The position numbers were made by a program, and so were the translations under genes. This document shows, piece by piece, positions 1 to 43,546 of a DNA stretch of 43,546 nucleotides. The notes beneath the pieces are model-generated. The model made no database searches, had not been told where the DNA came from, and saw only the letters and a program-made list of their open reading frames with translations. Within the stretch, counting starts at the first letter, position 1, and every line of letters starts with the position of its first letter. The stretch comes from Acidobacteriota bacterium (lineage in GTDB: Bacteria; Acidobacteriota; JAAYUB01): positions 1-43,546 of the forward strand of contig JAFGRT010000057.1 in assembly GCA_016935015.1 (NCBI GenBank), given 5' to 3'.

Positions 1-72
1 TCTGGCGCCGTGGCACGGCAACCCGCTGTGCATGTGCAGCGGCCCTGGGTCATGCCTGCCGCCACGGCCAAA

Positions 73-89
73 GCGGCACTCCGTGCCGC
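73..89 (-). terminator. weak hairpin after the kinase gene
   Basis: A 7-bp perfect stem (GCGGCAC/GTGCCGC) with a 3-base loop lies just beyond the kinase stop codon. Read on the minus strand it is followed by only three T residues, so it is at best a weak intrinsic terminator. The rest of positions 1-104 shows no gene. Confidence 0.3.
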
Positions 90-104
90 ACTCCAAAAAC
101 GTCA

Positions 105-2327
105 TCACCGATTGCGGCGGGGAGAGATGATAAGGCGGAAGCCGAGGTTGTTGCTGCGGTGCTGGGGGTGGTGGGAGCCGCGGTTGCCGCAACGGCAGAT
201 AAAGGCACTACCGAACCACGATCCGCCGCGGACGACCCGCTGCTCGCCATACTGGGGGCCCACCGGATCCTGGACAGGTGATTTCTTGTACCAGCCCGCA
301 TCGTACCAGTCGAGGCACCATTCCCACACATTGCCCAACATGTCGTAGAAGCCCCACGGATTGGGCTCCCGGGTACCCACCGGCCGGCTGCGGTTGTCGG
401 CGTTTTCATCATACCAGCAGAAGCGGTCGTCCATGTCGTCGCCCCAGAAATAGGCGGCTTCGGTGCCGGCCCGGCAGGCGTATTCCCATTCGGCCTCGGT
501 CGGCAGCCCGTACACGATGTTCCCCTGCCGGTTCAGACGGCGGATGAACTCCTGGGCGTCATCCCACGAGACCCGCTCCACTGGCTGTGACTCGTCCTGG
601 AACTCCGACGGATTGTCCTCCATGATGCGCATCCATTGTCCCTGGGTCACCGGTGTGGTCTGGAGATAGAAACCCTCGGTGATGACCACCTGGTGGCGGG
701 GTTTTTCGTCGCTGCCGCCGAAACGGTCGCCCATCATGAATTCGCCGGGCAAAATGAAGAGGAAGGTCATGCCCAGCGGGTTGGTCAGCGGTTTGCGGGG
801 TGGCGTCGGGACCGTGGACGGCGCAGTGGGTGGGGAAGCCACCGAATCGACGGCATCGCCGGGGGCCAGGGAACGGGTGGAGACATCGAGCCCGCGCCCC
901 AGAGAGATGGTCGTCCCCACCAGGGTGCCGGGCGGCATCTTCCGTTCCCGTATGCGGCGCTCCAGGGCCGCCACCTCCTCCTGCATGCCGGCGACGTCGA
1001 TGGCCCGGATCTGGCGCAGCTTCTCCTCGGCGTTTTCGATCCGGTCGCTGTCCAGCATGTTCCAGGCATCGGCCAGGATCTGGCGCAGGGCGGCCGATGC
1101 CTCATAGCTCTTCTTGTTGGCCAGCAGCTGTTCGTATTCCTCGCGGAAGGTGGCGATGTCGTCGGCATAGGTGTCGGTATGCTGGCTCTCGGATAGGTCC
1201 AGGTACTGGCGGGCCTTGTCCAGGTCACCGGCCCGCAGGGCCCGGCGGGCCTCATGCAGCAGGCCGGGCACGGGGGCCTCTCCCGGGAGGGGCGTGGCAT
1301 CGGGTTGGTGCCAGGTATCCGCCACCGAGGCCGGGGTGGTCGATCCGGCGGTGTCCGGTCCGGGCACGGCCGGTGCAAGCGGCGGCGACGGAGGCATCGG
1401 TGCCTCCCGGGTCGGGAGTTTGGGAGGCGATTCGATGGCGCGGCCGGCTTCACGACGCTCGCGACATTGGTCGGTCAGGCGGTCTACGACCGTGTCCAGA
1501 GCGGCAGCGTCGGTCTCGACGGACATGACCAGGTCATAGCACACCCTGGCGTATTCAGCTACCGTGTCATAGCGCTGTTCCCGGTCCTTTAGCAACAGGC
1601 GCATGGTGGCCGCGGCCAGGGGCCGCAACCTGCCCGGCAGGAGATCGGGCAGATCCAGCGGCTGGTGGGTGGTCAGACGGAACAGGATGGCCGAATAGTT
1701 GTCCGCCTCGAAAGGATTATGGCCGTGTAACAGCTCGTAGGCCACGACGCCCAGGGAGAACTGGTCGGTGCGGGCGTCCACCTTCAGTCCCTGGGCCTGC
1801 TCGGGACTCATGTAGGCCGGCGTGCCCAGCGCCACACCGGTGCGGGTGAAACCGGAGCCCTCGGCCAACCGGGCCACGCCGAAATCCACAATTTTCAGGG
1901 TGCCGTTTTTGAGCAGAATGAGATTGGCCGGTTTGATGTCCCGATGGATGACCCGGTTCAGGTGAGCGTAATCCAGCCCGGCGGCGGCTTGCATGAGCAG
2001 GTTGGCGATCTGGGGGTAAGTGAGCCGGAATTTTTCGGCCAGCAGCACGCCCAGGTCGCAACCGTCCAGGTACTCCATGATAATATAGGGCGAGCCGTCG
2101 TGATCACCGGCATCGAGAATGGTGACGATGTTGGGATGCCGCAGGGTGGCGAGCACTTCGGCTTCGCGCAAGAAGCGGCGCAGGATGTCGGGCTCCTCCA
2201 GCAATTGGCGATACATGGTCTTGATGGCCACCAGCCGACCGTCGGCCGGGTGGCGTCCCTTGAACACCCGGCCCATGGAGCCCGTCCCGATAACGTCGAT
2301 GATTTCATAACGGCCGATGGTTTTCAT
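105..2327 (-). CDS. Ser/Thr protein kinase with C-terminal FGE-sulfatase-like domain
   Basis: A 740-residue Hanks-type kinase. Residues 1 to about 270 carry the glycine loop (GTGSMGRV), Lys36 in VAIK, the HRD motif at 128-130 and DFG at 148-150, so the kinase core looks active. A Pro-rich, then helical and charged linker follows. Residues from about 513 to the end form a formylglycine-generating-enzyme (SUMF1-like) fold with PTEAEWEYACRAGT, GNVWEWC and RVVRGGSW. No membrane helix is visible, so it is probably cytoplasmic. After RVVRGGSW the first active-site cysteine of true FGEs is replaced (WFGSAFIC), so this domain is more likely a binding or sensing module, as in Pkn1-type kinases, than an oxidase. 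It is transcribed alone, divergently from the carbonic-anhydrase-like gene. The substrate is unknown. Confidence 0.93.
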   Translation of the reverse strand: MKTIGRYEIIDVIGTGSMGRVFKGRHPADGRLVAIKTMYRQLLEEPDILRRFLREAEVLATLRHPNIVTILDAGDHDGSPYIIMEYLDGCDLGVLLAEKFRLTYPQIANLLMQAAAGLDYAHLNRVIHRDIKPANLILLKNGTLKIVDFGVARLAEGSGFTRTGVALGTPAYMSPEQAQGLKVDARTDQFSLGVVAYELLHGHNPFEADNYSAILFRLTTHQPLDLPDLLPGRLRPLAAATMRLLLKDREQRYDTVAEYARVCYDLVMSVETDAAALDTVVDRLTDQCRERREAGRAIESPPKLPTREAPMPPSPPLAPAVPGPDTAGSTTPASVADTWHQPDATPLPGEAPVPGLLHEARRALRAGDLDKARQYLDLSESQHTDTYADDIATFREEYEQLLANKKSYEASAALRQILADAWNMLDSDRIENAEEKLRQIRAIDVAGMQEEVAALERRIRERKMPPGTLVGTTISLGRGLDVSTRSLAPGDAVDSVASPPTAPSTVPTPPRKPLTNPLGMTFLFILPGEFMMGDRFGGSDEKPRHQVVITEGFYLQTTPVTQGQWMRIMEDNPSEFQDESQPVERVSWDDAQEFIRRLNRQGNIVYGLPTEAEWEYACRAGTEAAYFWGDDMDDRFCWYDENADNRSRPVGTREPNPWGFYDMLGNVWEWCLDWYDAGWYKKSPVQDPVGPQYGEQRVVRGGSWFGSAFICRCGNRGSHHPQHRSNNLGFRLIISPRRNR

Positions 2328-2355
2328 GATCCCCCGGTGCGGCTGGACTCGTCTA

Positions 2356-2361
2356 ATTATA
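2356..2361 (-). promoter_or_regulatory. candidate -10 of the kinase gene
   Basis: A perfect TATAAT hexamer on the minus strand lies 28 bases upstream of the start codon. The matching -35 (TTCCAA at a 17-base spacing) is poor, so this would need an activator or be a weak promoter. Confidence 0.35.
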
Positions 2362-2449
2362 AAGCAATTCTGCCGGAATTGGAAAAGCGTCTAACATTTT
2401 CCCATGGTGAGCCACCGGGCCGGCGCCCGATCCATCCCGGCGTTGAAGG

Positions 2450-2479
2450 TTGAACTGGTCGGTGGATTCCTTGTACAAT
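2450..2479 (+). promoter_or_regulatory. candidate sigma-70 promoter
   Basis: TTGAAC, an 18-base spacer and TACAAT lie about 190 bases upstream of the carbonic-anhydrase-like gene. The fit to the housekeeping consensus is good (4 of 6 and 5 of 6). Confidence 0.5.
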
Positions 2480-2669
2480 GCTTGTGCGCTGGATCCATCG
2501 TCTCTCCGGCGCCGGGAAGCGGCCTGACGGAAAAATTCCTTATCGCCCGTCCGGCCGGGACAAGTCCTTGGAAGATCGTGATTTCCGATCGGCTGCTCCT
2601 GGCTCTGACAGGAAAACCGGGACATCCTGCCGACGCTTTTTCTCGAGTGGTGAAAGGATTGATTGAGAT

Positions 2670-3059
2670 ATGGTTTCCCCAAAAACATTCGGCACCGCCA
2701 TCAACTGCATGGACGGCCGGGTGCAGCTGCCGCTGATCCACTGGATGAAAGAACGCTACGGTGTAGACTACGTGGACAAGGTCACCGAACCCGGGCCCAA
2801 CAGAATCGTCGCCACCCGGACACCGGCTGAATTGTTTCAATCCATTCTGAACCGGGTGACCATTTCCCTGGAAAAGCACGGCTCTCACCGGATCGTCATC
2901 GCCGGCCATCATGACTGCGCCGGGAATCCGGCCCCGTATGGCGAGCAATTTCAGCAGCTGAAAGACAGCGTCAATGTTCTGACCGACCGGTTCCCCGGGG
3001 TGGAAGTGGTCGCGGTGTGGATCGATCAGGAAGGCACGGTCAGGCCGATCGAGACGTGA
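2670..3059 (+). CDS. small beta-carbonic-anhydrase-like protein
   Basis: A 129-residue protein with the zinc-site pattern of beta-class carbonic anhydrases: CxDxR at Cys13, Asp15 and Arg17 (CMDGR), and HxxC at His80 and Cys83 (GHHDC). Beta enzymes are usually 190 residues or longer, so this is a minimal version without the usual N-terminal arm and C-terminal helices. The ligands suggest it binds zinc. Whether it hydrates CO2 cannot be told from sequence, since small family members of unknown function also exist. The ATG lies 11 bases after a GAAAGGA ribosome site. The nifS-selD fusion follows after 109 bases on the same strand and the two could be co-transcribed. Confidence 0.75.
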   Translation: MVSPKTFGTAINCMDGRVQLPLIHWMKERYGVDYVDKVTEPGPNRIVATRTPAELFQSILNRVTISLEKHGSHRIVIAGHHDCAGNPAPYGEQFQQLKDSVNVLTDRFPGVEVVAVWIDQEGTVRPIET

Positions 3060-3068
3060 AAGCGTCCT

Positions 3069-3107
3069 GGGGGTGTTCCGAACTCCATCGGACAGGCGAT
3101 CACCCCC
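3069..3107 (+). promoter_or_regulatory. hairpin in the leader of nifS-selD
   Basis: Nested inverted repeats: GGGGGTG at 3069-3075 pairs with CACCCCC at 3101-3107, and TCCG at 3077-3080 pairs with CGGA at 3089-3092. No T-run follows, so this is not a classical terminator. It may modulate read-through into the downstream gene. Confidence 0.3.
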
Positions 3108-3168
3108 CTGCCGGTGATGTGGCGGTCGGCTGGAGACGGGACCGGCGCAACAGCATCAGGGAGGATCC

Positions 3169-5373
3169 ATGAGACCTATTTACCTGGATTACAATGCCAC
3201 CACGCCGGTGGCGCCGGACGTGGCAGCGGCTATGCGGCCGTACCTGGAAGAGGTGTTTGGCAATCCGTCCAGCGCCCACTGGTACGGCGTTCAGGCCCGC
3301 AAGGCGGTGGAAATGGCCCGCCGGCAGGTAGCGGATCTACTCGCCTGTGACGCGGGCGAGATCATTTTTACCAGCGGCGGCTCGGAGTCCAACAACCTGG
3401 CCATCAAGGGCGTGGCCCTGGCCCGGCAGGACCGGGGCCGGCACATCATCACCTCGGCGGTGGAACATCCGGCGGTGATCCAGGTATGCCACTTTCTGGA
3501 GCAACAAGGCTACACCGTCACCTACCTGCCGGTGGACGACGCGGGCCGGGTCCGGCCGGAAGACGTGGCGGCCGCTCTGACCCCGCAGACCATCCTGGTC
3601 ACTATCATGCACGCCAACAACGAAGTGGGCACCTTGCAGCCCCTGGCTGAAATCGCCGCCGTGGTGCGGCCGGCCGGCGCCCTGCTCCATACGGACGCGG
3701 CCCAGTCCGTGGGCAAGATCCCTGTGCGGGTGGACGATCTGGGAGTGGACCTCCTGTCGGTGGCCGGCCACAAGCTTTACGCACCCAAGGGAATCGGCGC
3801 CTTGTACCTGCGCCGGGGGGTGGATGTGGTGCAGCTGATCCACGGCGCCGACCATGAACAGAATCTCCGGGCCGGTACGGAAAACGTACTGGAGATTGTG
3901 GGCCTCGGCGCGGCCTGTGCCCTGGCGGCGCGGGAACCGGAGCGTCTGGTCGCGCACTTGCGGGCCATGCGCGACCGTCTTCACCGGCAGCTGGAGGACC
4001 GGCTGGGCAAAGGAGTGCGCCTCAACGGCCACCCCGATTTCCGCCTGCCCAACACCCTGAGCCTCGGTTTCGCCGGCGTGGCGGCCAACATCCTGCTGGA
4101 TGAGATCGCCGACCGGGTGGCGGCCTCGGCCGGCGCTGCCTGTCATGCCGACGAGGTGGAGGTGTCGGCCGTGCTGGAGGCCATGAGGGTGCCGCCCGAA
4201 TTCGCCATGGGCACCATTCGTTTTTCCACGGGACGGATGACCACGGCGGCGGAGATCGACCAAGCGGCGGATGTCATCGCTGCCGCCGCCGAACGGCTCA
4301 TGTCGCCGGAAACGGAGATGATTGCGATGACGGAAGATATGGATGTGAAGCTGACCCGTTACACCCAGGGCCTGGGTTGCGCCTGCAAGATCCGACCGCA
4401 GGTCCTGGAACGGATCCTGCAGGACCTGCCCGTGCCCGATGACGCTCGGGTGCTGGTGGGCGCGGCCACGGCCGACGACGCCGCTGTCTACCGGCTGGAT
4501 GACGAGACCGCGCTGGTGGTGACGGTGGATTTCTTCACGCCCGTGGTGGACGATCCCTATGCTTTCGGTGCCATCGCTGCCACCAACGCCCTGAGCGACA
4601 TTTACGCCATGGGTGCCGAACCGTTGCTGGCCTTGAACCTGGTGGGTTTCCCCACGGGACGTCTGCCCGAGTCGGTGCTGCGGACCATTCTGCAAGGCGC
4701 CGCCGACAAGGCCCTTGAGGCGGGCATCCCCATCCTGGGCGGCCACTCGGTGGAAGATACCGAGCCCAAGTTCGGCCTGGTGGTGGTGGGACGGGTTCAT
4801 CCGGACAGGATCTGGACCAACCGCGGCGCCCGGCCGGGCGATGCTCTGCTCCTGACCAAGCCGCTGGGACTGGGCATCATCGCCACGGCCGTCAAACGCG
4901 GCCTGGTCGAACCAGACGTGGCCGCGGTGGCCACGGCGGTGATGAGCCGTCTCAACGCCGCCGCGACGCAGGTCGCCCGGCGGCACACGGTCCATGCCTG
5001 CACCGATGTCACCGGATACGGCCTGCTGGGGCACCTGCGGGAGATGATCCTGGGAGGGGCGACCGGCGTCGAGATCGTCGCCGCGGATGTACCCCTGCTG
5101 GAAGGAGTCCGCGAGCTGGTGCGACTGGATGCCGTGCCGGGCGGCACGCTGAACAACCTGGAATTTGTGGCCGACATGGTCCGCTGGCCGGAGTCCCTGG
5201 GGCGGACCGAGCGGATCCTCCTGGCCGACGCCCAAACTTCGGGCGGCCTGCTGCTGGCCGTCCCCGCCGCAGAAGCGTCGGCACTGCAGGCGGAACTGGC
5301 CGCGGCCGGAGAGACGGCCGCCCTCATTGGCCGTTTTTTCTCCGAAAAGTCTCCATTGATCCATGTCCTATAA
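3169..5373 (+). CDS. selD: cysteine desulfurase-selenophosphate synthetase fusion (NifS-SelD)
   Basis: A 734-residue two-enzyme protein. Residues 1 to about 380 are a class V aminotransferase-fold cysteine desulfurase, with the PLP lysine at K202 (GHK) and the catalytic cysteine at C325 (SAGAACH). Residues from about 390 to the end are a full-length selenophosphate synthetase, with the active-site cysteine C404 and lysine K407 in GLGCACK, followed by the usual ATP-binding regions. NifS-type enzymes release selenium from selenocysteine and SelD converts selenide plus ATP to selenophosphate, so the fusion would channel toxic selenide directly. The active-site position is Cys, not selenocysteine. 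The ATG follows a GGGAGGATCC ribosome site. No selA, selB or selC is in the window. An in-frame ATG at 4327 could give free SelD. Confidence 0.93.
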   Translation: MRPIYLDYNATTPVAPDVAAAMRPYLEEVFGNPSSAHWYGVQARKAVEMARRQVADLLACDAGEIIFTSGGSESNNLAIKGVALARQDRGRHIITSAVEHPAVIQVCHFLEQQGYTVTYLPVDDAGRVRPEDVAAALTPQTILVTIMHANNEVGTLQPLAEIAAVVRPAGALLHTDAAQSVGKIPVRVDDLGVDLLSVAGHKLYAPKGIGALYLRRGVDVVQLIHGADHEQNLRAGTENVLEIVGLGAACALAAREPERLVAHLRAMRDRLHRQLEDRLGKGVRLNGHPDFRLPNTLSLGFAGVAANILLDEIADRVAASAGAACHADEVEVSAVLEAMRVPPEFAMGTIRFSTGRMTTAAEIDQAADVIAAAAERLMSPETEMIAMTEDMDVKLTRYTQGLGCACKIRPQVLERILQDLPVPDDARVLVGAATADDAAVYRLDDETALVVTVDFFTPVVDDPYAFGAIAATNALSDIYAMGAEPLLALNLVGFPTGRLPESVLRTILQGAADKALEAGIPILGGHSVEDTEPKFGLVVVGRVHPDRIWTNRGARPGDALLLTKPLGLGIIATAVKRGLVEPDVAAVATAVMSRLNAAATQVARRHTVHACTDVTGYGLLGHLREMILGGATGVEIVAADVPLLEGVRELVRLDAVPGGTLNNLEFVADMVRWPESLGRTERILLADAQTSGGLLLAVPAAEASALQAELAAAGETAALIGRFFSEKSPLIHVL

Positions 5374-5402
5374 AAAGGCGCCCCGCTGATCCGCGAGGCG
5401 CC
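5372..5402 (-). terminator. intrinsic terminator of the ABC exporter operon
   Basis: On the minus strand a GGCGCC-based hairpin (5377-5402) is followed directly by five T residues (complement of 5372-5376). It lies between convergent selD and the exporter permease and is oriented to stop the exporter transcript. Confidence 0.65.
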
Positions 5403-5432
5403 GATGGATTGTCGACCGTTGTCGCGGCCGGC

Positions 5433-7031
5433 TCAGCTCTCCTTGCGCACCGGGATGCTGCCGGGCGAGGTGCGGAGCCAGCGCAGGATCTCCTTGGGCC
5501 TGGGCGGCTTGCCGGTCATCAGGACACCGATGCGAAACACCTTGGCCGCGGCCCAGAAGGCGGCCCAAGTGGACACGCCCAGCAGGATGGTGGACAGGAT
5601 GTACTCGAGAATATGGGGGTGGCCGGCGGCCCGGTTCATCATCACGAAGGGGGTGAAGGGCGGGATGTAGGTCAGGATTTTGGCGATCAGGCCGTTGGGA
5701 TCCTTGGCCACGGTCATCATGGTGATGATGGGGACGATGAGGATCAGGGTCACTGGGGTCATCATGTTTTGGGCTTCCTTGAGGCTGTTGCAAACCGAGC
5801 CGATGGCCACGATGATGGCCGAATAAAACAGATAGCCCAGCAGAAAATAGAGGACGAACGATACCAGGAACACCGGATCGGAGGCGATCTGGCCCAGTCC
5901 CAGGTCCGGCATGGCCCCGAACATGAGGGGCAGGCCCAGAATGATGCCTACGAAAAAGATCACCCAGGTGCCCACCATGGTCAGACTCATGGCACCGATG
6001 CCGAGGATCTTGCCGGCCATGAGCTGGATCGGCGAAATGGAGGAGAGCAGGACCTCGATGATGCGATTGGATTTTTCCTCCACCGTGTTGTTGAGCAACA
6101 TGGAGACCACAATCATGATGGACAGAAAGAGCAGGTAGACAAAGGCCACGGGAGCCATCTGGTAGATCTTGTCCTTGGTCTCGACTTCGGCCTCGTCGCC
6201 GGTTTTGGACACTTTCATTTCCTTGAAGTTCAGGGGTGACTGGATCCAGCGGGCCACTTCGGAATCGATGTTTTTCTGGTCGAGGCGCTGGGAACGGATG
6301 ATCCCTGATGCTATGCCGCCGAACCACTGCCGGAGATCGCGATCCGTCAGGTTATTGGAAACGTAAGAGCAGCCTTCGCTGGTTTCCACCGGATTTTCGT
6401 TGATGATGAAGTAGGCGAACAACTTTTCCTCGTTGATCATCTGGTTGTACTTTTCCCGGATCTCTTCCCGCGGTCCTTCAAGGGAAATGCGTTCGAACCG
6501 GGCGCGGTCCAGATCGGATGAGATCTGGTTCGCTTCCTCGGCGCCGAGTTCGCTGTACCATTGCCGGAGCTCGGTACGGTGGGCGGCCAGTTTGCTTTTG
6601 GTATTCTCTGGCAGGGGCTTGAGATCGGTTCCGCCTTCCTCCTCTGCCGCAGTTTCCGCCGCCTCTTCATAGACCCAGCGGGCGGCCGCCTCCATCTGGG
6701 GCCGCTCCAGGTCGTTGAGCACCGGCGCCACCCGCTGCAGCACGCCGGCCAGTTCGTCGAGGGAACCGTCCTGTTTGCGGAAACGGTGGCGGGTTTCGGC
6801 GAAGATCTTGCCCATGTCCCGCATGGCCGCTTTCTCTTCCACCGCTTGCAGCAGCCAGCCGGATTCGTCGATGACGGCGTATTTGCGCACATCCTTGGCT
6901 TTTTCCAGCAGGATGGGCACAATGGAGGCGATCACCAGGATGACGGGCATGGAGATGATGCCGATCCAGAACGTCTTGGTGCGGATGTTCTCCATGTATT
7001 CGCGCAGGGCGACAAGAAATGTTTTATTCAT
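5433..7031 (-). CDS. ABC-2 type exporter permease (NatB-like)
   Basis: A 532-residue integral membrane protein. One N-terminal membrane helix (about residues 20-45) is followed by a large extracytoplasmic region of roughly 240 residues. About five further helices make up the C-terminal half. The stretch EEKSNRIIEVLLSSISP just after the second helix is the typical ABC-2 permease signature seen in NatB and related exporters. It overlaps the upstream ATPase gene by 8 bases, indicating translational coupling. The cargo is not deducible: NatAB-type systems have been linked to sodium extrusion, but many homologues export other compounds. Confidence 0.88.
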   Translation of the reverse strand: MNKTFLVALREYMENIRTKTFWIGIISMPVILVIASIVPILLEKAKDVRKYAVIDESGWLLQAVEEKAAMRDMGKIFAETRHRFRKQDGSLDELAGVLQRVAPVLNDLERPQMEAAARWVYEEAAETAAEEEGGTDLKPLPENTKSKLAAHRTELRQWYSELGAEEANQISSDLDRARFERISLEGPREEIREKYNQMINEEKLFAYFIINENPVETSEGCSYVSNNLTDRDLRQWFGGIASGIIRSQRLDQKNIDSEVARWIQSPLNFKEMKVSKTGDEAEVETKDKIYQMAPVAFVYLLFLSIMIVVSMLLNNTVEEKSNRIIEVLLSSISPIQLMAGKILGIGAMSLTMVGTWVIFFVGIILGLPLMFGAMPDLGLGQIASDPVFLVSFVLYFLLGYLFYSAIIVAIGSVCNSLKEAQNMMTPVTLILIVPIITMMTVAKDPNGLIAKILTYIPPFTPFVMMNRAAGHPHILEYILSTILLGVSTWAAFWAAAKVFRIGVLMTGKPPRPKEILRWLRTSPGSIPVRKES

Positions 7032-7929
7032 CGGATATACCTCCCACGGCGCGGATGAAAATTTCGTGGAGAGACGGTTCCCGCAGGTCGAAGCGGCGGA
7101 TGACGACGTTGTTCACCAACCGGGCGAGAATCTGCTGGGGATCCACCCCCTCGTTCAGGAAGATCTCGGCCTGCTTGCCCGAATCGTTGATTCGCTGGAT
7201 GCCGTGGTTGGATTTCAGGAAAGCCAGGTCACCGTCGTAGTCCAGCAGGATGCCGCGCTGGTGGCCGGCCTTGACCTGGGCCAGGGTGCCGTCCAGCACC
7301 TTCACGCCCTTGTTGATCAGGAAGATGAAGTCGCAGATTTGTTCCGCCTGTTCCATAATGTGGGTGGAGAAGATGACGGTGCGGCCCTCCCGCTTCATCT
7401 GCAGGATGACCTCGCGCATGATTTCCACGTTGACGGGATCCAGTCCGGAGAAGGGTTCATCCAGGATGACCAGCTCCGGATCATGGACGATGGTCCCCAG
7501 GATTTGCACCTTCTGGCTCATACCCTTGGACAGGGCTTCGCATTTCTTGTCGATCCATTCGCCAAGATTGTATTGTTTCAGCAGGTTTTCGGCCCGGGAT
7601 TTGGACGTCTGCTTGTCCATGCCCTTCAGGCGACCGAAGTAGGCCACGATCTCGCCTAGTTTCATCTTCTTGTACAGGCCCTTCTCTTCCGGCAGGTAGC
7701 CCAGGCGGTCCTTGATCCGCTCGGCGTCGGGATTGCCCAGGACGGTGATGGTCCCTTCATCGGGATAGAAAATACTCATGATCATGCGGATCGTGGTGGT
7801 TTTGCCCGCCCCGTTGGGGCCCAGGAATCCGTAGATGCATCCCTTGGGAACGCGCAGCGAGAGATCGTTCACCGCCACCACGTCGCCGAAACGTTTGGTG
7901 ACGTTTTCGATCACAATGGCTTCATTCAT
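7024..7929 (-). CDS. ABC transporter ATP-binding protein (NatA-like)
   Basis: A 301-residue ATPase with Walker A GPNGAGKTTT (Lys43), a signature loop ALSKGMSQK in place of LSGGQ, Walker B LVILDEPFSGLDP and the H-loop STHIME. The C-terminal 80 residues are the accessory domain common in ABC-2 exporters. It powers the permease encoded by the overlapping downstream gene. Start is the ATG after a GGAGG ribosome site. SKGM signatures are usual for this exporter branch and do not imply loss of activity. Confidence 0.92.
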   Translation of the reverse strand: MNEAIVIENVTKRFGDVVAVNDLSLRVPKGCIYGFLGPNGAGKTTTIRMIMSIFYPDEGTITVLGNPDAERIKDRLGYLPEEKGLYKKMKLGEIVAYFGRLKGMDKQTSKSRAENLLKQYNLGEWIDKKCEALSKGMSQKVQILGTIVHDPELVILDEPFSGLDPVNVEIMREVILQMKREGRTVIFSTHIMEQAEQICDFIFLINKGVKVLDGTLAQVKAGHQRGILLDYDGDLAFLKSNHGIQRINDSGKQAEIFLNEGVDPQQILARLVNNVVIRRFDLREPSLHEIFIRAVGGISDE

Positions 7930-7977
7930 AACCCGTTGCCTCCAATGATTGTGATTACCTTTCCGTCGGGGCCTTAC

Positions 7978-7998
7978 CTGACGACATACGGTTGTCAG
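7978..7998. promoter_or_regulatory. inverted repeat upstream of the exporter operon
   Basis: CTGACGAC and GTTGTCAG flank a 5-base centre (ATACG), pairing at 7 of 8 positions or 8 with a G-U pair. It lies about 50 bases upstream of the ATPase start codon, where a repressor or activator operator would be expected. No regulator gene is adjacent. Confidence 0.3.
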
Positions 7999-8063
7999 CG
8001 CGAATGGGGGAAGGGATGAACCCCGTCACCGGCACGTGCCGGCCGGAACCATTTCTTTGATAC

Positions 8064-8105
8064 ATCGCGATCGGAATCGATATCGGTATCAGCATCGCCA
8101 TCGGT
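8064..8105. repeat. degenerate ATCGNN hexamer array
   Basis: Seven consecutive hexamers of the form ATCGNN (one is ATCAGC) run without interruption. The last two bases vary while the ATCG core is kept, which is unlike simple slippage of one unit. On the minus strand the array reads as GATNNC units. Confidence 0.65.
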
Positions 8106-8417
8106 CTCGTTGTAGAAATTCCCGTCCCCGGGCCATCGCCGTCCAATGGAGCCTGCACCTGTCTTTTGGAAAAACGGCACCTACAGGCGAAGTTGCCGGC
8201 GGCCGGGTGCTGGATGGCAAATGTCTCGTGATTGTCTTTCATAGGGTTCCGACGGTCAATACCTTTCCGATTTCGATGGTTGGTCCGCTCCCTTTTGTTT
8301 AGGCAAGGCGGTATTGATAACAGATCCGATGTTCCGTTATAGCATTCCGCTGCACGGAAATCAACGCAACGGGCGGTTGGATGCCGATCGGACCGAAGCG
8401 GCTCTACGATGGAAGCA

Positions 8418-8445
8418 TTGTCCGTCGGGCCGAATGGATTATAAT
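8418..8445 (+). promoter_or_regulatory. candidate promoter of the ureohydrolase gene
   Basis: TTGTCC, a 16-base spacer and a perfect TATAAT, giving a leader of about 100 bases. A second candidate (TTGATA, 18 bases, TATAGC) lies at 8314-8343. The promoter position argues against a start codon upstream of 8450 for the downstream gene. Confidence 0.5.
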
Positions 8446-8553
8446 AGGCGCAGATTCCCGTCGCTCCCCTCATGGGTAGCCGGCGATCGGTTGGGCGCCC
8501 ACGAGGCCTCGACACTCACGGCTTGCATCGGCGGCGGTTCCAGGGAGATGCTG

Positions 8554-9393
8554 ATGGAGCATTCGGCAACGAAAAAGCCTGCGGCAGCGGTCATTTTGCT
8601 GGGTATTCCCTTTGACGACTACTCGTCCTATCTCCGTGGGGCGGCCGAAGCACCGCCGTTGATCCGCCGGGCGCTGCGTGACGAGGCGTCCAACATGACC
8701 ACGGAGAACGGGTCGGACCTCGCCAAGGAAATCGGCTGGCGGGACGACGGTGACCTGAATTTTGACGGGGTGACCGCGCCGGTGGCCTTCATCGCGGCGG
8801 AGGTGCAACGGCGGCTGGCGGCGGGAGCGCAGCTCTGCCTGCTGGGGGGTGACCACTCCGTCACCTATCCGATCATCCGCGCCTTTGGAGAACGCTATCT
8901 GCGCCTGAACATCCTCCACCTGGATGCCCATCCGGACCTGTACGACGAATTCCAGGGCAACCGTTATTCCCACGCCTGCCCCTTCGCCCGCATCCTGGAG
9001 GAAGGATTGGCCGCGCGGGTGGTGCAGGTGGGCATCCGCAGCGCACCGGAAGAACTGCGCCGGCAGGCCCGCCGCTTCGGGGTGGAAACGGTGGGCCTGG
9101 CCGACTGGTCGGCCGCGCCGCGGGTGGAATTCAGCGGACCGGTCTATCTGTCGCTGGACATGGATGTACTGGATCCGGCCTTCGCCCCGGGCGTTTCCCA
9201 CCGGGAGCCGGGCGGCCTGAGCACCCGTGAGGTCATCGGCCTCATTCAGGGATTCGCCGGCCGGCTGGTGGGCGCCGATCTGGTGGAGTACAATCCCAGC
9301 CGCGACACGGACGGCCAGACGGCCGCCGTGGCCGGCAAGCTCCTGAAGGAAATCCTGGGACGCCTGTTGCGCGATGCGCCCGCATCGGCGTAA
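8554..9393 (+). CDS. ureohydrolase (agmatinase/arginase family)
   Basis: A 279-residue manganese-dependent ureohydrolase. It has all the metal motifs: GGDHS, DAHPDLYD and SLDMDVLDPAFAPG. The substrate-loop region reads SHACPF rather than the SHGTPF typical of agmatinase, so the substrate (agmatine, formimidoylglutamate or another guanidino compound) is uncertain. The frame is open back to 8314, but I chose the ATG at 8554 because GGGAG lies at the correct distance and a perfect -10 lies between. The length then matches the family. No polyamine or arginine gene is adjacent. A fumarase operon with its own promoter follows. Confidence 0.85.
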   Translation: MEHSATKKPAAAVILLGIPFDDYSSYLRGAAEAPPLIRRALRDEASNMTTENGSDLAKEIGWRDDGDLNFDGVTAPVAFIAAEVQRRLAAGAQLCLLGGDHSVTYPIIRAFGERYLRLNILHLDAHPDLYDEFQGNRYSHACPFARILEEGLAARVVQVGIRSAPEELRRQARRFGVETVGLADWSAAPRVEFSGPVYLSLDMDVLDPAFAPGVSHREPGGLSTREVIGLIQGFAGRLVGADLVEYNPSRDTDGQTAAVAGKLLKEILGRLLRDAPASA

Positions 9394-9409
9394 AACGTTG
9401 CCGCGCCGC

Positions 9410-9438
9410 TTGACACGGTTGCCCGTACAAATTATAGT
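9410..9438 (+). promoter_or_regulatory. near-consensus promoter of the fumarase operon
   Basis: A perfect TTGACA, a 17-base spacer and TATAGT (5 of 6). The predicted transcript starts about 25 bases before the first gene. Confidence 0.75.
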
Positions 9439-9468
9439 TGAAGGAAATTCACTTCCACCGAGGTGCTT

Positions 9469-10338
9469 ATGGAATTAAAGGACGCTTTTGTCGAATTGCT
9501 GCGTCGCGGGTCCACCGATCTCCCGCCGGACGTGGAACAGGCCCTGCACGACGCCCACCGGCGGGAAGAGGAGGGGAGCGCCGCCAAAGGAGTGTTCGAG
9601 AGTATTCTGGAGAACGTCAGCCTGGCGCGTCAGAATTCCACCCCCATCTGCCAGGATACCGGCTCTATCATCTATTACATCGATTATCCGCGCAGCACGG
9701 ACGAACTCCCGCTCCGCGAGGCCGGGACGGAAGCCGCTCGCGAGGCCACCCGGCGCTACTACCTGCGGCCCAATGCGGTGAACCCGGTCACCGGCAAGAA
9801 CAGTGGGGATAATGTGGGCCTGAACGCGCCCTATTTCCACTTTCACCAGTGGGACCACGATTTCGTGCGGGTGCGGCTGATGCTAAAGGGTGGCGGCAGC
9901 GAGAACGTCGGCACCCAGTACAAGCTGCCGGACATGTCCCTCGGCGCCGGCCGCGATCTGGCGGGGATCCGGAAATGTGTCCTCGACGCCGTCCACAAGG
10001 CGCAGGGCTTCGGTTGCGCGCCCGGCACCATCGGTGTCGGCATCGGCGGGGATCGGGCCAGCTCCTATATCTTTTCCAAGGAACAGTTTTTCCGGAAACT
10101 AGGCTCACCCAACGAGAGTCCGGAACTGTACGAGATGGAGAAGAAACTATACGCTGATCTCAATTCCCTGGGCATCGGTCCCATGGGCTTCGGCGGCAAA
10201 ACCACGGTGCTGGGGGTATATATCGGCGCCCAACATCGGCATCCGGCGACGTTTTACGTGTCGGTTTCCTACATGTGCTGGGCCTATCGGCGCAAAACCA
10301 TGATGCTGAAACACGGAGAGGTGGACTATGAAGATTAA
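9469..10338 (+). CDS. class I fumarate hydratase, alpha subunit
   Basis: A 289-residue subunit of the iron-sulfur, two-subunit fumarase or tartrate dehydratase family. Cys61 (CQDTG), Cys183 (GCAPGT) and Cys270 (MCWAYR) fit the three ligands of the catalytic 4Fe-4S cluster, and GVGIGGDR is a further family hallmark. With the downstream beta subunit it should interconvert fumarate and malate in the TCA cycle. Proximity to citrate synthase favours fumarase over tartrate dehydratase. The ATG at 9469 was preferred over a GTG two codons earlier, since the latter lies inside the ribosome site. It overlaps the beta gene by 11 bases. Confidence 0.92.
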   Translation: MELKDAFVELLRRGSTDLPPDVEQALHDAHRREEEGSAAKGVFESILENVSLARQNSTPICQDTGSIIYYIDYPRSTDELPLREAGTEAAREATRRYYLRPNAVNPVTGKNSGDNVGLNAPYFHFHQWDHDFVRVRLMLKGGGSENVGTQYKLPDMSLGAGRDLAGIRKCVLDAVHKAQGFGCAPGTIGVGIGGDRASSYIFSKEQFFRKLGSPNESPELYEMEKKLYADLNSLGIGPMGFGGKTTVLGVYIGAQHRHPATFYVSVSYMCWAYRRKTMMLKHGEVDYED

Positions 10339-10912
10339 GCTGGATATCCCCATTTCCGAAGAAGCCGTTCGTCAGTTGAAAGTCGGTGATCAGGTGGAAC
10401 TCAACGGGATCATGGTGACCGCCCGGGACAACGGGCACAAGCTCATGGTGGAGGAGCGGCCGGATTTCATCCGTCCCTACCTCAAGGAGGGCGTGATTTA
10501 CCACTGTGGGCCGGTGGTTAAAAAGGATGAGCAGGGCCAATGGCAGTTCGTGGCGGCGGGACCTACCACCTCCAGCCGCGAGGAACCTTACCAGGCCACG
10601 GTCATCGGCGAGTACACCGTGCGCGGCGTGATCGGCAAGGGCGGCATGAAGGATCGCACCATAGCCGGCCTGAAAGAGCACGGTGCCGTCTATTTTCATG
10701 CGGTGGGCGGTCTGGGGACGCTCCTGGCTCAGCGGGTTACGCGGGTAAAGGAAGTCTTCAAACTGGAGGAATTTGGAACGCCCGAGGCGTTCTGGGTCAT
10801 CGAGGTCAAGGATTTCCCCGTGGTGGTTACTATGGACTCCCACGGCCACAGCATCCATGACCAGGTCCTGACGTCCTCACAGCAGCGTCTCCGCGAGCTC
10901 ATCTCCGGGTGA
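10328..10912 (+). CDS. class I fumarate hydratase, beta subunit
   Basis: A 194-residue protein matching the C-terminal domain of class I fumarases. Recognisable stretches are GPTTSSREEPY, the glycine-rich GVIGKGGM and YFHAVGGLGTLLAQRV. It forms the second half of the active site with the alpha subunit, whose gene it overlaps by 11 bases, so the two are probably translated in coupled fashion. No terminator is evident immediately after the stop codon. The next 430 bases hold an inverted repeat and then the citrate synthase promoter. Confidence 0.92.
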   Translation: MKIKLDIPISEEAVRQLKVGDQVELNGIMVTARDNGHKLMVEERPDFIRPYLKEGVIYHCGPVVKKDEQGQWQFVAAGPTTSSREEPYQATVIGEYTVRGVIGKGGMKDRTIAGLKEHGAVYFHAVGGLGTLLAQRVTRVKEVFKLEEFGTPEAFWVIEVKDFPVVVTMDSHGHSIHDQVLTSSQQRLRELISG

Positions 10913-10943
10913 TCGCGTCGCCGCGCCCCATCGATGATGACCC

Positions 10944-11038
10944 CGCAAAAAGCGGCTGTAGCGCCGGCTTCCAGCCGGTAAGTCCTTTCAAACCTGTCTT
11001 CACCCGTCGGCAAGATGCCGGCGGTCCGACTTTTTGCG
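10944..11038. repeat. REP-like paired palindromic element
   Basis: Outer arms CGCAAAAAGCGG and CCGACTTTTTGCG are inverted to each other. Inside each arm is a small hairpin: CCGGCT-TCC-AGCCGG at 10964-10978 and CGGCA-AGA-TGCCG at 11008-11020. This two-hairpin inverted layout is that of bacterial REP/BIME elements, which are often dispersed genome-wide and mobilised by RAYT transposases. Only one copy is seen in this window. Confidence 0.6.
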
Positions 11039-11215
11039 ATTCCATCATAGATGGGTATAAGCGGCCACGGGCATTATTGGAAACGGTCGGCCCGCTACGG
11101 ATATTTCCAGCGGGAGCCCTTTTTCCGGCCATCGTTTGCCACCCCCGCCGCTTTTCTTTGAAGACATCCGTCGCTGCCGGGCGGCCGAGATACCGGATAC
11201 GCGCGATGTTCAACA

Positions 11216-11244
11216 TTGACATAAAGATGATCTTTTGTTAGAAT
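11216..11244 (+). promoter_or_regulatory. near-consensus promoter of citrate synthase
   Basis: A perfect TTGACA, a 17-base spacer and TAGAAT (5 of 6). The leader is about 90 bases and ends in a strong GGAGGAGAG ribosome site. Confidence 0.8.
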
Positions 11245-11341
11245 CTAAACAATCCAACGGCTGTCGACATCATCAACCGGTTCTGATCGTAGGGAGGAGT
11301 ATCTCTATTTATTCAAATAATTTTCCATCGGAGGAGAGAGA

Positions 11342-12646
11342 ATGTCCAAGTTAAAGGCCAAGTTACATGAAAAGATCGAAGGATGGCGACCGCGTACCAC
11401 CAAGCTCCTGAAAGAGCATGGTGACGTCAAAGTCGGCGAAGTAACCATCTCTCAGGTGATCGGCGGGATGCGGGGTGTGAAATGCCTCACCACGGATATC
11501 TCCTATCTGGATCCGTTCGAAGGGATCCGGTTCCGTGGATACACGATCCCCGAAACCCTTGAAAGGCTGCCCAAGGTCCCCGGCTGTGAAATGCCCTATG
11601 TGGAAGGCCATGTCTATCTGCTGTTGACGGGCGAAATCCCCACCGAGGAGGACGTGGCGGATGTGGCGGAGGAATTCCGCAAACGCCGCAAGGTGCCGCA
11701 ATATGTTTTCGACTTGCTCCGCGCCCTGCCGCGTGACACCCACCCCATGACCATGTTTTCCGCCGCTGTGGTGGCCATGCAGCGGGAGTCTGAATTCGTC
11801 AAGGCTTACAACGCCGGCGTCAGCAAGATGGACTATTGGGAACCCACCTACGAGGACATGTTGAACCTGCTGGCCAAAATGCCGGAAATCGCCGCGTATA
11901 TCTTCCGGATGAAGTATCGCAGCGATACCATCATTCCCGCCGATCCGGACATGGATTTCGGCGGCAATTTCGCCCACATGATGGGTATCCCCAAACCCTA
12001 TGACGAAGTGTCCCGCCTCTATTTCATCCTCCACAGCGATCATGAGAGCGGCAACGTCAGCGCCCATACCGGGCACCTGATCGCCAGCGCCCTGTCCGAT
12101 ATGTACTATTCCGTATCGGGCCTGATCAACGGCCTGGCCGGCCCTCTGCACGGTTTGGCCAACCAGGAGGTCCTGCGCTGGATTCAGGGCGTGATGGAGC
12201 GGATGGGCGGCAAGATCCCCAGCGAGGAAGAGATGAAGCAGTTTGTCTGGGATACCCTCAATTCAGGTCAGGTGGTGCCGGGTTTCGGCCATGCCGTGCT
12301 GCGCAAGACCGATCCGCGCTATCAGGCCCAGCGTGAATACTGCCTGAAGTATCTGCCCGACGATTCGATTTTCAAGTATGTGGATCTGCTCTATAAGGTG
12401 GTGCCACCCATTCTGCAGGAGCTGGGCAAGGCCAAGAATCCGTGGCCCAATGTGGACGCCCAGTCCGGCGTCATCCAGTGGTACTATGGCGTCAAGGAGT
12501 ACGATTTCTACACCGTGCTGTTCGCTGTGGGCCGGACCATCGGCGTGGCTTCGAACATTGTGTGGGATCGGGCGTTGGGTTATCCCATCGAGCGGCCCAA
12601 GTCCCTCACGACGGCCATGCTGGAGGAAATCGCCGGCATCAAATAG
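11342..12646 (+). CDS. gltA: citrate synthase, mitochondrial-like type
   Basis: A 434-residue citrate synthase that condenses acetyl-CoA and oxaloacetate at the entry to the TCA cycle. The catalytic triad is intact: His270 (GPLHGLAN), His317 (GFGHAVLR) and Asp372 (NVDAQSG). These stretches, along with GNVSAHTGHL and VVPGFGHAVLR, closely follow the eukaryotic mitochondrial enzymes rather than the shorter hexameric bacterial GltA. Such eukaryotic-like citrate synthases are known from Geobacter and relatives. It is monocistronic, with its own strong promoter and a strong terminator after the stop. The N-terminus (KLHEKIEGWRPRTTKLLKEH) also resembles that group. Confidence 0.96.
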   Translation: MSKLKAKLHEKIEGWRPRTTKLLKEHGDVKVGEVTISQVIGGMRGVKCLTTDISYLDPFEGIRFRGYTIPETLERLPKVPGCEMPYVEGHVYLLLTGEIPTEEDVADVAEEFRKRRKVPQYVFDLLRALPRDTHPMTMFSAAVVAMQRESEFVKAYNAGVSKMDYWEPTYEDMLNLLAKMPEIAAYIFRMKYRSDTIIPADPDMDFGGNFAHMMGIPKPYDEVSRLYFILHSDHESGNVSAHTGHLIASALSDMYYSVSGLINGLAGPLHGLANQEVLRWIQGVMERMGGKIPSEEEMKQFVWDTLNSGQVVPGFGHAVLRKTDPRYQAQREYCLKYLPDDSIFKYVDLLYKVVPPILQELGKAKNPWPNVDAQSGVIQWYYGVKEYDFYTVLFAVGRTIGVASNIVWDRALGYPIERPKSLTTAMLEEIAGIK

Positions 12647-12679
12647 GGCCGGTCGGTTTCGGTCAGTCGTCGTCAAAAA

Positions 12680-12711
12680 GAAAAGGGATGTCCGCGGACA
12701 TCCCTTTTTTT
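12680..12711. terminator. bidirectional intrinsic terminator
   Basis: A perfect 20-base palindrome (12685-12704) is preceded by an A-rich run and followed by seven T residues. It lies between convergent citrate synthase and the SYLF gene and should stop both transcripts. Confidence 0.9.
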
Positions 12712-12733
12712 AGCCCAAGGTCCAGCAATCTGC

Positions 12734-13453
12734 TTAATTGCGGCCCTCATACTTGTGCAGCAGATCGATGAGTGCCTTGGCTTCCTGGGGAAACGGCCAG
12801 GTGGGGTTGTTGAGAACCTGCTTATAGTCCACCATTTTGCCGTAAAAGGCGGTGTTGGCTTCGCTGTCGTTGGTCAGAGCCGAGCCGTCCAGGGAGATAC
12901 CGGCGAAGGCGCCCTTGCTGCGGGCATAGGCGAAAATCTCGGCTTTCAACTGAATGTCGGTCCCCGCCTCGGCATGCCGTCCCACCGGGCCGGCCGCCAC
13001 GCTGGCATCGGCGCCCAGCTTCACCTTGTTGCCCAGCAGAGCCCGGTAGCCGCGCTCGTTGTTGACCACCAGCACCAGGTCGGTGGAGGAGCCGCCGATC
13101 TGCAAACCGAAACTGCCGCCGGTGATGGTGACAAAGGACGGGCTGCTCCATTTGCCGTTGTCCAGGCGGTGGATCATGATGCCGTGCCCGCGGCGTCCGC
13201 CGAAACCCAGGGCCGCCTTGATGACGCCGGGGATGATCACCAACGCCTCGCATTTTTCCAGCAGCCATTCGGGGATGCCTTCTTCGGGGATGTTCATGAT
13301 TTCCTGTAGCACTTCGGTGCTGTCGTTCATACGTTCCACTGTCTTTGCCTTGTCGATGGCCAGGACCGGCGGCGTCATGACAGCGGCCATGATCAGCATC
13401 AACCAAACAGCGACGGATGCACGCAACAGGGAATGTATTCCATTGGTTGTCAT
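12734..13453 (-). CDS. exported SYLF-domain (Ysc84-like) lipid-binding protein
   Basis: A 239-residue protein with a hydrophobic export signal (about residues 12-32, ending PPVLA) and then a complete SYLF domain. The domain is recognised by EALVIIPGVIKAALGFGGRRG, ITGGSFGLQIGGSSTDLVLV and VAAGPVGR. SYLF domains bind phosphoinositides in eukaryotes; bacterial members are exported and of unclear role, possibly envelope lipid binding. I placed the start at the ATG at 13453, which has AAGGAG 10 bases upstream. An ATG seven codons earlier (13474) is possible but has a poor ribosome site. It lies downstream of the ftsZ terminator, so it is a separate unit. Confidence 0.85.
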   Translation of the reverse strand: MTTNGIHSLLRASVAVWLMLIMAAVMTPPVLAIDKAKTVERMNDSTEVLQEIMNIPEEGIPEWLLEKCEALVIIPGVIKAALGFGGRRGHGIMIHRLDNGKWSSPSFVTITGGSFGLQIGGSSTDLVLVVNNERGYRALLGNKVKLGADASVAAGPVGRHAEAGTDIQLKAEIFAYARSKGAFAGISLDGSALTNDSEANTAFYGKMVDYKQVLNNPTWPFPQEAKALIDLLHKYEGRN

Positions 13454-13536
13454 AACCGGTTGTCTCCTTTTCATAGTGTTTTCCCGTTTAGATGAGCCGG
13501 GACAGGGGAAGATTCCGGGGGTTGAACACGGGGAAT

Positions 13537-13574
13537 AAAAAGTGATGGGCTCCTAGGGGCAGGGAGCCCATCAC
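13537..13574 (-). terminator. intrinsic terminator of the dcw cluster
   Basis: A 12-bp perfect stem (13542-13553 with 13563-13574) and a 9-base loop. On the minus strand it is followed by TTTTT. It closes the long transcript ending in ftsZ. Confidence 0.87.
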
Positions 13575-13676
13575 CGGTTAGAGGAGAGGAAAGACATGCT
13601 GTGTTCAGGACATTCAGGTCGGTCAAGGCGGGTGCGCCCCATTATTTCTCCGTTTTTCTTCTCAAAGATACCGATC

Positions 13677-14864
13677 CTATGCCTTGCGGCGCAGATACGT
13701 CGGTACATCCAGAAGCCGTGATGGCTCCGGTTCGATCTTCGTTTGGAAATTCAGTTCGTCAAAGGTATCCGGCTGCGGGGCCTTGACGGTTGCGGCCGCC
13801 GGCCGGTAGCCGCCGTTTCCCTTGTGGACGACTTCCGCCGCCGGCTCTGGGGTTTCCGTTTCCGCTTCGCGCTGCTTGTGGGGATCGAAACCGGTGGCGA
13901 TGATGGTGATCTTGATCTCCTCCGTCATGTCGGAATCGGTGACGACACCCCAAATGATGTTGGCGGACGGATCCGCCGCCTCCTCGATAATGGAAGCCGC
14001 GTCGTTGACATCCTGCATGGTCAGGGTCAGGTCACCCGTGATGTTCATGATGATGCCCTTGGCCCCCTTGATGTTGGTTTCTTCCAGCAGCGGATTGAAA
14101 ATGGCGCTGCGGGCCGCTTCCGCCGCCCGGTTCTCGCCGCTGCCGGTGCCGATGCCCATCAGGGCCAGGCCCATGTCCGTCATGATGGTGCGGACGTCGG
14201 CGAAGTCGAGGTTGATGAGGCCGGGCACCACAATGACGTCGGAAATTCCCTGAACGGCCTGGCGCAGGATGTCGTCGCACATGGTGAACGCCTTGATCAG
14301 TGGAGTGCTGAGGTCCAGCGCCGACAACAGCCGCTCGTTGGGAATGGTGATGACGGTGTCCACGCACTCCCGCAGTTCCTTGAGGCCGAAGTCGGCCTGG
14401 GACATACGTTTGCGCCCCTCGAAACGGAACGGCTTGGTGACGACGCCGATGGTCAGCGCTCCAAGTTCCGATGCCAGAGAGGCGATGATGGGCGCCGCGC
14501 CGGTGCCCGTCCCGCCGCCCAGACCGGCGGTGATGAACACCATGTCCGAGCCTTCCAGGTGCTCGATGATGCGCTCGGTGTCTTCCAGGGCGGCCGCCCG
14601 GCCGATTTCCGGATTGGCGCCGGCGCCGAGACCCTTGGTCAGTTTCGCGCCCAGCTGCAGCTTGATGGGCGCGAGACACCGGTCCAGCGCCTGGACGTCG
14701 GTGTTGGCGGCGATGAATTCCACACCCTGCACTCCGGATTCCATCATCCGGTTCACGGCGTTGCAGCCGCCGCCGCCCACGCCGATGACCTTGATCTTGG
14801 CACCGACCTTAAATTCCTCCTCGAACATGAAATAACGGTTGTTTTTTTCATTCATGTCTTCCAT
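13677..14864 (-). CDS. ftsZ: cell division GTPase FtsZ
   Basis: A 395-residue tubulin-like GTPase that polymerises into the division ring. It shows the nucleotide-binding [13 protein letters not shown], the tubulin signature [10 protein letters not shown] and the synergy loop [12 protein letters not shown] flexible Pro-rich linker follows from about residue 320, and the protein ends in the conserved peptide [10 protein letters not shown], which binds FtsA and other partners. It is last in the dcw operon, 53 bases after ftsA, with AGGAGG ahead of the chosen ATG. A second ATG three codons in is less well placed. Confidence 0.98.
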
Positions 14865-14917
14865 CTTTCCTCCTTCTACCTGTACGGTCTCCTTTTTGAT
14901 TTATCAAATGATTGAAT

Positions 14918-16174
14918 TTAAACAATTTCCTGTAGCCAATGCCGGAATCGGGCCGATGTCTTCTGCAGGAAGTTCAACTCCGGCGTAAATTTGTCCGTCA
15001 ACGATGACGGCCGGCGGGTGTGGCCGAGCTGGGCCTTGACCAGCAGCCCCAGCAGTGCGGCATGGATCGGACTGTGCAATTCTTCGGGCAGGTCCGTCGA
15101 CAGAACCGGCATCCCCAAACGGCTGGGGATGTCGGTGAATTTCTCTGTGTAGGGCACCAGCTGGTTGAGCAGGGAGCCGCCGCCGCAAAGCACCACCGAA
15201 GTCAGCTGGGTATTCTCGAAACCGGCCATCTCGATGGAAGCCTTGACCATTTCCAGGATCTCTTCGGTACGCGGCTGAATGATCTCGGCGAGGATCTGGC
15301 GGGCGATCTGGCGTGTTCGTCCTGAACCGGCGCTGGTGATGTCGAACATCTCGTTGGGTTCGATGGCATGCAGGTCCATGGCCGCGAACATTTGCTTGAC
15401 CCGCTCCGCCTCGGCCAGGGTGGTGCGCAGGCCGACGATGATGTCCCGGGTGAAATTGTCGCCGCCCACCGGCAGGCAGAAACTGTGCTGCAGCTTGCCT
15501 TTCTGGAAAATGAGGGCGGTGGTGTTGCAGGAACCGATACTCAGGAGCAGGCAGCCGAACTCTTTTTCCTCAGGAGTGAGTACGGCTTCGGCCGCCGCCA
15601 GGGGCTCCACCAGCATCTTGCCCACGGCCAGCCCGGCCTGGTTCACCGCCTTGGTGAAGTGGGTGATCTGGGTTTTGGGCAAGGCCAGGATATGGAGACC
15701 CACTTCCAGGCGAGTCCCTTCCATCTTGACGGGATTGTCCACTTCCAGATTGTTGTCTACCAGACATTTCCGCATCACGTAATGGAGCGGCTCCAGGGAA
15801 TTGGAGAGGGTGATGTTGCGTGCGGCGTCGATGCATTTCTGCAGATGATTCTCGGTGATGGGGACGGCGGTGTTGCCCAGGGTGATGCCGCCGCTGCTGT
15901 TAAAACTTTTGAGGCCCCGGGCGCTGATGCTGACCCACGGTTGTTTCATGCGTACCTGGGCCCGGCGTTCCGTCTCCGTGACGCACGCCTCGATGGTCCG
16001 GCTCAGGGCGTCAAGGTCCACCACCACACCGTTGCGGATTCCTGCCGTCGGCTGCAGGCAATAACCCAGTACGTCCAGCCGGCCGACCTCGGCGCAGTGA
16101 CACACAGCGGCGGACACTTTGGACGTGCCGATGTCCAATGCGCTCAGTATGACGTCTTTGGATTTAAATGCCAT
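14918..16174 (-). CDS. ftsA: cell division protein FtsA
   Basis: A 418-residue actin-like ATPase that tethers FtsZ to the membrane. The N-terminus has the phosphate-1 motif (ALDIGTSKV), and VVLCGGGSLLNQL marks the adenosine region. The extreme C-terminus (ARFRHWLQEIV) is the expected amphipathic membrane-targeting helix. It lies between ftsQ and ftsZ as in most bacteria. A 118-base gap separates it from ftsQ, unusually wide for this cluster. Confidence 0.96.
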   Translation of the reverse strand: MAFKSKDVILSALDIGTSKVSAAVCHCAEVGRLDVLGYCLQPTAGIRNGVVVDLDALSRTIEACVTETERRAQVRMKQPWVSISARGLKSFNSSGGITLGNTAVPITENHLQKCIDAARNITLSNSLEPLHYVMRKCLVDNNLEVDNPVKMEGTRLEVGLHILALPKTQITHFTKAVNQAGLAVGKMLVEPLAAAEAVLTPEEKEFGCLLLSIGSCNTTALIFQKGKLQHSFCLPVGGDNFTRDIIVGLRTTLAEAERVKQMFAAMDLHAIEPNEMFDITSAGSGRTRQIARQILAEIIQPRTEEILEMVKASIEMAGFENTQLTSVVLCGGGSLLNQLVPYTEKFTDIPSRLGMPVLSTDLPEELHSPIHAALLGLLVKAQLGHTRRPSSLTDKFTPELNFLQKTSARFRHWLQEIV

Positions 16175-16292
16175 GATCCTGCTCCCTTACAGGCCTGCGG
16201 CGAACAGCCGTCCGGGCACGCTCCGGCGGCCGGGCCTGGCCACGAAAAAGACAATCGCCGGCTGAGGATGGTTGCAGCGTGTTGTTTCATGC
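16175..16292 (-). other. gap between ftsQ and ftsA
   Basis: The only sizeable gap in the distal half of the cluster. It could hold an ftsA promoter, though I see no good -35/-10 pair. A minus-strand ORF of about 45 codons starts two bases after the ftsQ stop and runs into ftsA, but it has no ribosome site and no recognisable features. Confidence 0.35.
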
Positions 16293-17159
16293 TTACAGGT
16301 TCTCATAGGGTCTCACGATAATCTTGTCGTCGTAGCGCATGTCGATCTCCGAAATGGGCCCGTTTTCCTCGCGGGCCATATCGATGACCTGAAAATAGTT
16401 TTCCAGACGTTTGCGGAAATTCTCGTGACCGAGATGCACCCGGGGCGCGCCTTCCAGCGGGATGACCACCACGTCAGCCAGATCGGCCAGGTCCACTTCC
16501 GACAGCCGGCCGGACAGGCCGTTTTCACCGGCGTCGATCTCCCGGACGAATTGCAGGTAGCGCCGGATGCGCTCGCGGTTCTCGTCATGGCTCAGTGGAT
16601 CGCCGTCATTCATCAGACCGATGAGGACCGGGCAATCGATATCGTGCCGGGACGGCTGGAATTCCGACAGGAAATCGCCGTTGGTGTCGAACAGCCAGAG
16701 GCGATCGGTACGGGCCACGCCCACCGGTCGTTTCTCCCGAACCACGATCCGCACCTGGTCGGGCAGAATCTTGCGGATGGTCACTTCCCGGACCCAGTTC
16801 ACGCTCTCGATGCGTGCCCGCAGTTCCTCGATGTCCAAGATGATGAGATTGTCCGGAAAATGCTTGTGAATCAGGGACCGGATGTCCTTGGGATTCAAAT
16901 ATTCGCCCGTTTCGATGGTGATATTGTCGGCATGCACCGTGTAGACGGGCAGATGCTTGCCGTATTCATACAGCAGATACAGCGCCACTACCGCCAGAAA
17001 GAAGAGGGTGCTCTTGACGATGAGCAGGGCTACCATCCGCTTGCCGCTGAGCGGCAGCGTGGAGGGGTGGTCCGGATTCCGCCGCAGGAAGGCGTCCTCG
17101 TCGGCCAGGGGGATGCCCATCTTGATGCCTTCTTCGCCGTGCAGTCGCCGAGGATTCAC
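16293..17159 (-). CDS. ftsQ: cell division protein FtsQ (DivIB)
   Basis: A 288-residue bitopic membrane protein. A short cytoplasmic N-terminus is followed by one membrane helix (about residues 43-64). A POTRA domain follows (from about residue 72: VYTVHADNITIETGEYL), then the FtsQ beta domain. It bridges early and late division proteins through FtsL and FtsB. The start codon is GTG: a perfect GGAGG lies six bases upstream, inside the end of murC, and only one base separates the two genes. An ATG 13 codons further in has a poorer site. Confidence 0.92.
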   Translation of the reverse strand: MNPRRLHGEEGIKMGIPLADEDAFLRRNPDHPSTLPLSGKRMVALLIVKSTLFFLAVVALYLLYEYGKHLPVYTVHADNITIETGEYLNPKDIRSLIHKHFPDNLIILDIEELRARIESVNWVREVTIRKILPDQVRIVVREKRPVGVARTDRLWLFDTNGDFLSEFQPSRHDIDCPVLIGLMNDGDPLSHDENRERIRRYLQFVREIDAGENGLSGRLSEVDLADLADVVVIPLEGAPRVHLGHENFRKRLENYFQVIDMAREENGPISEIDMRYDDKIIVRPYENL

Positions 17160-17160
17160 G

Positions 17161-18573
17161 CTATGCCTCCTTTTTCAGACGGTCCAGAACCAGCTGACCG
17201 ACTTCGTGGATATTCCCGGCGCCGAAGGTGATGATCATGTCACCCGGAGCGGCCCGGTCGGTGATTTGAGCGGCCAGACGATGAAAATCCGGCTCGAAAT
17301 ATACCTGTTTGTGCCCATGGGCGCGGATGGACTGATACAGTCCCTCGCCGGTGATATCGGCCCGCGGTTTTTCGCCGGCCGGGTAGATCTCGGTGCAAAA
17401 CAGCAGATCGGCGTTGAAAAAGGCCGTGGAGAACTGCTCCCACAACGACTGTACGCGGCTATAGCGATGAGGCTGGAAAACGGCCACGACACGGCGCGGG
17501 GACAGGGCGCGGGCCGCCTCGAGGGTGACCCGGATCTCCGTGGGATGATGGCCGTAATCGTCGATAACGCGAACACCGCCCACTTCACCCAGCAGCTGAA
17601 AACGCCGGTCCACGCCTTCATAGGCCTGGAGCCCCGCCTGAATCTGCGGCACCGGCAGCGAGAGCTCCAGTCCCGTGGCGATGGCCGACAGGGAATTCAG
17701 GATGTTGTAGGTGCCGGGGACCTGCAAATGGAACTCACCCAGGTCCCGGTTCTGGTAGATGGCCCGGAAGTGGCTGCCGCCGCCTTCCTGGGCGAGGATT
17801 TCGGCGGTGAGGTCGGCGCTCTTGGAAAAACCGTAGGTGATATAGCGGCGCTCAATGCGTGGAATGACGGACTGGACATTGGCATCGTCCAGGCAAAGAA
17901 TGGCCAGTCCATAGAACGGAATGCGATTGATATAGTCAAGAAAGGTCTGCTTGAGATCATCCATGGTCCCGTAAAAATCCATGTGTTCGGCATCGATGTT
18001 GGTGATGACGGCGATGGTGGGGAACAACTTCAGAAAGGAACCGTCACTTTCGTCGGCTTCCGCCACCAGCAAGGGGCCTTGACCCAACCGGGCGTTGCTG
18101 CCGAAGATGTTCAGGCGGCCGCCGATGACGATGGTGGGATCCAGTCCGCAGTGATGCAGCAGCACGGAGATCATGGATGTCGTGGTGGTTTTGCCGTGGG
18201 AACCGGCGACGGTGACGGCATACTTCAACCGCATCAGCTCGCCCAGCATTTCGGCCCGCCGGATGACGGGGATCTGCAACTGGTGCGCCCGCTCCACTTC
18301 GATGTTGTCCCGGGTGATGGCCGATGAGACGACCACCACATCGGCGTTGGCCACATTCTCGGCGGAATGCCGTGCGACGAACCGGCAGCCGAGAGATTGC
18401 AGGCGCGTGGTGGTGTGCGACGTGCGGATATCGGAGCCGGATACCTCAAATCCCAGGTTCAGCAGCACTTCGGCGATGCCGCTCATGCCGATGCCGCCGA
18501 TGCCGACGAAGTGTACCCGGCGCATCTTGCCGAACATGCCGTCGCTCCAGTGGGTGGTGTCGGGGGATCTCAT
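17161..18573 (-). CDS. murC: UDP-N-acetylmuramate-L-alanine ligase MurC
   Basis: A 470-residue Mur ligase that adds L-alanine to UDP-MurNAc with ATP, the first peptide step of peptidoglycan synthesis. The N-terminal Rossmann domain reads HFVGIGGIGMSGIAEVL, the central ATPase loop is GSHGKTTTTSMI, and DDYGHHPTEI is the MurC-specific stretch in the C-terminal domain. It overlaps ftsW by 4 bases, where many bacteria have murG between the two. It is followed directly by ftsQ, where murB or ddl often sits. Confidence 0.97.
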   Translation of the reverse strand: MRSPDTTHWSDGMFGKMRRVHFVGIGGIGMSGIAEVLLNLGFEVSGSDIRTSHTTTRLQSLGCRFVARHSAENVANADVVVVSSAITRDNIEVERAHQLQIPVIRRAEMLGELMRLKYAVTVAGSHGKTTTTSMISVLLHHCGLDPTIVIGGRLNIFGSNARLGQGPLLVAEADESDGSFLKLFPTIAVITNIDAEHMDFYGTMDDLKQTFLDYINRIPFYGLAILCLDDANVQSVIPRIERRYITYGFSKSADLTAEILAQEGGGSHFRAIYQNRDLGEFHLQVPGTYNILNSLSAIATGLELSLPVPQIQAGLQAYEGVDRRFQLLGEVGGVRVIDDYGHHPTEIRVTLEAARALSPRRVVAVFQPHRYSRVQSLWEQFSTAFFNADLLFCTEIYPAGEKPRADITGEGLYQSIRAHGHKQVYFEPDFHRLAAQITDRAAPGDMIITFGAGNIHEVGQLVLDRLKKEA

Positions 18574-19670
18574 TCCGGCACCTCCCGCGATATATTGAGC
18601 ACCAGGCCGACAGCCAGCAGGCTGATGAGCAATGACGTGCCTCCCATGCTGATGAAGGGGAGGGGAATCCCCTTGGTCGGCAGCAGATGGATGACCATAC
18701 TGCTATTGATGAGCACTTCCAGCAGGATGAGACTGATGGCGCCGGCGCCCAGCACCTGGTTGAAGGGATGGGGGCTCTTCAGGGAAAGCCGCATGCCGCG
18801 CAGGAAGAGGTAGCCGAAGAGCACGGCCAGGATGATGCAGCCCAAAAATCCGGCTTCTTCGGCGACGACGGCGTAGATGAAATCCGTATGGGGCTCGGGC
18901 AGGAAGAAGAGTTTCTGCGTGCTCTCGCCCAGACCCAGACCCCAGAAACCGCTGTGACCGATGGCAATGAGGGACTGCTTGATCTGGTAGCCTTTGCCCA
19001 GGGGGTCGGCCGCGGCGTTGGCAAAGGTCTTGATACGTTCCAGCATGTAAGGCGACAGCAGGATTACCCCGATGACGGCCGGAATGACCATCAGGCCCAG
19101 GGCGATCATCTGTCGCAGCGGGAAACCGGCGAAAAAGAGCATGATCACGGTGATGGCCAGCAGGATCATGGCGTTGCCCAGGTCGGGTTCGCGGACGATC
19201 AGGGCCATCATCGGGCCGATGACCAGGCCGACCCGGACCAGGTGGCGCCAGGGTCTGTCGGACAGATCGGGGAAGCGGGCACAATACCAGGCCACAAATA
19301 TGATGACGGTCAGCTTGGCCAATTCCGACGGCTGGAAGGAGACGCCGGCCATGTGAATCCAGCGGCGGGTGCCGTTGATGGGCGTCTGGGTGAACACCAG
19401 TAATAATAATCCAGCGGTCAGGATGATGAGGCCGTAGACCACCCATTTCTGTTGCAGCAGGCGCAGGGAGACTTGGGTGGAGGCGAAGAAGATGAAAAAG
19501 CCGATGCCCGTCCACATGAGCTGTCGATAAAACAGGAAATGGGGCTGGCCGAACCGCCCCAGGCTGATGGGCAGGGAGGCGTTGAAGATCATCACCAGGC
19601 CGAAACCCACCAGGAAGAGGGTGGCGATGAACAATCCGCGATCGATATTCCAATCCTGTTTGATCAACAT
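18570..19670 (-). CDS. ftsW: peptidoglycan glycosyltransferase FtsW
   Basis: A 366-residue polytopic SEDS-family protein with about ten membrane helices. Family hallmarks are QPSELAKL, EPHTDFIYAVVAEE (containing the catalytic Asp) and KGIPLPFISMGGTSLL. With FtsI it polymerises septal glycan from lipid II. It overlaps murD upstream by 7 bases and murC downstream by 4, so the three genes are tightly coupled. Position in the cluster supports FtsW rather than RodA. Confidence 0.95.
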   Translation of the reverse strand: MLIKQDWNIDRGLFIATLFLVGFGLVMIFNASLPISLGRFGQPHFLFYRQLMWTGIGFFIFFASTQVSLRLLQQKWVVYGLIILTAGLLLLVFTQTPINGTRRWIHMAGVSFQPSELAKLTVIIFVAWYCARFPDLSDRPWRHLVRVGLVIGPMMALIVREPDLGNAMILLAITVIMLFFAGFPLRQMIALGLMVIPAVIGVILLSPYMLERIKTFANAAADPLGKGYQIKQSLIAIGHSGFWGLGLGESTQKLFFLPEPHTDFIYAVVAEEAGFLGCIILAVLFGYLFLRGMRLSLKSPHPFNQVLGAGAISLILLEVLINSSMVIHLLPTKGIPLPFISMGGTSLLISLLAVGLVLNISREVPE

Positions 19671-21067
19671 CGGTGTTTTTCCTTCTGCAGCGCCAGGACC
19701 GCCTGGCGAAACACCTCGCCGCGATGCTCGAAATCATCGAACATGTCGAAGCTGGCACAAGCCGGCGACAGGAGGACCACATCCCCGGCGGCGGACAACT
19801 CCAGGCCACGACGCACCACTTCATCGAAATCGCGGCAATGCGTCAGAGGCGCGGTTCCGGCCAGGGCCCGCTCGATGAGGGGCGCGGCCTCACCCACCAG
19901 CAGCATGTGGCGGACATGCGCCTGAATCGTTTCCCGCAACGAACTGAAATCGGATCCCTTGTCCTTGCCGCCCAGGATCAGGACCACGGGCTGCCCGTAC
20001 GATTCCAGCGCCAGGCGCGTGGAATCGATGTTGGTGGCCTTGGAGTCGTTGACGAACAGCCGCCCGTCGATTTCCGCCACCGTCTCCAAGCGATGGGCCA
20101 GTCCGCGGAACGAAACGATTCCCTGACGAATCTCCACGGTGTTCAATCCACAGAGTCGGGCGGCCAGAGCGGCGGCCAGGCAATTTTCCAGATTGTGGCG
20201 GCCGGGCAACGGCAGTTCGGCCCGCGCCATGAGGGACAGGGACTCATCGTCCAGCCGCAGCCAGAGTCGGTCGTCCACCAGGCCGGCCCCGGGGATGTCC
20301 GCGGGGGACGGCCGCCGCGTCGAGTCGAACCAGAGCACGCGGCAGGTCAGGATGGGGGCCTGGCTGACCAGCCACGGATCCCGGGCGTTGAGTACGGCAA
20401 AATCCGAGGCGGAACAATTTTTAAACAAGGCCCACTTGGCGCGGGCGTATTCGTCGACGGAATGATAACGGTCCAGATGATCGGGGGTGATATTGAGAAT
20501 CAGGCCGATGTGCGGCCGGAACGTGTCGATAGTTTCCAGCTGGAAGCTCGATAGCTCCGTGACGTACGTCGTTGTCGGCGTATCTCCGGGGATGAATTCA
20601 CACAATGCCCGGCCGATGTTGCCGGCGGCGTGGGCCGGCCGCCCGGCCTGCTGCAGGATATGGGCCAACAATGCGGTGGTGGTGCTCTTGCCGTTGGAAC
20701 CGGTGATACCGATCATGGTGCCGTGGAGATGCCGGGCGGCCAGTTCCACTTCGCTCCAGACAGGAATCGCACGCCGGCGGGCCGCCTGCACAAAGGGGAT
20801 CCGTTCGGGGACGCCCGGGCTGAGGATGACGGCAGCGGCACCGTCCAGCAGGGAAACAGGGTGCCGGCCGAAGACCGTCTCCAGCGAACCGCCTGCATTG
20901 CCGGCCGTCCGGAGCAGGGCCGCCAGCACCGCGTCAAAATCGGTGGCGGGACGGATATCCGTCACCCGGACGATGTGTCCCTCGCCCAGCAGGACCTGCG
21001 CCGCCGCCTGGCCACTGCGGGCCAGTCCCAGCACCACATAGATCTGCCTGTCCGTGGACCGGCTCAT
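19664..21067 (-). CDS. murD: UDP-N-acetylmuramoyl-L-alanine-D-glutamate ligase MurD
   Basis: A 467-residue Mur ligase that adds D-glutamate. It has the N-terminal UDP-binding domain (YVVLGLARSGQAAA), the ATP loop GITGSNGKSTTT, and NDSKATN in the C-terminal domain, a MurD hallmark. It overlaps murE by 4 bases. In the usual cluster murF and mraY lie between murE and murD; here they are absent without any residual gap. Confidence 0.97.
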   Translation of the reverse strand: MSRSTDRQIYVVLGLARSGQAAAQVLLGEGHIVRVTDIRPATDFDAVLAALLRTAGNAGGSLETVFGRHPVSLLDGAAAVILSPGVPERIPFVQAARRRAIPVWSEVELAARHLHGTMIGITGSNGKSTTTALLAHILQQAGRPAHAAGNIGRALCEFIPGDTPTTTYVTELSSFQLETIDTFRPHIGLILNITPDHLDRYHSVDEYARAKWALFKNCSASDFAVLNARDPWLVSQAPILTCRVLWFDSTRRPSPADIPGAGLVDDRLWLRLDDESLSLMARAELPLPGRHNLENCLAAALAARLCGLNTVEIRQGIVSFRGLAHRLETVAEIDGRLFVNDSKATNIDSTRLALESYGQPVVLILGGKDKGSDFSSLRETIQAHVRHMLLVGEAAPLIERALAGTAPLTHCRDFDEVVRRGLELSAAGDVVLLSPACASFDMFDDFEHRGEVFRQAVLALQKEKHRC

Positions 21068-22542
21068 GATGCACTCTCCCGTCTCCGCCGCAACTCCGCC
21101 AGGGCTACCTCGCGATCCACAAAGGGGAGGATCCGGGGGCCAATGATCTGCCCGGTCTCGTGTCCCTTGCCGGCCAGCAGCACCGTATCGCCCGCCTCGG
21201 CCAGCCCGATGGCCCGGGCGATGGCGGCGCGGCGGTCCGTCAGCCGGATGTAGTCGTCACGGATTTCCCGGATGCCGGGGATGATCTCGTCGATGATGGC
21301 CTCGGGATCTTCGGACCGGGGATTGTCGCTGGTGACGATCACCATGTCGGCCAGTTCGGCCACGATACGGCCCATCCGCGGCCGCTTCGTCCGGTCACGG
21401 TCGCCGCCGCAGCCGAAGACCACGATCAGTCGTCCCGGAGTGATTTGCCGCAGGATCTGGCAGGCGTTGCGCAACGCGTCTTCGGTGTGGGCGTAGTCCA
21501 CCAACACCCGGAAATCCTGGCCGCTGTTCACTTCTTCCATCCGACCCGGAATGGGGGCTACCTCGGCCAAAGCCTCGAGGACGGCGCCGGCCGGAATGCC
21601 GTACAAAAGCCCGCAGACAAAGGCTTGGGCCACGTTGTGCACGTTGCCCATGCCCGTCAGCGGCGCGGCCAGCCGGTAGGCCGTGCCCTCGTGATGCAGG
21701 GTGAAACGAAGACCCGCGGTATCGAACGCCGGTTCGCCGATGCGGAAGGAAGCGCCGGCCCGACGGCCGGTGGAATGTTTCTCGCCGGGAAAATCGTCGA
21801 ACAGGGCGGCACCATGGTCGTCGTCCACGTTGACGATGATTCGCTGCGGCAGGGGACCGTTCCGCCCGTCAAACAGCCGGCATTTGGCGTCCCAGTAGTG
21901 GTCCAGCGAGCCGTAATAGTCCAGGTGATCCTGGGTAAAGTTGGTCAAGATCACCGTGTCGAAGGCCGCGCCGTACACCCGCTGCAGGGTCAGGGCGTGG
22001 GCCGACACTTCCATGACCAGGTGCGTGGCGCCGGCGGCGATGACGTCGTCGGCGAAAGCGGCCAGATCCGGCGCTTCGGGGGTGGTGCGCTGGGCCGGAA
22101 CATCACGGCCGGCATGGCGGTAGGAGATGGTGCCCATCACCGCCGGACTGCCACCGCCCTTGGTCAGGATCGCTTCCAGCAGGTAGGTCAGGGTGGTTTT
22201 GCCGTTGGTGCCGGTGATGCCGATGTAAGGAACGCGGAGGTCCGGGCGCCGGTAGAGTTCCAGCGCCAGGACCCCCATCGCCTGACGGATGTTCGTCACC
22301 TGGACCCAGTTCAGATTCCTGAAAGAAACAGAAGGGGGCTGTTCGGAAATAACTGTGTTCGCGCCCCCTTCTTGTGCTGAGGGGATAAATTCGTGTCCAT
22401 CAAATTTTTCGCCCCGGACTGCGGCAAAGAGGAAGTCCCGGCCGACCTTGCGCGAATCGCAGGCGATCCCGCGAACGTTGGCGTCCAGGTTGCCGGTAAT
22501 GGAAATGACTTCCAGATGTTCAAGAACATCCCGCAGTAACAT
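21064..22542 (-). CDS. murE: UDP-MurNAc-tripeptide synthetase MurE, meso-DAP type
   Basis: A 492-residue Mur ligase that adds the third residue of the stem peptide. The ATP loop is GITGTNGKTTLTYLL. The DNPRSEDP motif contains the Arg typical of meso-diaminopimelate-adding enzymes, as opposed to the lysine-adding ones, so the cell wall is probably of the DAP type. The gene starts 54 bases after ftsI. Its stop overlaps the murD start by 4 bases. Confidence 0.97.
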   Translation of the reverse strand: MLLRDVLEHLEVISITGNLDANVRGIACDSRKVGRDFLFAAVRGEKFDGHEFIPSAQEGGANTVISEQPPSVSFRNLNWVQVTNIRQAMGVLALELYRRPDLRVPYIGITGTNGKTTLTYLLEAILTKGGGSPAVMGTISYRHAGRDVPAQRTTPEAPDLAAFADDVIAAGATHLVMEVSAHALTLQRVYGAAFDTVILTNFTQDHLDYYGSLDHYWDAKCRLFDGRNGPLPQRIIVNVDDDHGAALFDDFPGEKHSTGRRAGASFRIGEPAFDTAGLRFTLHHEGTAYRLAAPLTGMGNVHNVAQAFVCGLLYGIPAGAVLEALAEVAPIPGRMEEVNSGQDFRVLVDYAHTEDALRNACQILRQITPGRLIVVFGCGGDRDRTKRPRMGRIVAELADMVIVTSDNPRSEDPEAIIDEIIPGIREIRDDYIRLTDRRAAIARAIGLAEAGDTVLLAGKGHETGQIIGPRILPFVDREVALAELRRRRESAS

Positions 22543-22596
22543 AGGTGTATCCCTTCAGCACTTCAATAACGGACGGTTGCGCCGTCCGCGTATCCC

Positions 22597-24732
22597 TTAG
22601 CGCCTCTCGGCGCGATCTTTTTCCGTTTCCGTCGATATGGTGCCGTGGTTGCGGGTGAGGCGTTCCCGCGGTATGCTGAATATCTCGATTCCCAGCAGCT
22701 GGGAAATTTTTTCCGTATCGTTGGAAAACCAGACACTGCATCGGGTATTGGGGTTGATCCGCACGCCGGCCGGCGGTATCTGCTCCACGGCGATGCCGGA
22801 GCCGCTGGGATTCAACAGCAGCCCCATCCGGGCGCACTCCTTGATGACATGGCGCAGGCTCTTGCCGCTGAAGTCCGGCATGAGGAAGGAATCCTCGGGG
22901 ATCAGAGCGATGACCGTCTCCCGAGGGCCCGACATCCCGTCGAGCAGGAAATCATCCAGCGGTGCGACGGAGGCGCGGCTCGCGGTGGGCGCCGGGACGC
23001 CGGCCGGCGGTTTCTGCTGGGCCAGCTCGGGCGGGGCTGTGGTTTCCGTGGGTTCGATCCGGCGCAGCAGGAAGATTTCCTGGGCCAAATGGTGAAAAAC
23101 CGGCGCGGCGACCTCGCCGCCGTGATACAGCGGCCGGGGCGCCTCGATGATGATGCCGGCGACGAAAGCGGGATTGTCCGCCGGCGCGAAGCCGATAAAT
23201 GAGGCCGTGAAGTCCGTGGGGGAGTATGTTTTCAATTGGGGATCAAAGATCTGGCCTGTGCCGGTTTTGCCGGCGACCCGGTAGCCGGGTACGGCCGCAC
23301 GGCGGCCCGTCCCTGCTTCCACGGTCCGGACCAGTGCGTTGCGGATCAGGCCGGCGGTGCGAGCCGAGAGGATGCGCACCCGCTCCGGGCTCATTTCACG
23401 CACCAGGTTCCCCTGATCATCCAGAATCCGGTTCACTACCATGGGGCGAACGAGAAAGCCGCCGTTGGCGATGACGCCCATTGCCCGTACGATTTGCAGG
23501 GCATTCACCCCGATCTCCTGGCCCATGGAGATGGCCCCGATGGAAATACCGCTCCAACGGGAAGCCGGCTCCAGGCGGCCGGTGATCTCCGCCGGCAGGT
23601 CCACCCCGGTCTTGTCGCCGAAACCGAACATGCGAATGTGTCGATACAGGCTCTCCTCTCCCATGCGCAGGCCGAGCTTGATGGCCCCCACATCGGAGGA
23701 GTTGGCCAGGATATCGGCAAAGGCCAAGTCGCCGAATGGCTTGTGATCGCGAATGATATGGCCCGACAGGGAGATATAACCGTTACCGCAGAAAATAATT
23801 TCATCGGGTGAAGCCAGGTTTTCCTCCAGAACGCCGCTGCAGGTGATGATCTTGAAGGTAGATCCTGGTTCGAAGTACTGTTCCAGGGCCCAGTTGCGCA
23901 GGCTGGCCTGCGAGCTGCGCTGCAGGTTATTGGGATCGAAATCGGGCCAAACCGCCAGGGCCAGAATCTGGCCCGAATCCGGTTCCATGACGACGATCAT
24001 CCCTCGGCGGGCCTGATTATCCGTCACGACGCGGAGCAGTTCGCGCTCGGCGATATGCTGGATCTGGTTGTCGATATTGAGGATCAGGGTCTGTCCCGGT
24101 TCGGAGGCGGTGATGACCTGGGTGGTCAAGATCTTGCTGAGGCCGTCTTTCTGCAGAAAGAGTTGGCCTTGACTTCCGCTCAGGGCATGGTTGTACTGTT
24201 TCTCCAGCCCCTCCAGGCCGACCTCCAGACCGTTCCGGTAGGTGATGGCCCCCAGGACATGGGCCCCCAGCCGGCCTTTGGGATAGATTCGCTTGTTCTC
24301 ATCCAGGAAACCCACACCGGCCAGGTTCATCTGCTTCAGCGGCCGGGTGACGTCGGCGGGTACATATTTCCGAATATAGCGGAATTTAAGTTCCCCCTCC
24401 ATTTTTTGCAGGATCTGGTCCGTATCCATTTTCAGGGCGGCGGCCAGGGCGGCCGCGGTGGCGGCCTTGTCCGTGATGTTGGGGGTGTAGATGAACACGG
24501 ATTCCAGCGGCACGCTAACGGCCAGCGGCTCCAGGGAACGGTCCAGGATCCGGCCGCGGGAGGCCGGCACCTGGATGAGGTCATCTTTCTGCATCCGGGC
24601 CAGCTCGCGGTAACTATCGGTTTCGAATACCTTAATATAGAAGACACGGCCCAGGATGACCAGTTGCCATAAAAGCACCACGGCCATGAAAATCAGCACC
24701 CGGTTGCGATGCAGGGGCGTCCGTGAAATCAA
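22597..24732 (-). CDS. ftsI: division transpeptidase FtsI (class B PBP) with a PASTA domain
   Basis: A 711-residue class B penicillin-binding protein. An N-terminal membrane helix (about 11-31) is followed by the dimerisation region and the transpeptidase domain. The latter has nucleophile Ser291 in STFK, SSD at 345-347 in place of the usual SxN, and KTG at 489-491. The Asn to Asp change in the second motif is unusual. A C-terminal tail from about residue 625 contains one PASTA-like repeat (FLMPDFSGKSLRHVI onward), which in other bacteria binds glycan or beta-lactams. It starts 3 bases after ftsL. With FtsW it makes septal peptidoglycan. Confidence 0.95.
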   Translation of the reverse strand: MISRTPLHRNRVLIFMAVVLLWQLVILGRVFYIKVFETDSYRELARMQKDDLIQVPASRGRILDRSLEPLAVSVPLESVFIYTPNITDKAATAAALAAALKMDTDQILQKMEGELKFRYIRKYVPADVTRPLKQMNLAGVGFLDENKRIYPKGRLGAHVLGAITYRNGLEVGLEGLEKQYNHALSGSQGQLFLQKDGLSKILTTQVITASEPGQTLILNIDNQIQHIAERELLRVVTDNQARRGMIVVMEPDSGQILALAVWPDFDPNNLQRSSQASLRNWALEQYFEPGSTFKIITCSGVLEENLASPDEIIFCGNGYISLSGHIIRDHKPFGDLAFADILANSSDVGAIKLGLRMGEESLYRHIRMFGFGDKTGVDLPAEITGRLEPASRWSGISIGAISMGQEIGVNALQIVRAMGVIANGGFLVRPMVVNRILDDQGNLVREMSPERVRILSARTAGLIRNALVRTVEAGTGRRAAVPGYRVAGKTGTGQIFDPQLKTYSPTDFTASFIGFAPADNPAFVAGIIIEAPRPLYHGGEVAAPVFHHLAQEIFLLRRIEPTETTAPPELAQQKPPAGVPAPTASRASVAPLDDFLLDGMSGPRETVIALIPEDSFLMPDFSGKSLRHVIKECARMGLLLNPSGSGIAVEQIPPAGVRINPNTRCSVWFSNDTEKISQLLGIEIFSIPRERLTRNHGTISTETEKDRAERR

Positions 24733-24735
24733 CGA

Positions 24736-25128
24736 CTATCCTCCGTTGGGCGGGGCAGGATCCTTCTTTACCGCCACCATGCGGGTGGTTCGGGTCGCCG
24801 AATGGAGAAAGCGGATCTTCTCCATCTCCACCTGGAGCAGGCCCATTCGTTCGGCCTCCTGTTCCAGGCGGGCGAGGGAAGTCAGCTCCGCTTCACGCGT
24901 TTGCAGGAAGGCCCGTTCCTGTTCCAGCTGGCGCAGGGTCTTCTTGGCCAGCTCAATGCTGTAATCCACCTGACGGATCTGATTGGGAATGTAGATGTAG
25001 CCGATGACAATCAGGGAAACGAGCAAAATCCCCGCGGCGAACAGAAATATGTCGCGGGAACTGCCGTCCCGGTTCGTTTTGCGGATGGGAAAATTGACGA
25101 TTTCCCTGTCGTAAAAGTGACCAACCAT
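24736..25128 (-). CDS. ftsL: cell division protein FtsL-like
   Basis: A 130-residue bitopic protein with a single membrane helix (about residues 28-47) followed by a coiled-coil heptad region (about 50-95). This is the architecture of FtsL/DivIC proteins. Sequence conservation in this family is low, so the call rests on size, topology and its position between rsmH and ftsI, which is the standard ftsL locus. It ends 3 bases before ftsI begins. Confidence 0.88.
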   Translation of the reverse strand: MVGHFYDREIVNFPIRKTNRDGSSRDIFLFAAGILLVSLIVIGYIYIPNQIRQVDYSIELAKKTLRQLEQERAFLQTREAELTSLARLEQEAERMGLLQVEMEKIRFLHSATRTTRMVAVKKDPAPPNGG

Positions 25129-25226
25129 TTAAATCCCCGATAAAAACTCAGCCGTTCTGTCCGGCCGATATGCTCAACTTCCGGCCGGCGGTCGGGCGAA
25201 GAGAACAGCGCCTCGCCGGTGTCGCC

Positions 25227-26171
25227 CTACCGTTTTTCAACCGCCCGCATCTTGGCACTGCGCGAACGGGGATTGGCGGCCTGCTCTTTCGGACCCGGCG
25301 TGATCGGACGGGTGGTCAGCAGGTGTACCTGTTCGCGGCGGGGGCATTCGCACAGCTCAACCGGTTTGTGACAAATGCAGCGTCCCGCCAAGCGGGCAAA
25401 GGCTCGTTTCACGATGCGGTCTTCCAGTGAATGAAAGCTGATGATCACCATCCGGCCGCCCGAAACCAGGCTGGGCAGGATGTTTTCGATGAAATCGCCC
25501 AGGCCTCCCAGCTCGTCGTTCACAGCGATCCGGAGCGCCTGGAACGTCCGGGTGGCGGGATGGATTTTCCCCGGGCGGTGGCCCAGGATTTCCCGCACCA
25601 GCGCAGACAGCTCCGCCGTGGTCTGAATTCGTTTGCGCGCCCGTTGCCGGACGATGGCGCGGGCGATGGTCCGCGAGCGCCTCTCTTCGCCGAAGCGGTA
25701 GAGAAGATCGGCCAGTTCGGTTTCGGGCAGGCTGTTCACCAAGTCCGCCGCCGTGGTTTTCTGCTGCCGGTCCATGCGCATGTCCAGCGGGCCCTCGTGC
25801 TGGAAGGAAAATCCGCGCTGCGGCTCGGCCAGTTGGAAGGAGGAGACGCCGAGATCCAGCAGCAGTCCGTGGATATGGGAAACACCCAGGCGGTTCAGCA
25901 CCAGGGGCAGGTTCTTGAAATTTTCCCGGAAACAGTCCACCCGGCAGTCGCTGCCGGCCAGACGCTGTCGGGCCGACGTCAGGGCGGACTCGTCGCGGTC
26001 GATGGCGATGAGCCGCCCCCGGACGGAGAGATGGGCGGCGATCAACGCGGCGTGGCCGCCCAGCCCGACGGTACCGTCCACATAGACACCGTCCGGGTGC
26101 GTCAGCAGCGTGGTGACCGCCTCCGTGGCCAGCACACTGACATGTTCGGGCTGCGCGCTCGTTCCGTTCAT
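25227..26171 (-). CDS. rsmH: 16S rRNA m4C1402 methyltransferase RsmH (MraW)
   Basis: A 314-residue SAM-dependent methyltransferase that modifies C1402 in the decoding centre of 16S rRNA. It contains YVDGTVGLGGHA (SAM loop), LLDLGVSSFQLAEPQRGFSF and VVISFHSLEDRIVK-like stretches (here MVIISFHSLEDRIVK). The open frame extends upstream to 26216, overlapping mraZ, but I chose the ATG at 26171. GAGG lies five bases before it and the protein then begins close to the conserved HVSVL, giving the family length. Confidence 0.95.
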   Translation of the reverse strand: MNGTSAQPEHVSVLATEAVTTLLTHPDGVYVDGTVGLGGHAALIAAHLSVRGRLIAIDRDESALTSARQRLAGSDCRVDCFRENFKNLPLVLNRLGVSHIHGLLLDLGVSSFQLAEPQRGFSFQHEGPLDMRMDRQQKTTAADLVNSLPETELADLLYRFGEERRSRTIARAIVRQRARKRIQTTAELSALVREILGHRPGKIHPATRTFQALRIAVNDELGGLGDFIENILPSLVSGGRMVIISFHSLEDRIVKRAFARLAGRCICHKPVELCECPRREQVHLLTTRPITPGPKEQAANPRSRSAKMRAVEKR

Positions 26172-26203
26172 GGATGCCTCGACCATCGCCCGCTCGTTCA
26201 TGA

Positions 26204-26644
26204 CTAAAACCCGCATTCCCGTAACGCCGCAAACGTGGCTTCGTCCAATGGATGTTCATCCACATAGGTTTCCATATGCTGGGCATTCATCACCTGCAGG
26301 GTATGCAGGTTCGAGATGACGGCCACATCTTCTTCCAGATCCGCGCGTTGGCGGATATGCGGTGGAATGGCCACCCGGCCCTGATCGTCCACGGTTTTGG
26401 CGGCGCCGAAAAAGTTCGCGATGGTGAGAAAGCGGTGCTTGGCTTCCACGGAATCCGGCATTTGCAGGAGCTTCTGTTCCTTGGCTTTCCAGATCTCCAG
26501 GGGGTAGATGGTCAGTTGCCGGTCGCGGATCACGGTCATGAAAACCTCCGGACCATATTCGGCGAACAGCGTCTGGCGATGCTGGGCCGGGATCTTGAGT
26601 CTCCCTTTGTTGTCAATTTTGGCTTGATCTCCACCGCGAAACAT
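26204..26644 (-). CDS. mraZ: transcriptional regulator MraZ
   Basis: A 146-residue protein with two SpoVT/AbrB-type half-domains, each carrying the DxxGR signature (DNKGRLKIP and DDQGRVAIP). MraZ forms ring oligomers and binds direct repeats upstream of the dcw operon, repressing (E. coli) or activating (mollicutes) it. Such repeats are present upstream here. The ATG has no good ribosome site (TTTTAAG directly before it), which may keep expression low. Confidence 0.96.
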   Translation of the reverse strand: MFRGGDQAKIDNKGRLKIPAQHRQTLFAEYGPEVFMTVIRDRQLTIYPLEIWKAKEQKLLQMPDSVEAKHRFLTIANFFGAAKTVDDQGRVAIPPHIRQRADLEEDVAVISNLHTLQVMNAQHMETYVDEHPLDEATFAALRECGF

Positions 26645-26699
26645 CTTAAAATAAACCGCTTGTTGGATTGAATAAAAAATCCCTGTTTTGGGGTTTAGT

Positions 26700-26739
26700 G
26701 CTCCACTTCAGTCCACTTTGAACAACTTTAGTCCACTTT
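26700..26739 (-). promoter_or_regulatory. MraZ box: four direct 10-base repeats
   Basis: On the minus strand four adjacent decamers begin AAAGTGGACT, AAAGTTGTTC, AAAGTGGACT and GAAGTGGAGC. The AAAGTG core recurs at exactly 10-base intervals, matching the known MraZ-binding arrangement. The first repeat overlaps the -10 element, so bound MraZ should block RNA polymerase. Confidence 0.78.
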
Positions 26740-26764
26740 ACACCACCTGTCGCGAAATTGTCAA
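26735..26764 (-). promoter_or_regulatory. promoter of the dcw cluster
   Basis: On the minus strand a perfect TTGACA (26759-26764), an 18-base spacer and TAAAGT (26735-26740). The leader is about 84 bases. The -10 is shared with the first MraZ repeat. Confidence 0.7.
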
Positions 26765-26871
26765 GGGTAAAAAGAAAGCAAGTTTAAGTTTTTATTCATT
26801 TTTGGGTCGAACCGGGCCGGGGGAAGGGTCCGGCCCGGACGCCGCGGTAGCGGCCGGGGCGGAGGAACATC

Positions 26872-27951
26872 ATGAAAACCGGTATTGTCGGTCTCAGACG
26901 GGTGGGCAAAACCACCCTCTTCAATATTATCACCGGCGCCGCAGCGCCCACCGGCCCGGGGGGCAAAGTCAAGGCCCATCTGGGCGTGGCCGCCATGCCG
27001 GACGAACGCCTGGATTACCTGGGCCGGTTGTATGAGCCGCGCAAGATCACGGCGGCCACCGCCCAGTTCGTGGACATGCCGGGCGTGGAACCCGATGAGA
27101 TGAAGGAGAGCGCCTACCTGACCGGCTTGCGGCTGGTGGATGCCCTGGTCCATGTGGTGCGCACATTCCGGGATGAGACGGTGCCGCACCCCGCCTCGAC
27201 GGTGGATCCGGGGCGGGATGCGGCCGACATGGAACTGGAAATGATCCTGGCCGACCTCTTTCAGGCTGAGCGGCGGCTGGAGAAGCTGGACAAGGATTTG
27301 CGCAAGGTCAAGGACAAGGACCTCCTGGCAGAGCAGGCGGTGCTGCAACGGGTCCGAGAGTTTCTGGCCGGCGAGCGCCCCCTGCGGGAGCTGACGCTGA
27401 GCCCCGACGAGGAAAAGCGGATCCGCGGCTTTACCTTCCTGTCCAGGAAACCATTGCTCCTGGTGCTCAACATGGACGAAGCGGACGTGGCCTATTTGGG
27501 GACGGCCGTGGACCATTTTGGACTGACCGGGTGGCGGGATCGGACCGGCGTGGCCCTGACGGGCGTCTGCGGCAAGATCGAGGAGGAATTCAGCCGGCTG
27601 ACCCCCGAAGACGCGCGCACTTTCATGGACGATCTGGGCATCCCCGAACCGGGCCTGCATCGTCTGCTGCGAGAGAACTACCGGCTCTTGGGCCTGATCA
27701 CCTTTTTCACCGTGGGCAAGGATGAGGTCCGTGCCTGGACCGTCCGCCGGGGGACCACCGCCCCCGAAGCAGCCGGGACGATTCATTCGGACCTGGAAAA
27801 GGGATTCATCCGGGCCGAAATCGCTGCCTATGACCAGTTTGTGGCCTGTGGGTCCATGCCCGCCCTGAAGGAGCGGGGTCTGCTTCGACTGGAAGGCCGT
27901 GATTACGTGGTGCAAGATGGCGATATCATGCTGGTCCGGTTCAACGTCTGA
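26872..27951 (+). CDS. divergent YchF/Obg-family GTPase-like protein
   Basis: A 359-residue protein aligned over its whole length with YchF (363 residues). The C-terminal TGS domain is clear: FTVGKDEVRAWTVRRGTTAP, EKGFIRAEIAAYD and VVQDGDIMLVRFNV. The P-loop reads GLRRVGKTT rather than GLPNVGKST. The switch I and switch II regions are shortened and lack the GLVKGAS..GEGLGN stretch (DMPGVEPD remains), while NMDE fits the YchF-specific specificity motif. It may bind nucleotide but with altered switching. It is divergent from the dcw cluster, with GGAGG ahead of the ATG. Function unknown; YchF itself is an ATPase linked to ribosomes and stress. Confidence 0.82.
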   Translation: MKTGIVGLRRVGKTTLFNIITGAAAPTGPGGKVKAHLGVAAMPDERLDYLGRLYEPRKITAATAQFVDMPGVEPDEMKESAYLTGLRLVDALVHVVRTFRDETVPHPASTVDPGRDAADMELEMILADLFQAERRLEKLDKDLRKVKDKDLLAEQAVLQRVREFLAGERPLRELTLSPDEEKRIRGFTFLSRKPLLLVLNMDEADVAYLGTAVDHFGLTGWRDRTGVALTGVCGKIEEEFSRLTPEDARTFMDDLGIPEPGLHRLLRENYRLLGLITFFTVGKDEVRAWTVRRGTTAPEAAGTIHSDLEKGFIRAEIAAYDQFVACGSMPALKERGLLRLEGRDYVVQDGDIMLVRFNV

Positions 27952-28000
27952 CCCCACGCGCCCGCCCCCGGCCCGTTCGCAGCGCGAGGAGCACTTTGCG

Positions 28001-28029
28001 GGAACTTCATTACCTGATCTGCGTATGAA
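28001..28029 (+). promoter_or_regulatory. candidate sigma-E-type promoter of htrA
   Basis: GGAACTT, a 15-base spacer and GTATGAA. The spacing and the -35 are those of the E. coli sigma-E consensus (GGAACTT with GTCTGA 15 bases later). It lies about 110 bases upstream of htrA. No ECF sigma gene is in the window. Confidence 0.45.
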
Positions 28030-28141
28030 TCAGATGTCCCGGCCGCATTCGGGGAAATTCGTCTGTTCCGATTCTTTTGGGGGCCGCAGACATCTAAGGT
28101 AACCAGCAGTGATCATCATGGAAAGGAGTGAATAACATATC

Positions 28142-29674
28142 ATGACGAGCTTCAACGGAAAGAAACTGGCCTACTTCATTCTTGTACTGGGCGCACTCAT
28201 GATCGGTGTCGGCATCGGCACCATCATCACCTATAAAGCCTCGGCCCACCCTGGCCCCGTGGCCGATAAGCTGAAAATCCAGGGCAGCGGCGATCCGCTG
28301 ACTCTCAACAAGCAGTTCAACCTGGCCGACGGTTTCGCCTCGGTGGCCGAGGCGGTGGGACCGGCAGTGGTCAACATCAGCACCACGGCCCGGGTTCGCG
28401 CCCGAACACCGCAGCAGGAAAGCCCCTTCGGCGATGATTTTTGGCGCTGGTTTTTTGAGCGGGGCATGCCCCGCGAGCAGGTTCTGCGCAGTCTCGGCAG
28501 CGGCGTCATCGTGGACAGCAAAGGCTTCATCATCACCAACCACCACGTGGTGGGCGCCGCCGACACCATCTCCGTCAAGCTGGCCGACGGACGTGAATTT
28601 CCCGGTATCATCGTCGGCTCTGATCCGGACACGGATATCGGGGTCATCCGCATCAAGGACGACAAGCCGTTCCCCTTCGCCAAGGTCGGTAACTCCGAGG
28701 ATTCCAAAGCCGGTGACTGGGTCATGGCCATCGGCAGTCCCTTCGGGCTGGATCAGTCGGTAACGGTCGGCATCATCAGCGCCAAGGGACGCATCGCCCA
28801 GACCCAGTCCCTGTTTACCGATTACATCCAGACGGACGCCGCCATCAATCGCGGCAACAGCGGCGGCCCGCTGGTAAACATGCGCGGCGAAATCATCGGA
28901 ATCAACACCTTCATTCAATCACCCACCGGCGGCAACATCGGTATCGGTTTCTCCATCCCCTCGGGCACCATCGTCAATGTGTACAACCAGATCGTGGAAT
29001 ACGGCAAGGTCAGCCGCGGCCAGATCGGCATCTACATGAACACCCTGCCCATGACCGACGCCCTGGCCGAGTTCTTCAACGTGCCCGCAAAGGGGGGCGT
29101 CATCGTCACCGGTCTGACGGAGCAGGATTCCCCGGCCCGTGAAGCCGGTATTGAGTCCGAGGACGTCATCGTGGAATTCAACGGTCGGACCGTGGACAGT
29201 CCCGACACCTTACGCAGCCTTGTGGCCCAGACACCGCCGGGGACCGACTGCGAGGTGAAAATTATCCGCGACGGCCAGCCCAAGACCGTGACCGTTACCC
29301 TGGGCGAGCGGCCGCCCCTGCGGGCCACCCAGCCCAGCGGGCAGCCCTTCGATCTGGACGAAGAGGAGCAAAAGCAGAAACCGGAGATCGGTTTTTCCGT
29401 GAACGACATCCCCGCGGCGCAGCTGCAGCGTCTCGGCCTGGCAACGAGCAACGCCATCCTGGTGGAAGAGGTCAAGCCCGGCTCCCTGGCCGAAGAAGCC
29501 GGTCTGGAGACCAACGACATCATCGTCGAGGTGGACGGCAAGCCGGTGACCACCGCCCTGGCCTTCGTGAACAAGATCCGGGACATGAAATCCGGTGAGT
29601 CCGTTGTACTGAAATTCATCAAAATCAGCGCCAACAGCCAGGCCACGTTCTTTACGTCCATCACCAAGCCTTAG
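28142..29674 (+). CDS. HtrA/DegP-like periplasmic serine protease
   Basis: A 510-residue S1C protease. A hydrophobic N-terminal segment (about residues 9-30) exports or anchors it. The trypsin-like domain carries the triad His135 (NHHVV), Asp165 (DTDIG) and Ser240 (GNSGGP). Two PDZ domains follow (about 285-375 and 400-495), the usual DegP/DegQ layout. It degrades or refolds misfolded envelope proteins. An A/G-rich ribosome site (GAAAGGAG) precedes the ATG. It is monocistronic, with a sigma-E-like promoter upstream and a strong terminator after it. Confidence 0.95.
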   Translation: MTSFNGKKLAYFILVLGALMIGVGIGTIITYKASAHPGPVADKLKIQGSGDPLTLNKQFNLADGFASVAEAVGPAVVNISTTARVRARTPQQESPFGDDFWRWFFERGMPREQVLRSLGSGVIVDSKGFIITNHHVVGAADTISVKLADGREFPGIIVGSDPDTDIGVIRIKDDKPFPFAKVGNSEDSKAGDWVMAIGSPFGLDQSVTVGIISAKGRIAQTQSLFTDYIQTDAAINRGNSGGPLVNMRGEIIGINTFIQSPTGGNIGIGFSIPSGTIVNVYNQIVEYGKVSRGQIGIYMNTLPMTDALAEFFNVPAKGGVIVTGLTEQDSPAREAGIESEDVIVEFNGRTVDSPDTLRSLVAQTPPGTDCEVKIIRDGQPKTVTVTLGERPPLRATQPSGQPFDLDEEEQKQKPEIGFSVNDIPAAQLQRLGLATSNAILVEEVKPGSLAEEAGLETNDIIVEVDGKPVTTALAFVNKIRDMKSGESVVLKFIKISANSQATFFTSITKP

Positions 29675-29704
29675 AGATATCCCACTCCGGGTGGTCTCCC
29701 ATAC

Positions 29705-29739
29705 GCCCCGGATCGTCCAGACGGCGATCCGGGGCTTTT
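29705..29739 (+). terminator. intrinsic terminator of htrA
   Basis: An 11-bp perfect stem (GCCCCGGATCG at 29705-29715 with 29725-29735) and a 9-base loop, followed by TTTT. Confidence 0.87.
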
Positions 29740-29810
29740 CATTACCTGGGCCCGGTAACAGACAACGGCGCCAGGCATGACCGGCGGCGTCCCGGAAAAG
29801 ACGAATCATG

Positions 29811-29839
29811 TTGCGCCGAATGTAACAAAAAGTTACTAT
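29811..29839 (+). promoter_or_regulatory. candidate promoter of the minor pilin operon
   Basis: TTGCGC, a 17-base spacer and TACTAT. The -35 matches only in TTG. A small inverted repeat, GTAAC-5-GTTAC (29822-29836), spans spacer and -10 and might be an operator. No convincing sigma-54 site was found here. Confidence 0.35.
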
Positions 29840-29902
29840 CATCCATGGCTCTCGCCGGCGCGGAGAGTTCAAACTGCCGTAAACGTGGTGCCGCGGGATA
29901 AA

Positions 29903-29927
29903 GATGCAAAGGCATTGATTTTGCATC
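29903..29927 (+). promoter_or_regulatory. hairpin in the pilin operon leader
   Basis: GATGCAAA at 29903-29910 pairs perfectly with TTTGCATC at 29920-29927 around a 9-base loop, 35 bases before the first pilin start codon. It is not followed by a T-run. It does not match the c-di-GMP riboswitch pattern. Confidence 0.4.
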
Positions 29928-29962
29928 ATACTTACCGGCTTTTTGTATTGAGGAGGTTCAAC

Positions 29963-30427
29963 ATGAAGCGTCGCCGCCGGATTCTCAACGAGCGCGGTAT
30001 CTCCCTGCTCACGGCGCTGGTGGCCCTGGTGCTGCTGGCCGTGGGCATTCTGGGCGCCGCCGAGGCCTTTCTCTACTCCATCAAAAACAACGGTTCAGCG
30101 GGCGGGGTGACCACCTTGACCAACTTGGCCATGGAGACGGCCGAAAAAGTCATGTTGCTGCCCGATGACGATGCCGACGACACCACCGGTATCATGTCAG
30201 CCAGCGGATCCACCTTCGATGCCCTGACGACGCTGAATTTTCCCAATGCCGACCAACTGGCCAAACGGTATTCGGTGAACCTGACGGTCACCTCGGCCAC
30301 CCATATCGATCCGAACATCATCAAGGTCGAGATCATCGCCCGTTATACGGCCAGTTATGCCGCCACCATGAGCACCACTCCGGCGGCCAGCGAAGTGCAA
30401 TTCGTCACCTACCGTTACCGGGAATAG
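29963..30427 (+). CDS. PilV-like type IV minor pilin
   Basis: A 154-residue prepilin-like protein. A basic leader ends in NERG, followed by the hydrophobic stretch ISLLTALVALVLLAVGILG typical of PilV-type minor pilins. Cleavage by prepilin peptidase is expected after the Gly. The conserved Glu at mature position 5 is replaced by Thr, which is uncommon for assembled pilins. The ATG follows AGGAGG by six bases; the open frame upstream (to 29777) has no ribosome site. It is first in a three-gene minor pilin operon. Minor pilins prime pilus assembly or adjust adhesion. Confidence 0.82.
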   Translation: MKRRRRILNERGISLLTALVALVLLAVGILGAAEAFLYSIKNNGSAGGVTTLTNLAMETAEKVMLLPDDDADDTTGIMSASGSTFDALTTLNFPNADQLAKRYSVNLTVTSATHIDPNIIKVEIIARYTASYAATMSTTPAASEVQFVTYRYRE

Positions 30428-30443
30428 CCCAAGGAGAATGATC

Positions 30444-31550
30444 ATGAGACGGAAAAACGCGTTGTCCGTACCCAATAACCGGGGCTTCAGCCTCATGGAG
30501 GCGCTGGTATCCCTCATCGTGGTGAGCATCGTCTTGGCCGGGGCCACGGCCCTTTTTCTCCAGAACCAGAAGGTCTCCACCGCCCAGGTGTCCCTGGCTA
30601 CCATGCGCACCAGCCTGCGGGCGGCCATGGCCACCATCGGCCACGACCTGCGCAGCGTCGGTGCATTCATGCGCTCTTCGGGCGTTACCGCCTATTCCGG
30701 AAACACCGAGTTCGGATTGCGTTTACTGGAATGTAACAACATCAACCCCAGCGATCCGAGCAATCATATCGGCGGCTATACCGGCTACTCGGCCAACCTG
30801 CCCGACCGGATCCGGGTCATCGAGCCGGACCTGGCCAAGAACACCACCCTCTACGATTCCTACCAGCGGAACACCAACGACTTCAAGTCCGTCAAGATTC
30901 GTCCGGACGACTTCCTGATTGGCGATATCCTGATCATCACCAACGCCAACGTGACGGATGATCCTACCCTCTGGACGAGCGACCTGTTCGAGGTAACCAA
31001 CAACCAATCCGTCGGTGGCTCCAATCCCTTTTCCATCCTCCATTTCGCCAACAACGCGCCCAGCGGACTCAACGGACCCCTAGGGTTCGGCGATCACGCC
31101 TATCCTCCCGGTTCGGCCGTGTTCCGGGTACGGGTATGGGAATACTACGTCGACCTTTCGGATCCGACGATTCCCAAGCTGTACCGGCGCGAGTTCAACC
31201 GGGCCCTGGAACTGGTGGCCGAGTACATCGAGGACCTGCAAGTGGCCCTGGGGCTTGACACCAACGGCGACGACAACATCAGCGATACGGAATGGGTCAA
31301 CACGTCCTTCACCGCCATCACCGACGCCCAATTGCACACCCTGCGGGCGGTGCGCGTCACCCTGGTGGCCCGCACCGGCTACGTGCCGGTGGAGATGGCC
31401 GGCAAGCGGGCCGGCACTTACGATATCTATTACCGCCAGCCCGATGTGGAGGATCACCAGCCCGACAACGAAACGGAACTGCCGCGCTATCGTGAGGTCT
31501 ACGAGGAAGTGATCTATCTGCGTAATCTGCGCCCGGACCGGAATTCATGA
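30444..31550 (+). CDS. PilW-like type IV minor pilin
   Basis: A 368-residue prepilin with a canonical class III signal: NNRG, then FSLMEALVSLIVVSIVLAG with Glu at mature position 5. The large C-terminal part is predicted to be the folded extracellular head and resembles PilW proteins in size. I chose the ATG at 30444 (seven bases after AAGGAG) over one two codons earlier, which is too close to the ribosome site. It lies 16 bases after the PilV-like gene. Confidence 0.82.
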   Translation: MRRKNALSVPNNRGFSLMEALVSLIVVSIVLAGATALFLQNQKVSTAQVSLATMRTSLRAAMATIGHDLRSVGAFMRSSGVTAYSGNTEFGLRLLECNNINPSDPSNHIGGYTGYSANLPDRIRVIEPDLAKNTTLYDSYQRNTNDFKSVKIRPDDFLIGDILIITNANVTDDPTLWTSDLFEVTNNQSVGGSNPFSILHFANNAPSGLNGPLGFGDHAYPPGSAVFRVRVWEYYVDLSDPTIPKLYRREFNRALELVAEYIEDLQVALGLDTNGDDNISDTEWVNTSFTAITDAQLHTLRAVRVTLVARTGYVPVEMAGKRAGTYDIYYRQPDVEDHQPDNETELPRYREVYEEVIYLRNLRPDRNS

Positions 31551-31567
31551 GGGATCAAGGAGGAATG

Positions 31568-32191
31568 ATGAACTTCATCCGTCGATTGCTGAAATATCGG
31601 GAGCGCGCCAACAACCGGGGCGTGGTAATGATCATCGCCCTGCTCATTATGGTGGCCCTGTCGCTGCTGGCCACGGGCGTCATCCTCATCACCACCACCG
31701 AAGTATATGTCACCCGCAACGAAGCATCGGGCAAGGAAGCCTTCTGGGCGGCGGAGGCCGGCCTGCGCCACGCCGAGCAGATTATCAATTCGCTCGAATC
31801 CCTTGAAACGATCAATTCCATCTACCAGCAGGGCTACGATTCGCGCTGTTTCGATTACGGACCCGAAGTCACCGGCCACGCCGACTACAACCGAATCGGC
31901 TATGTGCTGACCACGGATGCCGGCCCCGTGCAGTCCGATTCCACCTTCAGCTCCGACCCGGAACTCAAGTATATTGTGTTCATTGCCAACAATTACGGCG
32001 TCGGTGAGGTGGACGCCAACGGCAACCGCATCGAGCAGGAGATGGACGGTATCGTCCTCGTTAGGGCCGTCGGCAACAGCGTTGGCGGCTCCCGTCGGAT
32101 TCTGGAAGAGCAGTTTTTCCTGGAAAGCCTCGTCTATCCGGCCGCATCCGATATGAAGGGCGGCGGTCCCGGCGGCCTGCCGCCGCAATGA
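31568..32191 (+). CDS. PilX-like minor pilin assembly protein
   Basis: A 207-residue protein with an N-terminal PilX-type segment: NNRG, then a hydrophobic stretch with VVMIIALLIMVALSLLATG, followed by EAFWAAEAGLRHAEQ, a common PilX motif. It lacks Glu5, as PilX-type proteins often do. The start after AAGGAGG is preferred; an ATG at 31547 overlapping the PilW stop (ATGA) is an alternative and would add seven residues. No PilY1-like adhesin follows, although PilV-W-X sets often precede one. A weak GC hairpin (32197-32212) followed by GGGTTTT may end the operon. Confidence 0.8.
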   Translation: MNFIRRLLKYRERANNRGVVMIIALLIMVALSLLATGVILITTTEVYVTRNEASGKEAFWAAEAGLRHAEQIINSLESLETINSIYQQGYDSRCFDYGPEVTGHADYNRIGYVLTTDAGPVQSDSTFSSDPELKYIVFIANNYGVGEVDANGNRIEQEMDGIVLVRAVGNSVGGSRRILEEQFFLESLVYPAASDMKGGGPGGLPPQ

Positions 32192-32255
32192 GGAGGGACG
32201 GCGCCGGCCGTCACGGGTTTTGGATCGACATCCGATTTGTCCGAAAATTCATTAC

Positions 32256-32284
32256 TTGCAAATCACGCCTAAGTGTTGTATAGT
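32256..32284 (+). promoter_or_regulatory. promoter of the secreted coiled-coil protein gene
   Basis: TTGCAA, a 17-base spacer and TATAGT (4 of 6 and 5 of 6), giving a leader of about 140 bases. The leader contains a 12-base perfect palindrome (32370-32381) that could be an operator. Confidence 0.6.
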
Positions 32285-32432
32285 GAGACAGGTAGAAGCG
32301 ATCCTGTCGACTGCTTTCGACCGATTCCCTCTTGCGACCGCCGCCCTCGAAAGGGTCGCCTTTGGGGCACTGTCCGGACAGGGGCCGGGAGAAACAGTTG
32401 AATACCATCAGGATGGGTAAACGGAGAAGATA

Positions 32433-33071
32433 ATGGAAATGAAAAAACATCGATTGTTCCGTTGGCTGGTGGTGATGGTGTGTTTTAGCCTGCTGCTGGG
32501 ACTCACGGTGTTGGCCGACGAGGAGAAAACAGAGGAAAAGGCCAAGAAAAAAACCAGCCTCGTGGACCTGGCCCGTGGTTCCCGGCAGGATCGTTCGACG
32601 GAGACCACCCGAAGATACACCAATGAAGACCTGAAGAAGGCCGAAGGCAATATCACCTCCTCGGCGAATCTCCCCAAGGCCACGACGGCGCCGCCGCCCG
32701 CCGACGGCCAGGCACCGGCGGACCAGGAATCGGCTGCTGAGAAATACTACAAGGAAATTCTGGCGAAAGTGCGACAGATCGGGGATCTGCAACGACAGCG
32801 TGATGCCAGGTTAATTGATTTGAACGAATTGCGCCGTGAGTATAACAACGCAACCAGTGGTGTTTATCAGAACCGGGATGTAAAGCCTCGAATGGATGCC
32901 GCCTACAAGGAAGAGCGGGAACTGCGTGAAGAGGTGAAAAAGGCCCAGAAAGAACTGGCGGATCTGAAAGATGAAGCCCGTAAGAACGGGGTGTTGCCGG
33001 CCACCATCCGCAAGGCGGAGGAAGACGGCCAGAAAATGCCGGAACCGGACGTCCCGCCGGCCATCAAGTAA
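32433..33071 (+). CDS. secreted coiled-coil protein of unknown function
   Basis: A 212-residue protein that I do not recognise. It begins with a good signal peptide (basic KKHRLFR, hydrophobic core to about residue 27, cleavage near VLA-DE). A Lys/Glu-rich, low-complexity region follows, then a Pro/Ala-rich segment (about 82-98) and a charged helical stretch (about 100-180) with heptad-like spacing, probably coiled coil. The role is likely periplasmic. It has its own promoter and terminator, so it is a single-gene unit, although it follows the minor pilin genes. Confidence 0.72.
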   Translation: MEMKKHRLFRWLVVMVCFSLLLGLTVLADEEKTEEKAKKKTSLVDLARGSRQDRSTETTRRYTNEDLKKAEGNITSSANLPKATTAPPPADGQAPADQESAAEKYYKEILAKVRQIGDLQRQRDARLIDLNELRREYNNATSGVYQNRDVKPRMDAAYKEERELREEVKKAQKELADLKDEARKNGVLPATIRKAEEDGQKMPEPDVPPAIK

Positions 33072-33131
33072 CCGGCCGCCGGCGAGCGGGAAGGACGCGC
33101 ACCGGGCCCGGCCTGGAATTGCCTGATACCC

Positions 33132-33162
33132 GACCCGAGGGGTGCCCCTCGGGTCTATTTTT
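33132..33162 (+). terminator. intrinsic terminator
   Basis: An 11-bp perfect GC-rich stem (33132-33142 with 33145-33155) and a 2-base loop, followed by TATTTTTG. It ends the coiled-coil protein transcript. Confidence 0.87.
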
Positions 33163-33198
33163 GTGGAGCCGCGACGGGATCCGCCGCGGAGCTGGAAG

Positions 33199-34695
33199 AT
33201 GAAGGAACCATCACCTCCCCCCATCCGGAACGAGTCGACGGACACCACCCGGCAGGAAAGCGGCCGGATTCTGCTGGTGGAAGACCGGCTTTCCCTGCGG
33301 GAGATGCTAATGGAATTCCTCACCGAATCCGGTTTCGCTGTGGTGCCGGCGGGGACGGTTCAGGAAGGGCTGCGGGTGTATCACCGGGGCTACTATCACC
33401 TGCTGCTCATCGACCTCAAGCTGCCCGACGGTTCCGGGTTGGATTTCCTCAAGGCCGTTCGCCAGGTGCGGCCGGCCCAACCGATCATCCTGATGACGGC
33501 TTATGGCACCATCGAGGATTCGGTCCAGGCCATGAAACTGGGGGCCGTGGATTTCATTCAGAAACCCATCGACCTGATTCAGCTGCGACACCTCATCCGC
33601 CGCAACATCGAGTTCGAACGGCTGCAGACGGAAGTGCTCCTCTACCGCCAGGAGTTCCAGCAGAACATGCGGCTGCCCGAAATGATCAGCTGCAGCCGCG
33701 CCATGGCCGACGTGGCCCGACAAATCCAGAAAATCGCCGGTACCGACGCCACGGTGTTGCTCATGGGCGAGAGCGGAACCGGCAAGGAGCTCTTCGCCCG
33801 GACCATCCACCAGCTCTCCGGCCGGCGGACAGGTCCCTGGGTGGAGGTCAACTGCGCCGCCATTCCCGAAACCCTCATGGAAAACGAGCTGTTCGGTCAT
33901 ATGCGCGGCAGCTACACCGGCGCCGAATCCACCACCCGCGGCAAATTCGAGTTGGCCTCGGGCGGGACACTCTTTCTGGACGAAATCGGCGAGATGCCGC
34001 TGGCGATCCAATCCAAGTTGCTCAAGGCGCTGGAAGAGAAACGGATTGTCCCCATCGGCGGCAACCAGCCCATCCAGGTGGATGTGCGGATCGTAGCCGC
34101 CACCAACCGCGATCTGGAGCAGGCGGTGGAGCACAAGACGTTCCGGAGTGACCTGTATTTTCGCCTGGCCCAGTTCCCGCTGCGCATTCCGCCGCTGCGC
34201 GAACGGCCCGAGGATATTCTGCCGCTGGCGCGGCATTTTCTGGCCGAGGCCGTTCGCCGCTACCACAAGTCGGCGGCGAAACTGGATCCGGCGGTGGAGT
34301 CACTGCTGCTGCACCAGACCTGGCCGGGGAACGTCCGGGAGCTGAAAAACCTGATGGAGCGGGCCGTCATCGTGGATGAAGACGGCCTGATCGAGACGAC
34401 GGATGCATTTCCGGATTGCCCGATGCCGGATTTGCGGGCGACGGCCGTGTCCGTCCGGGAAGTGTTGGCCTTGGGCTTGGAAGGGTGGTTGCGTCGACGG
34501 GACGCCGAACTGGAAAAGGCGGCCATCGCCGCCGTCAGAGCCGAAGTCGGCGATGATCGGGCCATACTGGCTGCCGCCTTGCAAATCAGCCCGCGGACGC
34601 TCAACGCCAAATTGCGCCGGTATTTTGCCGCCGAAGATGCGGCTATTCCGATCGAGCCGCCGGATCGTGGCCCGGCGGCACCGGACCGCGATTGA
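33199..34695 (+). CDS. NtrC-family sigma-54-dependent response regulator
   Basis: A 498-residue regulator with three domains. The receiver (about 22-140) has the acidic pair Glu28-Asp29, phospho-acceptor Asp72, and the conserved Thr and Lys (LMTAYG, FIQKP). The AAA+ domain has GESGTGKE (Walker A) and GGTLFLDEIGE (Walker B). A Fis-type helix-turn-helix ends the protein (ALQISPRTLNAKLRR). The sigma-54 contact loop reads GSYTGA (237-242) instead of GAFTGA; Tyr and Ser variants occur in working regulators. No sensor kinase is adjacent and I saw no clear sigma-54 promoter, so the target is unknown. The ATG at 33199 follows GGAG by seven bases. Confidence 0.93.
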   Translation: MKEPSPPPIRNESTDTTRQESGRILLVEDRLSLREMLMEFLTESGFAVVPAGTVQEGLRVYHRGYYHLLLIDLKLPDGSGLDFLKAVRQVRPAQPIILMTAYGTIEDSVQAMKLGAVDFIQKPIDLIQLRHLIRRNIEFERLQTEVLLYRQEFQQNMRLPEMISCSRAMADVARQIQKIAGTDATVLLMGESGTGKELFARTIHQLSGRRTGPWVEVNCAAIPETLMENELFGHMRGSYTGAESTTRGKFELASGGTLFLDEIGEMPLAIQSKLLKALEEKRIVPIGGNQPIQVDVRIVAATNRDLEQAVEHKTFRSDLYFRLAQFPLRIPPLRERPEDILPLARHFLAEAVRRYHKSAAKLDPAVESLLLHQTWPGNVRELKNLMERAVIVDEDGLIETTDAFPDCPMPDLRATAVSVREVLALGLEGWLRRRDAELEKAAIAAVRAEVGDDRAILAAALQISPRTLNAKLRRYFAAEDAAIPIEPPDRGPAAPDRD

Positions 34696-34779
34696 TACCC
34701 GGCAGGTTTGGTGTTTCCGTTTCGGTCCGGCAGGGGATCAGAAACTGTCCGGCCCCGTTGGTTGAAGAAGGTGAGGAAC

Positions 34780-35583
34780 TTGTCCAGAATCAAGCAGGCA
34801 TACGCCGATGCAGTGTACGAGGGGCGCCGGCCGGTCATTCCCTGCTTCCCGTTCCCCGTCAACCGGCGGCAAAAGGCCTTCCGGTTCATTCTTGAGCTGG
34901 CGGAGCGGGTGGCACCGACCGGCATCGGTCTGGTCTACCCCGGCCGGCAGGTGTTCGTCCAGCACCCGGCCGTCGCACCGGCACCGGAGGAGTTCAGCGA
35001 GTGGGATCTGTTCCAGTTCGTCTATGCCCTCAAGGCCCAGACCGGACAGCCGGTGGTGCTGGCCATCCATTACCGCGACATTGTCGGTTTCGGGGTGATT
35101 CCGTACGGCCAAGAAGGGCACAAGGTGGGATTGGATGCCCTGCTGGTCAGGCAACCCATCGTCGCCGAACTGGATTATTTTGCGGCGGAGATGCTGCAGC
35201 ACGGGGTGGGTCTGTCCTTTATCATCGATGCCGGCGTCGATCATTCCGAGCTGACCCGCCTGCGACGGTACGCCACCGCCTTTGTCTACGTGGCTGACGA
35301 CATGGCGCTGTCGGCGGTTTTGGCGTCCCACGAAACGGAGTCGGCGCCGGTTTTTCATTCCTGCCGCCGCCGGGAGCCGGCCCCCGGCGCCCAACCGGGG
35401 GAGCCGGTTCGGACCGGGATCCTGCTTGATCATGTGCTGCCTGGATCACCGGTCAATCCCACTTGGGAGATGACGCAACTCGACCAGGCATGCCGGACGG
35501 TGGCGGAGTCGCAGAATCAGCTCGTGATGGCTGCCGATGATGAACGCGTCGATCCGTTCAATCTGCCGGAGGACGGCCCATGA
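34780..35583 (+). CDS. degenerate TrpA-like TIM-barrel protein
   Basis: A 267-residue protein resembling the tryptophan synthase alpha chain in length and layout. Matching points are the start SRIKQAYADAVYEGRRPVIP, then QPVVLAIHYRDIVGFG (TrpA: PIVLMxYYNPIxxYG), GLDALLV, and GVGLSFIID...FVYVAD. The TrpA catalytic loop (ELGIPFSDPLADGP) is replaced by IGLVYPGRQVFVQHP, so both catalytic acids are lost, and the C-terminal phosphate-binding part is not recognisable. It is unlikely to be a tryptophan enzyme. The start is probably TTG at 34780, placed five bases after AAGGTGA. It overlaps the glycosyltransferase start by 4 bases, indicating coupled translation. The TrpA relationship is my reading of the pattern and needs a profile search. 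Confidence 0.6.
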   Translation: MSRIKQAYADAVYEGRRPVIPCFPFPVNRRQKAFRFILELAERVAPTGIGLVYPGRQVFVQHPAVAPAPEEFSEWDLFQFVYALKAQTGQPVVLAIHYRDIVGFGVIPYGQEGHKVGLDALLVRQPIVAELDYFAAEMLQHGVGLSFIIDAGVDHSELTRLRRYATAFVYVADDMALSAVLASHETESAPVFHSCRRREPAPGAQPGEPVRTGILLDHVLPGSPVNPTWEMTQLDQACRTVAESQNQLVMAADDERVDPFNLPEDGP

Positions 35584-36707
35584 CCGGCCGTTCGGAACCC
35601 GTGCTGTTTGTGGACGACGAGGCGGTCTGGCGCGGTGGCCAGGATTCCCTCCGCGATTTGATGATGGGATTGGCCGGGCAGGGGATTGCACCGGTGCTGG
35701 CCGCCCGGGCGGGCGGGGAACTGGCGGACAGGGTCGTCCGGGAAACGGATTGGCCCGTGCACGGCTGGCGCGCGGCCAGTGAATTCTCCCCGGTCGCGAT
35801 CGCTTTTTTTCGGAAACTGATGCGGCGATACCGCCCCCGGATCGTCTGCTACAACACGCCCCGCCCCATCATCAGTGGACTGTTGGGTGCACGCTGGGCC
35901 GGGGTGACGGCCATCCACCTGTACACCCGGCGGGTGGATTTCCCCCTCGGCCGCAACGTGTTCAGCCGCTGGAAATACCACCGCGGTATCGACTGTTTCG
36001 TCGCCATCTCCACGGCCATCGCACGCCGCCTGGCGGATTACGGCATCGCGCCGCAGCGGATCTTCGTGGTTCATCCCGGCATCGGCCTGCCGGAGTTCGA
36101 TGCCGTCGCTCCGGCCCGTGACAATCTGCCCCCGCGCAAGGGGCTGGTATTTTTCTGCATGTCGGCGCTGACCCCTGAAAAGGGGCATCATGTTTTGCTG
36201 GCGGCCTTTGCGCAGCACCTTCGGCGTTACGACAGCTCCGCGTTGTGGTTGGCGGGGGACGGTCGCTGCGAGGTTGAATTGCGGCAGTTGGCGGCATCGC
36301 TGGACATCTCTCCGGCCGTGCATTTCCTCGGCTTTCGACCGGATGTGCTGGGGGTGCTCAAGGCGGCCGACGCCCTGGTTATGCCCTCGCTGGACGAGGG
36401 ATTCGGCCGTGCGGTGCTGTATGCCATGGCGGCGGGCAAAGCGGTGTTGGCGTCCCGGGTCGGCGGGTTGCCGGATCAGGTGTCGGACCGGGAGAACGGC
36501 TTGCTGGTGCCGCCCGGTGATGCGGACGCCCTGGCCGGTGGTCTCGACTGTCTGGCCGCCCACCCTGAGCTAGTCGCGGCAATGGGTCAGGCCGGACGGC
36601 GGCGGGTGGCGGCCTCGTTCACCCGGGAATGTACGGCGGAGAAATACATCCGGATATTCCGGCAGGTGTTTCAGGAATCCGGGACATCCGGGACAGATGA
36701 CGGGTAG
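35580..36707 (+). CDS. GT4-family glycosyltransferase
   Basis: A 375-residue GT-B fold glycosyltransferase. The N-terminal acceptor domain begins with VLFVDDEAVWRGGQ, and the C-terminal donor domain has the GT4 pattern (SALTPEKGHHVLLAAF, WLAGDGR, VMPSLDEGFG). In the EX7E motif the first Glu is E273 but the second position is Tyr281 (LYAMAAGKAVLAS instead of LEAMA), which may change nucleotide-sugar binding. It probably transfers a sugar to a cell-surface glycan or lipid; the acceptor is not deducible. It is the last gene of the pair with the TrpA-like gene. Confidence 0.88.
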   Translation: MTGRSEPVLFVDDEAVWRGGQDSLRDLMMGLAGQGIAPVLAARAGGELADRVVRETDWPVHGWRAASEFSPVAIAFFRKLMRRYRPRIVCYNTPRPIISGLLGARWAGVTAIHLYTRRVDFPLGRNVFSRWKYHRGIDCFVAISTAIARRLADYGIAPQRIFVVHPGIGLPEFDAVAPARDNLPPRKGLVFFCMSALTPEKGHHVLLAAFAQHLRRYDSSALWLAGDGRCEVELRQLAASLDISPAVHFLGFRPDVLGVLKAADALVMPSLDEGFGRAVLYAMAAGKAVLASRVGGLPDQVSDRENGLLVPPGDADALAGGLDCLAAHPELVAAMGQAGRRRVAASFTRECTAEKYIRIFRQVFQESGTSGTDDG

Positions 36708-36802
36708 CGTCCCCTGGCCACCGCCGGTGTTCACCCGGAAACCGGTTTCGGCGTTCCGGCCTTTAACGATCATAAAAATGGGTAAAAATAGCGTCGCAAG
36801 GG

Positions 36803-36831
36803 TTGTTTCTCCATGACGAGTGATGTAAAAT
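36803..36831 (+). promoter_or_regulatory. candidate promoter of purC
   Basis: TTGTTT, a 17-base spacer and TAAAAT (5 of 6), 37 bases before the start codon. Confidence 0.5.
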
Positions 36832-36867
36832 TGCGCCCGCTTTCGGAGATTGCTCGGGGAGGAAAAC

Positions 36868-37785
36868 ATGCATCCAGTACCGTCGGCACCGGTCATGACC
36901 GTCGAGTTGACCGGCCTGAAAAAAATCAGCCAGGGCAAGGTCCGGGATATTTTTGAATTGGGTGAAAACCTGCTCATCGTTACGACCGACCGGATCTCGG
37001 CGTTCGACAGTGTGTTGCCCAACGGCATCCCCTTCAAAGGAATGGTCCTGAACCAGATTTCCCTTTTCTGGTTTGACTATTTGCGGCAGGTGGTGCCCGG
37101 TCATGTCATCAGCGGCCGCGTCCACGAGATGCCGGCGGAGCTGAAGGCACACTGGGACGTGTTACGCGGCCGGTCCATGCTGGTACACCGGGCGCGGGTG
37201 TTGCCGGTGGAATGCATCGTCCGGGGCTATCTGGCTGGATCGGGTTGGAAGGAATACCGCCGGTCGGGGACGGTGTGCGGCATCCGCCTGCCCGAGGGAT
37301 TGCAGGAAAGCTCTCCTTTGCCTGAACCCATCTTCACCCCGTCCACCAAGGCCGAGGAAGGTCATGACGAGAATATTTCCTTCGGGCGGATGTGCGATAT
37401 CATCGATGAATCCTTGGCCCGCCAGGTTCGGGACATCTCGCTGGAGCTTTACCGCCGGGCGGCGGACTATGCCCGCAGCAGGGGGATTATCATCGCCGAC
37501 ACCAAGTTCGAGTTCGGGATGGTGGACGGCCGCCTGACTCTGGTGGACGAGGTGCTGAGTCCCGATTCCAGCCGATTCTGGCCGGCTGGCGAATACGCAC
37601 CCGGCCGCGCGCAACCTTCGTTCGACAAGCAGTTCGTCCGCGACGCTCTGAACGAGATGGGCTGGGATCACCAGCCGCCGGCTCCACCCCTGCCGGAGCC
37701 GATTATCCGGATGACATCGGAAAAATATATAGAGGCATTTCGACGATTAACGGGAAAAGATCTTTTTTCCGTTGTCGAGTCGTGA
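36868..37785 (+). CDS. purC: SAICAR synthase PurC
   Basis: A 305-residue phosphoribosylaminoimidazole-succinocarboxamide synthase, which joins aspartate to CAIR with ATP in purine synthesis. Diagnostic stretches are SQGKVRDIFELG, LIVTTDRISAFD, VECIVRGYLAGSGWKEY and FTPSTKAEEGHDENISF. It is of the longer (yeast-like) type. The ATG at 36868 follows GGGGAGG by five bases. It stands alone, without other pur genes, between its own promoter and terminator. Confidence 0.96.
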   Translation: MHPVPSAPVMTVELTGLKKISQGKVRDIFELGENLLIVTTDRISAFDSVLPNGIPFKGMVLNQISLFWFDYLRQVVPGHVISGRVHEMPAELKAHWDVLRGRSMLVHRARVLPVECIVRGYLAGSGWKEYRRSGTVCGIRLPEGLQESSPLPEPIFTPSTKAEEGHDENISFGRMCDIIDESLARQVRDISLELYRRAADYARSRGIIIADTKFEFGMVDGRLTLVDEVLSPDSSRFWPAGEYAPGRAQPSFDKQFVRDALNEMGWDHQPPAPPLPEPIIRMTSEKYIEAFRRLTGKDLFSVVES

Positions 37786-37822
37786 TATAAAGCGGGGGAG
37801 GTTCAGTTCCATTCTTCGGCAA

Positions 37823-37855
37823 CCGGCGATCCTCCTCCCGGATCGACGGGTTTTT
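37823..37855 (+). terminator. intrinsic terminator of purC
   Basis: A stem of CCG and CGATCC pairing with GGATCG and CGG (one G-A mismatch, 7-base loop), followed by GTTTTTA. Confidence 0.58.
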
Positions 37856-37890
37856 ACGGGTCTCGGCGGGGATCAGTTGCATGCATCGGC

Positions 37891-37899
37891 TGTTATAGA
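37891..37899 (+). promoter_or_regulatory. possible extended -10 upstream of cvpA
   Basis: TGTTATAGA matches an extended -10 (TGnTATAAT), with no clear -35. It lies about 110 bases upstream of cvpA. Confidence 0.28.
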
Positions 37900-38011
37900 A
37901 TTTCCCCGAACGGTTTTTTCACCGTGTGTTGAACAGGATCCGCCTTCACCGAATGATACCGGTCAGGTGGGAAGGGGTCTTGTCGCCCAGACGGAAGGAA
38001 GCATCCGGCGA

Positions 38012-38584
38012 ATGAACATCCTTGACATTATTTTTCTGGTGATTCTGGTTCTGTCGTTCGTATTGGCACTTTTCAAAGGATTGGTGAAGGAGATCATCTC
38101 CCTGGTCGCCCTGGTGGGTGGCTTGTTGCTGGCCGCAACCGGCTATGATACGGCGGCCACACTGTTTGGGAATTGGATCGACAGCGCCGCGTGGCGGGAT
38201 GTCCTCGGGTTTCTGCTCATCTTCCTGGGGATTCAGCTGGCGGCTGGAATGACGGTGTTCGTCATCGACCGGATTTTGAAGTTCAGTCACATCAAGTGGT
38301 TCGACCGGCTGGCGGGTGGCGTTTTCGGAATTTTGCGGGGCTGGCTCATCTGCAGTGTCATCCTGCTGGCCATGACGGCGTTTTCTCTGGAATTGCCTGT
38401 GGTTCAGCAATCGGCGCTGTCGCCCTACCTGATGATCACGGCGCGCCTGGCGGCCGGCCTGGTTCCGGACGAGTTGCACCGGGAATTTGAGAAGCAGTAT
38501 CGCCTGGTGTATGATCAATGGCTCGATGTGATGGATAAACTGCCGCCGGCGGCCACTGACGCCGAGTCCGTGCCAGGAAAATAA
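38012..38584 (+). CDS. CvpA-family inner membrane protein
   Basis: A 190-residue protein with four membrane helices (about 5-25, 29-48, 64-86 and 102-125) and a short cytoplasmic-type tail. The N-terminal pattern NILDIIFLVILVLSFVLALF followed by KGLVKEIISLVALVGG is that of CvpA (colicin V production) proteins. CvpA has been tied to envelope and bile-salt stress in enterobacteria; its molecular role is unsettled. The ATG at 38012 follows GGAAGGAAG; the upstream open frame overlaps purC and has no ribosome site. A purine gene next to cvpA is common, since E. coli cvpA lies beside purF. Confidence 0.85.
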   Translation: MNILDIIFLVILVLSFVLALFKGLVKEIISLVALVGGLLLAATGYDTAATLFGNWIDSAAWRDVLGFLLIFLGIQLAAGMTVFVIDRILKFSHIKWFDRLAGGVFGILRGWLICSVILLAMTAFSLELPVVQQSALSPYLMITARLAAGLVPDELHREFEKQYRLVYDQWLDVMDKLPPAATDAESVPGK

Positions 38585-38668
38585 AGGTTCCTTTGGCGAA
38601 GCGTTGGTTGTAGCGAGTACCTCAACCGGTGAAGAAATTTATTTTGCAGGAATTTTTGGGGGCTCTGA

Positions 38669-38697
38669 TTGAAAACAGGGATTTCATATGGTATGCT
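38669..38697 (+). promoter_or_regulatory. promoter of the Fis-like gene
   Basis: TTGAAA, a 17-base spacer and TATGCT, placing transcription start about 27 bases before the ATG at 38731. This favours that start over a GTG at 38629. Confidence 0.58.
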
Positions 38698-38730
38698 GAT
38701 CGAGTCCCCCCTATCGAGGTAAGAGGAATC

Positions 38731-39003
38731 ATGAATCTGCGTGATTTATCGGAAAATTCGTTGCGTTATCATCTGGAAACTCTTGTTAATGAATGCATTA
38801 GTCATGGAATCAGCTTCAAGGACGCCCTGGAGCAGATGGAGATGGAGTTCATCATGCAGGTTCTGGCTCGCTACAATTATAATGTTTCCAAATCAGCCGA
38901 CATGCTTGAAATCAATCGCAACACCCTGAGCAGGAAAATTGAAAGATACCAGCAGTTTGAAAAATTTCGTCAACACCGGCACATTCACACCTCTGGAAAG
39001 TAA
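38731..39003 (+). CDS. small Fis-type helix-turn-helix protein
   Basis: A 90-residue protein whose C-terminal half is a Fis-family helix-turn-helix (MEFIMQVLARYNYNVSKSAD and then MLEINRNTLSRKIERY). It is the size of stand-alone Fis, without receiver or AAA+ domains. It could act as a nucleoid-associated protein or local regulator. AAGAGGA precedes the ATG. The open frame reaches back to a GTG at 38629, but a good promoter lies inside that extension. It is lower in GC than its neighbours in places. The next gene starts inside its 3' end in another frame. Confidence 0.82.
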   Translation: MNLRDLSENSLRYHLETLVNECISHGISFKDALEQMEMEFIMQVLARYNYNVSKSADMLEINRNTLSRKIERYQQFEKFRQHRHIHTSGK

Positions 39004-39730
39004 TGATCCCCGTTTTACTCCCCCCAACCGGACCGCGCTTCTGGAAGAGACGGCCCACTTCAGCATTCCACTCCGCCGACTTCGGGTGCGGGTCTTCGCC
39101 TACCGCCGGTCATTCATCCGCCTGAGCCGCCGCGGCAGGGAGTTTCGCCTGGGAATTCATCCGGACCTGCTCCAGGCGCCCGAAGAAGTGCTGCGTTCGA
39201 GTCTCCGGCTCATTTTCAGTCGTATTCTCCGTCAGCCGCCCAATCCCCTGGATGAAGATCGGGTGAGCAACTTCAGCCGGGAGCTGCAACTTGGGCCGCC
39301 GGTGTCTTTCCGGCGACACATCACCTCCCTGTTGGCGCCGGCTGGCCAGCATCATGATCTGCAGCACCTGTTCCAGCGGGTCAATGATGAATTGCTCGAC
39401 GGTGCCGTCGCGGTTGCCCGGCTGGGCTGGAGCCGTCGCCCCGCCCGGCGTAAAATGGCCTGGTATCTGATGGATGAGGACTGCATCGTGGTGAGCCGTT
39501 GGCTGGATGATCCCCGCATCCCCGAATATTTCCTGGAATTCGTCTTGTACCATGAAATGTTGCACGTTCTTTTCCCGGCGCGCCGTCGCGGCCGGCGGTT
39601 GATGTATCATCATCGCGAATTCCGGACCATGGAACGTGCTTTTCCGCGTTACGAGGAAGTCCGGCGGTTCGAAGAGCGGCTGCCTCGCCTGCTGGGCGGT
39701 CCGACGGCGCGCCGCCGTGGCCGGGCTTGA
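38939..39730 (+). CDS. SprT-like zinc metalloprotein
   Basis: Up to 263 residues. The C-terminal half has a metallopeptidase motif HEMLH (in LYHEMLHVLFP), followed by YHHREFRTMER, the third-ligand region typical of SprT-like/WSS1-type proteins. No signal peptide is seen, so it is cytoplasmic. The N-terminus is Arg-rich. The start is uncertain: no ATG exists before the domain. The TTG at 38939, with AGGA just upstream, would overlap the Fis-like gene by 65 bases; other TTG or CTG codons further in are possible. Translational coupling to the Fis-like gene is likely. Substrate unknown. Confidence 0.72.
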   Translation: MKDTSSLKNFVNTGTFTPLESNDPRFTPPNRTALLEETAHFSIPLRRLRVRVFAYRRSFIRLSRRGREFRLGIHPDLLQAPEEVLRSSLRLIFSRILRQPPNPLDEDRVSNFSRELQLGPPVSFRRHITSLLAPAGQHHDLQHLFQRVNDELLDGAVAVARLGWSRRPARRKMAWYLMDEDCIVVSRWLDDPRIPEYFLEFVLYHEMLHVLFPARRRGRRLMYHHREFRTMERAFPRYEEVRRFEERLPRLLGGPTARRRGRA

Positions 39731-39765
39731 TCGTCCGGCAGTCCGGTTTCGAACGGACGACGGTT

Positions 39766-40773
39766 TCAGCAGGATATTTCCGCCGACTCGGCGGCAAGTG
39801 TTTCCGTCAGCCAGCGGAGATGGTCGATGAGTTCCAGTGGTTCCTTGCACGTGTACAGGATCTGACGGTGGCGGGCCGCGCCGGGAAAATCATAGACCAG
39901 CCAGCTGCAAAATTTCTTCATCTCCCCCAGGATCTTCTTTTCCGGGTGCTCCCGATACGTGGTGCAGGCCATGTCCAGGCACAGGCGCAGGGCGTCCGAC
40001 ACCTGGGTCGGGGTGTAATCGCCCGTCGTACGCAGGTCATGGATCTGCCGGATCAGCCAGGGATTGCGCATGATGCCGCGACCGATCATCACCGCGTCGC
40101 AGCCGGTGACCTCAAACATGGCCAGGGCATCGGCGGGCTGGACAATATCGCCGTTGCCGATTACCGGGATGGGAAGGGCATCTTTGAGCCGGCGGATGTG
40201 ACTCCAGTCGGCCTGGCCGGTGAAACCCTGGGCCCGGGTGCGGGGATGCAGGGTGATGCCGTCCACGCCGCAATCCACGGCCATGCGACCAACGTCCAGG
40301 TAATTGATGCTGCTCTCGTTGAAGCCGGAGCGGATCTTGATGGTCAGGGGGACGTCGACTTCCTGGCGTACGGCGGTGATGATCCGCTCCAGCAGCGGCA
40401 GATCCTTCAGCAGGTACGATCCGCCCAGGTTACGCACCACCTTGCGGGCGGGACAGCCGACATTGATGTCCACCATGTCGGCCCCAGCGTCCTGAGCCAG
40501 GCGGCCGGCCGCGGCCATGGATTGGGGCCTCGATCCGTAGATCTGGATGGCGTAAGGCCGCTCGTCAAGTCCGGGCGGCATCATGGCCAACGTGTTCGGC
40601 TGATTCCGAATCATGCCCTCGGCGCTGACCAGCTCCGAGTAGGTGATGCCGCAGCCGCCCAGCGAGCGGATCACGGCACGGAAATAGCGGTCCGTGATGC
40701 CGGCCAGAGGGGCCAGAAAGACGTTGGGTTGAATGTTGAGTTTGCCGATGCGTATTTCGTGGCCCTTCGTCAT
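39766..40773 (-). CDS. dusB: tRNA-dihydrouridine synthase (DusB-like)
   Basis: A 335-residue flavoenzyme that reduces uridine to dihydrouridine in tRNA. It has the FMN-binding TIM barrel start (VFLAPLAGITDRYFRAVIR), the catalytic Cys107 in INVGCPARKVV, and TIKIRSGF and HPRTRAQGFTG. The pattern best fits the DusB branch. It follows the coiled-coil protein gene by 48 bases on the same strand with no terminator between, so the two are probably co-transcribed. It converges with the SprT-like gene; a stem (39731-39737 with 39754-39760) lies between them but lacks a T-run. Confidence 0.93.
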   Translation of the reverse strand: MTKGHEIRIGKLNIQPNVFLAPLAGITDRYFRAVIRSLGGCGITYSELVSAEGMIRNQPNTLAMMPPGLDERPYAIQIYGSRPQSMAAAGRLAQDAGADMVDINVGCPARKVVRNLGGSYLLKDLPLLERIITAVRQEVDVPLTIKIRSGFNESSINYLDVGRMAVDCGVDGITLHPRTRAQGFTGQADWSHIRRLKDALPIPVIGNGDIVQPADALAMFEVTGCDAVMIGRGIMRNPWLIRQIHDLRTTGDYTPTQVSDALRLCLDMACTTYREHPEKKILGEMKKFCSWLVYDFPGAARHRQILYTCKEPLELIDHLRWLTETLAAESAEISC

Positions 40774-40821
40774 GATCGATCTTCTCCGGATGAGGTCATC
40801 CCATCGGGATACGGCAACGGA

Positions 40822-42606
40822 TTACAATTCCTTGTTGTCAAAATGCATACTGCCGGCACGAGGTGTTTCCGGTGGCGGCGGCGGTTCCGTCCGGGCTCGC
40901 CGGCGACGAATGAGAAGAAACGGCAACGCCAGCAACAGACCGATCAGGATGCCCATGGCCGTAGGCAGCGGTTGGAAGAATTCGGCCAGCGTCTTCTCCA
41001 GGGTCGGATAGGGGACGGCAAGCGGGACATCGAATACCGGCATGGCTTCGCCATCCACCATGGACTGGAAGCGGAAAACGAGCTCTGCCGCGCGATGTGC
41101 CTCCGGTTGGATTTCCCATACCCAGAGGTCCGTATTGTCCCGTAGCGGCGACTGCACGTTCTTGATCTGAAAACCCTTGCTGCGCGGCTCCAGCAGAATC
41201 TGGAATTCGGGGAACTGTTTCACGTAGTCCAGAATCAGCCGCAGTTCAGCGGACGCGTCCAGGCGCAATTCGCCGGCCGGGCGGCATTGGTTGCGCAAGG
41301 TCAGCCGGTTGGGGCCGGCGGCGGAGAGTTCCCGCGGGGCGGTGATGGTGACGGCGCCCAGATCCTGGGCCTCGAATGCCAGGCGGATGATGATTTCCTG
41401 CTGTTCGTCGGTGGTTCGTCGTTCTGTCTGGATGTCCAGAAGATTCTGGGAGAGGAGCTTCGATTCGATGATGTTCTTCTGGCGCTGCAACTCCATGAGC
41501 TGGGCGGCCTTTTTCTGGTCCTGGGTGGTCAGCAGGGTCAGCTGCATGTTCAGGTCGGCGATATTCCGGCGGGCTTCTTCAATTTCCTTTGTGAGGGAAT
41601 CGATTCGAGCCGCTTGTTCCGTCTGAAGGCGCCCGGCCTCCACCAGATCGGCCTCCAGCTGGGTGATGCGGGTTTGGTAGGCCCGGTTGGCGGATCGCGC
41701 CTTCCGGAACTCCTGACTCAGGGCGTCGAGCATGCGCTCGGGCGTGCCCGCGGCCCCCTCGCCGAGGCCGATTTCGCCGATGGTGCGACGGATGGTCTGG
41801 TGGAGATTGTTTTGATCGGCCTCGAGGGACCGGTTTTGGGTTTGCAGTCGGGCAATGCGCTCGTCCAGGTTCTGAATCCGCTCCTGGTAATCCCGGGCGG
41901 CTGACTGCAAAATCGCCTTGTTTTGTTGAATTTCCCGCAATTCGTTGCGCGCTTTTTCCAGTTCGGACCGGCTGATCCCCAGCTCCGTTGTCTGTTGGCG
42001 GATGCGGGACTGCAGGTTGTCCACGTCCTGCTGCAGGGCCTGGGCGGCAGGATTTTCCGGCAGCACCAGGCGATGGACTCCGGATTCGGGCAGACTGCTC
42101 AGACGGGCCTGATCGCGGATGAATTGCCGATAACGGTCGGAAATGTATTCCTGCGGTGCCTGGTCCAGGTCGGCGGGGGTCAGACCCAGGGTGAAGACCC
42201 TGGCCAAGACGGCATTGAAGTTATCGCTGGCCGTGAATGGGCCGTCCAGCTCTGTGGAGAATTCAAAACGGATTTTCGCCTTTTTCGAGCCGTCGAAGGC
42301 AGCAATTTCAAAGGTGATGTCCCGTCCGCCGAAATCGATGTCGACGATCCGCACCTTTTCCCTGAGGGCGAAGAGAGGCTGGTAGGCTGTGGACTCGAAA
42401 TCCGGCCGGTATTGCCCGCCGGCCTGGACGGCTATTGTCAGTTCCCGGCCGGGGACCGGCAACTTCAGGTAAAATGCCTTGTTGAGGTAGCGGGTGATAT
42501 ACACCTGCTGCAGGTTGCGGTCGATACCGGCCCATCCCGTGCTCCCCATCACAACGAGTAAGGTGCCAATTAGCAAGTTATTCAGAAAAAAATATTTTTT
42601 CATCAT
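40822..42606 (-). CDS. membrane-anchored periplasmic coiled-coil protein, unknown function
   Basis: A 594-residue protein that I do not recognise. An export signal (about residues 1-26, ending GWAG) is followed by a beta-rich domain (about 27-165). A long coiled coil with Gln/Glu/Arg heptads follows (about 185-400), and then a second beta-rich domain (about 410-540). Near the end is one membrane helix (about 553-570) followed directly by RRRRAR and a Pro-rich tail. The positive-inside rule puts the bulk of the protein outside the cytoplasm and the tail inside. This would suit an envelope spacer or scaffold. It has its own good promoter and precedes dusB. Confidence 0.78.
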   Translation of the reverse strand: MMKKYFFLNNLLIGTLLVVMGSTGWAGIDRNLQQVYITRYLNKAFYLKLPVPGRELTIAVQAGGQYRPDFESTAYQPLFALREKVRIVDIDFGGRDITFEIAAFDGSKKAKIRFEFSTELDGPFTASDNFNAVLARVFTLGLTPADLDQAPQEYISDRYRQFIRDQARLSSLPESGVHRLVLPENPAAQALQQDVDNLQSRIRQQTTELGISRSELEKARNELREIQQNKAILQSAARDYQERIQNLDERIARLQTQNRSLEADQNNLHQTIRRTIGEIGLGEGAAGTPERMLDALSQEFRKARSANRAYQTRITQLEADLVEAGRLQTEQAARIDSLTKEIEEARRNIADLNMQLTLLTTQDQKKAAQLMELQRQKNIIESKLLSQNLLDIQTERRTTDEQQEIIIRLAFEAQDLGAVTITAPRELSAAGPNRLTLRNQCRPAGELRLDASAELRLILDYVKQFPEFQILLEPRSKGFQIKNVQSPLRDNTDLWVWEIQPEAHRAAELVFRFQSMVDGEAMPVFDVPLAVPYPTLEKTLAEFFQPLPTAMGILIGLLLALPFLLIRRRRARTEPPPPPETPRAGSMHFDNKEL

Positions 42607-42625
42607 CGGCTACTCCAGGGTTGAA

Positions 42626-42654
42626 ATTTTAACAAACCCCCTGGCATTTGTTAA
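42626..42654 (-). promoter_or_regulatory. promoter of the coiled-coil protein-dusB operon
   Basis: On the minus strand TTAACA (42649-42654), a 17-base spacer and TAAAAT (42626-42631), each 5 of 6. The leader is only about 13 bases. The AT-rich block probably also carries the divergent ribA promoter, for which only a TATGAT -10 (42668-42673) is visible. Confidence 0.63.
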
Positions 42655-42721
42655 CGGGAAATGATAATATGATCGGTTCTGTCGCAGACCGTCAGGGCAA
42701 AGCAATCACAGATCCGGAGCC

Positions 42722-43333
42722 ATGAAAAATCAACCTGACATATTCGTCCGTGCCGTATCCGAGGCTGAATTTCCTTCCCGGTACGGCACTTTCATCATCC
42801 GCGGCTTCGAGTATACCAAAACCCGGGAGCCTTACGTGGTGCTGACCAAGGGGGCGTTCGACGGTGAGGCCGCGCCGTTGCTGCGGATCCACTCCCAGTG
42901 CCTGACCGGGGATGTCCTCGGCTCATTGCGCTGCGATTGCGGCGAACAGCTGGCCGAAGCCCTCATCCGCATCGAGGAAGACGGCTGCGGGATCCTCATC
43001 TATCAGCTGCAGGAGGGGCGGGGTATCGGCATCCTTAACAAGCTGCTGGCCTACGAGCTGCAGGACCAGGGGGCCGATACCGTTGAGGCCAACGAGATGC
43101 TCGGCTTCGAGGCCGACCTGCGCCAGTACGACGCCTGTGTGGAAATCCTCAAGTATTACGGGATCCGCCGGGTGCGCATTATGTCCAACAATCCGGCCAA
43201 AATCCAAGCCCTGGAAAACGGCGGCATCCGGATTGCGGCCCGCATACCCCTGGAAATGAATCCCGACCAGAAACGCCACCAGTATCTGCTTACCAAAAAG
43301 AACAAGATGGGCCATCTGCTGGAAAACGTGTAA
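42722..43333 (+). CDS. ribA: GTP cyclohydrolase II (RibA)
   Basis: A 203-residue zinc enzyme that opens GTP in the first step of riboflavin synthesis. The zinc cysteines are Cys60, Cys71 and Cys73, with the same spacing as E. coli RibA (54, 65, 67). YQLQEGRGIG and the C-terminal SNNPAKIQAL are further RibA marks. It is the stand-alone form, not fused to RibB. It is divergent from the coiled-coil protein gene and has no other rib gene next to it. Confidence 0.93.
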   Translation: MKNQPDIFVRAVSEAEFPSRYGTFIIRGFEYTKTREPYVVLTKGAFDGEAAPLLRIHSQCLTGDVLGSLRCDCGEQLAEALIRIEEDGCGILIYQLQEGRGIGILNKLLAYELQDQGADTVEANEMLGFEADLRQYDACVEILKYYGIRRVRIMSNNPAKIQALENGGIRIAARIPLEMNPDQKRHQYLLTKKNKMGHLLENV

Positions 43334-43546
43334 CCCGCCGCCAAACCTGCAGTCCCATATCCAATCCGGCCCCTTTGTCCTCGGTTTTCGTATTCATCCT
43401 GCGCTTGCGTGCCGCTACTGTTCGGCGGCCGGCCAGGCCTGCAATCCGGGTGTTCGCCGTTTTGCCCATTCGCCCGTCACTATGTCACCGTGAAGGTGCC
43501 AGGCTCTGTCACAAAAGTGTGTCAATGTCTTGAGGTCCGGCCGGCA
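43334..43546. other. right-edge intergenic region, possible RAYT/IS200-type element start
   Basis: No gene is visible in the last 213 bases. From 43484 the sequence contains GTCACCGTGAAGGTGCCAGG and an imperfect hairpin (43507-43524: CACA-AAAG-TGTG with flanking TG/CA pairs), then a possible GAGG ribosome site 8 bases before the window end. This resembles the leader of REP-associated tyrosine transposase genes, but the coding part, if any, lies outside. Confidence 0.33.

Follow-up and report, generated by a model that had tools for sequence, protein, structure and literature searches.

The window, that is, the whole stretch of DNA analysed here, comprises 43,546 nucleotides from an Acidobacteriota bacterium (assembly GCA_016935015.1, contig JAFGRT010000057.1). 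Its minus strand carries an mraZ-to-ftsZ cluster, and a repeat array lies on the same strand upstream of mraZ, at the head of this dcw cluster. A preliminary description of the DNA had given the cluster a length of 13 kb, and the gene matches listed below, with mraZ as the first gene and ftsZ as the last, agree with about that length.

26872–27951, plus strand: ychF, divergent from mraZ across the gap 26645–26871 (domain/profile match)
26204–26644, minus strand: mraZ, 146 amino acids, DxxxR at residues 11–15 and 86–90 (PF02381, E 5e-21)
25227–26216, minus strand: rsmH (mraW) (domain/profile match)
24736–25128, minus strand: ftsL, a weak assignment (profile score below cut-off, no Pfam match)
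22597–24732, minus strand: ftsI/spoVD-type transpeptidase with PASTA (profile match)
21064–22542, minus strand: murE (profile match)
19664–21067, minus strand: murD (profile match)
18570–19670, minus strand: ftsW (profile match)
17161–18573, minus strand: murC (profile match)
16293–17159, minus strand: ftsQ, a weak assignment (profile score below cut-off)
14918–16174, minus strand: ftsA (profile match)
13677–14864, minus strand: ftsZ (profile match), with the cluster ending at 13677

The 11 genes identified at 13677–26644 do not include murF, mraY, murG or murB. Intergenic gaps are small, the largest being 98 bases before ftsL and 118 bases before ftsA; together with the gene order, they make it plausible that MraZ controls the full 13 kb. 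A scan of 13200–26700 found two weak minus-strand promoter-like sites inside the cluster and, on both strands, 18 terminator-like sites against 11.1 expected, so internal control of the cluster is possible as well. A hairpin at 25168–25148, in the gap between rsmH and ftsL, was considered as a terminator that would speak against a single unit, and was rejected as the stretch holding it folds no better than shuffled sequence (z -0.17). No terminator-like hairpin was found between rsmH and ftsL in the scanned stretches of two relatives.

MraZ proteins consist of two MraZ repeats with one DxxxR motif in each. The product of mraZ carries the motifs DNKGR and DDQGR, and D11, R15, D86 and R90 are invariant in an alignment of 13 sequences. 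The protein scores 74.9 bits with the Pfam domain PF02381, above the curated cut-off of 23. The NCBIfam MraZ equivalog cut-offs are not reached (TIGR00242, 76.5 bits against 98.35), which was weighed against the gene order with rsmH, a gene found near mraZ in 51 of 51 wide-flank loci, window included. A single mraZ was detected in the genome search, where the gene gave two matches, one per domain. When the PDB was searched with phmmer, the MraZ protein by itself gave no match; a profile of 13 homologues, the window's included, matches the solved MraZ chains 1n0e, 9qlr, 9qlg and 9sx6. The structure model built from the single sequence was poor (mean pLDDT 42.8).

Upstream of mraZ, the following elements are found in the order of the minus strand.

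26759–26764, minus strand: −35-like TTGACA (consensus match)
26748–26753, minus strand: GCGACA, alternative −35 (alignment with the TTGACA of the sister genus)
26740–26749, minus strand: box unit 0, CAGGTGGTGT, within the −35/−10 spacer and in register (8.0 bits)
26735–26740, minus strand: −10-like TAAAGT, spacer 18, overlapping units 0 and 1 (consensus match)
26730–26739, minus strand: box unit 1, AAAGTGGACT, equal to the consensus (13.7 bits)
26725–26730, minus strand: second TAAAGT, which may serve as the −10 in place of the first (spacer 17) or be a −10-like hexamer that lies 10 bases past it (sister-genus alignment)
26720–26729, minus strand: box unit 2, AAAGTTGTTC, degenerate, GTTG where the others have GTGG (3.8 bits)
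26710–26719, minus strand: box unit 3, AAAGTGGACT (13.7 bits)
26700–26709, minus strand: box unit 4, GAAGTGGAGC (11.3 bits)

Thus, TTGACA is followed after a spacer of 18 bases by TAAAGT, which runs into AAAGTGGACT / AAAGTTGTTC / AAAGTGGACT / GAAGTGGAGC, decamers that occupy 26739–26700 in steps of exactly 10 bases. The preliminary description had reported TTGACA 18 bases upstream of the −10 and decamers starting with AAAGT or GAAGT, and both are present. It had also spoken of four exact repeats, of which the phasing stands, being exactly 10 bases; the copies themselves differ. Units 1 and 3 are identical and unit 4 is close to both, unit 2 is degenerate, and a fifth unit lies upstream. Because this unit 0, with its moderate score, sits inside the spacer, the array starts before the −10.

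The window contains one mismatch-free instance of the pattern of four RAAGT at 10-base steps; 100 shuffled versions of it contain none, even with a tolerance of two mismatches. When the 250 bases preceding mraZ were shuffled 2000 times, the score of the array was never reached. Pattern searches of the organism's own genome (assembly 96.78% complete, 237 contigs) gave no second array; at up to three mismatches, one place besides the array was matched, and the reversed-pattern control likewise matched one. A search of 26400–27000 with Rfam gave nothing above the gathering scores. Additionally, a perfect 10-base inverted repeat, TGAATAAAAA / TTTTTATTCA, flanks the array at 26669–26678 and 26789–26798 with 110 bases between its arms; being A+T-rich, it may be due to chance.

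Conservation of the array was assessed across the phylum. Among 149 genomes searched, 135 have mraZ, and the upstream regions of 111, window included, were compared; left out were seven further genomes of genera already represented, one more, and 16 without a place among the matches listed. In these 111 regions, the mraZ strand has 131 GTGG pairs at a distance of exactly 10 bases and the other strand 2; at a distance of 20, the counts are 71 and 0. Three phased units score above the 99th percentile of shuffles in 75 regions, window included. The remaining 36 have no array by that score, and some of them still hold phased GTGG pairs (G006, G008, G026 and G067). Drawn up from 200 units of 69 other genomes, the box consensus is AAAGTGGAC(T/C), the sequence that units 1 and 3 of the window carry. 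The box weights exclude the window's own genome; since an exact GTGG was required of every unit, the core was set in advance and weighs heavily in the bit scores, and only the flanks are learned. Arrays are present in four of four genomes of the window's family and in two of two of the sister family in the order. Hence the repeats are conserved in close relatives, as judged in silico, a point on which the preliminary description had let its reading depend. Its assignment of an MraZ box before mraZ gains strong support from the comparison, the same motif, 10-base phase, strand and place recurring in most regions (75/111, window included). In another family, f23, five loci (L077, L081, L085, L086 and L102) carry arrays of about five boxes. 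Three of these, L081, L085 and L086, have no TTGACA-like hexamer (5/6) in front of the array, which suggests another promoter type or more boxes per operator.

The position of the array relative to the −10 could be compared using promoters that were chosen regardless of the array. Such a promoter was found in 84 of the 111 regions, in 59 cases with a phased GTGG pair close to it. The first phased GTGG starts 0–12 bases past the end of the −10 in 54 of the 59. The combined search for promoter and phased pair, applied to 2220 shuffled regions as a control, returned 112 promoters and no phased pair. The five exceptions are the window (−12 and −2), G121 (−2) and three genomes of the sister genus, which are nearly identical in the region and count as one event. 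They have a strictly phased pair at +19, plus a GTGG at −12, which lies 11 bases before a degenerate box.

A stricter choice of hexamers leaves 55 genomes. Among them, GTGG starts somewhere in the 26 bases that finish with the −10 in 4/4 genomes of the window's family versus 1/51 others. The sole other genome is G124, with its GTGG at −20; its locus, L091, has, besides the phased array, an isolated GTGGAC 3 bases past the −35 and 24 bases before that array. Two genomes of the window's order and another family (G004 and G005) show the usual placement, at +6. All four genomes of the window's family, which belong to two genera, have a GTGG within the spacer and the −10 embedded in the array. Given these counts and the placement in the order-mates, having the −10 within the array seems to be characteristic of the window's family. 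It was not set apart as a separate kind, since the window would stand at −2 without unit 0, at the edge of a continuous range.

The promoter elements themselves are consensus matches. The pair TTGACA/TAAAGT agrees with the consensus at 10 of 12 positions, TAAAGT alone at 4 of 6. By alignment with the sister genus, GCGACA and the second TAAAGT would form an alternative promoter; both −10 candidates fall within the array. In the sister genus, the −10 is TAAAAT, closer to the consensus (11/12 including its −35), and the box beneath it is worse; in the window, AAAGT is shared by the box and the −10. We infer from these two genera a possible trade-off between −10 quality and box quality.

The second hexamer raises the question of a double code, in which the repeats would act both as MraZ operator and as a pause signal that holds sigma. 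The two −10-like hexamers are TAAAGT and TAAAGT, 10 bases apart, in the window and TAAAAT and TAAATT, 11 bases apart, in the sister genus. A second −10-like hexamer 10–11 bases past the first is found in 4/4 members of the family versus 3/80 other promoters, with 2.9 of 84 expected by shuffling. In E. coli, according to PMC7876045, one class of sigma70-dependent promoter-proximal pauses requires a −10-like element placed 11 bases after the −10. That study (Nat Commun 2021) lists the E. coli mraZ promoter as pausing, in the other class. If the double code were true, polymerase would be stalled where MraZ competes for the DNA. Nevertheless, a functional double code is considered unlikely, because the repeat itself explains the coincidence: once the array has slid upstream far enough for a box to provide the −10, a second −10-like hexamer comes with the next repeat, 10–11 bases on. 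Furthermore, −10-like hexamers are commoner at 18 and 28 bases (8/84 and 11/84).

Several known systems resemble the array. MraZ boxes and repression have been described in E. coli (Eraso et al. 2014, as reported in PMC8475190 and PMC7761207). As read from the K-12 sequence, E. coli shares with the window TTGACA, a spacer of 18, an imperfect −10 and, ahead of mraZ-rsmH and on the strand of mraZ, GTGG cores that follow one another every 10 bases. The difference is that the first GTGG of K-12 starts 7 bases after the −10 TAAACT, whereas GTGG cores of the window begin 12 and 2 bases before the −10 end. In Burkholderia cenocepacia, MraZ is reported to gel-shift a fragment with four recognised repeats of 7 bases, separated by 3-base spacers. 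This operator, PmraBc, is like that of the window in its four 7-base repeats and 3-base spacers and unlike it in lying downstream of the −10, over the start site. The Mollicutes MraZ box, AAAGTG[T/G] (Fisunov et al. 2016, through a paper on M. genitalium), agrees with units 1 and 3, which start AAAGTGG; host, promoter and cluster are different. Whereas the boxes of E. coli and B. cenocepacia come after the −10 and cover the start site, the window's array reaches up into the spacer. That placement would be peculiar to those promoters and no defining feature of the MraZ box. No account of MraZ boxes inside a −10 appeared in the literature listings, which cover mostly papers outside subscription.

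A strict pattern scan for TAAAGT fused to a clean box covered 84,980 species genomes, from which the organism's own and very near genomes may have been excluded; its pattern misses units such as unit 2 of the window. It returned five stretches; translation of the matched strand gave an MraZ match at the Desulfurella acetivorans locus alone. The locus of strain A63 (L129) is like the window in having TTGACA, a spacer of 17 and TAAAGTGGAACAAAGTGGAATAAAGTGGA, with the −10 fused to box 1, and unlike it in having three clean boxes and no fifth box in the spacer. As the start codon stands directly behind the third box, the operator fills nearly the whole presumed leader. The stretches from a Clostridiaceae MAG, Streptococcus, Nostoc and Desmonostoc were taken as chance, with no MraZ match on the matched strand, to which the check was confined; at the Nostoc locus (L127), it covered about 440 bases downstream.

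The repeats are therefore very probably an MraZ operator of the ordinary kind, as predicted from sequence: the consensus of other genomes equals units 1 and 3, and phased GTGG pairs stand 131 to 2 on the mraZ strand. The use of the box's AAAGT as part of the −10 would be a local variant common to the window's family. From published work in other bacteria, repression of the cluster by MraZ is likely. A ring-shaped MraZ oligomer (its shape taken from a citing paper) would grip several GTGG boxes, which lie on one helix face 10 bases apart. Bound MraZ would span the −10 and the start region, and polymerase would be kept from opening or leaving the promoter. In this way, MraZ would restrain the production of itself and of the mraZ-to-ftsZ cluster, whose expression would be confined to the extent that MraZ is scarce. 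For this locus, MraZ binding, repression and an influence extending over all 11 genes are what we infer. The preliminary description had taken the overlap with the −10 as an argument for repression. The overlap is real and strengthens that argument; its force is weaker than claimed, since repression does not need the overlap. In most genomes compared, the boxes lie just past the −10, around the presumed start, where a bound protein would obstruct polymerase as well.

The opposite effect, activation by MraZ bound here or both effects depending on dose, is regarded as quite improbable. A box within the −35/−10 spacer occupies the position from which MerR-type activators act. However, MerR promoters have a lengthened spacer, unlike the 17–18 bases of the window, and the array extends over the −10 and some 35 bases past it, where a bound ring should exclude polymerase. 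Published observations fall on both sides. MraZ overexpression in M. gallisepticum went with more FtsZ, as cited in the M. genitalium paper. In contrast, the same paper reports that deletion of mraZ in M. genitalium leads to upregulation, raising mraW, MG_223 and ftsZ, and it cites E. coli as a case of repression.

Very improbable, next to the predicted MraZ operator, is a role of the repeats for the divergent ychF, alone or together with mraZ, or for another regulator. The arrangement itself recurs: counting the window, 13 of 51 wide-flank loci have ychF diverging from mraZ, and each of the order's six genomes is represented in that number. The sole plus-strand promoter-like match in 26600–26900 (9/12, 26624–26652) points through the array toward ychF. 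In the sister genus, the starts of mraZ and ychF are about 136 bases apart, so that one operator could touch both genes. Yet arrays stand before mraZ also where the flanks have no ychF match (e.g. L005, L008, L013, L028 and L029), phased GTGG pairs keep almost exclusively to the mraZ strand (131 versus 2), and in the sister genus (L016) the equivalent stretch lacks a promoter-like match on the strand of ychF. The organism's genome holds two ychF-family genes. Upstream of ychF, at 26812–26838, CCGGGCCGG ... CCGGCCCGG form a G+C-rich inverted repeat of 9 perfect pairs, whose arms are 9 bases apart. Chance, or a local DNA duplication devoid of binding function, is scarcely credible for the array: there is a 20-base duplication of 80% identity, but the shuffles, the phase, core and place kept across genera, and the agreement with the known MraZ box motif stand against it.

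The comparison yields a positional rule (54/59 at 0–12 bases past the −10) and a usable box consensus (200 units, 69 genomes). It extends the published model of dcw control, by sequence comparison, to another lineage, in which the system appears otherwise ordinary. The window's family would offer a natural positional variant, useful for asking whether MraZ blocks the −10 or the start region.
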